Assembly: GCA_016124745.1 (NCBI GenBank)
Contig: WGNC01000018.1
Coordinates: 124,001 to 188,000, forward strand
Source of the DNA: Thiobacillus sp.
GTDB lineage: Bacteria > Pseudomonadota > Gammaproteobacteria > Burkholderiales > Thiobacillaceae
DNA length: 64,000 bases
Direction: 5' to 3'
Both the position numbers and the translations under genes were made by a program. Position 1 is the stretch's first letter, and every line of letters begins with the position of its first letter. Of this stretch, positions 1 through 64,000 are shown in pieces. The notes under the pieces were generated by a model. It saw only the letters and a list, made by a program, of their open reading frames with translations. It ran no database searches and was not told the DNA's origin.

Positions 1-78
1 CTCAGCGACGGCCAGTTGCGTTTCATCGGCGCTGCCTCGATGTTGGGCGGCGTTTTTTTGTTGATGATGTTGAATTGA
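1..78 (+). CDS. DUF2065 family small membrane protein, C-terminal fragment (truncated by window edge)
   Basis: Frame 1 reads LSDGQLRFIGAASMLGGVFLLMMLN* just before hisZ; typical DUF2065 C-terminus in the hflC-DUF2065-hisZ-purA neighbourhood. Confidence 0.6.
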   Translation, partial: LSDGQLRFIGAASMLGGVFLLMMLN

Positions 79-92
79 AGTGTTGAACCGAG

Positions 93-2371
<2,279 letters not shown>

Positions 2372-2392
2372 TGGCCGGGATTGGCAATACAA

Positions 2393-2427
2393 AAGCAAAA
2401 AGCCGACACGAGGTCGGCTTTTTGCTT
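2393..2427. terminator. Bidirectional rho-independent terminator between purA (+) and tRNA-Leu (-)
   Basis: Inverted repeat GCAAAAAGCCGAC-acgag-GTCGGCTTTTTGC (2395-2407/2413-2425) with A-tract and T-tract. Confidence 0.85.
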
Positions 2428-2432
2428 ACATC

Positions 2433-2517
2433 TGGTGCCCGGAAGAGGACTCGAACCTCCACACCTTGCGGCACACGGACCTGAACCGTGCGCGTCTACC
2501 AATTCCGCCATCCGGGC
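2433..2517 (-). tRNA. tRNA-Leu (anticodon CAG)
   Basis: Reverse complement GCCCGGATGGCGGAATTGGTAGACGCGCACGGTTCAGGTCCGTGTGCCGCAAGGTGTGGAGGTTCGAGTCCTCTTCCGGGCACCA: long variable arm, TTCGAGTCC T-loop, encoded CCA. Confidence 0.95.
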
Positions 2518-2529
2518 GATAAGGCGCGC

Positions 2530-2558
2530 ATTCTAGAGAGCAGATAATAGATTGTCAA
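2530..2558 (-). promoter_or_regulatory. Sigma70-type promoter for tRNA-Leu
   Basis: Minus strand TTGACA-N17-TAGAAT followed by a GC-rich discriminator (gcgcgcc), upstream of the tRNA 5' end. Confidence 0.75.
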
Positions 2559-2563
2559 CGAAG

Positions 2564-4864
2564 ATGCCTACAAAAAAATCCCGCAGTCGCGGCAGCAAAC
2601 ACCAGATTCCGGCGATCCGCCGGGCCGACCCCTTCTACGAGCGCGAGGTCGAACGCTACGAGTCGCCGCTGCCAAGCCGCGAATACATCCTGCAGTTGCT
2701 GACGGAGGCCGGCTGCCCGGTCGATGCCGACGCGTTCGCCGAGCAGCTGCTGATCACCGAAGCCGAGCGCGATCTGTTTCAGCGCCGCCTCGGCGCGATG
2801 CAACGCGACGGCCAACTGATGCTCAACCGCAAGCGGCAGCTCTGTCTGCCGGACAAGCTCGACCTGATCCGAGGCCGCGTCGAAGGCCATCCGGACGGTT
2901 TCGGCTTCGTGGTGCCGGAAGAGGGTGGCGACGATCTCTACCTGTCGCCCAAGGAAATGCACCGCGTGCTGCACGGCGACAAGGTACTGGTGCGCGTAGC
3001 CGGCTTCGACCGGCGCGGCCGCCGCGAGGCCAAGATCGTCGAGGTGCTGGAGCACGTCAACAAGTTCATTGTCGGCCGTTACTACACCGAGGGCGGCGTC
3101 GGCTTCCTGATCGCCGAAAACCGCCGCATCAACCAGGACATCCTGGTGCCGGCCGAACACGCGGGCACCGCACGGTCCGGTCAGGTGGTCACGGTGGAAA
3201 TCATCACTCAGCCCGGCGCGCACAACGAGGCGGTGGGACGGGTATCCGAGATTCTGGGCAGTTTTACCGGCCCCGGCATGGAAATCGAGATCGCGCTCAG
3301 GAAGCACGACCTGCCCTATGTGTTCCCGCCCGAGGTGGAAAAGCAGGCGGAGAAGCTGCCGAAAAAGGTGCCCAAGAAGGACATGGAAGGGCGCGAAGAC
3401 ATCCGCCATCTGCCGCTCGTCACCATCGACGGCGAGACCGCGCGCGACTTCGACGACGCCGTCTACTGCGAGCCGCTCGGCCGCAGCGGCTTTCGGCTGG
3501 TCGTCGCCATCGCCGACGTCAGTCACTACGTGAAACCGAAGGATGCACTCGACAGCGAAGGTTTCAACCGCGGCAACTCGGTGTATTTCCCGCGCCGCGT
3601 CATCCCCATGTTGCCCGAAGCGCTGTCCAACGGCCTCTGTTCGCTCAACCCCGAAGTCGACCGGCTGGCCATGGTGTGCGACATGCAGATCAGTGCAGCC
3701 GGCGTGGTCAAGGAATACCGCTTCTACCCGGCGGTGATCTTTTCCCACGCGCGCCTCACCTACAACCAGGTGTGGGACTGGCTTTCCGGCGCCGCCAAGC
3801 CGGAGAAGCAGCAGGCTGCGCTGATGCCTCACCTGCAGGCGCTCGACAAGCTGTTCCGCACCCTGCTGAAGGCGCGTGCCAAGCGCGGCGCCATCGATTT
3901 CGGCTCGACCGAAACGCAGATCATTTTCGACGACCACGGCAAGATCAGGGAGATCGTGCCGGTGATCCGCAACGACGCCCACCGCATCATCGAGGAGTGC
4001 ATGCTGGCGGCCAACGTCTGCGCGTCGGACTACCTGCACGAGAACAAGCAGCCCGCGCTGTTCCGCGTCCACGAGGGACCGACGGCGGAAAAACTTGCTG
4101 CGCTGCGCGGCTTCCTCGCCGAATTCGGCCTCGACCTCGGCGGTGGCGAGAAGCCGCACGCCAAGGACTACGCAGCGCTGCTGGAGAAGATCAAGGACAG
4201 GCCCGATCACGGCCTGCTGCAGACGGTGATGCTGCGCTCGCTCCGACAGGCGGTCTACAGCCCCGACAACAAGGGCCACTTCGGCCTGGCCTACGAGGCC
4301 TACACCCACTTCACCTCGCCGATCCGCCGCTATCCCGATCTGCTGGTGCACCGCGGCATCAAGGCGGTGCTGCTGGGCGAGAAACTGCCCGCCAAGGGGC
4401 TGGCCGAAATCGGCACCCACTGCTCGATGACCGAGCGCCGCGCCGACGACGCCACGCGCGACGTCGATGCCTGGCTGAAGACCTATTTCATGCAGGACCG
4501 CATCGGCGACGAATACAACGGCACCGTCAGCGCGGTGACCAGCTTTGGCATGTTCGTCGCGATCGACGACATCTTCATCGAGGGCCTGGTCCACGTCTCC
4601 GAACTCGGCCAGGACTACTTCCACTACGACCAGGCCAAGCACATGATGCTCGGCGAGCGGACCGGGAAAAGTTATCGCCTGGGCGACCGTGTGCGCATCA
4701 AGGTGATGCGCGCCGACATCGAGACCAGCAAGATCGATTTCAGCCTGGTCGAGCAGGACACCTCTGCCCAGGACATGCAGCGTGCGTTCGCGCAATCGGC
4801 GTCGGAAAAGAAATCCGCCAAGCCTCGATCCGGAAAATCCAAATCGGGTAGCAGGAAGTCATGA
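2564..4864 (+). CDS. rnr: Ribonuclease R
   Basis: RNB domain (TIDGETARDFDDAVYCEP) and S1 domain; ORF track begins at TTG 2552 but ATG 2564 is a plausible start. Confidence 0.95.
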   Translation: MPTKKSRSRGSKHQIPAIRRADPFYEREVERYESPLPSREYILQLLTEAGCPVDADAFAEQLLITEAERDLFQRRLGAMQRDGQLMLNRKRQLCLPDKLDLIRGRVEGHPDGFGFVVPEEGGDDLYLSPKEMHRVLHGDKVLVRVAGFDRRGRREAKIVEVLEHVNKFIVGRYYTEGGVGFLIAENRRINQDILVPAEHAGTARSGQVVTVEIITQPGAHNEAVGRVSEILGSFTGPGMEIEIALRKHDLPYVFPPEVEKQAEKLPKKVPKKDMEGREDIRHLPLVTIDGETARDFDDAVYCEPLGRSGFRLVVAIADVSHYVKPKDALDSEGFNRGNSVYFPRRVIPMLPEALSNGLCSLNPEVDRLAMVCDMQISAAGVVKEYRFYPAVIFSHARLTYNQVWDWLSGAAKPEKQQAALMPHLQALDKLFRTLLKARAKRGAIDFGSTETQIIFDDHGKIREIVPVIRNDAHRIIEECMLAANVCASDYLHENKQPALFRVHEGPTAEKLAALRGFLAEFGLDLGGGEKPHAKDYAALLEKIKDRPDHGLLQTVMLRSLRQAVYSPDNKGHFGLAYEAYTHFTSPIRRYPDLLVHRGIKAVLLGEKLPAKGLAEIGTHCSMTERRADDATRDVDAWLKTYFMQDRIGDEYNGTVSAVTSFGMFVAIDDIFIEGLVHVSELGQDYFHYDQAKHMMLGERTGKSYRLGDRVRIKVMRADIETSKIDFSLVEQDTSAQDMQRAFAQSASEKKSAKPRSGKSKSGSRKS

Positions 4865-5625
4865 GCGAGAAGCCCGCCGACAGACACGCCGCAGAAAAAC
4901 TCATCTACGGCTTTCACCCCGTCCTGGCCCGCCTGCGCCAGGATCCCGCAGGCATCTTCGAAATCTATCTGGACCTGACTCGCCGCGACGCGCGCGCGCG
5001 CGACCTGGTGCATCAGGCGAAGGACAACGGCGTCAAACTCGCGCAGGTCGAGGCTGACCGGCTGACCCGCCTGGTCGGCAAGACCGCCAAGCATCAGGGC
5101 GTCGTCGCCCGCGTCAAGCCGGTCGCGCTCACCCAGTCGCTCGACGAGGTGCTGGATAACATCGAGGGGCCGCCGCTGCTGGTCATCCTCGATGGCGTCA
5201 CCGACCCGCATAATCTGGGTGCGATCCTGCGGTCGGCCGACGCCTTTGGTGTGCACGCCGTCGTCGCGCCGAAGGACAACGCCGTCGGCGTCAACGCCAC
5301 CGTGGAAAAGGTGGCTTCGGGTGCCGCCGAAACCGTGCCCTACATCATGGTCACCAATCTCGCGCGCACGATCGAGGATCTGAAGGAACACAACATCTGG
5401 ATCATCGCCGCCGACATGGACGGCGAGCAGCCCCTGTCCGGCATCGATTGCAAGACCGGCATCGCCTGGGTGCTCGGTGCCGAGGGCGCGGGCATCCGCC
5501 GCCTGGTCAAGCAAAGCTGCGACCAGGTCGCGCGCATCCCGATCGGCGGCACGGTGGAAAGCCTCAACGTGTCGGTGTCGGCAGCGCTGTGCCTGTATGA
5601 AACGGTGCGGCAGCGGGGCGGGTAG
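4861..5625 (+). CDS. rlmB: 23S rRNA (guanosine-2'-O)-methyltransferase RlmB
   Basis: SpoU fold motifs DGVTDPHNLGAILRSADAFGVHAVV, GAEGAGIRRL, PIGGTVESLNVSVSAAL; overlaps the rnr stop. Confidence 0.95.
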   Translation: MSEKPADRHAAEKLIYGFHPVLARLRQDPAGIFEIYLDLTRRDARARDLVHQAKDNGVKLAQVEADRLTRLVGKTAKHQGVVARVKPVALTQSLDEVLDNIEGPPLLVILDGVTDPHNLGAILRSADAFGVHAVVAPKDNAVGVNATVEKVASGAAETVPYIMVTNLARTIEDLKEHNIWIIAADMDGEQPLSGIDCKTGIAWVLGAEGAGIRRLVKQSCDQVARIPIGGTVESLNVSVSAALCLYETVRQRGG

Positions 5626-5671
5626 GTGAGCCTTTCACTTACGACACTATTGACCTGCCGATAGGACTGCC

Positions 5672-5875
5672 ATGAATACGTCCTTGCTGCTGTGGAGCCT
5701 GCTGTTCAGTTCCATCGGGCTGGGATTCTTCATTTACGGCAAGCGGCAGAAGGCGGTCGTCCCGCTGCTCAGCGGGCTGGGCCTGATGATCTACCCGTAT
5801 TTCGTGTCCAGCTCGATTCTTCTTGTTGCAATTGGAGTCGCACTGATGGCCTTGCCCTATTTCGTCAGGGTGTAG
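5672..5875 (+). CDS. Small hypothetical membrane protein (67 aa)
   Basis: Two hydrophobic segments, short intergenic spacing, good coding frame. Confidence 0.6.
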   Translation: MNTSLLLWSLLFSSIGLGFFIYGKRQKAVVPLLSGLGLMIYPYFVSSSILLVAIGVALMALPYFVRV

Positions 5876-5892
5876 GGTGCCGGTGTCAGGCG

Positions 5893-6741
5893 CTATCCCA
5901 GCGCCTGCAAGCGCAACAAACGCGCAGCCTCTTCGTCCTGCGCGTCGTCAATCTCCCGCATCACACTTTCCAGATCGACTGGCGGCAATGTGCATTCGAA
6001 TGCACCGCTGAGTTCGACTTCCGGATTCAGGTTGCCGTGCGCATACCGTGCCCAGATTTCCTGCGCGTAGCGCGTCGTCAACAGCGCCGGCGCGAACTGT
6101 CCGAAGAAGGTCCTCAGATTATTCACATCGCGCGCCAGCATGGCCTGGGCGCGGTGGTTGCCGGCGGCATCGACCGCCTGCGGCAGGTCGATGATGACCG
6201 GTCCATCGGCACCGGCGAGGATGTTGAACTCGGACAGGTCGCCGTGGATGACGCCGGCGCACAGCATGCGCACCACTTCCCGGATCAGGGTGGCGTGATG
6301 GGCGATGGCTTCGGCTTCACTGAACGACACGTCATTGAGCCGGGGCGCGGCGTTGCCGTCTGCGTCCGCCACCAGTTCCATCAGCAGGACGCCTTCGTGG
6401 AAGTTGTAAGGCGTCGGCACGCGTACGCCGGCGGCGGCCAACCGATACAGCGCATCGACCTCGGCGCTTTGCCAGGCGGCTTCCTGCATCTCGCGTCCGT
6501 ATTTCGTTCCCTTTGCCATGGCGCGGGCCTGGCGGCTGTTCCTGGTCTTGCGGTTTTCGGTGTAGTCGATGGCCTGGCGGAAGCTGCGCTTGTTCGCTTC
6601 CTTGTAGACCTTGGCGCAGCGGATCTCGTCACCGCAGTGCACCACGAAGACCATGGCCTCCTTGCCGCTCATGAGCTGACGCACGACACCGTCGATGAGG
6701 CCGTCTTCGAGCAGGGGTTCGAGGCGCTTGGGAATTTTCAT
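5893..6741 (-). CDS. RIO1-type serine/threonine protein kinase
   Basis: GKEAMVFVV...CAKVYKE, HGDLSEFNIL and IDLPQAVD kinase motifs. Confidence 0.85.
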   Translation of the reverse strand: MKIPKRLEPLLEDGLIDGVVRQLMSGKEAMVFVVHCGDEIRCAKVYKEANKRSFRQAIDYTENRKTRNSRQARAMAKGTKYGREMQEAAWQSAEVDALYRLAAAGVRVPTPYNFHEGVLLMELVADADGNAAPRLNDVSFSEAEAIAHHATLIREVVRMLCAGVIHGDLSEFNILAGADGPVIIDLPQAVDAAGNHRAQAMLARDVNNLRTFFGQFAPALLTTRYAQEIWARYAHGNLNPEVELSGAFECTLPPVDLESVMREIDDAQDEEAARLLRLQALG

Positions 6742-6789
6742 GAACGGATTTGTCGGTGTGGTTGCATGATTTTAAGGGGGGCGGTCAAG

Positions 6790-6863
6790 CCCTTCGAAGG
6801 GCCTGTCCTGAGCATGGTCGACGGGCCTGTCCTGAGCAGCGTCGAAGGGCTCAGGGCGAACGG
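6790..6863. repeat. Dispersed REP-like palindromic repeat with two 24-bp direct subunits
   Basis: GGGCCTGTCCTGAGCANNGTCGAM at 6799 and 6823, flanked by CCCTTCGAAGGG and GTCGAAGGGCTCAGGGCGAACGG; resembles the common CTTCGACAAGCTCAGGGCGAACGG repeat class. Confidence 0.75.
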
Positions 6864-6893
6864 TGGTTGGCTTCGGCGTGTGGTAGGTGGGGC

Positions 6894-8606
6894 TTAGCCA
6901 CGCACCTTGCGGTACGCTTCGAGCAGACGCTGGTGAATCGCGCTGCCCTCGAAGTTGCTGCCGAGTGTCATCAGCCCGAAGAAGCGCTCGTCCTGGTTGA
7001 ACAGCGCGAATGCCTTTTGCAGCGTCTCGCGGCCGTACATCAGCGCGAGCGCGGCCTCGAAGGGGCTGGGGTCGTCGAGCTGGACGAGGTCGGCGATGCA
7101 GCGATAGACCTTGAGGCGCGCTTCGCTGCGCTGGCCATACTGGGCGATCCAGCTGCAGCCTTCGAGAATGGCGTCGTCGTCGCCGAGCGCCAGGGCGAGC
7201 AGCAGCTTGATTTCGCCGACACGGATGTCGGTCCAGGGCGAGTCTGCGTCGGGGGCGAGGCCGATCAGCACGGTGACGAGGCGGTCATCGGCCAGTTCCA
7301 GTTCAGTCATCCTGTCGAGCAGTTCGGCGCACTCGTCGTCGGTCAGCTCGGGCAGGCGTGCAAGCGCCGGGCGGATCAGGTTGCCGACGCTGTTGTTCTC
7401 GAATTCGAGTTCCTCGACCGGATAGATCTCGGACACGCCCGGCACCAGGATGCGGCAGGCGTAGACGCCGAGGTGGGTGAAGTCGGCGATATAGAGCTCG
7501 TGTCCGGCGTCGTGCAGCGCATTCACCGACCACGCGTAATCCTCTTCGGTGGTGGTGCCGAAATTCCAGTCGGCGAATTCGAAGTCGGGCGTGTCGCGCA
7601 GGAACTGCCAGCTGATGACGCCGCTGGAATCGACGAAATGGATTTCCAGGTTCTGCGGGTCGGCGATCTCGGCTTGATCGAATCCCGGCGCGGGGAAGCC
7701 CGCCAGCGATGCGAGCGCGCGACCCTGCAGCAGTTCGGTCAGCGCGCGTTCCAGTGCCACCTCGAAGCGCGGGTGCGCACCGAAGCTGGCGAAGCAGCCC
7801 TGGTCGTCGGGATGCAGCAGGGTGACGTTCATCACCGGATACTGACCACCGAGCGAGGCATCCTTCACCAGGATGCCGAAACCCGCTTCGCGCAGGTCGC
7901 GAATGCCGGCGGCGATGTGCGGATAGCGCTCGATCACGGCCTCGGGCACGTCGGGCAGGCAGATGCCTTCCTCGATGATGCGGAACTTGATGTGGCGCTC
8001 GAAGATTTCGGCCAGCGCCTGGGTGCGCGCCTCCTTCAGCGTGTTGCCAGCCGACATGCCGTTGCTGACGTAGAGGTTGCCGATGAGGTTGACCGGGAAA
8101 TACACGGTTTCGCCGTCGCGCAATCGCTGGTAGGGAAGGGCGCAGATACCGCGCTCGGTGTTGCCGGAGTTGAGGTCGACCAGCTGGTCGGCGCGCGTGC
8201 CGTTATCCGGGTTGTACATGGCCTGCAGCTCGGGGGTGAGCAGGTCCTGCGGCCAGGCGTCACCCTCGAGCGCAAACCAGCGCTCGTCGGGATGGTGGAC
8301 GTAGGAGCGCTTGCCGATCGTCTCGCCCAGATAGAAATGGGTCCAGAAATAATTGGTCGACAAGCGCTCGAAATACTCGCCCAGCGCACTCGCCCGCGCA
8401 GCCAGCTCCGACGCGCCCTTGCCGTTGGTGAACAGCAGCGGGCAGTCGCGGTCGCGGATGTGCACCGACCACACGCCTTCCACCGGGTTGAGCCAGGAGC
8501 GTTCCTCGACGTGAAAGCCCAGTGCGTCGAGCCTGGCCTGCAGGGTGGCGATCGACGCTTCGAGCGAAGCGTCCTTGCCGGGGATGAAATGTTCGGAGGT
8601 GGACAT
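6894..8606 (-). CDS. ycaO: YcaO family protein (E. coli YcaO-like, ribosomal protein S12 methylthiotransferase accessory type)
   Basis: YcaO domain (GKGASELAARASALGEYFERLSTNYFW, EARTQALAEIFERHIKFRIIEEG, FASFGAHPRFEVALERALTELLQGR) plus C-terminal helical extension; start at MSTSEHF. Confidence 0.88.
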   Translation of the reverse strand: MSTSEHFIPGKDASLEASIATLQARLDALGFHVEERSWLNPVEGVWSVHIRDRDCPLLFTNGKGASELAARASALGEYFERLSTNYFWTHFYLGETIGKRSYVHHPDERWFALEGDAWPQDLLTPELQAMYNPDNGTRADQLVDLNSGNTERGICALPYQRLRDGETVYFPVNLIGNLYVSNGMSAGNTLKEARTQALAEIFERHIKFRIIEEGICLPDVPEAVIERYPHIAAGIRDLREAGFGILVKDASLGGQYPVMNVTLLHPDDQGCFASFGAHPRFEVALERALTELLQGRALASLAGFPAPGFDQAEIADPQNLEIHFVDSSGVISWQFLRDTPDFEFADWNFGTTTEEDYAWSVNALHDAGHELYIADFTHLGVYACRILVPGVSEIYPVEELEFENNSVGNLIRPALARLPELTDDECAELLDRMTELELADDRLVTVLIGLAPDADSPWTDIRVGEIKLLLALALGDDDAILEGCSWIAQYGQRSEARLKVYRCIADLVQLDDPSPFEAALALMYGRETLQKAFALFNQDERFFGLMTLGSNFEGSAIHQRLLEAYRKVRG

Positions 8607-8719
8607 GGGGAAAGCATGGGAAGGAAGACCCGACAGCATAAGCGATGCGTCAAGAGCGGCGTAAAATGAAGACCGTTGATCCGGAATACATGGCCGCCTT
8701 CATTCGCGGCTCCCCGCCC

Positions 8720-9385
8720 ATGCCGACCCGTCTGCCTTCATTGTTGTTCGTATGCTGTCTTGCCCTGTCCGGGCCGCTTGCAGCGGGTACGCAGACCTTT
8801 GGTCTCGACGGACAGGCTGCGCAAACCTCGCGTTCGCACGCTGACTGGGTGCGGCAGGCCCAGCTGCTGGAAAGGAAAAAGGACTGGACCGGCTTGCTGC
8901 AATGGGGGCAGGCCTGGGCACAGACCGATGCCCACGATCCGCTGGCCTGGTTTGTTCAGGGGCGCGCCCTGAACGAGCTGGGGCGTCTCGAAGAGGCCAT
9001 TGCAGCGTACCAGCAGAACGTGCGCATCGCGCCCGACGATGTGTGGGCCCGCAACAATCTGGGAAACGCCTATCGCGACAGCGGGCGGTCCCGCGACGCG
9101 ATGCTGGAATATCGCGCGGCCGTTGAAATCGACCCCGATTACATCCAGGCCTGGCACAACCTGGGGCTGACGTTTTATCTGAACAAAGGAGAAGCCGGGG
9201 TGATTCAGGCGCTGCAAAGACTGCAGGCCACCGATCCGGTACTGGCCGATGTCTGGCGCAAACTGGCCATCGACTACTCGATCACGCGCGACAAGCGGGT
9301 GGCGCGCGATGCGGTGCGGGTGCTGCGCGGTCTGAGCGCCGCGGAACGCGAGCGCATGTTCGGCATCCTGTTTGCGGAAAGCTGA
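8720..9385 (+). CDS. TPR repeat periplasmic/secreted protein
   Basis: Signal-like N-terminus MPTRLPSLLFVCCLALSGPLAA and TPR units (AWFVQGRALNELGRLEEAIAAYQQNVRIAPDD, ARNNLGNAYRDSGRSRDAMLEYRAAVEIDPDY). Confidence 0.75.
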   Translation: MPTRLPSLLFVCCLALSGPLAAGTQTFGLDGQAAQTSRSHADWVRQAQLLERKKDWTGLLQWGQAWAQTDAHDPLAWFVQGRALNELGRLEEAIAAYQQNVRIAPDDVWARNNLGNAYRDSGRSRDAMLEYRAAVEIDPDYIQAWHNLGLTFYLNKGEAGVIQALQRLQATDPVLADVWRKLAIDYSITRDKRVARDAVRVLRGLSAAERERMFGILFAES

Positions 9386-9417
9386 TCTTGCCGGTCATGC
9401 CTGCGCGCTGCCGGCAT

Positions 9418-10377
9418 TCATCCTGAAGTCTGTTCGAATTCCGCCACCACCTGCCGCAGCCTGCTGGCCTCCTGTTCCGGTCGCATCAGGCCGCGTCGCA
9501 GGCGGGCGTGTCGCTGCAGCTCCGCATAGAAGGCGGGGTCATCCTCGGCCCGCGACAGCAGCGCCGCCAGTTGCTTCTCGTCACCTGCCGCAAAATAGCC
9601 CGGGTAATCCTCGCCCAGCATGCCGATGTTGCCGGGAACGCGGGAGGCCAGCACCGGCACGTCTGCCGCCAGCGCTTCGCAGATCACGTTGGCGCCGCCT
9701 TCCATGACCGAACTGATGACCATCAGGCGCGCCCGCGACAGGCGCTTCAGCACGGTCCGGTGCGGTACATCGCCGGCCCAGATCCAGCGTGGCAGCTTGT
9801 CTTGCGCCAGTTCGGCCGTGGCGGCCATTTCCTCGCTCAGGGCACTGCCCAGATGCGTCACCTGTATCCGCGAGTGCGCGGGCAGATGGGCCGTTGCCAG
9901 GGCCGCGCGGAAGGGGTCCTTTTCCTCGCGCAGGTGGCCGATCACCAGCACCTCGAAAGCGTTCGGCCTTTCCTTCGTGCGGGCGATGTCGGGTGAGGAC
10001 TGGTAGATGACCCGCGTCTTGGCAGCCAGATGCGGCGGCAACTCGTCGATTCCGCGATCCTGCAGCACGATGAGGCGATGCGCCCATTCCAGCGACTGCC
10101 GGGCGTCGCTGTCCTGGTGGATGTCGCGATAGAGGTCGGTGCCGGTCAGCGCCAGCAGCAGCGGCCGGCTCGGAAAGCGCTCGGCAAAGGCGCGGATCGA
10201 GGCGAAGCTGCGCCGCGCGTGCAGTGCCAGCATCAGGTCGGCCGCGCGGCCGTCCCATTCCACCTGCACCCGCACCGTATGCCCCGCCTCGCGCAGAAAG
10301 CGAGTCCAGCGGGCAGCGGTATGCCAGTTGCCGTTGCGGTGTTCGCGTCCGTAGGGCGTGATGAGAGCGATGCGCAT
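9418..10377 (-). CDS. senB: TIGR04348-type glycosyltransferase, putative selenosugar synthase SenB
   Basis: MRIALITPYGREHRNGNWHTAARWTRFLREAGH, TGTDLYRDI, GHLREEKDPFRAALA, SSVMEGGANVICEALAADVPVLAS; recalled signature of the TIGR04348/SenB family. Confidence 0.65.
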   Translation of the reverse strand: MRIALITPYGREHRNGNWHTAARWTRFLREAGHTVRVQVEWDGRAADLMLALHARRSFASIRAFAERFPSRPLLLALTGTDLYRDIHQDSDARQSLEWAHRLIVLQDRGIDELPPHLAAKTRVIYQSSPDIARTKERPNAFEVLVIGHLREEKDPFRAALATAHLPAHSRIQVTHLGSALSEEMAATAELAQDKLPRWIWAGDVPHRTVLKRLSRARLMVISSVMEGGANVICEALAADVPVLASRVPGNIGMLGEDYPGYFAAGDEKQLAALLSRAEDDPAFYAELQRHARLRRGLMRPEQEASRLRQVVAEFEQTSG

Positions 10378-10421
10378 GGCAGGAGTGTAGCTCGCCACGA
10401 TGAATCGCGGATAATCGGCGC

Positions 10422-11219
10422 ATGACTGGAACCGCCATCACCTCGCGCGACAATGCGATTTTCAAGCGCCTGAAAAAGCTCGCCGAATCGGCCCGTGCGC
10501 GGCGCGAGGCGCGGATGACGCTGCTCGATGGCGAACACCTGCTGGCGGCCTGTCTCGACGCCGGCGGCCAGCCGCATACCCTGGTGCGGGCGGCTTCGTT
10601 CGCTGCCGAGCGCTTCGAACCCTGGGCGGCCCGATGCCCGGACGCCAGGTGCGTCACCCTGCCGGATGCCCTGTTCGCCGAACTTGCGCCCGTCACGACG
10701 CCCACCGGCGTGCTGGCCGAGGCAGCTTGGCTCACGCCGCCGGCCGTCGATGCCGTTCCACTCGTGATCGTGCTGGATGACATCCAGGATCCCGGCAACC
10801 TCGGTGCCATGCTGCGGACCGGCGCGGCGGCGGGCGCCACCCTGGCGGTGCTGTCCCGGGGCTGCCACGATCCCTGGTCGCCCAAGGCGCTGCGCGGCGG
10901 GCAGGGCGCGCAGTTCGTGCTGCCCATGCTGCATGGGGTCGATCTGGCGACCTGGTTGCAGGCCTTCGACGGCGACAGCATTGCGCTGACGCTGGCCGAT
11001 GACAGCGACTTCTATGGCCTCGATCTGGGTGGCCCGCTTGCCCTGGTCGCCGGCAACGAAGGCGCAGGCGTGTCAGCGGCAGTCCGCGATGCGGCCACGG
11101 CGCGCGCGCACATTCCGATGGTGGGCCGGGTCGAGTCGCTGAATGCGGCTGCCGCCCTCGCGGTGGCGGTTTTCGAGGCGGTGCGTCAGCGCCGGGGCCA
11201 GTCGCAGGCAGGCTCCTAG
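10422..11219 (+). CDS. TrmH/SpoU family RNA methyltransferase
   Basis: VLDDIQDPGNLGAMLRTGAAAGA, VAGNEGAGVSAAV, IPMVGRVESLNAAAALAVAVFE. Confidence 0.9.
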   Translation: MTGTAITSRDNAIFKRLKKLAESARARREARMTLLDGEHLLAACLDAGGQPHTLVRAASFAAERFEPWAARCPDARCVTLPDALFAELAPVTTPTGVLAEAAWLTPPAVDAVPLVIVLDDIQDPGNLGAMLRTGAAAGATLAVLSRGCHDPWSPKALRGGQGAQFVLPMLHGVDLATWLQAFDGDSIALTLADDSDFYGLDLGGPLALVAGNEGAGVSAAVRDAATARAHIPMVGRVESLNAAAALAVAVFEAVRQRRGQSQAGS

Positions 11220-11232
11220 GCTGGTCGGACGT

Positions 11233-13215
11233 TCAGGTCGGGGCGAACGCCTGCCGCCAGTCACGTCCCAGTAGCGCGATGACCTGTTCGGCCGGGACCG
11301 GCGGGCTGAAGAGATGTCCCTGCATGACCTGGCAGCCCAGTGTGCGCAGCGATTCGAGCTGCGCTTCCGTTTCCACCCCTTCGGCGACGGTACCGAGATC
11401 CAGTCCCCTGCTCAGGGCCAGAATCGAACTGATGAGTGCCGCGTTGACGGGCGCGGTGTGAATGTCATTGACGAAGTAGCGGTCGATTTTCAGGATGTCG
11501 AGCGGGAAGCGCTTCAGGTGCGCCAGGGACGAATAGCCGGTGCCGAAGTCGTCGACCGCCACGCTGACGCCCAGCGCTTTCAAGGTGTGGATGCGTTTGA
11601 CCGCATTGTTGATGTCCTCCATGAAAATGCCTTCGGTCAGTTCGATTTCCAGCGCGTGCGGTGGCAGCCCGGACCGGTCCAGCGCGACGGCGATGCTCGG
11701 GATCAGATCCTCGTGCCAGAATTCCTTGCCCGAGAGGTTGATGGCCAGACGGAGATCGGCATACCCGGCGGCATGCCAGCCCGCGGTCTGCCGGCAGGCC
11801 GATTCAAGCAGTTTGCGCCCGACATTGACGATCGCACCGGTTTCTTCCAGCATTTCCAGAAACACGCCCGGGGCGAGCATGCCCTTGCTCGGGTGATTCC
11901 AGCGGATCAAAGCCTCGACGGCAGGGATGCGTCCGGTTTCAAGATTGACCTGCGGCTGGTAGTGAAAAGCGAATTCGTTTCGTTCCAGCGCATAGTGCAG
12001 GTCGGTCTCGAGTGCCAGCCTCTCCTCGGCCAGGGCATTCATCGCCGGGTCGTACAACTGGAAGCGGTTCCTGCCACCCCCCTTGGCGTGGTACATCGCG
12101 GTATCGGCATGCTTCAGCAGGCTGTCGGCATCCCTGCCATCGTTCGGATAGACGCTGACGCCGATGCTGCAACTGCAGAACAGTTCCCGCTCGGCAATGC
12201 GGCAGGGTGCCGCCACGGCAGCGAGCATTTTCTCCACGATCTGCAGGATGTGCCTGATCTCGGCCACATCGCTGACCACGACGACGAATTCGTCGCCGCC
12301 CAGTCGCGCCACGACGTCCTCGGCCCGAGCCGTCGTCCGCAGGCGCCGCGCCACTTCGCAAATCAGCTGGTCGCCGCTGGCATGGCCGAGCGTATCGTTG
12401 ACGCGCTTGAAGCGGTCCATGTCGACGAACATCACGCCCACCAGGGTGTCGTGGCGTTCGGCGCGCAGGAGCGACTGTTGCAGGCGGTCCATGAACAGCA
12501 TGCGGTTGGGCAGGCCGGTCAGGGCGTCCTCGGTTGCGAGACGTTCGCGCTCGCGACCGACGCGGCCGGTGTAGTGCAGGACGAAAGCCGCGACGAGCAC
12601 CCCGATCAGCAGGGCGAACCCCGACAGCGCGAGCATCCAGTGATGCGCCACCTTCTGCTCCTGATTCGCCCTTTGGCGCGCTGCCAGCGCAGATTCTTGT
12701 GTTTCGGCATCGAGTTGCGACAGCACGGCCATGACATCGTCTTGCGCGGGAATGGCCCGGTTCAGCACCAGATCCACCGCATCCTGGCTGAAGTTGGCGC
12801 TGAACAGGTCGATGACCTGGTCCTGGATCGGCTGGGCAACACGGGTCTTCTGGCCCTGCAGGGCGAACAGTTCCTGTTCCCTGGCGCTGAGGGGCAGCTG
12901 GCGAAGCGCATCACGCGCCATGACAAACTTCGATCCGTTCAGGTTGAACTGCATCAGCAACGCGTCCAATTCGAAGGGATCGTCGATCCTGGGAAGCATC
13001 AGCATGATCATCGTGCGCTCGCGCGCGGCGATCACCATGGATTTGGTGAGGTTCTGCTTGCGCATGTGGACGTCGACGACCTCATCGAGGTTGGCCGTGG
13101 TCTCCGCCAGCTGCCTCAGGCCGATCGCGGTGACAAACAGGATCAGCAGCAGTTGCGTGAGAAATCCTGCCAGCAGGGCGAACTTCCAGGCCGAGGCTCG
13201 TCCGATACCCTTCAT
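11233..13215 (-). CDS. Diguanylate cyclase/phosphodiesterase (GGDEF + EAL) with N-terminal membrane sensor region
   Basis: Intact RLGGDEFVVVV and EALIRWNHP motifs; two N-terminal transmembrane segments flank a helical region. Confidence 0.92.
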   Translation of the reverse strand: MKGIGRASAWKFALLAGFLTQLLLILFVTAIGLRQLAETTANLDEVVDVHMRKQNLTKSMVIAARERTMIMLMLPRIDDPFELDALLMQFNLNGSKFVMARDALRQLPLSAREQELFALQGQKTRVAQPIQDQVIDLFSANFSQDAVDLVLNRAIPAQDDVMAVLSQLDAETQESALAARQRANQEQKVAHHWMLALSGFALLIGVLVAAFVLHYTGRVGRERERLATEDALTGLPNRMLFMDRLQQSLLRAERHDTLVGVMFVDMDRFKRVNDTLGHASGDQLICEVARRLRTTARAEDVVARLGGDEFVVVVSDVAEIRHILQIVEKMLAAVAAPCRIAERELFCSCSIGVSVYPNDGRDADSLLKHADTAMYHAKGGGRNRFQLYDPAMNALAEERLALETDLHYALERNEFAFHYQPQVNLETGRIPAVEALIRWNHPSKGMLAPGVFLEMLEETGAIVNVGRKLLESACRQTAGWHAAGYADLRLAINLSGKEFWHEDLIPSIAVALDRSGLPPHALEIELTEGIFMEDINNAVKRIHTLKALGVSVAVDDFGTGYSSLAHLKRFPLDILKIDRYFVNDIHTAPVNAALISSILALSRGLDLGTVAEGVETEAQLESLRTLGCQVMQGHLFSPPVPAEQVIALLGRDWRQAFAPT

Positions 13216-13512
13216 GGCATCTCGCTGGATCGGCTCGAATGCAGCAGATGGGGTGAAAGCTCAGATCGGGACATGCATGGTGTCGACATGGCTATGAATT
13301 GAAAAAACGGCGTTTCGGGGCGCGCGCACCGGACAACAGGTTGAGGTGCGTCGGCAACCGGTCCGCAGGCCGCTCACCCGGTCCTCACATTTCTTACGGC
13401 ACTTACCCTGAACAAATAGAGTGCAAACAGCGAAATACCGTGCAGGTCTTCCCGGCCGGGCGGCCGCAATCCCTGGAGCGGGCCCGGGATGGGCTGTCCT
13501 GAGCATGCAGTC

Positions 13513-14292
13513 TCAAAGCGGATTGCGCAGTCGCGCCGCGATTTCTTCCACCGACATGCGCGTCGTGTCGATGACGGGCAGGCCGTGATGCGCGAACAGG
13601 CGTTCGGCGGCTGCAAGTTCGGCGCGGCATTGTTCCAGCGTGGCGTAGCGGCTGTCGGGATAGCGCACCTGACGGATGGCGGCGAGGCGCTCGGCGGACA
13701 GGGTGAGGCCGCGCAGTCGGGGCAGATGGCTGAGCAGGACAGCGGGCAGGGCGGGATGGTCGAGGTCGTCCGGGGTGAGCGGATAGTTGGCGGCCCGCAG
13801 GCCGTATTGCAGGGCGAGGTAGAGCGCGGTGGGCGTCTTGCCGACGCGCGAGACGCCGACGAGGATCAGATCGGCCTGGTCCAGGCGCTGAGGCTGCAGG
13901 CCGTCGTCCAGCGCCAGGCTGAAATTCACTGCCTCCATGCGCGATTCGTAGTTGTTCGCCATGCCGTGCGTGCGGCCGCCGCTGGGGGTGGCCGACTGTC
14001 CCAGTTCGGACTCCAGGGCCGGGGCCAGATGCTCGAAGACATCGAGCAGTCTGGCGCCGCTTTCACGCAGCGCGCTGCGCAGGGCCGGGTCGGTCAGCGT
14101 GGAAAAGACCAGTGCATCCGGCGTCTCGGCGATCTGCCGGGCGACGCCCTGCGCTTTTGCCGGGCTGTCGATGAAAGGCAGCACAATCAGGCTAAACTCG
14201 AAAGCGGGAAACTGCGACAGCACGCTCTTCGCCACCGCCTCGACGGTGACGCCGGTGTGATCGGAGACGCAGAATGCAGTGCGTATGTTCAT
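13513..14292 (-). CDS. ppsR: PEP synthase regulatory kinase/pyrophosphorylase (PSRP, DUF299)
   Basis: [43 protein letters not shown]; divergent from ppsA. Confidence 0.93.
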
Positions 14293-14302
14293 GGAGAGGA
14301 TT

Positions 14303-16648
14303 ATGCCCGGCTCGACTGACTATATCGTTCCACTGGACTCCCTGTCGATGGCGGACGTGCCGCGGGTAGGCGGCAAGAACGCCTCGCTCGGCGAAATGAT
14401 CGGCAAGCTGTCCGGTGCGGGCGTCAAGGTGCCGGGCGGGTTCGCCACCACCGCGCAGGCGTTCTGGGACTTTCTCGATCACAACGATCTGCGGGCGCGC
14501 ATCAATGCGCGGCTGGCAGCGCTGGACGTGGCGGACGTCACGGCGCTGGCCCAGGCTGGGATGGAAATTCGCAACTGGGTCGAGGCGGCCGACCTGCCGG
14601 CGGCGCTGAACGACGGTTTGCGCGCGGCCTATCGCACGCTCGGCGACAAGGTGTCGGTCGCGGTGCGTTCGTCCGCCACCGCGGAAGACCTGCCCGACGC
14701 CTCGTTTGCCGGACAGCAGGAAACCTATCTGCACGTGCAGGGCGAGGACGACCTGCTGCTGTACGTGAAAAAGGTCTTCGCCTCGCTCTACAACGACCGC
14801 GCGATTTCCTATCGCGTGCACCACGGCTTCGACCATGCCGGTGTCGCCTTGTCGGCGGGCGTGCAGCGCATGGTGCGTTCCGACCGTGCGAGTGCGGGCG
14901 TGATGTTCACGCTCGACACCGAATCGGGCTTTCGTGATGTGGTGTTCATCACGTCTGCCTACGGACTCGGCGAAACCGTGGTGCAGGGCTCGGTGAACCC
15001 GGACGAGTTCTATGTGCACAAGCCGATGCTGGCGCTGAAGCACCCTGCCGTGGTGCGGCGCGAGATCGGCAGCAAGCTCACGCGCATGGTCTGGCGCAAC
15101 GGCGCCACCGTGATCGAGGACACCCCGGAAGAGCTGCGCCGGCGTTATTCGCTGAGCGACAGCGAAGTGCTGGAACTGGCGCGCCAGGCGGTGACGATCG
15201 AAAAACACTATGGCCGCCCGATGGATATCGAATGGGCGAAGGACGGCGAAACCGGCGAACTGTTCATCGTGCAGGCACGCCCGGAAACGGTGAAGGCGCG
15301 CGCCAGCGGCATCGGCGAGCGCTACGTGCTGGAGGGGACGGGCGAGGTGCGCATCAGCGGCCGCGCGATCGGCCAGAAGATCGGCGCCGGCGCGGTACGC
15401 GTGATCGCCAGCCCGGCCGAGATGAACCGGGTGCAGCCGGGCGACATACTGGTGACCGACATGACCGACCCCGACTGGGAGCCGGTGATGAAACGTGCTG
15501 CGGCCATCGTCACCAACCGCGGCGGACGCACCTGCCACGCGGCGATCGTGGCGCGCGAACTGGGCATCCCCGCCGTGGTTGGCACGGGCGACGCCACCAC
15601 CGTCCTCAAGGAAGGCGAGCCGGTCACGGTGTCATGCGCCGAGGGGGATACCGGCATGGTGTACGCAGGCAAGCTGGCATTCACGGTGGAGGCGCTGGCG
15701 CAAGAAACGCTGCCCGAGCCGCCGGTCAAGCTGATGATGAACGTGGGCAATCCCGAGCGGGCGTTCGAATTCGCGCAGATCCCGAATCACGGCGTCGGCC
15801 TCGCGCGGCTGGAATTCATCATCGCGCGCATGATCGGCGTGCACCCGCTGGCGCTGCTGGAATATGACACGCAGTCACCCGAGGTGCGCGACGCGATCGA
15901 CCTGCGCATCGCAGGCTATGCCGACCCGGTGTCGTTCTACGTCGACAGGCTAGCCGAGGGCATCGCCACCCTGGCGGCGGCCTTCTGGCCGCAGCCTGTC
16001 ATCGTGCGATTGTCCGACTTCAAATCCAACGAATACGCCAACCTGCTCGGCGGCGAACGTTATGAACCGAAGGAAGAAAACCCCATGCTCGGGCTGCGCG
16101 GCGCGGCCCGCTACGTATCGACGATGTTCCGTCCGGCGTTCGAGCTGGAGTGTCGCGCGCTGAAACAGGTGCGCGACGTCATGGGACTGACCAACGTCGA
16201 AGTGATGATGCCCTTCGTGCGCACGCTGGAGGAATGCGCGGCCGTGGTCGGCCTGCTCGATGCCAATGGCCTCAGGCGCGGCGACAGCGGCCTGCGCCTC
16301 ATCATGATGTGCGAGATTCCGTCCAACGTGCTGCTGGCCGACGATTTCCTGCAGCACGTCGACGGCTACTCCATCGGTAGCAACGACCTGACGCAGCTCA
16401 CGCTCGGCATCGACCGCGATTCCGGGCTGGTGGCCGGCGGCTTCGACGAGCGCAATCCCGCGGTGAAGAAACTGCTGGCCGAGGCGATCGCCGCCTGCAA
16501 CCGGCACGGCAAATATGTCGGCATCTGCGGCCAGGGACCGAGCGACCATCCCGACCTGGCCGACTGGCTGGTGGACGCCGGGATCGGTTCGATTTCGCTG
16601 AATCCGGATACGGTGGTGGCGACCTGGCGCCGGCTCGTCCGGGCCTGA
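14303..16648 (+). CDS. ppsA: Phosphoenolpyruvate synthase
   Basis: [56 protein letters not shown]. Confidence 0.97.
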
Positions 16649-16673
16649 GCACCGGCGGGTGCTCACAATCGGA

Positions 16674-17363
16674 CTACCCCTGAAAAGCCTTGAGACGCTG
16701 CGCGTCGAGGATGCGCAAGGTGCGTCCCTTCACTTCGATGAGTCCGGCGGTCACCAGGTGATGCAGCACGCGCGACAGGGTTTCCGGTGCCAGGCTGAGG
16801 CGTGAAGCCAGCATTTGCTTGCTGGTATCGAGCTTGACCTCGTACTGCGCCGCGTACTTCTCGGGAGCCTGGTGCGACAAAAAGCACACCACACGCTGCA
16901 CGCTGTTCATCAGCGTGCAGGTTTCCATGTCCGCCATCAGCTGGTGCAGCTTCATCGACAGGCTGGCCAGCATTTTGCGGGCAAAGCGCGGATCGTGATC
17001 GAGCACCTCCAGCAGCACCTTCTTGCTCGCAACCAGCAATACGCTGTCCTGCGTGGCCTGTGCCGAGACGGGGCAGGGAATGTCCAGGAACACGATGGCT
17101 TCGGCAAACGCCGCGCCGGCATTCATGGTACCGATGACCTTTTCCAATCCATGCTGCGTCGGAATGGACAGCTTGACCTGTCCCGTGACCACGACATAAA
17201 TGCCGTCGAGCCGGTCTCCCTTGTTGAACAGCATTTCGCTGGCACGCGCCTTGTATTCGCGAACACCGGGCAACAACATCGAGACCTCATCCGTGCTCAG
17301 CTCGCTGAACAACGGCAATTGGGTCAGCACGTCCCTGAATGAATCCGGGGTGTAGGGCGTCAT
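16674..17363 (-). CDS. Crp/Fnr family transcriptional regulator (DNR-like, no N-terminal Fe-S cysteine cluster)
   Basis: cNMP-binding-type beta barrel plus HTH with LAPETLSRVLHHL (E-xx-SR as in FNR recognition helix); no N-terminal Cys; divergent from napD. Confidence 0.85.
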   Translation of the reverse strand: MTPYTPDSFRDVLTQLPLFSELSTDEVSMLLPGVREYKARASEMLFNKGDRLDGIYVVVTGQVKLSIPTQHGLEKVIGTMNAGAAFAEAIVFLDIPCPVSAQATQDSVLLVASKKVLLEVLDHDPRFARKMLASLSMKLHQLMADMETCTLMNSVQRVVCFLSHQAPEKYAAQYEVKLDTSKQMLASRLSLAPETLSRVLHHLVTAGLIEVKGRTLRILDAQRLKAFQG

Positions 17364-17425
17364 AGGCAGGTCTCCGCTCTTTATGGTTGATTGTTACCAA
17401 ATTTTAGCCCAATAAGCCGAGAAAC

Positions 17426-17439
17426 TTGATCTGCATCAA
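17426..17439. promoter_or_regulatory. FNR/ANR/DNR-type box upstream of napD
   Basis: Perfect dyad TTGAT-CTGC-ATCAA; CAAAAT hexamer at 17462 at class II spacing. Confidence 0.85.
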
Positions 17440-17496
17440 GGCCGACAGCGTTTTGTCAGATCAAAATTCGCCACTCACGATCCCCGGGAAAAGCGC

Positions 17497-17808
17497 ATGA
17501 ATATATCTGGAATCCTTGTGACGGCCCTGCCCGAGCACATAGCGGAAGTGGCGCGCTCCCTGTCGAACCTGCCGGGGCTGGACGTGACTCAGATCCACGC
17601 CGCCAGCGGCAAGCTGGTGGTGGTGCAGGAGGCCGCCAGCGTGGGAGAGGAAGTCGAGGCCTTCAAGCGCATCCGCACCTTGCCGAAGGTCATCGCCGTC
17701 GACCTGGTGCAGCATTATTTCGAAGACGACAACGAGTTGATCGACGCCATTCCGGATGAACTGATTCGCCTGGAAGGCATTCACGTGCCCACTGCATTGC
17801 AAGACTAA
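17497..17808 (+). CDS. napD: Periplasmic nitrate reductase maturation chaperone NapD
   Basis: NISGILVTALPEHIAEVARSLSNLPGLDVTQIHAASGKLVVV; directly upstream of napA. Confidence 0.88.
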   Translation: MNISGILVTALPEHIAEVARSLSNLPGLDVTQIHAASGKLVVVQEAASVGEEVEAFKRIRTLPKVIAVDLVQHYFEDDNELIDAIPDELIRLEGIHVPTALQD

Positions 17809-17830
17809 GGCAAGACTAAGGCAAGACTAA
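17799..17830 (+). repeat. Three tandem copies of 11-bp GCAAGACTAAG across the napD stop codon
   Basis: gcaagactaag gcaagactaag gcaagactaa read directly at 17799, 17810, 17821. Confidence 0.95.
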
Positions 17831-17841
17831 AGGAGACCATC

Positions 17842-20595
17842 ATGCATCTGTCCCGTCGCGAATTCATCAAGTCCGGCATTGCCGCGAGCACAGCCGCCGC
17901 GGTCGGGTTGCCGATCTCGAAACTGGCCGAGGCCGCCTCAACCGAACTGGAAAAGGACTGGCAGTGGGACAAATCGGTTTGCCGCTTCTGCGGCGTCGGT
18001 TGCGGCATCATGGTGGCGACGCATAACGGCCGCATCGTTGCCACCAAGGGCGACCCTGCAGCGCCCGTCAACAAGGGGCTCAACTGCATCAAGGGCTATT
18101 TCAACGGCAAGATCATGTACGGCAAGGATCGCCTGACCCAGCCCTTGCTGCGCATGAAGGACGGCAAGTTCGACAAGAAGGGCCAGTTCGTTCCGGTGAC
18201 CTGGGAGCAGGCCTTCGACGAGATGGAACGCCAGTGGCGCAGGGTCTACGCCGAGAAGGGGCCGACCGGGATCGCCATCATCGGTTCCGGCCAGTACACC
18301 ATCCAGGAAGGCTATACAGCGGCCAAGCTCATGAAGGCGGGCATGCGCAGCAACAACCTGGACCCGAACGCGCGCAACTGCATGGCCTCGGCCGTCGCGG
18401 CCTTCATCCAGACCTTCGGCATCGACGAGCCCATGGGCAACTACGACGACATCGAGCATACGGACTCCATCGTGCTGTGGGGGGCCAACATGGCGGAATG
18501 CCATCCCATCCTGTGGTCACGCGTCGCCGACCGGCGTCTCACGAACAAGAATGTGCGAGTGGTCAACCTCTCCACCTACCACAACATGAGTTCGGACCTG
18601 GCCGATCTGGAGATTATCTTCAAGCCCAACACCGATCTCGCGATCCAGAACTACATCGCGCGTGAGATTCTCGCGCGCGATGCGGTGAACTGGGACTTCG
18701 TCAACAATCATTGCGTGTTTTCCACCGGTCCCTACGACATCGGTTACGGCTTGCGGCCGAACGACAAGTTCGCATCCCCCGCGGAAAAGGATATCCAGGC
18801 CAAGGAACTCAAGGTCACGCTCGACAAGAATGAAGCCATCGCCCAGCGCAGGCAGCCCGGCGAGGTCGTGGAGCAGAAGAACGCTGCCACGGCCGGCAAG
18901 CACTGGATGATCAATTTCGAGGCGTTCAAGCAAGGGGTGGAGCCCTACACCCTGGATTTCGTCGCCGAACTGGCCAAGGGCGACCCGGACGAGTCGCTCG
19001 ACAGCTTCAAGGCCAAGCTCAAGCAGCTGGCCGATCTCTACATCGACCCCAAGCGTAACGTGACGTCTTTCTGGACCATGGGCTTCAACCAGCACCAGCG
19101 CGGGACCTGGGTCAACGAGCAGGCCTACATGAATCATCTGCTGCTGGGCAAGATCTCCAAGCCCGGTAACAGTCCGTTCTCGCTGACCGGACAACCCTCC
19201 GCCTGCGGCACCGCGCGCGAGGTGGGCACCTTCGCCCATCGCCTGCCGGCCGACATGGTGGTGGACAATCTCAAGCACCGGGAAATGAGCGAGGGTATCT
19301 GGAAGCTTCCGGCCAAGACCTTGAACCCCAAGGTCGGCAGCCACATCGTCAAGATCATGCGCGATCTCGAAGACGGCAGCGTCAAGTGGTGCTGGGTGCA
19401 GGTGAACAACCCCTTCCAGCACAACGCCAATGCGAACCACTGGCTCAAGGCGGCGCGTGAAAATGACAATTTCATCATCGTCTCCGAAGCCTATCCCAGC
19501 ATCTCGGCCAAGGTGGCCGACCTCATTCTGCCGGTGGCGATGATCTACGAAAAATGGGGCGGCTACGGCAACGCCGAGCGCCGCACCCAGCTCTGGCGCC
19601 AGCAGGTGCCGCCGCCAGGACAGGCGCGTGCCGACGTCTGGCAGATGTTTGAATTCTCCAAGCGCATCAAGCTCAAGGATGTCTGGGGCGAGCAGAACAT
19701 ACCCGGACTGAAAGCGGAGGGCTTCCCCGACGGCAAGTTGCCCAGCGTGCTCGATGAGGCGGTGAGGATGGGCTATTCGCCCGACGACAGCCTGTACAAG
19801 GTGCTCTATGCCACGCCGGACAGCAAGAAGTTCGCCTGGCCCGATCCCGTGGCCAAGGGGCATGCCAACCATGTTGCCGAGCTGGTGGGCGAGAACTGGT
19901 TCCCGGAAAAAGCCTTGTTCGAGGAATACCGCAAATTCGGCATCGGACATGCCCATGATCTGGCGCCGTTCGATGTCTACCATTCCGACAGCGTGCGCGG
20001 GCTTAAATGGCCGGTGATCGAAAAGGATGGCAAGTGGGTCGAGACACCCTGGCGATTCAACGAGACATACGACACCTATTGCAGGAAAGGCTCGGGCATC
20101 GATTTCTACGGACCGGCGATGAAGGCGTTGCCGGCAGGCAACCTCGACAGCGTCACCGATCCCCAGGCCAAGCCCCTGGCCGGCAAGGCCAAGATTTTCT
20201 TCCGGCCCTATGCGGCGCCCGTCGAGCAGCCCGATGCAACGTACGATCTGTGGCTGTGCACGGGCCGTGTGCTGGAGCAATGGCACTCCGGCACCATGAC
20301 CCAGCGCGTGCCCGAACTGCACCGGGCAATGCCAACCGCGCAGCTCTGGCTGAACCCCGGCGAAGCCAAGAAACGCGGCCTCAAGCGCAACGACCTGGTG
20401 TGGATCGAATCCCGGCGTGGCAAGATCAAGGTCCGGGTGGAGACCGGCGGGCGCAACAGCGTGCCGAGCGGATACGCTTTTGTGCCCTGGTTCGACGAGG
20501 CGGTATTCATCAACCGGCTGACGCTCGACACCACCTGCCCGATTTCGAAAGAGACGGATTACAAGAAATGCGCGGTCAAGGTATACAAGGCCTGA
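17842..20595 (+). CDS. napA: Periplasmic nitrate reductase catalytic subunit NapA (long form, 917 aa)
   Basis: Tat motif SRREFIKSG; 4Fe-4[13 protein letters not shown]; Mo ligand region [40 protein letters not shown]. Confidence 0.95.
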
Positions 20596-20627
20596 GCAGC
20601 GCGGCGCGGGCATAGGGAACGGATGAC

Positions 20628-21410
20628 ATGCAGGCCAGTCGGCGCGAATTCCTGACCAAGGCGGCGCAGGGCGCCGCGGTGGCCGCGTGCGGCGGCCTGA
20701 TCTGGGCGCAGCTGCTGCGCCAGGAAGCGGCCGCCTCGGTGCTGGCGCTGCGTCCGCCGGGCGCATTGGCCGAGCGCGATTTCGCCGCCACCTGCATCAA
20801 GTGCGGCCAGTGCGTCCAGGCCTGCCCCTACGACACCCTGCGTCTGGCACGGGCGGAGGACGACGCGCCGATCGGCACGCCGCATTTCGTGCCGCGCGAC
20901 ATTCCCTGCTACATGTGCAGCGACATCCCCTGCCAGGTAGCGTGCCCGACCGGAGCGCTCTCGCCCGAGCTCAAGAACATCGCCAAGGCGCGCATGGGAC
21001 TTGCGGTGATCGACACCGAATCCTGCCTGTCCTGGCAGGGACTGCGCTGCGAGGTGTGCTACCGCGTCTGCCCGGTCAAGGGCGAGGCCATCACGATCGA
21101 GAACCGTTCGCGGGTAGTCAGCAAGCATGCCCTGTTCGTTCCCCACGTTCATTCGCAGGCGTGCACCGGCTGCGGCATGTGTGAGGATGCCTGCCCCACC
21201 GAAAAGGCGGCGATCCGGGTGCTCAATCCCGCCCTGGTGCAGGGCAGGATCGGCAGCCACTACCGTCTGGGCTGGCTGTCGGACACGCCCATCACGCAGG
21301 ACTTCAAGCCACCCGAGGCGCCGCCTGCAGTGGGCCCGGCCGTCACCGAGCCGTCCGCGCCGAAAACCGCGCCGGGCATGGACGTACTCAATCAGGGGAT
21401 CGATCCATGA
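20628..21410 (+). CDS. napG: Ferredoxin-type protein NapG
   Basis: Tat motif SRREFLTK and several CxxCxxCxxxCP clusters (CIKCGQCVQACP, CTGCGMCEDACP). Confidence 0.92.
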   Translation: MQASRREFLTKAAQGAAVAACGGLIWAQLLRQEAAASVLALRPPGALAERDFAATCIKCGQCVQACPYDTLRLARAEDDAPIGTPHFVPRDIPCYMCSDIPCQVACPTGALSPELKNIAKARMGLAVIDTESCLSWQGLRCEVCYRVCPVKGEAITIENRSRVVSKHALFVPHVHSQACTGCGMCEDACPTEKAAIRVLNPALVQGRIGSHYRLGWLSDTPITQDFKPPEAPPAVGPAVTEPSAPKTAPGMDVLNQGIDP

Positions 21411-22339
21411 GCGCGATACCGCTGTCCACGCGCCGGGCAGCGCGCCTGTACACCCCGCCCGCCACGTTGGCCGGCAAGCTGCACGACGCGGGCTACCTGA
21501 TCCTGCGCCGGATCACGCAGGTCGGCGTGCTGCTGCTGTTCTTCGGCACGCTGCATTGGGGCTGGCAGGTCATGGGTCAGCCCGTGCTGCGCGGCAACCT
21601 GTCCGCCTCCGAATTGCTCGGTGTCATTCCCCTGGCCGATCCGTTCGCCGTGCTGCAGCAGCTCGCCAGCGGCCATGCCCTGCAGGCCACGGTGCTGTTG
21701 GGCGCTGCCATTCTGCTGGTTTTCTATGCCCTGGCAGGACGGGTGTTTTGCAGTTGGGTATGCCCGATGAACATGGTGACCGATCTGGCCGGCTGGCTGC
21801 GCGGCAAATTCGACCTCAATAACCTGTTTCGCCTGCAGCGCGGCACCCGCTACTGGGTGATGGGCATGGCGCTCGTCCTGTCCGCGCTGATGGGCGTGGC
21901 AGCATTCGAGTGGGTGAGCCCGATTTCCATGCTGCACCGCGAAATCATTTTCGGCGTCGGGATGGGGCTGAGCGCGGCGCTCGGCATTTTCATCTTCGAC
22001 CTGCTGATCCTGAAGCATGGCTGGTGCGGCCATCTGTGTCCGCTCGGCGCATTTTATGGATTGCTCGGCAACGCAGCCCTGTTGCGGGTGCGCTTCGATG
22101 ACAGCAGTTGCACCCATTGCGGCGAGTGCGTCCGCGTGTGTCCCGAGCCGCAGGTGCTGAATTTCAAAAAGGCTGCGGAAAGCGGCATGGTCACCGCGGG
22201 CGCGTGCACCAATTGTGCGCGCTGCGTACCCATTTGTCCGGAAGACAGCCTGGATTTCGCCTTGCGCTGGGACGCCCACCCCAGTCCCGGCGCTTCCCAA
22301 CCCCGTACCCCGAACTCAACCGTGAGGAACACACCATGA
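21407..22339 (+). CDS. napH: Quinol dehydrogenase ferredoxin subunit NapH
   Basis: Membrane protein with CSWVCPMNMVTD, CGHLCPLGAFYGL and C-terminal CTHCGECVRVCP/CTNCARCVPICP; ATGA overlaps with napG and napB. Confidence 0.92.
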   Translation: MSAIPLSTRRAARLYTPPATLAGKLHDAGYLILRRITQVGVLLLFFGTLHWGWQVMGQPVLRGNLSASELLGVIPLADPFAVLQQLASGHALQATVLLGAAILLVFYALAGRVFCSWVCPMNMVTDLAGWLRGKFDLNNLFRLQRGTRYWVMGMALVLSALMGVAAFEWVSPISMLHREIIFGVGMGLSAALGIFIFDLLILKHGWCGHLCPLGAFYGLLGNAALLRVRFDDSSCTHCGECVRVCPEPQVLNFKKAAESGMVTAGACTNCARCVPICPEDSLDFALRWDAHPSPGASQPRTPNSTVRNTP

Positions 22340-22803
22340 AAACGACCACGAAGGCAATGCTGGCGGCCGCTGCGCTGACCCTGAGCCATGGCGCGCTGCA
22401 GGCTGCGGAGATGGCCCAGACGGACAGCCAGATGGGGCTTTCCAAAACCAGCGTGTACGACGATCCGAGCCCGGATGTCTTCCAGTATCCGCCGACCGAT
22501 CCGGGCGAGGCCAAGGCCTTGCCGCGCGCTTACAGCGGAGCGCCGCCGCAGATTCCCCACAGTGTCGACGATTTTCTGCCGATCACCGCACAAAAGAACG
22601 AATGCAACGGCTGTCACAACAAGCCGGCCAGGATAGGCAAGAACGTGGCCAAAGGCACGCCGCCGCCGATGCCGGAAAGCCATTATCACAAGGCGGACAC
22701 CGGCAAGCTGGAATTCTCCGACTCGCGCTACATCTGCGTGCAGTGCCACACGCCGCAGGCCAACGTGAAGGACCTGGTCGGCAATACCTTCACGCCCAAA
22801 TAG
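22336..22803 (+). CDS. napB: Diheme cytochrome c subunit NapB
   Basis: CNGCH and CVQCH motifs, IPHSVDDFLPITAQKNECNGCH typical NapB context. Confidence 0.92.
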   Translation: MKTTTKAMLAAAALTLSHGALQAAEMAQTDSQMGLSKTSVYDDPSPDVFQYPPTDPGEAKALPRAYSGAPPQIPHSVDDFLPITAQKNECNGCHNKPARIGKNVAKGTPPPMPESHYHKADTGKLEFSDSRYICVQCHTPQANVKDLVGNTFTPK

Positions 22804-22928
22804 GCGCCACCCGGCCCAAATAATCGCGACCCCGACAACTGGCCGCCGAGTCCGGCGGACAGTTTGCGTTCCGCCGCAAGCAAGAAGTTCCCGCAAAAAA
22901 ACAACAGTCACAAAAATGTTTTATTTTC

Positions 22929-22942
22929 TTGACCTGGATCAA
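22929..22942. promoter_or_regulatory. FNR/DNR-type box upstream of decaheme cytochrome gene
   Basis: TTGAC-CTGG-ATCAA; TAGCAT -10-like hexamer at 22965-22970 at class II spacing. Confidence 0.75.
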
Positions 22943-23092
22943 GAAAATTAAGAGACCGTACCCCTAGCATGGCAACCAGCGTCAACTGGTAGATGAATAC
23001 CAGTCTGGATCGTCGATAAAAAAGCATTAATGGCAGTCATTGGAAACTCATCGCGGGGGGATACATGAGATACGCAGAAAAAAGGAAGCATC

Positions 23093-24136
23093 ATGAGAGG
23101 GAAGCCGTCCGGCCTGGTCGTGCGACTGGCCGGGGCGGTGCTGGCCCTGGGTCTGGGTCTCGCGTGGCATCTCCCCGCCAGCGCCCAGCAGTCAGCCGAC
23201 AATGTTGCCAGTTCCGGTCCGACCATGGCCGGCCCCGGCAAACTGGGGCCGGGCGACACGGTGTTGCGCGGCGACGCGAAGTGCACAGGCTGCCACGACG
23301 ACAGCGACAATCCTGCGCCAACCATGCTCGAGCTCCGCCCGTGGGTGGTCTCCATCGCCAAGACCAAGCATGGCACCGTGGCCGACGGCCGCACGCCCAC
23401 CTGCTCCAACTGCCACGGCGAGAGCGAAGCCCACATGAAGAAGCCGGAGGCAGGAAGCAATCGTGCTGCACCCGACCGTGTGTTCAAGCAGACCACGCCC
23501 GCTGAAGTCCAAAACGAGCCCTGCACCACCTGCCACAAAGGCGGCAACCGCATGTTCTGGGCAAGCAGCACCCACCAATCGCGTGGCGTCGCCTGTGTCA
23601 ACTGTCACGACATCCACAACAATGGCCACGACAAGGCCCGTGACCGCCACACCCAGATAGAAGTCTGCTTCACCTGCCACAAGGACAAGCGCGCCGAGAT
23701 CAACCGGCCGTCCCACCATCCTGTGAAAGAGGGCAAGGTCATCTGTTCCGACTGCCATAACCCGCATGGATCGGCCGGCCCCAAGCAACTCAAGCGCTCG
23801 ACCGTGAACGAGACGTGCTACCAGTGCCACATGGAGAAGCGCGGTCCCTTCCTGCATAACCACCAGCCGGTCAACGAGGACTGCTCGATCTGCCACAACG
23901 CCCATGGCACGACGATCGCCAACCTGCTGAAGTCGCGTCCGCCCTTCCTGTGCCAGTCATGTCACAACGACATTTCTACCGGTCACCCGGGCCAGCTCGG
24001 CCGCCTGCCAGCCGGACCCACGACGTCGACCAGCCAGCTCGGCACGGTTGGAAGGGGTTGTCTGAACTGCCATACCAGCATCCATGGCGACAACAACCCG
24101 CAGGGCTCGACGGCAACCCGTCGGTTCTTCCGCTAA
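23093..24136 (+). CDS. Decaheme c-type cytochrome, MtrA/MtoA/PioA (DmsE) family
   Basis: Signal peptide plus exactly 10 CxxCH motifs (CTGCH, CSNCH, CTTCH, CVNCH, CFTCH, CSDCH, CYQCH, CSICH, CQSCH, CLNCH); followed by an MtrB-type porin. Confidence 0.9.
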   Translation: MRGKPSGLVVRLAGAVLALGLGLAWHLPASAQQSADNVASSGPTMAGPGKLGPGDTVLRGDAKCTGCHDDSDNPAPTMLELRPWVVSIAKTKHGTVADGRTPTCSNCHGESEAHMKKPEAGSNRAAPDRVFKQTTPAEVQNEPCTTCHKGGNRMFWASSTHQSRGVACVNCHDIHNNGHDKARDRHTQIEVCFTCHKDKRAEINRPSHHPVKEGKVICSDCHNPHGSAGPKQLKRSTVNETCYQCHMEKRGPFLHNHQPVNEDCSICHNAHGTTIANLLKSRPPFLCQSCHNDISTGHPGQLGRLPAGPTTSTSQLGTVGRGCLNCHTSIHGDNNPQGSTATRRFFR

Positions 24137-24158
24137 TTCGGTGGCAAAGGAGACAATC

Positions 24159-26261
24159 ATGAGAGTGAATCATCAATTCCCGCTCACCGCCCTGGCCGCC
24201 GCTGTGCTGGTCGTGTGCGCACAGGCTGCCGTGGCTGCGGAAGACGAAAGCATCGCGCAATACACCAAGCCTGACAGTTCCATCACGGTCGGGGTCGGCT
24301 ACTGGACCGATCCTCGCCCGCATGAAGGCATGTATGACGGCATGTGGGACAGCGGCTTCTACGGCAGCCTCGACGCCAGCGTGATCCGGCGTGACGACGC
24401 GACCGGCACCTGGACCACGCTCACCGCCTACAACCTGGGTCTGGACACCTACGAGGTCGGGGCGTCTTACGAGAAGCAGGGTGACTGGGGCGTCGGCCTG
24501 CAGTATTCGCAAATCCCGCGCAAGAACCCTTACGAAATCAACAGCGGCCTGCAGGGCATCGGCACGGAAACGCAGACGATCACGCCGGTCGTGCCGGGAA
24601 ACGGCAACGATAACGCGCTCGAGATCAAGCGCGATCTGGCCACGCTGACCATGTTCAAGCGCTTCTCGCCGTCCCTGGAATTCCGTGCAACCTACAAGAA
24701 CGAGCAGAAGGACGGCAACCGCCAGTGGGGGGTGCGTTCCTATCCCAATTACGGCAGCACTGGCGGCAGCTACCCGGCCTATGTGACGGAACCCATCGAC
24801 AGCACCACGCAGCAGCTCGACATGCTGGTCAACTACAACATCGGCAAGCTGCAGCTGACCGCGGGGTATTACGGCAGCTGGTACGGCAACGACAATAACT
24901 ACCTGGAAGTGATCGGCGCGCCGACCGGCAATAATTCGCCCGGCTACACCGACATGTCGCTGCCACCCGACAACCAGGCCCATCAGGGCTACCTGCAGGG
25001 CAATTATGCGTTCACGCCCACGACCCTGGGCACGTTCAAGGTGGCCTACACCCACGCCACGCAGAATCAGGCCTTCATGCCCACGAACGGCAACGGCGTG
25101 CCAAGCTGGGCACCGCTGCCCACCGTCGGCAACAGCCTGAACGGGGAGGTGAACACGACCGAGGCGCTGCTCGGCCTGACGGCGCGCCCGATGGAGAACC
25201 TGTCCGTGTTGGCCAGCCTCCGCTACTGGGACAAGCAGGATGAAACCCCGGTCCGCGTCGATGCCCAGAGCTCGAACGGCAATACGCTCTATCACAACAA
25301 CCCCTTCAGTGAAACCGTCTACTCCGGCAAGCTCGAAGGCACCTACCGTCTGCAGGGCGGCTTCAACCTCACGGCCGGCGTCGATTACGCGCACGAGGAC
25401 CGGGAGATTTCGTCACTGATCGTTCCGACGACCGAACTGTTCGTGCCGTACCGCAATGAACTCGATCAGACGACCTTCCGGCTCGACCTGCGGCGCGCCC
25501 TCTCCGAGCAGCTGAACGGCTTCATCGGTTATTCGTACAGCACGCGCGACGGTTCCAACTACATTCCCGTCAATACCTCGGTGGATTCGGCAACGATCAC
25601 GCCGTTCTATATCGCCGACCGCGATCGCGATACCTGGAAGGTGGGACTGGACTGGACCCCGATGGACCGCATGGGCCTGCAGTTCAACTATGCCTACTCG
25701 CTGGACAAATACCCGACGGATGGCGTCCGCATCGATGGCATCAGAAAGGGCACGGCGCAGATGTTCTCGATCGATGGCGACTATGCGCTGAACGACCAGT
25801 GGAAGGCCAAGGGCTGGTATACACATGACACCAACAAGATCGACCAGGAGGGCCCGCTCGCGCCTGCGCCCAACACCTGGTACGCCGACCTCGACAACAA
25901 GGGTGACACCGTCGGTCTCGGCCTGGAGGGCGAGGCGACGGACAAGATCAATGTCGGGGCCAACTTCGAATGGGTCCGCACCGTCAGCAGCTATGACCAG
26001 ACAGGCCTTGCCGCAGGCGTCGAGCCGCTGCAGGACATCAGTACCTATCTCACCCGCATAGGGCTGTTCGGTACCTATGATCTGATGAAGAACGGTTCCA
26101 TCCGGGTCGACCTGATCCACGAGATCTGGAAGACCAACGACTGGACCTGGACCTTCCAGGATGGCAGCCCGTTCAGCTACGCCAACGACGGCACCATGGT
26201 TTCGCAGGACTACGACCAGCCAAGCACCTTCTACGGCGTGAGTTACACCTACAAGTTCTGA
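24159..26261 (+). CDS. Decaheme-associated outer membrane beta-barrel protein, MtrB/PioB family
   Basis: Signal peptide, about 700 aa of alternating aromatic beta strands, C-terminal ...SYTYKF; adjacent to decaheme cytochrome. Confidence 0.85.
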   Translation: MRVNHQFPLTALAAAVLVVCAQAAVAAEDESIAQYTKPDSSITVGVGYWTDPRPHEGMYDGMWDSGFYGSLDASVIRRDDATGTWTTLTAYNLGLDTYEVGASYEKQGDWGVGLQYSQIPRKNPYEINSGLQGIGTETQTITPVVPGNGNDNALEIKRDLATLTMFKRFSPSLEFRATYKNEQKDGNRQWGVRSYPNYGSTGGSYPAYVTEPIDSTTQQLDMLVNYNIGKLQLTAGYYGSWYGNDNNYLEVIGAPTGNNSPGYTDMSLPPDNQAHQGYLQGNYAFTPTTLGTFKVAYTHATQNQAFMPTNGNGVPSWAPLPTVGNSLNGEVNTTEALLGLTARPMENLSVLASLRYWDKQDETPVRVDAQSSNGNTLYHNNPFSETVYSGKLEGTYRLQGGFNLTAGVDYAHEDREISSLIVPTTELFVPYRNELDQTTFRLDLRRALSEQLNGFIGYSYSTRDGSNYIPVNTSVDSATITPFYIADRDRDTWKVGLDWTPMDRMGLQFNYAYSLDKYPTDGVRIDGIRKGTAQMFSIDGDYALNDQWKAKGWYTHDTNKIDQEGPLAPAPNTWYADLDNKGDTVGLGLEGEATDKINVGANFEWVRTVSSYDQTGLAAGVEPLQDISTYLTRIGLFGTYDLMKNGSIRVDLIHEIWKTNDWTWTFQDGSPFSYANDGTMVSQDYDQPSTFYGVSYTYKF

Positions 26262-26277
26262 GATTCGGATCAGCGAC

Positions 26278-26302
26278 TGGGCGGCGCAAGCCGCCCATTT
26301 TT
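26278..26302 (+). terminator. Rho-independent terminator after the mtrB-like gene
   Basis: TGGGCGGC-gcaa-GCCGCCCA followed by TTTTTA. Confidence 0.85.
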
Positions 26303-26420
26303 ATGTTGCGGCAACCCAGTGCGTCAGGCTGCAAAAATATTCTCACTGGCTATATTGACAAGCAATACGCCAGATTCCGATCTTAAGGTCGATCACAAAA
26401 AACAATCTTCGGGGGACCCC

Positions 26421-27308
26421 ATGCGGTATTTGACACGCCTTTCCACTTCTCTTTTCCTGTTCGCAAGCCTGCCCGTCCTGGCGCAGCAGGTCGAGGCACC
26501 TGCTGCGGACGCTCCGGTCGCTGCGCCCCAGGCCGTCGAGGCTGTCACGCCGGCGCCGGCAGCGGCGCCGCCGGCAGTGCCGGCCGCGGCCGCACCGGCC
26601 GCGGCGCCTCCGGTCGTGCAGCCGGTCGCGGTTGTTCCGGTTGCGGCCCCTGCGGCCATGGTCAACCCCTACATGCAATGGGTGCCTGTCCCCGCCATGC
26701 AGAGCCTGCCCTTCGGCGGCTTGCCCATCCCCTTGATCGGGCAACCCCAGGCGAGCATGGGCAAGCAGAAGCCCTACACCATGCGTCCGCCCATCAATCC
26801 GGAAGTCAAGCGGCAGATGATGCAGATGATGATGCCCATCATGAACAACATGTTCCGCATGTCCATGCCGGATGCGATGAACTGGATGGCCCACAAGATC
26901 AAGGTCAAGCCGGGCATCAAGTTCGACGAAGTGATCGAATCGATGAACTTGCGCGCCAACCAGCTCAACTTCAAGCACGTGGGCGAGAACCTGATGTACA
27001 AGGACTTCCAGGCCGTGCTGAACGACAAGGATGCGCCACGCATCGAGGTGCACAGCTACTGCGACATCGCCGTCGGCCGTGAGCTCCTGAAGATCAGCCC
27101 GGAATTCGTCGTCTTCCTGCCCTGCCGCATCGCGGTCATGGAGGACGGCGACAAGAACATCTGGGTGCTGATGATCGACTGGAACATGGACTGGGTGGCC
27201 GGCTACAGCCAGCAGATGGGGATTACACCGGAACTGGCCAAGGGCGCCATGGAACTGCGTGACAAGATGGAGAACATCATGCAGGCGGGGGCCAACGGGG
27301 ACATATGA
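26421..27308 (+). CDS. DUF302 domain protein with signal peptide, Ala/Pro-rich linker and Met-rich segment
   Basis: MRYLTRLSTSLFLFASLPVLAQQ signal; C-terminal SYCDIAVGRELLKISPEFVVFLPCRIAVMED resembles DUF302. Confidence 0.7.
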   Translation: MRYLTRLSTSLFLFASLPVLAQQVEAPAADAPVAAPQAVEAVTPAPAAAPPAVPAAAAPAAAPPVVQPVAVVPVAAPAAMVNPYMQWVPVPAMQSLPFGGLPIPLIGQPQASMGKQKPYTMRPPINPEVKRQMMQMMMPIMNNMFRMSMPDAMNWMAHKIKVKPGIKFDEVIESMNLRANQLNFKHVGENLMYKDFQAVLNDKDAPRIEVHSYCDIAVGRELLKISPEFVVFLPCRIAVMEDGDKNIWVLMIDWNMDWVAGYSQQMGITPELAKGAMELRDKMENIMQAGANGDI

Positions 27309-27384
27309 ACCCGAGGTGCGCAACGCTGCTCGCCCTCTTCGATGGGTGGTGGGCACTAAATAACATTTGCAAAAAAATGGTTTC

Positions 27385-27398
27385 TTGACTTGCATCAA
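27385..27398. promoter_or_regulatory. FNR/DNR-type box upstream of fccA-like gene
   Basis: TTGAC-TTGC-ATCAA, 79 bp before the ATG. Confidence 0.75.
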
Positions 27399-27477
27399 GG
27401 AAACCTGTGCGCCAGTCGCGTAACGTCCGGCGCATAGGAAATTCAACCAAACCAACAACAATCTGGAGGGGAACACC

Positions 27478-28047
27478 ATGCGCTATCGTGTCGTATTCGG
27501 AATGATTCTGGCGGGCTTGCTGGGCTCGGCGTATGCCGAGGACAAAACCGAGGCTCTCGCCATTACCTGCAACAACTGCCATGGTGTCGATGGCGTTTCC
27601 GTCGGGCCGAACATGCCATCCATCGGCGGCCTGCCCGAGTCCTATCTCAAGAATATCCTCCTGGAATGGAAAGCCGGCACGCGCTATTCCGCCACCATGG
27701 GCCGCCTGGTCAAGGGCTATTCGGACGAGCAGATCGCAGCATTGGCGGCCTACTTCTCCAAGAAGCCGTGGACCCCGGCGGCACAAACCACCGATCCCAA
27801 GCTCGTGGCCCTCGGCAAGAAAGTGACCGCGCGGTGCGCAGGTTGCCATGGCGAAACCGGAAATGCCGGCGATGGCGACACACCGAACCTCAACGGCCAG
27901 TGGGCCGAATACCTGGAGCTGGAAGCGCTGAAGTATCGCGACGACGCGGTGGCGATGCCGAACAAGCAGATGCGCAAGGCCGCCCAGAAACTGAGCGAGG
28001 AAGACGTCAAGGCCGTCGCCGAGTTCTACGCCAGCCAGAAGAAATAA
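27478..28047 (+). CDS. fccA: Diheme cytochrome c, sulfide dehydrogenase cytochrome subunit (FccA/SoxE-like)
   Basis: Signal peptide, CNNCHG and CAGCHG; directly upstream of FccB-like flavoprotein. Confidence 0.8.
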   Translation: MRYRVVFGMILAGLLGSAYAEDKTEALAITCNNCHGVDGVSVGPNMPSIGGLPESYLKNILLEWKAGTRYSATMGRLVKGYSDEQIAALAAYFSKKPWTPAAQTTDPKLVALGKKVTARCAGCHGETGNAGDGDTPNLNGQWAEYLELEALKYRDDAVAMPNKQMRKAAQKLSEEDVKAVAEFYASQKK

Positions 28048-28057
28048 GGAGAACAGC

Positions 28058-29359
28058 ATGAGCCAATTTACCCGTCGTGATTTTATCAAGGCCCTTGCTG
28101 CTGCCTATCCCGCTGCAGTGCTGACGATCCCCAAGGCACATGCCGCGTCCAAGGCGCGCGTGGTGGTGGTGGGCGGAGGCTTTGGCGGCGCGACTGCCGC
28201 CCGCTATCTGAAAATGATGTCGCCGACGCTCGACGTGACGCTGGTCGAGAAGAACAAGATTTACACCTCCTGCCCCCTGTCCAATGAGGTGATCTCCGGT
28301 TTCGGTGAGCTGAAGGACCTGCAGACTGGCTATGACGGCCTGAAGAAACACGGCATCAATGTCGTGTTCGACGAGGTGGCGGCAATCGATCCGGCCAAGA
28401 AGTCGGTCGCGCTGAAAAGCGGCACGACGCTTGCCTACGACGCCCTGGTGGTGTCCCCCGGCATCAGTTTCAACTACGGTGGCGTCGAGGGTTACACGCA
28501 GGAGTTGGCCGATACGGTTCTGCCACATGCCTACAAGGCGGGTCCGCAAACCCTGGTGCTGCGGAAGCAGTTGATGGACATGCCGGACGGCGGCACCTTC
28601 ATCATCACCGTGCCCAAAGGGCCATTCCGCTGTCCGCCCGGCCCTTACGAGCGCGCATCGCAGGTGGCGGCCTACCTCATGGCTAATGGCAAGACCAAGT
28701 CCAAGGTGGTGATTCTTGACGCCAATGATTCCTTCTCCAAGAAAGGCTTGTTCGAGCAGGCATGGAAGAAGTTCTACCCTGACATGATCAAGTGGGTATC
28801 CGGCGCAAACGACGGCAACGTAATCAAGATCGATCCCAAGACCAGGATGGCCTACACCAATTTTGGCGAACACAAGGCCGACGTGCTGAACGTGATTCCG
28901 CCGCATCATGCCGGCAATGTCGCGGTGTCCGCCGGTCTCGCCAACGACAAGGGCTGGTGCCCGGTCGATATGCTGACCATGGAGTCGTCCCTGCACAAAG
29001 ACATCTGGGTGGTGGGCGACTCCTGCGTGCACGGCGAACTGCCGGTCTACGCGGCGCCGAAGTCGGCGCACATGGCCGTCACCCAGGCCAAGGTGGCAGC
29101 AGGTGCGATCATCGCCAAGCTGAACGGCCAGCCCGCGCCCGAGCCTTTCTTCGTCAACACCTGCTACAGCATTGCCGCCCCGGACTGGGGGTTCTCGGTG
29201 GTGCACGTCTATCGGGTTGAAGACGGCAAGCTGATGTACGTCAAGGATGCCGGCGGCATTTCACCGATCGAAACGCCGGCCCTTGCCGTCCAGCGCAAGT
29301 TGGAAGCCAGATACGCCGAAGGCTGGCTGAGAAACATCATGGCGGACGCATTCGCCTGA
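28058..29359 (+). CDS. fccB: Sulfide dehydrogenase flavoprotein subunit (FccB/SoxF-like)
   Basis: Tat-type TRRDFIKALAAAY, dinucleotide fold VVVVGGGFGGATAARYLK, KNKIYTSCPLSNEVISG. Confidence 0.88.
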   Translation: MSQFTRRDFIKALAAAYPAAVLTIPKAHAASKARVVVVGGGFGGATAARYLKMMSPTLDVTLVEKNKIYTSCPLSNEVISGFGELKDLQTGYDGLKKHGINVVFDEVAAIDPAKKSVALKSGTTLAYDALVVSPGISFNYGGVEGYTQELADTVLPHAYKAGPQTLVLRKQLMDMPDGGTFIITVPKGPFRCPPGPYERASQVAAYLMANGKTKSKVVILDANDSFSKKGLFEQAWKKFYPDMIKWVSGANDGNVIKIDPKTRMAYTNFGEHKADVLNVIPPHHAGNVAVSAGLANDKGWCPVDMLTMESSLHKDIWVVGDSCVHGELPVYAAPKSAHMAVTQAKVAAGAIIAKLNGQPAPEPFFVNTCYSIAAPDWGFSVVHVYRVEDGKLMYVKDAGGISPIETPALAVQRKLEARYAEGWLRNIMADAFA

Positions 29360-29404
29360 GGCCGTAGCGAAGTCGAAACCTGACAAACCAAGGAGGAGAA
29401 AGCC

Positions 29405-31129
29405 ATGAAAATAGCCAACATTTTCCGTAACTGGCTTGCGGGGTGCGTCCTGGCCCTGTTTGCCATCGGGGCGCAGGCTGCTGCGGCACCCGCTGCGCCG
29501 GCGGACAAGCCTGTCGATGTCCAGAAGTGCTATTCCTGCCACGACAACATCGAGGAGTTCCACGCCAAGGGCAAGCACGCCAAGGTGAACTGCGTGAGCT
29601 GCCACTCGGGCACGGCGGAGCATCTGGCCAGCAAGGACAAGAAGGCGGTCAAGCCGGTCACCAACATGGACCACCGTGCCTGCGCGGTCTGTCACGAGGA
29701 CCAGTACAAGTCCTTCGTGGCGATGAACTATGAATCGCCTGCGCGGCTGGAAAAGGCCACGTTCAAGGGCCGTTCGCCGCTGTTCGACAAGCTCATGGAG
29801 GGCTACGGCTTCACCAAGGAGCACGGCGAGCCGCGCTCCCATCCCTTCATGCTGGTTGACCAGTGGGTGGTCGACCGTGGTTTTGGCGGCCGCTTCCAGT
29901 TCAAGGACTGGACTTACAACAGCAAGCCCGAGGCCGCTGCCAACAGCGCCTGGGACGTGATCATCGACTCGGAACCCACGACGGCTGAACAGAAGAAGTT
30001 CATGCGGCAGACGGTGACGGCGGTGAACCCGGTTTGCATGAACTGCAAGACGCAGGACCACATCCTGAACTGGGCCTTCATGGGGGACAAGAACCCTGCC
30101 GCCAAATGGGATCGCACTTCCAAGCCGGTGGAGTTCGCGCGTGCCGTGAAGCACCCGCTCAACTGCTTCATGTGCCACGATCCGCACTCGTCCGGCCCGC
30201 GCGTCGTGCGTGATGCGCTGATTCAGGCGGTCGTGGATCGCAATGAAGGCACCTATCCGATGGATGCGGAGAAGAGCAAGAAGACGACCATGACCAAGGT
30301 CACCTTCGACCGCGATGGCAAGCCTTTCCGTGCCATCGGTACGTTGAACCGGGCTGACTCCAACCTGATGTGCGCCCAGTGCCACGTCGAATATAACTGT
30401 GGCCCCGGCTTCGACTGCGCTGGCCCGAACAACACGGTGAAGATGACCCCCGATCCGGACCAGAAATATATTTCCATGGCGGACCCGCGCACCAACCTGT
30501 TCACGTGGACGAATGTGTTCGGCTACAAGGACAAGATGGTGGGCCAGTTCAAGTTCAAGGACTTCAAGCATGCCAGCACGGGTGCCCTGTTGGCCAAGAT
30601 CCAGCATCCTGAAATGGAGACCTACTGGGGTTCCAAGCACGAGCGCGCAGGCGTGCAGTGCAAGGATTGCCACATGGGCAAGGCCAAGAATGCGAAGGGC
30701 AAGACATTCACCTCGCACCAGCAGAAGTCGCCCAAGTTCATGCTGAAGGAGACCTGCCTGAAGTGCCACACCGAGTGGACCGAGCAGGACGCCAAATACA
30801 ACATGGAGGCGATCCAGAACTACACGCGCGGCAAGATGGCCAAGGCCGAATTCTGGATCGCAGCCCTGATCGACGCGATCATGAAGGCGAAGGATGCCGG
30901 CGTGTCACCGGATGTGCTGAACAAGGCCTACGACTATCAGTACGATGCAACCCTGTACTGGGAGTGGTGGACCGCCGAGAACTCGGACGGCTTCCACAAC
31001 CCGCAAAACGCGCGCGAGTCGCTGACCCGCTCGGTGGATGCCTCCCAGGAAGGCATCGCGATGCTGAAGAAGGCGATGGGTGAAATGAAGGTGAGCGCAG
31101 CGCCGGCGGCGGCACCCGAGAAAAAATAG
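29405..31129 (+). CDS. Octaheme c-type cytochrome nitrite reductase (ONR/TvNiR-like)
   Basis: Seven CxxCH plus one CMNCK at heme 4; NrfA-like CAQCHVEY, QHPEMETYWGSKHERAGVQCKDCHM, FTSHQQKSP. Confidence 0.85.
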   Translation: MKIANIFRNWLAGCVLALFAIGAQAAAAPAAPADKPVDVQKCYSCHDNIEEFHAKGKHAKVNCVSCHSGTAEHLASKDKKAVKPVTNMDHRACAVCHEDQYKSFVAMNYESPARLEKATFKGRSPLFDKLMEGYGFTKEHGEPRSHPFMLVDQWVVDRGFGGRFQFKDWTYNSKPEAAANSAWDVIIDSEPTTAEQKKFMRQTVTAVNPVCMNCKTQDHILNWAFMGDKNPAAKWDRTSKPVEFARAVKHPLNCFMCHDPHSSGPRVVRDALIQAVVDRNEGTYPMDAEKSKKTTMTKVTFDRDGKPFRAIGTLNRADSNLMCAQCHVEYNCGPGFDCAGPNNTVKMTPDPDQKYISMADPRTNLFTWTNVFGYKDKMVGQFKFKDFKHASTGALLAKIQHPEMETYWGSKHERAGVQCKDCHMGKAKNAKGKTFTSHQQKSPKFMLKETCLKCHTEWTEQDAKYNMEAIQNYTRGKMAKAEFWIAALIDAIMKAKDAGVSPDVLNKAYDYQYDATLYWEWWTAENSDGFHNPQNARESLTRSVDASQEGIAMLKKAMGEMKVSAAPAAAPEKK

Positions 31130-31165
31130 GCCGACGTCCTGACTGAAGCCTAGTGTCCTCCGGTA

Positions 31166-31204
31166 CCAGGGGAATCGGCGAGAGCCGCATTCCCCTGTTT
31201 TTTT
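31166..31204 (+). terminator. Rho-independent terminator after the octaheme reductase gene
   Basis: CAGGGGAATCGGC-gaga-GCCGcATTCCCCTG followed by a seven-T run. Confidence 0.85.
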
Positions 31205-31331
31205 GTGGTCCGGGCGGACAGCCATCGTGCATAAAACTGGCTATGCAATTTTACGGAAAGGCGTGTTAAAAGTGCAGGTTTCGGATACTCTTCGCGCTGA
31301 TGTTTCTTGATTGCGTTTGGTGACACCCCGT

Positions 31332-31949
31332 ATGTTGTCTGCCCATGATCTTGCCTGCGAACGCGGCGATCGACTGTTATTCCGGAATCTGGGTTTTGAA
31401 CTGCAAAGTGGCGAAGCTTTGATGGTCCGCGGCGGCAATGGCCACGGCAAGACCAGCCTGCTGCGTATCCTATGCGGTCTGTCCACGCCTGCTGCGGGGG
31501 AGGTGCGCTGGCGCAACCAGCCGATCAGACAGGCGCACGAGCAGTTTGGCCGTGAGATGGCCTATATCGGCCACAACAACGGTATCAAGGATGATCTCAC
31601 CCCAATCGAGAACCTGCGTCTGGCGGCCGCGCTGGGCGGCCGCTCACTGGATCAGGCGCAGGCGACGCATGCATTGGGTCAGGTGGGCCTGGCGCGCTGC
31701 CTGGATATTCCCGCTCGCGTGCTGTCCTTCGGCCAGCGCCGGCGCGTAGCGCTGGCCGGCCTGATGACGGCGGGCGCCCTGCTGTGGATCCTCGACGAGC
31801 CACTGACCGGTCTCGATGTGCATGGCGTGGCCATGGTGGAGCAACTGATCCGCGATCACGTCGTGGCGGGCGGGCTGGCGATCATGACCACCCATCAGGC
31901 GCTCGCGCTGGATGGGGTGACGCCCAAAACCCTGTCGGTCGGAGACTAG
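31332..31949 (+). CDS. ccmA: Heme exporter ATP-binding protein CcmA
   Basis: Walker A GGNGHGKTSLLRILCGL, signature LSFGQRRRVALAGL, followed by ccmB. Confidence 0.95.
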   Translation: MLSAHDLACERGDRLLFRNLGFELQSGEALMVRGGNGHGKTSLLRILCGLSTPAAGEVRWRNQPIRQAHEQFGREMAYIGHNNGIKDDLTPIENLRLAAALGGRSLDQAQATHALGQVGLARCLDIPARVLSFGQRRRVALAGLMTAGALLWILDEPLTGLDVHGVAMVEQLIRDHVVAGGLAIMTTHQALALDGVTPKTLSVGD

Positions 31950-32034
31950 GCCTAGTGCGACAAGCTTCGATGTTGCTGCAATCGCAGCCGGTCGGCTGCA
32001 AGGTGGCTGCGCATGCGCCCGGGCATGGGATTCG

Positions 32035-32703
32035 ATGCTGAGATTCCTGTTCACCGTCATTCGCCGCGATATTATGCTGGCGGCGCGCCGCCGCGGCGAC
32101 TGGCTGACCGCGCAATTCTTCTTCGTCATGGTGGTCAGCATGTTTCCGCTGGGCGTGGGGCCCGAGCCCAGCATGTTGCGCACCATCGGCCCCGGCGTGG
32201 TGTGGGTCGCGGCGCTGCTGGCCTCGCTGCTGTCGCTGGGCAGGCTGTTCGCCGACGATTTTCGTGACGGCACCCTGGAACAAATGCTGCTCTCCCCCTA
32301 TCCCAATACATTGCTGGCCTTGGGAAAGGCGATCGCGCACTGGCTCATCAACGGCATTCCGTTGCTGCTGATCGCGCCGGTGCTGGGGATCCAGTTCAAC
32401 CTGCCGCCCGAGGCCCTGTGGATCCTGGTGCTGTCGCTGGCGATCGGGACGCCCATCCTGTCGCTGCTGGGCAGCATCGGGGCCGCCCTGACGCTGGGCC
32501 TGCGCGGCGGCGGCGTGCTGGTCACCCTGCTGATCCTGCCGCTGTACGTGCCGGCCCTGATTTTTGGAGCGGGCGCGGTGGAAGGTGTACTCTCCGGCAC
32601 CGGTGCGGAAGCGCATCTTTCGCTGCTCGGGGCGTTTTTGATGATGTCGTTGTTGCTGGCCCCCTGGGTGAGTGCGATGGCGCTTAAAGTTTCTGTGGAG
32701 TAA
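32035..32703 (+). CDS. ccmB: Heme exporter protein CcmB
   Basis: Polytopic membrane protein LFADDFRDGTLEQMLLSPYPNTLLALGKAIAHWL; ccm context. Confidence 0.95.
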   Translation: MLRFLFTVIRRDIMLAARRRGDWLTAQFFFVMVVSMFPLGVGPEPSMLRTIGPGVVWVAALLASLLSLGRLFADDFRDGTLEQMLLSPYPNTLLALGKAIAHWLINGIPLLLIAPVLGIQFNLPPEALWILVLSLAIGTPILSLLGSIGAALTLGLRGGGVLVTLLILPLYVPALIFGAGAVEGVLSGTGAEAHLSLLGAFLMMSLLLAPWVSAMALKVSVE

Positions 32704-32707
32704 GCAT

Positions 32708-33442
32708 TTGAATCTGTACTACTACGCTTCACCGGCGACCTTTTATCCCCTGGCGGGCAGGCTGATCCCCTGGTTCGCGGCCCTGGCAGCCATACTGACG
32801 GCAGTCGGCCTTTACATCAGCTTCTTCATGGCGCCCACCGACTTCCAGCAGGGCGAGGGCTACCGCATCATCTTCATTCACGTTCCGGCAGCCTGGATGT
32901 CGATGTTCATCTACGTCGTCATGGCCTTCTGGTCGGCCATCGGGCTGGCCTGGAATACCCGCCTCTCATTCGTGATGGCCAGGTCGCTTGCACCCACCGG
33001 CGCCATGTTCACCTTCGTGGCCCTGTGGACCGGCGCGTTCTGGGGCAAGCCGATGTGGGGCGCATGGTGGGTGTGGGATGCGCGGCTGACGTCGGAGCTG
33101 ATCCTGTTTTTCCTTTATGTGGGCGTGATGGCGCTGCAGGCGGCGATCGACGACCCGCGCCGCTCCGACCGTGCCGGTGCGCTGCTGAACCTGGTCGGCG
33201 TGATCAACGTGCCGATCATCTATTTCTCGGTCAAATGGTGGAACACCCTGCACCAGGGCTCCTCGGTCAGCCTCACGCGCGCGCCGTCGATGGCGCACAT
33301 CATGTTGTGGGGGATGCTGATCATGGCGCTCGCCGCCTGGATGTATTCCATCGCGGTGGCACTGGTGCGTGCGCGTTCGCTGATCATCGAGCGGGAACGG
33401 CAAACCGACTGGGTCCGCTCCCTGCTGGAGGAGAAACCATGA
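32708..33442 (+). CDS. ccmC: Heme exporter protein CcmC (TTG start likely)
   Basis: IIFIHVPAAWMSMFIYVVMAF and WGKPMWGAWWVWDARLTSELILFFLY heme-handling motif. Confidence 0.95.
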   Translation: MNLYYYASPATFYPLAGRLIPWFAALAAILTAVGLYISFFMAPTDFQQGEGYRIIFIHVPAAWMSMFIYVVMAFWSAIGLAWNTRLSFVMARSLAPTGAMFTFVALWTGAFWGKPMWGAWWVWDARLTSELILFFLYVGVMALQAAIDDPRRSDRAGALLNLVGVINVPIIYFSVKWWNTLHQGSSVSLTRAPSMAHIMLWGMLIMALAAWMYSIAVALVRARSLIIERERQTDWVRSLLEEKP

Positions 33443-33612
33443 ACTGGGAAAGCTGGGGTGCCTTCTGGGCGATGGGCGGGTACGGCCTCTATGTCTGGGG
33501 CTCGTTCGGGGTGACCTTGCTCTGCATCGTGGGCGAGATATGGCTGCTGCGCCGCCACCGCCTGCAGACGTGGCAACGGCTCAAGCGTTTGAAATCATGG
33601 GATTCGCAATAA
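33439..33612 (+). CDS. ccmD: Heme exporter protein CcmD
   Basis: Small protein [41 protein letters not shown] between ccmC and ccmE. Confidence 0.9.
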
Positions 33613-33631
33613 TCCCAACCGTGGAAAAGAT

Positions 33632-34084
33632 ATGGCCATGAAATCGCGTCACAGAAAACTTGCCCTCATCACGCTGGTCGTCGCAATCCTCGGGGTTGCG
33701 GTGGCACTGGTGCTCAATGCCTTCAACAGCAATCTGGTGTTTTTCTTCTCGCCCACCCAGATCGCCAACGGGGAGGCGCCGACCAGTCGCGCCTTCCGCC
33801 TCGGCGGCCTGGTCGAGGAGGGCAGCCTCAAGCGGCAGGCGGATGGACTGACGGTAAACTTCGTCGTCACCGACACCGCCAAATCGATTCCGGTGACGTA
33901 TACCGGTATCCTGCCGGACCTGTTCAAGGAAGGAAAAGGCGTGGTCGCGGAAGGCAAGCTGGGCAGCGACGGCCTGTTCACCGCCACCCAGGTGCTGGCC
34001 AAGCACGACGAGAACTACATGCCGCCGGAGGCCGCGCACGCGCTGGAGCAGGCAGCCAAGGCCCAGCAGACCGTAGTGGAGTGA
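33632..34084 (+). CDS. ccmE: Cytochrome c maturation protein CcmE
   Basis: [50 protein letters not shown] (heme-binding His). Confidence 0.95.
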
Positions 34085-34154
34085 TTTTGACCGTCCAGGA
34101 CGCCGAACCTGCCTCAGGCCGGCGTCATCCCAGGCAGTAAAGAAGGAGTTAACC

Positions 34155-36131
34155 ATGATCCCAGAACTCGGCCACTTTGCCCTTATCGTTGCATTGTTGC
34201 TGGCGCTCACGCAGGCCATCCTGCCGCTCTATGGCGCGCAACGCGGCAACCTCACGCTGATGGGGGTGGCGCGGCCCGCCGCGCAGGGACAGTTCGTGTT
34301 CGTTGCCCTCGCATTCGGCTGTCTTGCCTGGTCGTTCCTCAACAACGATTTCTCGGTGCTGAACGTGGCGAAGAACTCGTTCTCGCAATTGCCCGAGGTC
34401 TATCGCTTTACCGCCACCTGGGGTTCGCACGAAGGCTCGATGCTGCTGTGGGTGCTGATCCTCGCGTTCTGGAGCACGGCGGTTTCGGTCTTCTCGCGCC
34501 ATCTGCCGGAAGACATGGCGGCGCGCGTGATCGGTGTCATGGGTCTGATCTCGGTCGGCTTCCTGGCCTTTTTGCTGACCACATCCAACCCGTTCGTGCG
34601 CCTGCTGCCGGCCGCGATGGACGGCAATGACATGAACCCGCTGCTGCAGGACTGGGGCATGATCATCCATCCGCCGATGCTGTACATGGGCTATGTCGGT
34701 TTCGCCGTGGCCTTCGCTTTCGCCATTGCGGCGCTGCTGTCCGGCAAGATGGATGTGGCCTGGGCGCGCTGGTCGCGGCCCTGGACCACGGTCGCCTGGG
34801 CCTTCCTGACCTTCGGCATCATGCTCGGCAGCTGGTGGGCCTATCGTGAACTGGGCTGGGGTGGCTGGTGGTTCTGGGATCCGACCGAAAACGCCTCGTT
34901 CATGCCCTGGCTCGCCGGGACTGCACTGATCCATTCGCTGGCCGTGACCGAAAAACGCGGCGCATTCAAGGCCTGGACCGTGCTGCTGGCCTTGATCGCA
35001 TTCTCGCTGTCGCTGCTCGGCACCTTCCTGGTGCGTTCCGGCGTGCTGTCCTCGGTGCATGCCTTCGCAACCGATCCGGCACGCGGCGCTTTCATCCTGG
35101 GCTTCCTCGCGGTGGTGATCGGTGGCTCGCTCGTGCTCTACGCCTGGCGCGCGCCCAAGATGGTCACCGGCAGCGGCTTCACCTGGTTCTCGCGCGAGTC
35201 GCTGCTGCTCGCCAACAATGTGATCCTGGTCGCGGCGCTCGGGTCGGTGCTGCTCGGCACGCTGTATCCCCTGCTGATGGACGCCATGGGGCTGGGCAAG
35301 ATTTCCGTCGGCCCGCCTTACTTCAATTCGGTGTTCGTGCCGGTCATGGCGCCGGCGCTGTTCCTGATGGCGATCGGGCCGCTCGCGCGCTGGAAGGAAG
35401 CCAGCCTGCCGGACGTGATCACGCGGCTGAAGTGGGCGCTGGGGGTGGCGCTGGCCGTGGGCCTGCTGGTGCCATTGGGACTCGGTGGCTTCAAGCCCTG
35501 GGCGGCCCTGGGATTCTTTCTCGCGGCCTGGATCGCCCTTTCGGTGCTGGCCGGTTTTGTCGACCGGCTCAAGCATGGCCAGGGCAGCCTGGTGCATAAG
35601 CTGTCGACGCTCCCGCGCGGGTTCTGGGGTATGCAACTGGCCCACTTCGGCATGGCGGTCGGCATCGCCGGCATTGCCGTGGTGGCCAACTACCAGACCG
35701 AGCGCGACGTGCGCATGGAGTTGAACAGCTACGCCGAACTGGCGGGCTATACCTTCACCTTCCGTGGCACCACCGAGCACGACGGTCCCAATTACCGCGC
35801 CGCCCGCGGCACGCTGGAGGTCAGCCGTGACGGCAGGCAGGTGGCCACGCTGCATCCGGAAAAGCGCGTCTACAACGCCTCCGGCATGGCGATGACCGAG
35901 GCCGACATCCACCCGAACGTCTACCGCGACATCTATGTCGCCATGGGCGAGCAACTGGATGACGGCGGCGCCTGGACCGTGCGGCTGTTCTACAAGCCGT
36001 TCATCAACTGGCTGTGGTTCGGCGCCCTGTTCATGGTGTTTGGCGGTTTCCTGGCCGCCTCGGACAAGCGTTACCGCATCGCGCTCAGGCGCAGCGAAAT
36101 GCCGAAGCACGTCGCGGCGCAGGGGGCCTGA
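34155..36131 (+). CDS. ccmF: Heme lyase subunit CcmF
   Basis: ATWGSHEGSMLLWVLIL, WGGWWFWDPTENASFMPWL. Confidence 0.96.
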   Translation: MIPELGHFALIVALLLALTQAILPLYGAQRGNLTLMGVARPAAQGQFVFVALAFGCLAWSFLNNDFSVLNVAKNSFSQLPEVYRFTATWGSHEGSMLLWVLILAFWSTAVSVFSRHLPEDMAARVIGVMGLISVGFLAFLLTTSNPFVRLLPAAMDGNDMNPLLQDWGMIIHPPMLYMGYVGFAVAFAFAIAALLSGKMDVAWARWSRPWTTVAWAFLTFGIMLGSWWAYRELGWGGWWFWDPTENASFMPWLAGTALIHSLAVTEKRGAFKAWTVLLALIAFSLSLLGTFLVRSGVLSSVHAFATDPARGAFILGFLAVVIGGSLVLYAWRAPKMVTGSGFTWFSRESLLLANNVILVAALGSVLLGTLYPLLMDAMGLGKISVGPPYFNSVFVPVMAPALFLMAIGPLARWKEASLPDVITRLKWALGVALAVGLLVPLGLGGFKPWAALGFFLAAWIALSVLAGFVDRLKHGQGSLVHKLSTLPRGFWGMQLAHFGMAVGIAGIAVVANYQTERDVRMELNSYAELAGYTFTFRGTTEHDGPNYRAARGTLEVSRDGRQVATLHPEKRVYNASGMAMTEADIHPNVYRDIYVAMGEQLDDGGAWTVRLFYKPFINWLWFGALFMVFGGFLAASDKRYRIALRRSEMPKHVAAQGA

Positions 36132-36133
36132 AC

Positions 36134-36655
36134 ATGAAACGCTGGCTACCGCTGATCCTCTTCGTCGCGCTCGTCGGCTTCTTCGCCAAGGGCTTGTTCC
36201 TCAACCCGCGCGAAGTCCCGTCGCCCTTCATCGGGCGCCAGGCACCGGCGTTCACCCTGCCGCTGGTGGGGGACGCGAACGCGAGTTTCAGTCCGGCCGA
36301 CATGAAGGGCCGCGTCTGGATGCTGAATGTCTGGGCACCCTGGTGCGTGTCGTGTCGCCAGGAGCATGGATTCCTGATGCAACTGGCACAGGCGCAGCCG
36401 GTGCCCATTGTGGGCCTGAACTGGAAAGACAAGAACCGCGAGGCGGACATGCTGCTTGCGCGCACCGGCAGCCCCTATTTTGCGGTGCCGGACGACGTGG
36501 ACGGCCGCGTCGGCATCGATTACGGTGTGACCGGCACCCCCGAAACCTATCTCATCGACAAGCAGGGCATCGTGCAATTGAAGCATATCGGGCCGATCGA
36601 CCCCGAGACGTGGAAGAACAAGTTCGAACCGAAACTGAAGGAGCTCGGGGCATGA
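36134..36655 (+). CDS. ccmG: Thiol:disulfide interchange protein CcmG/DsbE
   Basis: LNVWAPWCVSCRQEH thioredoxin motif, GVTGTPETYLIDKQG. Confidence 0.94.
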   Translation: MKRWLPLILFVALVGFFAKGLFLNPREVPSPFIGRQAPAFTLPLVGDANASFSPADMKGRVWMLNVWAPWCVSCRQEHGFLMQLAQAQPVPIVGLNWKDKNREADMLLARTGSPYFAVPDDVDGRVGIDYGVTGTPETYLIDKQGIVQLKHIGPIDPETWKNKFEPKLKELGA

Positions 36656-37152
36656 ATCCTCGTCGCATCAAACATGGCCTGCTGGGCGTGCTGCTGGTCT
36701 GCGCCCCGCCGGTGCTGGCCAATGAAGCCGTGAACGTGCCGGCCGAAGCACTCACCGAGGCGCGCCCGGCCGCGGACGATCCCGTCATTGAGCAGCGCAT
36801 GGTCAACCTGGCCGAGGATCTGCGCTGCCTGGTCTGCCAGAACGAATCGCTCGCCGGCTCGCATGCGGAACTGGCCGAGGATCTGCGGCGGGAAATCCGC
36901 GCCCAGATGAAGGCAGGCAAGAACGACAAGGAGGTGATCGAGTACCTCACCACCCGTTATGGCGACTTCGTGCTGTATCGCCCGCCGTTCAAGCCGGTGA
37001 CCTATCTGCTGTGGCTCGGCCCGCTGCTGTTCCTGGGCATCGGTGGCGCGGCCTGGGCCGTCACGCTGCGTCGCCGGCGTGCCATGCAATCCGCACCCGT
37101 CGACGAGAAGAAACTCGCCGCCGCCGCCCAACTTTTGGAAGAAGACCAATGA
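36652..37152 (+). CDS. ccmH: Cytochrome c maturation protein CcmH
   Basis: LRCLVCQNESLAGSHAELAEDLRREI and YGDFVLYRPPFK. Confidence 0.94.
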   Translation: MNPRRIKHGLLGVLLVCAPPVLANEAVNVPAEALTEARPAADDPVIEQRMVNLAEDLRCLVCQNESLAGSHAELAEDLRREIRAQMKAGKNDKEVIEYLTTRYGDFVLYRPPFKPVTYLLWLGPLLFLGIGGAAWAVTLRRRRAMQSAPVDEKKLAAAAQLLEEDQ

Positions 37153-38438
37153 ATCCGTTCTGGACTGTCAGCCTGTTCTGGGGGAGCGCCGTGGTGTGCG
37201 TCCTGATTGCCCTGGCTTTTGTACTCCCCACCCTGCTGCGCACGCGGGCCCGCACCACGCAGGCAGCCCGGCGCGACGTCAATATCGCCGTCTATCGGGA
37301 TCAGTTGAAGGAAATGGATGCCGATCGCGCCAACGGCCTGCTTTCGGAAGCGCAATACGAAGCTGCCAAGCTGGAACTGGAAGCCCGTCTGGCCGACGAC
37401 GCCCTGGTGGCGGACGACAACCCGGAACCGGCGCGTGCCAGCAGTCGTCGACTCGGATTTGCGCTCGGCACGCTATTGCCAGCCGCGGCATTCGGGATGT
37501 ATTTCTGGCTCGGCAACCCGGCTTCCCTGATCGCCGTCGCCGACGCGAACGCCGGTGCAGCACAGTCCGATGCGGCCGGGTCGGCGGCCCAGCATGATTT
37601 CATGAAGCTGATCGAGAAGGTCGAGGAGAAGACCCGGACCAGCCCCGAGGATGGCGAAGCATGGTCGATGCTGGCCAAGTCCTACGCCGTGGTCGAGCGC
37701 TGGCCCGAGGCCCTGCAAGCCTATGAAAAGGCCAACCAACTGCTGCCGCAGGATGCGTCGGTCATGTCGGGTTACGCAGAAGCCATCGCCATCAACAATA
37801 ATCGGGTGCTGACGGGCAGGCCGATGGAACTGGTGCAAAAAGCGCTGGAAATCAACCCTGACGACATGAAGGGTCTTGAACTGTCGGGTATCTACGCCTT
37901 CCAGGAGAAGAACTTCGCCCAGGCGAGTTATTTTTTCAAGAAGCTGCATAAGCTGATGCCGCCGGAGTCGGCCTATGCCCAGGACATCCTGGCTGCGCAG
38001 CAGGAAGCCGAACGGCTGATGAAGTCGGGGCTGTCCGGTCTCGATGACCTGTCCAATCCGCCGCCTGCCGAGGAAAAGGCGGCAGCGGTGACGGCGGGAG
38101 CCGCCATCAAGGGCAGCATCGACATCGCACCGACGCTGAAGTCCAAGATCGCTGCGTCGGACGTGCTGTTTCTGTTCGCCCGTGCAGGCCAGGGCGGGCC
38201 GCCGGTAGCGGCCATCCGCGCCGGGGCCGGCAAGTTTCCGCTGGAGTTCGAGCTGAACGACAGCATGGCGATGAATCCCGCCAACACGCTCTCGCAACAG
38301 AAGCAGGTGATGCTGGTCGCCCGTGTGTCGAAATCGGGCAACCCGATGGGCCAGGCCGGCGATCTGGAAGGAACGGTTACGGCGGTGAAAGTGGGCGCTT
38401 CCGGGGTGAAAGTCGTGATCGATCAGGTCAAGCAATGA
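37149..38438 (+). CDS. ccmI: Cytochrome c maturation TPR protein CcmI
   Basis: RRDVNIAVYRDQLKEMDADRANGLLSEAQYEAAKLELEARL plus TPR region, after ccmH. Confidence 0.92.
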   Translation: MNPFWTVSLFWGSAVVCVLIALAFVLPTLLRTRARTTQAARRDVNIAVYRDQLKEMDADRANGLLSEAQYEAAKLELEARLADDALVADDNPEPARASSRRLGFALGTLLPAAAFGMYFWLGNPASLIAVADANAGAAQSDAAGSAAQHDFMKLIEKVEEKTRTSPEDGEAWSMLAKSYAVVERWPEALQAYEKANQLLPQDASVMSGYAEAIAINNNRVLTGRPMELVQKALEINPDDMKGLELSGIYAFQEKNFAQASYFFKKLHKLMPPESAYAQDILAAQQEAERLMKSGLSGLDDLSNPPPAEEKAAAVTAGAAIKGSIDIAPTLKSKIAASDVLFLFARAGQGGPPVAAIRAGAGKFPLEFELNDSMAMNPANTLSQQKQVMLVARVSKSGNPMGQAGDLEGTVTAVKVGASGVKVVIDQVKQ

Positions 38439-38498
38439 GCGCGCGGCGGTCTGTAAAAAACCGCTCGCGCATTTGAGTGGCAGGGTGGGATGAAGTAG

Positions 38499-41007
<2,509 letters not shown>

Positions 41008-41057
41008 CCGGAGGAGCGGGCGGCCTGGCCGTCATCGTTCACGTATTGAAATCGTAA

Positions 41058-42350
<1,293 letters not shown>

Positions 42351-42393
42351 TTTCCGTATTGCCGGGCTCGGCTCGCGCATACGCGGCCAGGCG

Positions 42394-42678
42394 ATGACCT
42401 GGATCCTGTCGACCGCGATCGTACTGCTGCAATATCCGCTGTGGCTCGGCGAGGGCGGCTGGTTGAAAGTGCGTGAGCATGCGCACCAGGTTGACACACA
42501 GCAGTCGTTGAATGAGCGGCTGCAAACGCGCAACGCAGGCTTGCTGGCCGAACTGGGCGACCTCAAACAGGGGCGCGATGCCATCGAGGAGCGTGCGCGC
42601 AATGAACTGGGCATGATCGCACCGGACGAATGGTTCGTTCGTGTCGTGCCAGCCCACACCGTTCAGTCGGGAAGATAA
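42394..42678 (+). CDS. ftsB: Cell division protein FtsB
   Basis: MTWILSTAIVLLQYPLWLGEGGWLKV..., coiled coil, ARNELGMI; downstream of eno. Confidence 0.85.
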   Translation: MTWILSTAIVLLQYPLWLGEGGWLKVREHAHQVDTQQSLNERLQTRNAGLLAELGDLKQGRDAIEERARNELGMIAPDEWFVRVVPAHTVQSGR

Positions 42679-45983
<3,305 letters not shown>

Positions 45984-46031
45984 AGCCCACCCGATTAGAT
46001 TGTCGAGTCAGGGAAACTTGAGGTAAGCATT

Positions 46032-46901
46032 ATGCAAAAAGTCAAAAAAGCCGTATTTCCGGTGGCCGGTCTGGGCACCCGTTTTCTGCCCGCGACCAAG
46101 GCCAGCCCCAAGGAAATGCTCCCCATCGTCGACAAGCCGCTGATCCAATATGCCGTCGAGGAGGCGATGGATGCCGGCATCACCGACATCATCTTCATCA
46201 GCAGCCGCACCAAGCGCACTGTCGAGGACCACTTCGACAAGGCCTACGAACTTGAAACCGAACTGGCCGCGCGCGGCAAGCATCGCGACCTGGAACTGGT
46301 GCAGTCGATCCGCCCGGCCGGCGTGAACTTCATCTATATTCGCCAGGCCGAAGCACTGGGGCTCGGCCATGCCGTGCTGTGCGCCCAGCCGGTGGTCGGC
46401 AACGAGCCCTTTGCGGTCATACTCGCCGACGATCTGATCGACGGTGCCCCGGCGGCAATGAAACAGATGGTCGATCAATACGACTTCTACCAGTGCTCGG
46501 TTCTCGGCGTGCAGCAGGTCGCACCCGAGGAAACGGCGTCCTACGGCATCGTCGACGCCGCCCCGCTGGATGAACGGGTGTCGCGGGTCAACGCGATCGT
46601 CGAAAAGCCCAAACCCGAAGACGCGCCTTCCACCCTCGGCGTGGTCGGCCGCTACATTCTCACCCCGCGCATCTTTCACCATATCGAGCATCTGAAGCCT
46701 GGTGCGGGCGGCGAACTGCAGCTCACCGACGCCATTGCTTCATTGCTGCTGGAGCAGCAGGTGCTGGCCTACGCTTTCGATGGCACCCGCTACGATTGCG
46801 GCAGCAAGCTCGGCTATCTGCAGGCCTCGGTGGAATATGCGTTGAAGCACGCCGAGATCAGCGAAGATTTCGCCGCCTATCTCAAGTCGCGCGTTTGCTG
46901 A
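46032..46901 (+). CDS. galU: UTP-glucose-1-phosphate uridylyltransferase
   Basis: [41 protein letters not shown]. Confidence 0.96.
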
Positions 46902-46931
46902 GGGTCGGGGGAAGCTGGCCAGATTGCGGGA

Positions 46932-47399
46932 CTAAAGCCCCAAGTCGCTCAAGCCGGGGTGATCGTCCGGACGGCGGCCCAGCGGCCAGAAGAACTTGCG
47001 ATCCGATTCCGTGATGGGCAGGTCGTTGATGCTCGCGAAGCGGCGCATCATGAACCCCTGTTCGTTGAATTCCCAGTTCTCGTTGCCGTACGAGCGGTAC
47101 CACTGGCCGGAATCGTCGTGGCTCTCGTAGGCGAAGCGCACCGCGATGCGGTTGCCGGTGAAGGCCCATAATTCCTTGATCAGCCGGTAGTCCAGTTCGC
47201 GGGCCCACTTGCGTTCGAGAAACCGGCGGACCTGTTCGCGTCCGACCGGGAACTCCTTGCGATTTCGCCAGCGCGTGTCTTCTGTGTAGACCAGGATGAC
47301 ACGTTCGGGGTCGCGCGTATTCCATGCGTCCTCGGCCATGCGCACTTTCTGGATCGCGGTCTCGAGCGTGAAAGGCGGTAGCGGCGGTTTGGTTTCCAT
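46932..47399 (-). CDS. DUF1348/NTF2-like (SnoaL-type) family protein
   Basis: [59 protein letters not shown]. Confidence 0.8.
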
Positions 47400-47418
47400 G
47401 GCAACTCCTTGGGCAGGA

Positions 47419-47436
47419 GTAGACAGATCTGTCTAC
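47419..47436. promoter_or_regulatory. Putative TetR operator 1
   Basis: Perfect 18-bp palindrome GTAGACAGATCTGTCTAC in divergent intergenic region. Confidence 0.85.
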
Positions 47437-47456
47437 ATGCGTGCAGTCTATCTCCG

Positions 47457-47474
47457 GTAGACAGACCTGTCTAC
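47457..47474. promoter_or_regulatory. Putative TetR operator 2
   Basis: GTAGACAGACCTGTCTAC, same palindrome with one changed central base, 10 bp before the tetR-family start. Confidence 0.85.
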
Positions 47475-47483
47475 AATGCGCGC

Positions 47484-48050
47484 ATGAAGATCCGATGTAA
47501 ACCTGGGGCCGGTCCCTACCCAGCGCGAGAGCGCATCTTGCACACCGCGCACGACCTGTTCTACCGGGACGGCGTCCGGGCGACCGGCATCGACCGGGTC
47601 ATCGCCGAGTGCGGCGTGACCAAGACCACCTTCTATCGCCATTTCCCGAGCAAAAACGACCTGATTCGCGCCTACCTGGCGTACCGGCACCAGTGCTGGC
47701 TCGCCTGGTTCGCCGACGCCCTGGCGCGCCACGGCAACACGGCGGAAGCAATCGTCCCTGCGGTGGGCGAGTGGTTCCGTGACAGGCGGTTTCGCGGCTG
47801 CGCCTTCATCAACAGCGTCGGAGAACTGGGCGGCGTGCTACCAGAGGTCGTCGCCATCGCGCGCAGCCACAAGCAGGACATGACGGCTGCGATTGCTGCC
47901 GTGCTGCCGGCATCACGGCAGCGCATGAAGCTTGCGCAGACGGTGGCTCTGGCGATCGACGGCGCGATCGTTCGCACGCAGTTCGATGGGTCACCGAAAG
48001 AGGCCTTGTCCGCGCTCGACCGAATCGTCAGATCATTGCTGAAGGCATGA
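47484..48050 (+). CDS. TetR/AcrR family transcriptional regulator
   Basis: ARERILHTAHDLFYRDGVRATGIDRVIAECGVTKTTFYRHFPSKNDLIRAYL. Confidence 0.92.
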   Translation: MKIRCKPGAGPYPARERILHTAHDLFYRDGVRATGIDRVIAECGVTKTTFYRHFPSKNDLIRAYLAYRHQCWLAWFADALARHGNTAEAIVPAVGEWFRDRRFRGCAFINSVGELGGVLPEVVAIARSHKQDMTAAIAAVLPASRQRMKLAQTVALAIDGAIVRTQFDGSPKEALSALDRIVRSLLKA

Positions 48051-49473
48051 CGGCGTGGTGGGTGTCACTGCCGTGTCGCCATACTGCAGCCTCCAGTGCA
48101 TCGCCGGCTGCCATGCCCTGACCCAGCAGGGCAGCCAGCATGCCGGTGAGGCGGTCGCCGGAACCTGCCTGGGCAAGCCAGGGTCCGCCGCTGGTGTTGA
48201 TGGCGTAGCGGCCGCCGGGATGTGCGATCACGGTGCCGGCACCCTTGAGCGCGACGTGCGCGCGGTATTGTGCGCACAGACTGCGCGCGCATTCGATGCG
48301 ATCTGCCTGGACCGCCATGCCGCTTATGCCGAGCAGACGTGCGGCTTCGCCGGGGTGGGGGGTGAGCAGGGTGGGATGGCTGCGGCGAGCAGCCTGGCTG
48401 GCAAGGTCAGCATCGCCAGCCAGCAGGTTCAGCGCGTCGGCATCCAGTACCAGCGGGCAGGGGGCTGCCAGGGCAGTTTCCAGCAGGGCGTGTGCGCGCG
48501 GGCTCTGTCCCAGGCCGGGACCGACCGCCAGCACGCTCAGCGGAGCCACCAGCAGATTTTCCGGTACGGCAAACATTAAGCGTGGTTCGCCGAAATCGGC
48601 CACGACGCGTTCGTCCAGCATGCCCAGTGTGACGCTGCCAGCGCCCAGCTGCAGCGCAGCGCGTCCGGCGATCAGGCAGGCGCCCACCATGCCGGCAGTT
48701 CCTCCCATGATGCCGACATGCCCAAACTGGCCCTTGTGGCTGTTATGGGCGCGTGCAGGCAGGCGATGGCGGTTTTCCGATTGTGTCAGTCCGAAACCCG
48801 CGGTTGTTGCCAGCCCGGCCGTATCGACACCGAGCGTGTCGAGCAGGACTGCGCCTGCGAAATCCGGTCCGTCAGCGGTAAGGAGGCCGGGCTTGAGCCC
48901 GAGAAACGTCAGCGTCTGGTCGGCGCGCAGGGCACAGCCGCGTATCCGTCCGCTGTCGCTGTCCAGACCGCTCGGGATGTCGAGCGCCAGTCTGGGGCAG
49001 TCCCAGTCGTTGACCCGTGCGATCAAGCGCGCGTCCTCGCCCGTCACGTCGCGCGTGAGACCCACGCCGAACAGGCCGTCGACGACGAGGCTGAACCGCT
49101 GCGCCGGCGGAATGTCCGCCAGGATAGCGCCGCCGCTTTCGCGCCAGGCTTCGCGTGCACGGGCCGCATCGGGCGGCAGACGGGCCGCATCGGCGCGGCT
49201 CACGACGATGACGCGGGATCCCTGTTCCGTGAGTCGGCGCGCCACCACCAGCGCATCGCCCCCGTTGTTGCCGGGACCGGCCAGGACCAGGACGGGTTCG
49301 CCTGACTCGTCTGCCAGCGAGCCGGCCAGGTCGGCAGCCGCTGCACCCGCGCGTTCCATCATGGAGACATCCGGGTGGGAGGCCTGCCATTGCCGCTCGA
49401 TGTCACGGACGTCGGCGGCCGTCAACAGCGGTGGCGATACGAGAGCGAGTAGCGGGGTCGGCATGGGGCACAT
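48028..49473 (-). CDS. nnrDE: Bifunctional NAD(P)H-hydrate epimerase/dehydratase
   Basis: VLAGPGNNGGDALVVARRL, HKGQFGHVGIMGGTAGMVGACLIAGRAAL, GGPWLAQAGSGDRLTGMLAALLGQG. Confidence 0.92.
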   Translation of the reverse strand: MCPMPTPLLALVSPPLLTAADVRDIERQWQASHPDVSMMERAGAAAADLAGSLADESGEPVLVLAGPGNNGGDALVVARRLTEQGSRVIVVSRADAARLPPDAARAREAWRESGGAILADIPPAQRFSLVVDGLFGVGLTRDVTGEDARLIARVNDWDCPRLALDIPSGLDSDSGRIRGCALRADQTLTFLGLKPGLLTADGPDFAGAVLLDTLGVDTAGLATTAGFGLTQSENRHRLPARAHNSHKGQFGHVGIMGGTAGMVGACLIAGRAALQLGAGSVTLGMLDERVVADFGEPRLMFAVPENLLVAPLSVLAVGPGLGQSPRAHALLETALAAPCPLVLDADALNLLAGDADLASQAARRSHPTLLTPHPGEAARLLGISGMAVQADRIECARSLCAQYRAHVALKGAGTVIAHPGGRYAINTSGGPWLAQAGSGDRLTGMLAALLGQGMAAGDALEAAVWRHGSDTHHAVMPSAMI

Positions 49474-49667
49474 AGTCGAGGAGGGGGTTGCGCCTGTATC
49501 TTAAACCCGGCTGCGGTCACCCTGCGCTTTTTCAGATGCCGCACTGATCCCGGCAGCACATCGATACGTTGTCATCGACAGGCCCGCTGAGAAGGAGTCG
49601 GCCCGGCTTGCAAGACCGGGCTGGCGACCTAAACTGCAGAACATTCCGATGCTTTCAGGAGTGTCGT

Positions 49668-49886
49668 ATGGCAAACGCGAATCTCACCCCCGCAGGCGGC
49701 GTGGTGGCACAGTGTTCCGACGAGGAAACCTGCGCGGTCGTGACCTGTGCGGTGTGTTTGAAGGAAATCCCGGCCGATTCGATCAGGGTGGCGGATGCGC
49801 AGGACTACGTGCAGCATTTTTGCGGCCTCGACTGTCTGGAAATGTGGCGAAAACAGGCCGCTTTGTGCAGCAGACCGGCCGGCTAG
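49668..49886 (+). CDS. Small DUF3330-like Cys-rich protein
   Basis: CAVCLKEIPADSIRVADAQDYVQHFCGLDCLEMWRKQ. Confidence 0.65.
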   Translation: MANANLTPAGGVVAQCSDEETCAVVTCAVCLKEIPADSIRVADAQDYVQHFCGLDCLEMWRKQAALCSRPAG

Positions 49887-49938
49887 AGCTTCCCCGATCG
49901 GATAAAATAGCGCCTTTGCATTGTTCGCAAAGACGCAC

Positions 49939-52900
49939 ATGTCTTCCATCGCATCGCTCCCCGGCAGTGCCGCACTGTCCCCTTTCCGTATCGACAAGAT
50001 CCGCCAGGATGCAGCCCGGCTCGGGATAACGCTGGGTGAGGTCGCGGCGCGCTACTGGCATTTCGTGGAACTGGATGCCGACCTGGACGCGGCTGCCGCG
50101 CAGCAGCTGGCCAAAACGCTGGATTACGGCAGCCCTGCCGAAGCCCCTGTTGCCACAGAGATTCAACTTCTGGTCACGCCGCGCCCGGGCACGATCTCCC
50201 CCTGGTCGTCCAAGGCCACGGATATTCTCAGGAACAGTGGTCTCACCCAGTTGCAGAGGATCGAGCGCGGCGTCGCCTATCGACTGAGCGACAAGCAGGG
50301 CGCGGCCTTGTCTGCCGAGGCGCTTACGGCATTGCTGCCGTTGCTGCACGACCGCATGACGGAAGCCGTGATGAACTCGCTGGAGGCGGCACGGGGGCTG
50401 TTCCAGCATGTGCCACCGCGCGAGCTGACCGCGGTCGATGTGATGGCCGGCGGCCATGCCGCACTCGAATCCGCCAATCGCGAGCTGGGTTTGGCCTTGT
50501 CGGACGACGAACTCGACTACCTGGTCGAGCACTTCAGCCGCATGGGACGCAACCCGACCGACGTCGAGCTGATGATGTTCGCGCAGGCCAACTCTGAGCA
50601 CTGCCGCCACAAGATTTTCAATGCCTCGTGGGTGATCGACGGCGCGGCGCAGTCGAAGTCGCTGTTCGGCATGATCCGCGATACCCATGCAGCGCACCCG
50701 GATGGCACGGTGGTGGCGTATTCGGACAATTCCTCGGTCATCGAGGGGGCGCAGATCGATCGTTTCTATCCGCGCGGCGACGGCAGCTATGCCTACAGCA
50801 GCGAGCTGACCCATGTGCTGATGAAGGTGGAAACGCACAACCATCCGACGGCGATCTCGCCTTTCCCGGGAGCCGCGACCGGCAGCGGCGGCGAAATCCG
50901 CGATGAAGGCGCGACTGGCACCGGCTCCAAGCCCAAGGCCGGGCTGTGCGGATTCTCGGTTTCGAATCTGAACATCCCCGGCTATATCCAGCCGTGGGAG
51001 GCAGATGCCTATGGCAAGCCGGAACGCATCGTCAACCCGCTCGCGATCATGCTCGAAGGCCCGATCGGTGCGGCGGCATTCAACAACGAATTCGGCCGCC
51101 CCAACCTGGCGGGCTATTTCCGCACCTTCGAGGAAACCGTGGGCGGGCAACGCCGCGGCTATCACAAGCCCATCATGCTGGCGGGCGGGGTCGGCAGCAT
51201 CCGTGACGATCACGTGCACAAGAAGATGCTGCCCACCGGCACGCTGCTGATCCAGCTGGGCGGCCCTGGCATGCTGATCGGCCTCGGCGGCGGCGCCGCG
51301 TCCTCGATGGACACCGGCGCCAATGCGGCCAATCTGGATTTCGATTCGGTGCAGCGCGGCAACCCGGAAATGGAGCGCCGCGCACAGGAGGTCATCGACC
51401 GCTGCTGGCAGCTGGGCGCGGCGAACCCGATCCTGTCGATCCACGACGTCGGTGCGGGCGGCCTGTCGAACGCGCTGCCCGAGTTGGTGCATGGCGGTGG
51501 CCGCGGCGGACGCTTCGAACTGCGCGCCGCGCCGTCGGAAGAGTCCGGCATGTCGCCGCGCGAGATCTGGTGCAACGAGGCGCAGGAACGCTATGTACTG
51601 GCGATTCCGCCGGATCGCCTCGACGAATTCCGGGCGATGTGCGAGCGTGAGCGCTGTCCCTTTGCGGTGCTGGGCGAGGCCACCGAAGAAAACCATCTGC
51701 TGGTGCGTGACAGCCATTTCAACAACGCGCCGGTCGATGTGGATCTTGAAGTGATCCTCGGCAAGCCGCCGCGAATGACGCGTGACGTGGCCCATCGGGA
51801 CGCTGTCCTGGGACCGCTGGTGCTCGACGACATCGATTTGCGGGATGCGGTGTACCGGGTACTGGCGATGCCGGGCGTGGCGTCGAAGATGTTCCTGATT
51901 TCCATCGGTGACCGCTCGGTGGGCGGCATGACCGCGCGCGACCAGTGCGTCGGCCCCTGGCAGATTCCGGTGGCCGATTGCGCGATCACGCTGGCAGGCT
52001 ATCAGACCACCCGGGGTGAGGTGTTCTCGATCGGCGAGAAAGCCCCGCTGGCGCTGATCGATGCGCCGGCCTCGGGGCGCATGGCGGTCGTCGAGGCGAT
52101 CACCAATCTGGCTGCCGCGCGCGTGAAGGGACTCACGCAGGTGAAACTGTCGGCCAACTGGATGGCGCCAGCCGGACACCCGGGCGAGGACGCAGCGCTG
52201 TTCGATACCGTGGCCGCAGTGTCGCAGTACTGTCAGGCGCTGGGCGTCAGCATTCCGGTCGGCAAGGATTCGATGAGCATGAAGACCGTCTGGGATGCCG
52301 AAGGCGCGAAGAAGGCGGTCATCTCGCCGATCTCGCTGGTGGTCTCTGCGTTTGCGACAACGCCGGATGCGACTGCGCATCTGACCCCGCAATTGCGCAC
52401 CGATGCCGGCGATACCGATCTCGTTCTGATCGACCTCGGGCTGGGCAAGAATCGGCTAGGGGGATCGAGCTTCGCCCAGGCCTACAAGCAGGTGGGGGAC
52501 CGATGCCCGGATGCGCCGGCCGCTGCAGCGCTCACTGCGTTCTTCGATACCGTGCAGGCGCTGAACGCCGCCGGCAAGCTGCTGGCCTACCATGACCGCT
52601 CGGATGGCGGCCTGTTCGCCGCGTTGTGCGAAATGGCTTTTGCGGGACACTGCGGCGTGGATATCGACATCGACGAATTGTGCCTCCACCAGATTCGTCA
52701 CGAAATCGAGGACGAGGGCCTGCCTGAGCCCGAGGCGTTGCTCGAGGCCGGATACAGCCCGAGAATCTTCAACGGCCTGTTCAGCGAGGAGGCCGGCGCC
52801 GTGCTGCAGGTCCGCCGGTCCGATACCCCTGCGGTGATGCAGGCTTTCATCGGCAGTGGCCTGCGGGGGGCGTTTCATGTCATCGGCCATGTCAACGATA

Positions 52901-53895
52901 GCGATCGTGTGAGAGTGTTGCGCCAGAACAGGCTGATCTTCGACGAGGCGCGCACCGACCTGCAACGGGCCTGGGCGCGCACCAGCTACGAGATGGCGAA
53001 GCTGCGTGACAACCCTGCATGCGCCGAACAGGAGTTCGCAGCGCATGCCGATGCGGCTAATCCGGGGCTGCGTTACGCCCCGAGCTTCGATCCGCAGGCC
53101 GATGTCGCCGCGCCCGCCATCGCAACGGGCAAGCGGCCACGGGTGGCGGTGCTGCGCGAGCAGGGCGTCAATGGCCAGGTCGAGATGGCCGCCGCGTTCG
53201 ATGCCGCCGGTTTTGCTGCGGTCGACGTGCACATGAGTGATATCGTTTCCGGTCGGGTGGGGCTGGGCGATTTCAGCGGACTGGCCGCATGCGGCGGCTT
53301 CAGCTATGGCGACGTGCTCGGGGCAGGCGGCGGGTGGGCCAAGTCGATCCTGTTCAACCCGCGCGCGCGCGACCAGTTCGCAGCGTTTTTCGGGCGCACC
53401 GATACCTTCGCGCTCGGCGTGTGCAACGGCTGCCAGATGATGAGCCAGTTGCACGATCTGATCCCCGGCGCAGCGGCCTGGCCGCGTTTCGAGCGCAACC
53501 TTTCCGAGCAGTTCGAGGCGCGCTTTGCGCTGGTCGAGGTGCTGGATTCGCCGTCCCTGTTCTTTGCCGACATGGCCGGCTCGATGATGCCCATCGTGGT
53601 GTCACACGGCGAAGGCCGGGTCGTTTTCCGCGATCCTGGCCATGCGGCACAGGCTTTGTCGACGCTGAGATATGTCGATCACCGTGGTGCGCCGACGGAA
53701 ACCTATCCGATGAACCCCAATGGCTCGGCGGGGGGGCAGACCGGATTCACCACGCCTGACGGACGTTTCAGCATCCTGATGCCGCATCCGGAGCGCGTGT
53801 TCCGCGCCGCCCAGTTGTCGTGGAAGCCGCAGGAAATGACCGGTGCCGGTCCCTGGTTGCGCATGTTCCGCAACGCGCGGCGGGCGGTTGGGTGA
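49939..53895 (+). CDS. purL: Phosphoribosylformylglycinamidine synthase (large single-chain PurL)
   Basis: [51 protein letters not shown]-terminal glutaminase [12 protein letters not shown]. Confidence 0.97.
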
Positions 53896-53968
53896 TGCGT
53901 GCCGACTATGAGAAAATGACCCGCTTTGCCGCACTCGATCCGGCCGAGCCGGATCTCGATACCACGCC

Positions 53969-56788
53969 ATGAATGCACCCGAAAACCTCCTGACGGATGA
54001 CCACCTGCGCGCGCATGTCAAGCTGCTGGGCACCCTGCTTGGCCAGGTATTGCTGCAGTTTGCCGGCGAAGACGTGTTCGAGGCGGTCGAGACCCTGCGT
54101 CGCGGCTTTGCCGAATTGCAGCAGCAGGAAGACCAGCAGCGCCGGACCGAACTGATGAACATGATCGACGCCATGCCGGCCGAGAAGGTCGAGCTGGTGG
54201 TACGCGCCTTCTCGAGCTATTTCAAGCTGGTCAATGTGGCGGAAGAAAGCTATGCGCACCGCAACCGGCGCCGCATGCTGTCGCATGGCATGACGCTGTG
54301 GGAAGGCTCGTTCGATCGCACCCTTGCCGACCTCAAGGCACAGGGCATCTCGGTGAATACCCTGCAAGGCATGCTGAACCGCCTGCACTATGCGCCGGTG
54401 TTCACCGCACATCCGACCGAAGCCCGCCGCCGGGCGGTGATGGAGGTGATGCGCCGGGTGTTCCTGATTTGCGACCAGCTGTACAGCCCGACCCTGGGTG
54501 TAAACGATCAGCGCGAACTGGAGTCGCAGCTGGCTGCAGAAATTCAGGTGATGTGGCGAACCGATGAATTGCGCAGCGCCAAGCTCGAGGTGCGCGACGA
54601 AGTGCGTAACGGGCTGTATTACGTTCGGGAAAGCCTGTTCGAGGCGGTGCCGAAAGCGTACTACTATTTCGAGAAGGCCTTGCGCAAGCATTACGGGGTG
54701 AACGCCGACGGTGTCTGTCCGATCAATCTGCCAAGCTTCATCCGCTTCGGCTCATGGATAGGTGGCGACCGCGACGGCAACCCCTTCGTGACGGCGGACG
54801 TCACCGAGTGGACGGTGCATACGCAAATGCGGGAAGCGCTCGATCAGTATCGGGCGCGCGTCCTTGATCTGCGGCAGACGCTCACGCACAGCAGCGGTTG
54901 GTGCACCCCTTCCGCACCTTTCCTGGAACGCCTGGCGGAATACGAGGCCGAGTATGGCGATCAGGTGTTCCGCGGAACGGCCGTGCAGCTCTACAGCCGC
55001 GAACCCTATCGCCGCATGGCGGCCATGATGCTGGCGCGGCTGGACGCGAATCTGTCCTATGTCCGCCAGTGCCTGGCCGATGTGCCGAGCTTCACCTCGC
55101 ACCTCGCCTACGAAAATGCCGCCGCCTTCCTCGACGATCTCTATCTGGTGCGCGACTCGCTGATCAGCCATGGCGACCGCATCGTCGCGATGCAGGATCT
55201 GCAGGCGCTGATCCGGCTGGTCGAAAGTTTCGGCTTCCACTTGCTGCAACTCGACATCCGCCAGGAATCGACCGTCCACACGCGCACGGTCGTTGCGGTG
55301 CTGCAGCAGATCGATTCCGACTTCGACTATGCGGGCGCCTCCGAGGCCGACCGCTTGCTACGCCTGTCGGCCTGGATCGGCCACATCGACCCGATCGAGG
55401 TCAGGGATGCCGACCTCGACGACGAGGCACGCGAGACGCTCGCGGTGTTCCGGCGCATGGCCAAGCTGCAGGCCGAAGTGGGGGATGAGGTCTTCGGCAC
55501 CTATGTGATTTCGATGACGCACAGTGCTTCCCACGTGATGGAAGTGATGCTGCTGGCGCGCCTGGTCGGCTTGTGCGGCTACAACGGGCTCGACTGGATT
55601 TGCCGCATTCAGGCGGCGCCGCTGTTCGAGACGGTCGACGACCTGCAGCACAGTGAACCCATCCTCGACGAGTTGCTGTCGAACAAGGTTTACCGGGCGC
55701 TGGTGGCGGCCAATGGCAACCGCCAGGAGGTCATGCTCGGCTATTCGGATTCCTGCAAGGACGGCGGCATCCTGGCGTCGAACTGGAATCTGTATCAGGC
55801 CCAGCTTTCAATCATCGCGTTGACCCAGCATTACGGGGTCGAATGCCGGCTGTTCCACGGCCGTGGCGGCACGGTGGGCCGCGGAGGCGGTCCCACACAC
55901 GACGCGATCCTGTCGCAGCCACCTGGCACGGTCAACGGCGAAATCCGCTTCACCGAGCAGGGCGAGATGCTGTATTACAAGTACGGCAATCCCGAAACGG
56001 CCAATTACGAGATCGGCATGGGCGTCACCGGCCTGCTCAAGGCCAGCGCTACTGCGCTCGCGCAAAGCGGCGTGCGCTACCCGCAGGAATATCTGGACCG
56101 CATGAGCGCCATTGCCGAGGCAGGCGAGCAGTCCTACCGTGCGCTGATCGGGATGCCGGGCTTCATCGACTATTTCTACGAGAGCACCCCGGTCAGCGAA
56201 ATCGGTCTGCTCAACATCGGCAGCCGCCCGTCGCATCGCAAGAAGGCCGACCGCTCGTTGGGATCAATCCGCGCCATTCCCTGGGTGTTCGGCTGGGCGC
56301 AGTCGCGCCATACGCTGCCCGCCTGGTACGGCATTGGCAGCGCGCTTCAGCATTTCATCGGCAGCCAGCCGGATGCACTGGCGCAACTGCAGGCGATGTA
56401 CCGCGAGTGGCCGTTCTTCCGCAGCCTGCTGTCCAACGTGCAGATAGCATTGACCAAGGCCGACATGGAAATCGCGGAGGAGTATGCACGCCTGTGCGAT
56501 CACCCCAACACCATGACGGTCTATCGCTCTATCGCCGACGAATACGCCCGCACTGTGGCGTGCGTCAAACAGGTTGCCCGAATCGAGTCCCTGCTGGAGG
56601 ACAATCAGCTTCTGAGCCTGTCGATCTCGCGCAGGCGTCCCTATCTCGATCCCATCAACCATATCCAGGTCCGCATGCTGAAGCGATATCGCTCCGAGAC
56701 AGTGTGGGAGTCGGAGCAGGACAACTGGCTGACACCGCTCAAGCGCTCGATCAATGCCATCGCTGCCGGGATGCGCAACACCGGATGA
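53969..56788 (+). CDS. ppc: Phosphoenolpyruvate carboxylase
   Basis: VFTAHPTEARRRAVMEVMRRVF, MLGYSDSCKDGGILASNW, FHGRGGTVGRGGGP. Confidence 0.97.
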   Translation: MNAPENLLTDDHLRAHVKLLGTLLGQVLLQFAGEDVFEAVETLRRGFAELQQQEDQQRRTELMNMIDAMPAEKVELVVRAFSSYFKLVNVAEESYAHRNRRRMLSHGMTLWEGSFDRTLADLKAQGISVNTLQGMLNRLHYAPVFTAHPTEARRRAVMEVMRRVFLICDQLYSPTLGVNDQRELESQLAAEIQVMWRTDELRSAKLEVRDEVRNGLYYVRESLFEAVPKAYYYFEKALRKHYGVNADGVCPINLPSFIRFGSWIGGDRDGNPFVTADVTEWTVHTQMREALDQYRARVLDLRQTLTHSSGWCTPSAPFLERLAEYEAEYGDQVFRGTAVQLYSREPYRRMAAMMLARLDANLSYVRQCLADVPSFTSHLAYENAAAFLDDLYLVRDSLISHGDRIVAMQDLQALIRLVESFGFHLLQLDIRQESTVHTRTVVAVLQQIDSDFDYAGASEADRLLRLSAWIGHIDPIEVRDADLDDEARETLAVFRRMAKLQAEVGDEVFGTYVISMTHSASHVMEVMLLARLVGLCGYNGLDWICRIQAAPLFETVDDLQHSEPILDELLSNKVYRALVAANGNRQEVMLGYSDSCKDGGILASNWNLYQAQLSIIALTQHYGVECRLFHGRGGTVGRGGGPTHDAILSQPPGTVNGEIRFTEQGEMLYYKYGNPETANYEIGMGVTGLLKASATALAQSGVRYPQEYLDRMSAIAEAGEQSYRALIGMPGFIDYFYESTPVSEIGLLNIGSRPSHRKKADRSLGSIRAIPWVFGWAQSRHTLPAWYGIGSALQHFIGSQPDALAQLQAMYREWPFFRSLLSNVQIALTKADMEIAEEYARLCDHPNTMTVYRSIADEYARTVACVKQVARIESLLEDNQLLSLSISRRRPYLDPINHIQVRMLKRYRSETVWESEQDNWLTPLKRSINAIAAGMRNTG

Positions 56789-57363
56789 CCATGGAGAACG
56801 GTGTGCCGCCTCCTTCCGCCAATGAGCCGAAGCGTCGCGGGCTGGTTGTTTCAGTCGGTCTGAACGTCGTGCAGCTGGTGCTGATTTGCATCCTCGTCTT
56901 GTATGCCTTCATGCTGAACGTCGATTTGGGGGACGTGAAACGGCGGCTGTCGAAGGAAGTCGAAATCCGCCAGCAAACCGAGACCTATCTGGTCGAAACG
57001 CGTAATCAGCTGACAGACAGTCTGCATGAGATCGAGCAGCTCAAGGCACAACTGGCCTACAAGGAAACGGATTATCAGGCGACGGCGACGACCTTGCCGC
57101 CTATTCCGGTGGTCATCAACTTCCGCTCATCCATTCTGGGCAAGGGGCTGGTTGCAGTGATCCAGAACACCAGCGATCGCTATCTGCCCGTGGTGCTCAG
57201 TGTCCGCAACCCCTCCTTGTCGACAGCCAAGCGCTTCAAACTCGAGCTCGAGCCCAAATCCAGCATCGACTTTGGCCACCTCGAAGGCTGGCAGTTCGCG
57301 GCGGGAGACGAGCTGGGCCTGTATAACGACGGATTCGGCGCGCTGAAAATCACGGTGCCGTGA
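56785..57363 (+). CDS. Hypothetical single-pass membrane protein with coiled coil
   Basis: ATGA overlap with ppc; N-terminal TM (GLVVSVGLNVVQLVLICILVLYAFML) then periplasmic region. Confidence 0.7.
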   Translation: MTMENGVPPPSANEPKRRGLVVSVGLNVVQLVLICILVLYAFMLNVDLGDVKRRLSKEVEIRQQTETYLVETRNQLTDSLHEIEQLKAQLAYKETDYQATATTLPPIPVVINFRSSILGKGLVAVIQNTSDRYLPVVLSVRNPSLSTAKRFKLELEPKSSIDFGHLEGWQFAAGDELGLYNDGFGALKITVP

Positions 57364-57487
57364 CCACCGGCTTGCCAAGTCCCGACCTTGCCTGGCAAGG
57401 GGCGGGCGCCCTGGCGAGGGCCGATCTGGATTTCAGGTCCGACCTATGATAAAAGACACCGGTATCCATAATATTTAGGGCCGCACG

Positions 57488-58855
57488 ATGTCGTCGACAC
57501 TGGCACTGTTGCAGAAGTACAGCGTACCCGGTCCCCGTTATACGTCTTATCCGACCGCGCCGTACTTCCACACCGGCTTTGGCGAGGCCGACTGGGTCGA
57601 GGCGCTGGCTACACCGGCGCCGGATCGCGGGCTGTCGCTCTACGCCCATATTCCCTTCTGTGATTCGCTTTGCTACTACTGCGGCTGCAACATGGTGGCG
57701 ACGCGCGATTACAGCAAGACCCAGCCTTATCTGGCGATGCTCGACCGGGAGATGGCGCGCACCGCGCAGCTGGTCGATGGCAAGCGTGTCGCGCACCAGT
57801 TGCATTGGGGCGGCGGCACGCCCACCTATCTCAATCCGGACGACATCCGATGGCTGATGGCGATGATGCGCCAGTACTTCACGCTGGCGCCCGACGCCGA
57901 AATCAGCTGCGAGGTCGACCCGCGTGAACTGACGCGCGAACACCTGGAAGCCTTGCGCGAATCAGGATTCAACCGCGTGTCGTTCGGCGTTCAGGACATG
58001 GATCCGGACGTGCAGCAGGCGGTCAATCGTATCCAGTCGGAGTTGCTGATCCAGCAGGTGATCGACTGGTCACGGGAACTGGGGTTTTCCAGCATCAACC
58101 TGGACCTGATTGTCGGCTTGCCGAAGCAGTCCATCGAGAGCTTCAGCCGTACGCTGGATCGAGTGGTGGCGTGGGCGCCTGATCGCCTGGCGGTGTTCGC
58201 CTATGCCCACGTGCCCTGGATGAAGAAACATCAGCAACTCATTATGGAATCAGACCTGCCGGATTCGGCAACCCGACTGGGTTTGCAGCAGGCAGTCAAC
58301 GAGACACTGGGCGCGGCAGGCTACGTCAACATCGGGCTTGACCATTTCGCCAGACCGGAAGATGAACTGGTACGCGCGCAGCAGAACAAGACCCTGTGGC
58401 GCAACTTTCAGGGCTACACCACCTATAAGAACAGTGACATTCTGGCTTTTGGCGCGTCCAGCATCAGCCAGACGGCTGACGTTTACATGCAGAACGAAAA
58501 GAACCTCAAACGCTATCAGGAGCGCATCGCCGCCACCGGACTGGCAGTCGAGCGCGGCTTGAAGCTCAATCGCGACGACCAGATCCGGCGTGAAGCGATC
58601 ACCCGCGTGATGTGCGACCTGGAACTCGATTTCGCTGCGTTCGGCAGCGAGTGGGGGATTGTCTTTACCGACTATTTTGCCGACGCACTTGCCGACCTGC
58701 GTCCACTTGCGGACGACGGCTTGGTGACGATGGACGCCGGCAGAATCAGCGTGACTCAGACCGGCAGGTTGTTCCTGCGCAATATCGGGATGTGCTTCGA
58801 CCGCTATCTGAAGCAGGCATCGACGGATAAACCGCGCTATTCGAAGACGGCCTGA
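57488..58855 (+). CDS. hemN: Oxygen-independent coproporphyrinogen III oxidase
   Basis: PGPRYTSYPTAPYF, radical SAM CDSLCYYCGCN, GGGTPTYLNPDDIRWLM. Confidence 0.96.
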   Translation: MSSTLALLQKYSVPGPRYTSYPTAPYFHTGFGEADWVEALATPAPDRGLSLYAHIPFCDSLCYYCGCNMVATRDYSKTQPYLAMLDREMARTAQLVDGKRVAHQLHWGGGTPTYLNPDDIRWLMAMMRQYFTLAPDAEISCEVDPRELTREHLEALRESGFNRVSFGVQDMDPDVQQAVNRIQSELLIQQVIDWSRELGFSSINLDLIVGLPKQSIESFSRTLDRVVAWAPDRLAVFAYAHVPWMKKHQQLIMESDLPDSATRLGLQQAVNETLGAAGYVNIGLDHFARPEDELVRAQQNKTLWRNFQGYTTYKNSDILAFGASSISQTADVYMQNEKNLKRYQERIAATGLAVERGLKLNRDDQIRREAITRVMCDLELDFAAFGSEWGIVFTDYFADALADLRPLADDGLVTMDAGRISVTQTGRLFLRNIGMCFDRYLKQASTDKPRYSKTA

Positions 58856-58866
58856 TACCCTGAAAT

Positions 58867-58895
58867 TGCAACGCGCCGCAGGGCGGCGCGTTGCA
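58867..58895. terminator. Strong hairpin between convergent hemN and lipoprotein gene, putative terminator
   Basis: Perfect 13-bp stem TGCAACGCGCCGC-agg-GCGGCGCGTTGCA, no T-tract. Confidence 0.55.
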
Positions 58896-58915
58896 GCTTG
58901 TGGTCCCTGGCAAGA

Positions 58916-59368
58916 TCAGGTTCGCGTTACGCGGGCGCTCTCTCCCTGTCCCTGAATCATGACCTTGTCGCCGACTTTCAGGTCGGGATCGACCGGCTGG
59001 GTCACGACGACGAGGACGCCGCTGTCCAGACGCACGGCAATTTCCGAGCCCGGTTGCGTGTCATATTTCTTCTGGACTTCGTGACCTGCAATGGCGCCCC
59101 CGATGGCACCCACGGCGATGGCCACATCGCGCCCGGTGCCGCCACCGACGAGACTGCCGAGTAAGCCACCGCCCACCCCACCCAGAACGGCCCCTACACC
59201 CGGGTGTTTTTCATCGGAGATGGTGGTTGGCGTGATCTTCTCGACAACACCGTAGAGGATGGTCTGCATACCCGTCTGGGCTGGTGCCGGTTCGTTCGAC
59301 GCGCAGCCTGCGAAGGTCATGGCAAGGAACAGGGCGAACAGGCTGTTCAGGGACTTGCTTAGGCTCAT
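58916..59368 (-). CDS. Glycine-zipper 2TM domain lipoprotein (SlyB/PcpY-like)
   Basis: Lipobox FAGC, GAVLGGVGGGLLGSLVGGGTGRDVAIAVGAIGGAIAGHEVQKKY. Confidence 0.85.
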   Translation of the reverse strand: MSLSKSLNSLFALFLAMTFAGCASNEPAPAQTGMQTILYGVVEKITPTTISDEKHPGVGAVLGGVGGGLLGSLVGGGTGRDVAIAVGAIGGAIAGHEVQKKYDTQPGSEIAVRLDSGVLVVVTQPVDPDLKVGDKVMIQGQGESARVTRT

Positions 59369-59423
59369 GGGTTTCTCCTGGTACTGATAAAAATGAAAAG
59401 GCTTGATGCGCTGACCCATTGGC

Positions 59424-59729
59424 TCAGCAGTTGCTGCACCCATTTTCATCGCCCTTCTTAGGACACCCTTCCGGGCGATTTCGGGGCGGAAGCGGGCAGC
59501 GATTGATCTCGTCCGCGCCCTGCTGGAAATAACAGGTCATGGCGCTGGAGGCGATGCCCAGCAACCAGAATACAAAGAACCCGATCGTATAGGCGGCGAT
59601 GCGGTGTTCGATCAGCGCCTCGCCGTTATACATGATTTCCAGAGGGTCGAACACGGTGGTGAAGATGATGTCGGCCACCCCGGCAACAAGGAAGGACGGC
59701 CACAGAATGTGGATCAGGCGTTGCATCAT
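59424..59729 (-). CDS. Hypothetical membrane protein near cco genes
   Basis: Two TM segments and Cys-rich tail (CPKKGDENGCSNC). Confidence 0.65.
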   Translation of the reverse strand: MMQRLIHILWPSFLVAGVADIIFTTVFDPLEIMYNGEALIEHRIAAYTIGFFVFWLLGIASSAMTCYFQQGADEINRCPLPPRNRPEGCPKKGDENGCSNC

Positions 59730-59754
59730 GGCGAACTCCTCATCAGGGTGGAAA

Positions 59755-59889
59755 TCATTCGTCCGGGTCGTTCATTTTGCGCTTGAACCACACTGAGAAG
59801 AATATTGCCATGCCGATGATGAAAAGAATGGTGAACAGGCTCAGCAGCCCGATCCCGCTGTTGAACAATAGATTGAGTACGACGTCCAT
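59755..59889 (-). CDS. DUF3149-like small membrane protein (44 aa)
   Basis: MDVVLNLLFNSGIGLLSLFTILFIIGMAIFFSVWFKRKMNDPDE. Confidence 0.65.
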   Translation of the reverse strand: MDVVLNLLFNSGIGLLSLFTILFIIGMAIFFSVWFKRKMNDPDE

Positions 59890-59890
59890 T

Positions 59891-60433
59891 TCAGTCTCCC
59901 TGTTGTTGAACGGATGTATCAGTGCCCGCCGCAATGATGACGGGCTGGCTGAACGGGGTATGCAGCACGCCGGACAAGCGCCAGGTCGAAGCGGCGTCGG
60001 CCAGTTCGAGGTGCCACTTGCCGGCATGCATGGCAGGCAACGCCACGCGATAGCGATCGCCTCCTGCGTGCTGAAGGGTGAGGATCTGGTCCATGCCCTG
60101 ACGTGTGGGGTGTGCCAGGGTCAGGATCAGATGATCGGGATAAGACTTAAGGTTGCTGGCCAGTGATAGCACCAGCATGCCGTTTTCGGTATTCAGGGTG
60201 GCTGTCAGCTTGAGTGCGCGCGCGGTGTCTTCACGTGCCAGCGTCTGGTTGACGGCCAGGCCTGCCTTGTAATAATCGCCGACCACCAGCCCGTCCGCAC
60301 TCCGATAGGCGATCCAGACGGTCGTAAGACCCGCGATGACCGCGATGGCGGGGAGGCTCATGAGAAACCACGGCCAGGGTTCGCGGTACCAGGGCTTGCT
60401 TGTCGTCGCACTGAGCGTGTTCATGGCGGTCAC
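59891..60433 (-). CDS. ccoH: FixH/CcoH family cbb3 oxidase assembly protein
   Basis: N-terminal TM then DGLVVGDYYKAGLAVNQTLAREDTA; downstream of ccoG. Confidence 0.85.
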   Translation of the reverse strand: MTAMNTLSATTSKPWYREPWPWFLMSLPAIAVIAGLTTVWIAYRSADGLVVGDYYKAGLAVNQTLAREDTARALKLTATLNTENGMLVLSLASNLKSYPDHLILTLAHPTRQGMDQILTLQHAGGDRYRVALPAMHAGKWHLELADAASTWRLSGVLHTPFSQPVIIAAGTDTSVQQQGD

Positions 60434-61860
60434 CGGTTGAAGAACTTGGTCGCGACTTCTTCCCGGATACTGGCGTCGTCGGTGGCCTGGATCGTGAAGG
60501 TCACTTTGATCGAACGGCCCTTGAGCTCGGCCGGGTCGGCGATCAGGCTTACGGGAATGTCGATGGTCTGCAACGGGGCGGCGGCAATTTCCTGCGTGGC
60601 CGTGACCACCTTGAGGCCGTCGATGCCCTGGGCCCCGATGTTGTAGCGGTGGGCTGCATCGTCCTTGTTGATGAGTTGCAGGCGGTAGACGTTTTCGATC
60701 ATCCCCTCGTCGGTTTCCTTCGACAGCGCCACGCGGTCACGCACCACGTCGACACGAAGCGGGACGCGGGTTGCCAGGCTGTAGACGAAGGCACCACTGA
60801 TGATCAGCATCAAGGCGGTGTAAATCAGGGTGCGCGGACGCAGGACGTGCTTGACGATGCCGCTGTCCGGGTATTTCCCCTTCACCACGTTTTCCGTCGT
60901 GTAGCGGATCAGGCCGCGCGGATAGCCCATCTTGTCCATGATCTGGTCGCAGCCGTCGATACAGGCGGCGCAGCCGATGCATTCGTATTGCAGGCCGTTG
61001 CGGATATCGATGCCTGTCGGGCAGACTTGTACGCAGACGCCGCAGTCGACGCAGGTGCCGAGGCCGGCTGCCTTGTAATCGACTTTCTTGCCGCGCGGAC
61101 CGCGCGGCTCCCCGATTGACTCATCGTAGGTGACGGTCAGCGTGTCGGAGTCGAACATGACGCTCTGGAAGCGTGCGTAGGGACACATGTATTTGCAAAC
61201 CTGCTCGCGCATGAAGCCGGCGTTGCCCCAGGTGGCAAAGGCGTAGAACAGGATCCAGAAGCTTTCCCAGGGGCCGAGGCTGGCGCTGGCGATTCCGGCA
61301 GCCAGTTCCTTGATGGGCGTGAAATAGCCGACGAAGGTGAAGCCCGTCCACAAGGCCAAGGCAAACCACGCGACATGCTTGAGACCACGCTTCCTGAGCT
61401 TGACGGCGTTCCACGGCGACTTGTCGAGCTTCTTGCGCGCGAGGTGGTCGCCTTCGAGCCACTCTTCAATCCACATGAACACTTCGGTGTAGACAGTTTG
61501 TGGGCAGGCGTAGCCGCACCACAATCGCCCGGCCACCGCAGTGAACAGGAACAGCCCCAACGCCGACAGGATCAGGATGCCGGTCAGATAAATGAAATCC
61601 TGCGGCCAGAACACCAGGCCGAAGATGTAGAACTTGCGCGCGGCCAGATCGAACAGCACCGCCTGGCGGTTGTCCCATTGCAGCCAGGGCAGGCCGTAGT
61701 ACAGGGTTTGGGTGAAGAGCACCAGCGCGATGCGCCAGTTCGCGAACACGCCATGCACGGCGCGTGGCTGAATTTTTTGCCGGATTGCGTAGAGTTGCTG
61801 CTCGACGGGCGCTTCTGCTGCAGGCTCCGTGGAGTTGGGGGATGGGTTGTCGGTGGCCAT
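60430..61860 (-). CDS. ccoG: Cytochrome c oxidase accessory protein CcoG (FixG/RdxA)
   Basis: AGRLWCGYACPQTVYTEVFMWIEEWLEG, CVDCGVCVQVCPTGIDIRNGLQYECIGCAACIDGCD. Confidence 0.94.
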   Translation of the reverse strand: MATDNPSPNSTEPAAEAPVEQQLYAIRQKIQPRAVHGVFANWRIALVLFTQTLYYGLPWLQWDNRQAVLFDLAARKFYIFGLVFWPQDFIYLTGILILSALGLFLFTAVAGRLWCGYACPQTVYTEVFMWIEEWLEGDHLARKKLDKSPWNAVKLRKRGLKHVAWFALALWTGFTFVGYFTPIKELAAGIASASLGPWESFWILFYAFATWGNAGFMREQVCKYMCPYARFQSVMFDSDTLTVTYDESIGEPRGPRGKKVDYKAAGLGTCVDCGVCVQVCPTGIDIRNGLQYECIGCAACIDGCDQIMDKMGYPRGLIRYTTENVVKGKYPDSGIVKHVLRPRTLIYTALMLIISGAFVYSLATRVPLRVDVVRDRVALSKETDEGMIENVYRLQLINKDDAAHRYNIGAQGIDGLKVVTATQEIAAAPLQTIDIPVSLIADPAELKGRSIKVTFTIQATDDASIREEVATKFFNR

Positions 61861-61947
61861 GGTTTCTATCGCGGAGTTTCGCGAGCCATCACCCGAAGAG
61901 GAAGGCTTGCGAAACTGACCGGGCTTGCGCCCGGTCGGGTGCCTGGA

Positions 61948-62955
61948 TCAAGGCTTGGCGGGCGCCTCCGTTGCGCCAGCATCAGCTGGGGCGGCATCGT
62001 CTGCCACCGGTGCCTCGGCTGCCGGTGCGGCCGGCGGCGTGCCGCCACCGAGGCCGTACACATAGGCTGCCAGCAGATGCAGCTTGGCTTCCTTGTTGGA
62101 CGTGGTGCCCATCGTCTGACTCATGCCCGGCATCGCACCGTTGCGGCCCTTGGTGATGGTCTCGATGATCGCACCTTCGGAGCCGCCATAGAGCCATACC
62201 GAATCGGTCAGGTTGGGCGCGCCGAGCGCATGCATGCCGGTGCCGTCGGGCATGTGGCAGGCCGCGCAGTTTTCAGCGAACTTCGTCTGTCCGGCGGCGG
62301 CCAGTGCGGCGTCGTGCGGGCGACCCGAGAGCGACAGCACGTAGTTCGCCACTTCCTTGGTCCCGTCCGGGCCGAGTGCTTCGCCCATCGCCGGCATGAC
62401 GCCTGCGCGGCCGTCCGTAATGGTGGCCACGATGGTGTCGGGTTCGCCGCCGTAGAGCCAGTCCTTATCGGTCAGGTTGGGGAAGCCGCGGGCACCTGCT
62501 GCGTCAGAGCCGTGGCACTGCGAGCAATAGGTCAGAAAAAGGTTCTTGCCTATGGCGAGGGCTTCGGGATCGGAGGAGACCGCCACGATGTTCTGTCCGA
62601 GAAATTTGGCATAGATCGGCTGGAACTTGGCTTCGGCCGCTTTCACCTCGGCCTCGTATTCTCCCTTGGACGTCCACCCCAGCACGCCGGCGTAGTTGCC
62701 CAGCCCCGGCCACAACACCAGGTAGACAACTGCGAACACCAGGGTGCCGTTGAACAGGCCCAGCCACCAGCGCGGCAACGGGTTGTTCAGATCCTGCAGG
62801 TCACCGTCCCAGGTGTGCTCCATCAGCTCGGCCTTTTCGCCGGGTGCGAGCTTTCGGGTGGTCTGCGACTTGAGAAAAACCCAGGTGCCGATGATGCTCA
62901 CCAGGGTGATCACGCTGATATAGATCGGCCAGAAGCCGCTTGTGAAGTCACTCAT
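61948..62955 (-). CDS. ccoP: cbb3-type cytochrome c oxidase diheme subunit CcoP
   Basis: CSQCHGSDAAGARGFPNLTDKDWLYGG and CAACHMPDGTGMHALGAPNLTDSVWLYGG. Confidence 0.95.
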   Translation of the reverse strand: MSDFTSGFWPIYISVITLVSIIGTWVFLKSQTTRKLAPGEKAELMEHTWDGDLQDLNNPLPRWWLGLFNGTLVFAVVYLVLWPGLGNYAGVLGWTSKGEYEAEVKAAEAKFQPIYAKFLGQNIVAVSSDPEALAIGKNLFLTYCSQCHGSDAAGARGFPNLTDKDWLYGGEPDTIVATITDGRAGVMPAMGEALGPDGTKEVANYVLSLSGRPHDAALAAAGQTKFAENCAACHMPDGTGMHALGAPNLTDSVWLYGGSEGAIIETITKGRNGAMPGMSQTMGTTSNKEAKLHLLAAYVYGLGGGTPPAAPAAEAPVADDAAPADAGATEAPAKP

Positions 62956-63119
62956 TGCTTGTCTCCTTGTTTGCCTGGCGTGTCGTCTTCGATGAAGGGC
63001 AACTGTCCGTCTTCTTCAAAACGTTTCTTGTTGCCCTTGCTGTAGGCCCACCAGACGATGCCGATGAACACTACGACGAAGACGGCTGTAACGATGCCGC
63101 TGATGGTTCCGCTATCCAT
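62952..63119 (-). CDS. ccoQ: cbb3-type oxidase subunit CcoQ (55 aa)
   Basis: MDSGTISGIVTAVFVVVFIGIVWWAYSKGNKKRFEEDGQLPFIEDDTPGKQGDKQ translated by hand; ATGA overlap with ccoP. Confidence 0.88.
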   Translation of the reverse strand: MDSGTISGIVTAVFVVVFIGIVWWAYSKGNKKRFEEDGQLPFIEDDTPGKQGDKQ

Positions 63120-63127
63120 TTGGCAGT

Positions 63128-63733
63128 TCAGTTCTTCGGGGCGTGGGTGCCCAGTACCTGCAGGTAGGCGATGACCGCGTCCATCTCGGTCTTGCCTTCC
63201 AGCGCGGCAGGCGCCTCGGCGATTTCCTGCTCGGTGTAGCCGGTGCCAACCCAGTTCAGCGAACGCATTTTCTGCTGGATCGAGGGGTCATTCAGCGGAC
63301 GATCGAGCCAGGAGTAAGCGGGCATGTTGGATTCCGGTACCACATCGCGCGGATTCATCAGATGTGCGTAGTGCCAGGCATCGGAATAGCGGCCACCGAC
63401 GCGCTGCAGATCGGGACCGGTGCGCTTGGAACCCCACAGGAAGGGGCGGTCGTAGATGTATTCGCCTGCCACCGAGTAGTGGCCGTAACGTTCGGTCTCG
63501 GCACGGAACGGACGCACCATCTGCGAATGGCAGCCGACGCAGCCTTCGCGGATGTAGATGTCGCGACCCGACAACTGCAACGGCGTATACGGTGTCAAGC
63601 CCGCCACCGCAGTGGTGGTGGAGGTCTGGAAGAACAGCGGCACGATCTGCACCAGGCCGCCGACGCTGACGATGAGGATGGTCAGCACGATCAGCAGACC
63701 GAGGTTCTTTTCAATGCTTTCATGTGAAATCAT
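63128..63733 (-). CDS. ccoO: cbb3-type cytochrome c oxidase monoheme subunit CcoO
   Basis: [59 protein letters not shown]. Confidence 0.96.
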
Positions 63734-63744
63734 GTTCGGTCTCC

Positions 63745-64000
63745 TTAGGCGTGGACAGCTTGCGGGATGGCGGCGTCATTCACGGCGCGTCCCTGACGTG
63801 TGGTCTGCCAGACGTTCCAGGCCATGATCAGCATGCCGAAGAAGAACAGCGAACCTCCCAGCAGGCGGATGCCCCAGAACGGATACATGTTGTTAAGCAC
63901 CTGGGCAAAGCTGTAGGTCAGCGTGCCGTCGGGATTCGCCGCGCGCCACATCAGGCCTTGTGCCACACCGGCGATCCACAGCGCGGCGATGTACAGCACG
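63745..64000 (-). CDS. ccoN: cbb3-type cytochrome c oxidase catalytic subunit CcoN, C-terminal part (runs off window)
   Basis: [28 protein letters not shown]...[25 protein letters not shown]. Confidence 0.92.

Follow-up and report, generated by a model that had tools for sequence, protein, structure and literature searches.

A Conserved fccA–fccB–onr Gene Unit in Thiobacillus Suggests Sulfide as an Electron Source for Octaheme Nitrite Reductase

The fccA–fccB–onr Locus

The window, a 64,000-nt stretch of DNA from a Thiobacillus sp., contains three adjacent plus-strand genes, fccA (27478–28047), fccB (28058–29359) and onr (29405–31129), separated by 10 nt and 45 nt, respectively, in agreement with the initial annotation. 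fccA encodes the 189-residue diheme cytochrome subunit of a flavocytochrome c sulfide dehydrogenase, a diheme relative of 1fcd_C and 3vrd_A, and its position next to fccB is the arrangement that marks the pair as flavocytochrome c. The flavoprotein subunit FccB has a Tat-type N-terminus, matches 1fcd_A at 2e-120, and carries the FCSD_central and FCSD-flav_bind domains above the Pfam cut-off. It keeps Cys42, Cys161 and Cys337 (1FCD numbering). In loci where fccAB and onr are linked (see below), the FAD-linking Cys42 is present in 33 of 34 FccBs (one row is gapped) and both members of the redox pair, Cys161 and Cys337, in 34 of 34, while 28 of 30 FccA reading frames show two hemes (one reads three, and one truncated frame reads one). 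Judged by these residues, FccAB is expected to oxidise sulfide.

The product of onr is an octaheme ammonia-forming nitrite reductase (ONR), which matches TvNiR (PDB 2zo5) over residues 35–559 at 5e-207 and contains eight heme motifs, with a CXXCK motif (CMNCK) at heme 4. The TvNiR residues Arg131, Lys188, Tyr303, Cys305, Gln360 and His361 are all present and are invariant in 82 of 82 ONRs, i.e., the window protein and 81 relatives; they include, in a Tyr-x-Cys motif, the two residues for the Tyr303–Cys305 bond. The score against the NCBIfam NrfA equivalog (111 bits) stays below its cut-off of 595. Conversion of nitrite to ammonium is the predicted activity of the window ONR.

An FNR/ANR-type box (TTGACTTGCATCAA, i.e., TTGAC-TTGC-ATCAA) is found at 27385–27398 on the plus strand, its centre 86 nt 5′ of fccA and with one mismatch to the FNR consensus. 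The window holds seven FNR-type sites against 0.95 expected, and none of 100 shuffles reached this number. On the 3′ side of onr, an intrinsic terminator (31167–31204, plus strand) combines a GC stem with a GAGA loop (31167–31197) and a T7 run (31198–31204). It was missed by a consensus scanner because its stem has a bulge, and its fold z-score is only −1.9 over 91 nt. The single control site ahead of the three genes and the strong terminator behind them, both proposed in the initial annotation, could thus be located. The 45-nt fccB–onr spacer contains no terminator, no FNR box and no T-run, so that the internal terminator named there as an argument against a common unit is absent from it. In the linked loci of other genomes, poly-T runs occur in some fccB–onr spacers, and neither an FNR box nor a terminator was found in any spacer scanned. 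A separate promoter for onr was set aside on this ground; the scan covered FNR boxes and terminators, and promoters of other types may still exist in the spacers. Given the short gaps, a single control site ahead of the genes and a single terminator behind them, with no internal terminator found, fccA, fccB and onr are likely to be read on one transcript.

Gene Neighbourhood and Genome Context

Several redox genes surround the unit, all on the plus strand. The periplasmic nitrate reductase genes napD-napA-napG-napH-napB (17497–22803) follow an exact FNR box (17426–17439), and a dmsE-type decaheme cytochrome gene with an mtrB/pioB porin gene (23093–26261) follows an FNR-type box at 22929–22942. 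Because such a site precedes napD, dmsE and fccA, the nap genes, the porin–cytochrome pair and the fcc–onr unit look co-regulated. A DUF302-domain protein gene (26421–27308) lies ahead of the fccA box, and similar genes occur near other fccAB copies. Downstream, ccmABC (31341–33442) start a cytochrome c maturation cluster that runs on to ccmF (34155–36131); we take these gene names from family knowledge and conserved gene order, rather than from a profile search. A ccm cluster lies 3′ of onr in most linked loci too.

The same neighbourhood bears on another use of the pair, raised in the initial annotation, in which ONR would make sulfide from sulfite in the cell and FccAB would oxidise it again. 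TvNiR has a side activity on sulfite in vitro, according to PMC5433712. However, the active-site residues of the window ONR are identical to those of the nitrite-reducing TvNiR, and a closed sulfide–sulfite loop would gain nothing. Heme 4 also has a CXXCK motif, unlike MccA-type sulfite reductases with their extended one. Nothing specific speaks for sulfite as the substrate of the pair; nitrite is favoured by the conserved active site for it, the nearby nap genes and the common FNR-type boxes, and we regard sulfur cycling as very improbable.

In a genome search for nitrite reductases that covered PF02335 (NrfA/ONR-type), NirS and NirK, the window ONR was the only convincing PF02335 protein, with one further weak match, and neither NirS nor NirK was found. 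dsrAB are present together with dsrE, dsrF, dsrH and dsrC, a set that we take to be of the oxidative type. The presence of nap and dsr genes, the single convincing ONR and the lack of detected NirS and NirK indicate that the organism is likely a sulfur oxidiser that sends periplasmic nitrite to ammonium. Five FCSD proteins of the genome pass the Pfam cut-off, the window copy and four others.

Conservation of the Gene Order

A scan of species genomes yielded 80 ONR loci. In 33 of them, fccAB shares its strand with onr; in some of these, the contig breaks off inside fccB or ahead of fccA. An artefactual assembly join was rejected as the origin of the window arrangement because the same order recurs in these 33 other loci. 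They belong to Betaproteobacteria, among them Thiobacillus, Sulfuricella, Hydrogenophilales and Gallionellaceae, and include two gammaproteobacterial cases (the MAGs L035 and L048). In the ONR tree, fccAB is present in 30 of 30 rows with upstream sequence within a 32-row clade, the other two rows ending at a contig edge. When up to one mismatch was allowed, an FNR-type box was detected within 250 nt of fccA in 26 of 31 loci, compared to 1.2% of 5,895 control windows, and exact boxes in 16 of 31 compared to 0.4%; the loci are related, and these counts are therefore not independent. Most of the conserved boxes are located 93–116 nt ahead of the fccA start. napH-napB directly precede fccA in three loci (L014, L015 and L034).

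The fccB–onr spacer measures 35–192 nt in 32 of the 33 linked loci. In the remaining one, a Gallionellaceae MAG (L018:3198–7727), it extends to 4,885 nt, as 4.9 kb of unrelated genes separate fccB from onr; the frame 5′ of fccA includes a masked stretch in this locus. Several spacers (L006, L007, L009–L012, L020, L024, L029–L031, L081 and others) contain an ORF of about ten codons (e.g., MTDARPTTTDV or MKDARETTDV) after a strong AAGGAGG site, with a GC-rich potential stem-loop on its 3′ side. This ORF, which is absent from the 45-nt spacer of the window, is possibly a leader peptide or a processing site.

One FccB Clade with Changing Partners

FccBs linked to ONR fall into a single clade (SH-aLRT 99). 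Apart from it stands the divergent FccB of L063, a Thioalkalivibrio MAG in which onr is accompanied by an oppositely oriented fccAB of a different, out-of-clade FccB lineage. The clade is not confined to ONR loci. In the genome of the window, another contig encodes a twin of the window FccB with 88% identity, and the twin fccAB precedes the gene of a Tat molybdopterin oxidoreductase, with ferredoxin, TorD-like and DUF302 genes alongside. The nearest families of this molybdoenzyme are PhsA and ArrA, and its scores lie below their cut-offs. At the head of this cluster (L119:5801–15676, contig C23), the twin fccAB is joined by a Crp-type regulator.

Eighteen trio-bearing genomes were searched, and ten further in-clade FccB copies were examined. 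Two in-clade fccAB pairs (L172 and L180) precede the same molybdoenzyme as the twin, which brings this arrangement to three cases. Two others (L177 and L179, minus strand) lie directly 5′ of napA, as assigned by the NapA equivalog; L179 adds napB and then a pentaheme cytochrome, and neither napC nor napGH was seen among the listed genes at these two loci. The fccA–fccB–napA loci could possibly encode a sulfide-fed periplasmic nitrate reductase. Five copies (L173, L175, L176, L178 and L181) adjoin a nonaheme cytochrome whose b561-like match is weak, and one copy precedes a pentaheme cytochrome gene. In a 90-row FccB tree, all further copies belong to the clade (41 rows, SH-aLRT 100), and the partner label changes three times for the molybdoenzyme and twice for Nap, on separate branches. 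The idea of a strictly ONR-specific clade was rejected, given its NapA-, molybdoenzyme- and cytochrome-linked members.

Among 19 readable out-of-clade fccAB loci, mostly top scorers of a class sample rather than a random draw, none has an ONR, a NapA or a PhsA/ArrA-like molybdoenzyme next door. One of them (L202) has DmsE–MtrB genes on the 5′ side. In several, a four-heme protein with a NapC/NirT-like N-terminus is encoded 5′ of fccAB, and such a protein is found near the out-of-clade diheme fccAB of L186, L189, L191, L198 and L199. It could possibly serve as a quinone-linked exit for FccAB electrons. The nonaheme cytochrome, of about 650 residues with a b561-like membrane part, has homologues with 42–44% identity in several ONR loci without fccAB, and in three of these (L054, L055 and L073) the homologue is encoded directly 5′ of onr. 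The pattern looks as if one electron-input module, the nonaheme cytochrome or FccAB, had replaced the other at ONR loci.

These data bear on whether FccAB and ONR are dedicated partners at all. Both enzymes would be needed under anoxic, sulfidic and nitrate-rich conditions, and shared regulation alone might have brought them together. FccAB would then feed a common pool of cytochrome c, and ONR would draw its electrons from there or from the quinol pool, with no dedicated contact between the two. The sequence distances of FccB and ONR correlate weakly (r = 0.47, versus 0.70 for ONR and CcmB), so that pairwise co-evolution is not above background in this comparison; the nonaheme cytochrome with its b561-like membrane part near some fcc-less ONRs and the four other FCSD copies in the genome also agree with pool-mediated transfer. 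However, one FccB lineage and not others was recruited, the gene order is nearly invariant, and the same clade recurs beside other reductases, which renders shared regulation alone rather unlikely. The weak distance correlation fits swapping of partners and lends no support to tight pairwise co-evolution. In-clade FccAB is read here as a swappable electron-input module that would carry electrons from sulfide to different reductases. The genetic tie between sulfide oxidation and nitrite reduction proposed in the initial annotation is considerably strengthened by its recurrence in 33 further loci, the retained FNR box and the single FccB clade, and it widens to NapA and the molybdoenzyme.

Proposed Electron Route and Its Purpose

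We consider it probable that fccA–fccB–onr is an FNR/ANR-controlled unit for sulfide-driven reduction of nitrite to ammonium in which FccAB acts as a swappable module. The gene identities, their order and conservation, the FNR-type box, the catalytic residues, the FccB clade and its alternative partners were computed directly. From these we infer that the genes share one transcript, that the clade acts on sulfide, that electrons travel from FccA to ONR and that the cell forms ammonium. In the proposed sequence, NapAB would form nitrite in the periplasm, and FccB would use its FAD and redox cysteines to oxidise sulfide. From diheme FccA, the electrons would then pass to ONR, either directly or via a small cytochrome, and ONR would reduce nitrite to ammonium at heme 4. 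Within the clade, FccAB would provide the same electron input beside various periplasmic redox enzymes. The combined sequence evidence suggests sulfide as the electron source for ammonium formation from nitrite at these loci. The hemes of known FccA proteins have potentials of about 0 to +30 mV and those of NrfA and ONR are mostly lower, which could make a direct transfer sluggish.

A wholly periplasmic route would consume protons outside and, by itself, conserve no energy. This proton bookkeeping would suit a detoxification valve, which would clear the periplasm of sulfide and nitrite and conserve no energy while growth on sulfide proceeds via other routes, such as oxidative Dsr and quinone-linked steps. 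The oxidative dsr genes of the genome fit such a valve, and the electron route would be compatible with the one proposed above, only the purpose being different. The FNR-type boxes common to the fcc–onr unit and napDAGHB, and the position of the unit directly behind nap genes in L014, L015 and L034, look respiratory instead, and a pure valve is considered unlikely. Within the sulfide-driven reading, the unit may serve sulfide and nitrite removal as well as the supply of sulfur to Dsr.

A broader proposal is more tentative and, in our estimate, somewhat less likely to hold than to fail: that the FccB clade docks to exchangeable reductases and thereby forms direct, quinone-independent periplasmic sulfide:acceptor systems, with ONR for nitrite, NapA for nitrate and a further molybdoenzyme. 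Nitrite would then oxidise sulfide and be turned into ammonium wholly outside the cytoplasmic membrane.

Relation to Known Systems

Both enzyme families are already known. TvNiR of Thioalkalivibrio nitratireducens (PDB 2zo5) shares with the window ONR full-length homology, eight hemes, the CXXCK motif at heme 4 and the six active-site residues. However, TvNiR, the ONR that has been characterised, belongs to the Thioalkalivibrio type, whose loci stand in the ONR tree without the fcc operon: no same-strand fccAB was seen by onr in L002, L060, L063 and L080, of which L060 and L080 end at the contig start. FccAB of Allochromatium vinosum (PDB 1fcd) likewise combines a diheme FccA with an FAD-binding FccB carrying Cys42, Cys161 and Cys337. 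The window clade differs from it as a separate branch with clade-specific residues and by its position next to a reductase gene, and almost every member has a loop inserted behind the GD[SA]C motif.

NrfHA and NrfABCD catalyse the same six-electron reduction of nitrite, and the available text of a 2025 review describes their control by the Crp-FNR family, lists NrfH, CymA and NrfBCD as three quinol-linked redox partners of NrfA and gives no partner for octaheme enzymes (PMC12285233). Unlike NrfA, the window enzyme is octaheme, and its electrons would come from a soluble sulfide dehydrogenase and not from the quinol-linked NrfH, CymA or NrfBCD. A literature search that covered mainly open-access papers retrieved none describing the pairing of fccAB with onr, and an earlier mention is possible.

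The fccAB–onr operon names a concrete candidate electron donor for octaheme nitrite reductase. If the proposal holds, it would provide a defined genetic basis for sulfide-driven reduction of nitrate to ammonium in Thiobacillus-like sulfur oxidisers, by which nitrogen would be kept in the system rather than lost as N2, and onr with in-clade fccAB would be a sequence marker for sulfide-driven ammonium formation in metagenomes. Repeated partner swaps beside one FccAB clade would exemplify modular periplasmic electron transfer. An outer-membrane electron conduit of the DmsE–MtrB type may likewise pair with FccAB: its genes lie upstream of fccAB in the window (22929–26261), and the order DmsE-MtrB-FccA-FccB is found in another genome (L202), with an out-of-clade FccB.
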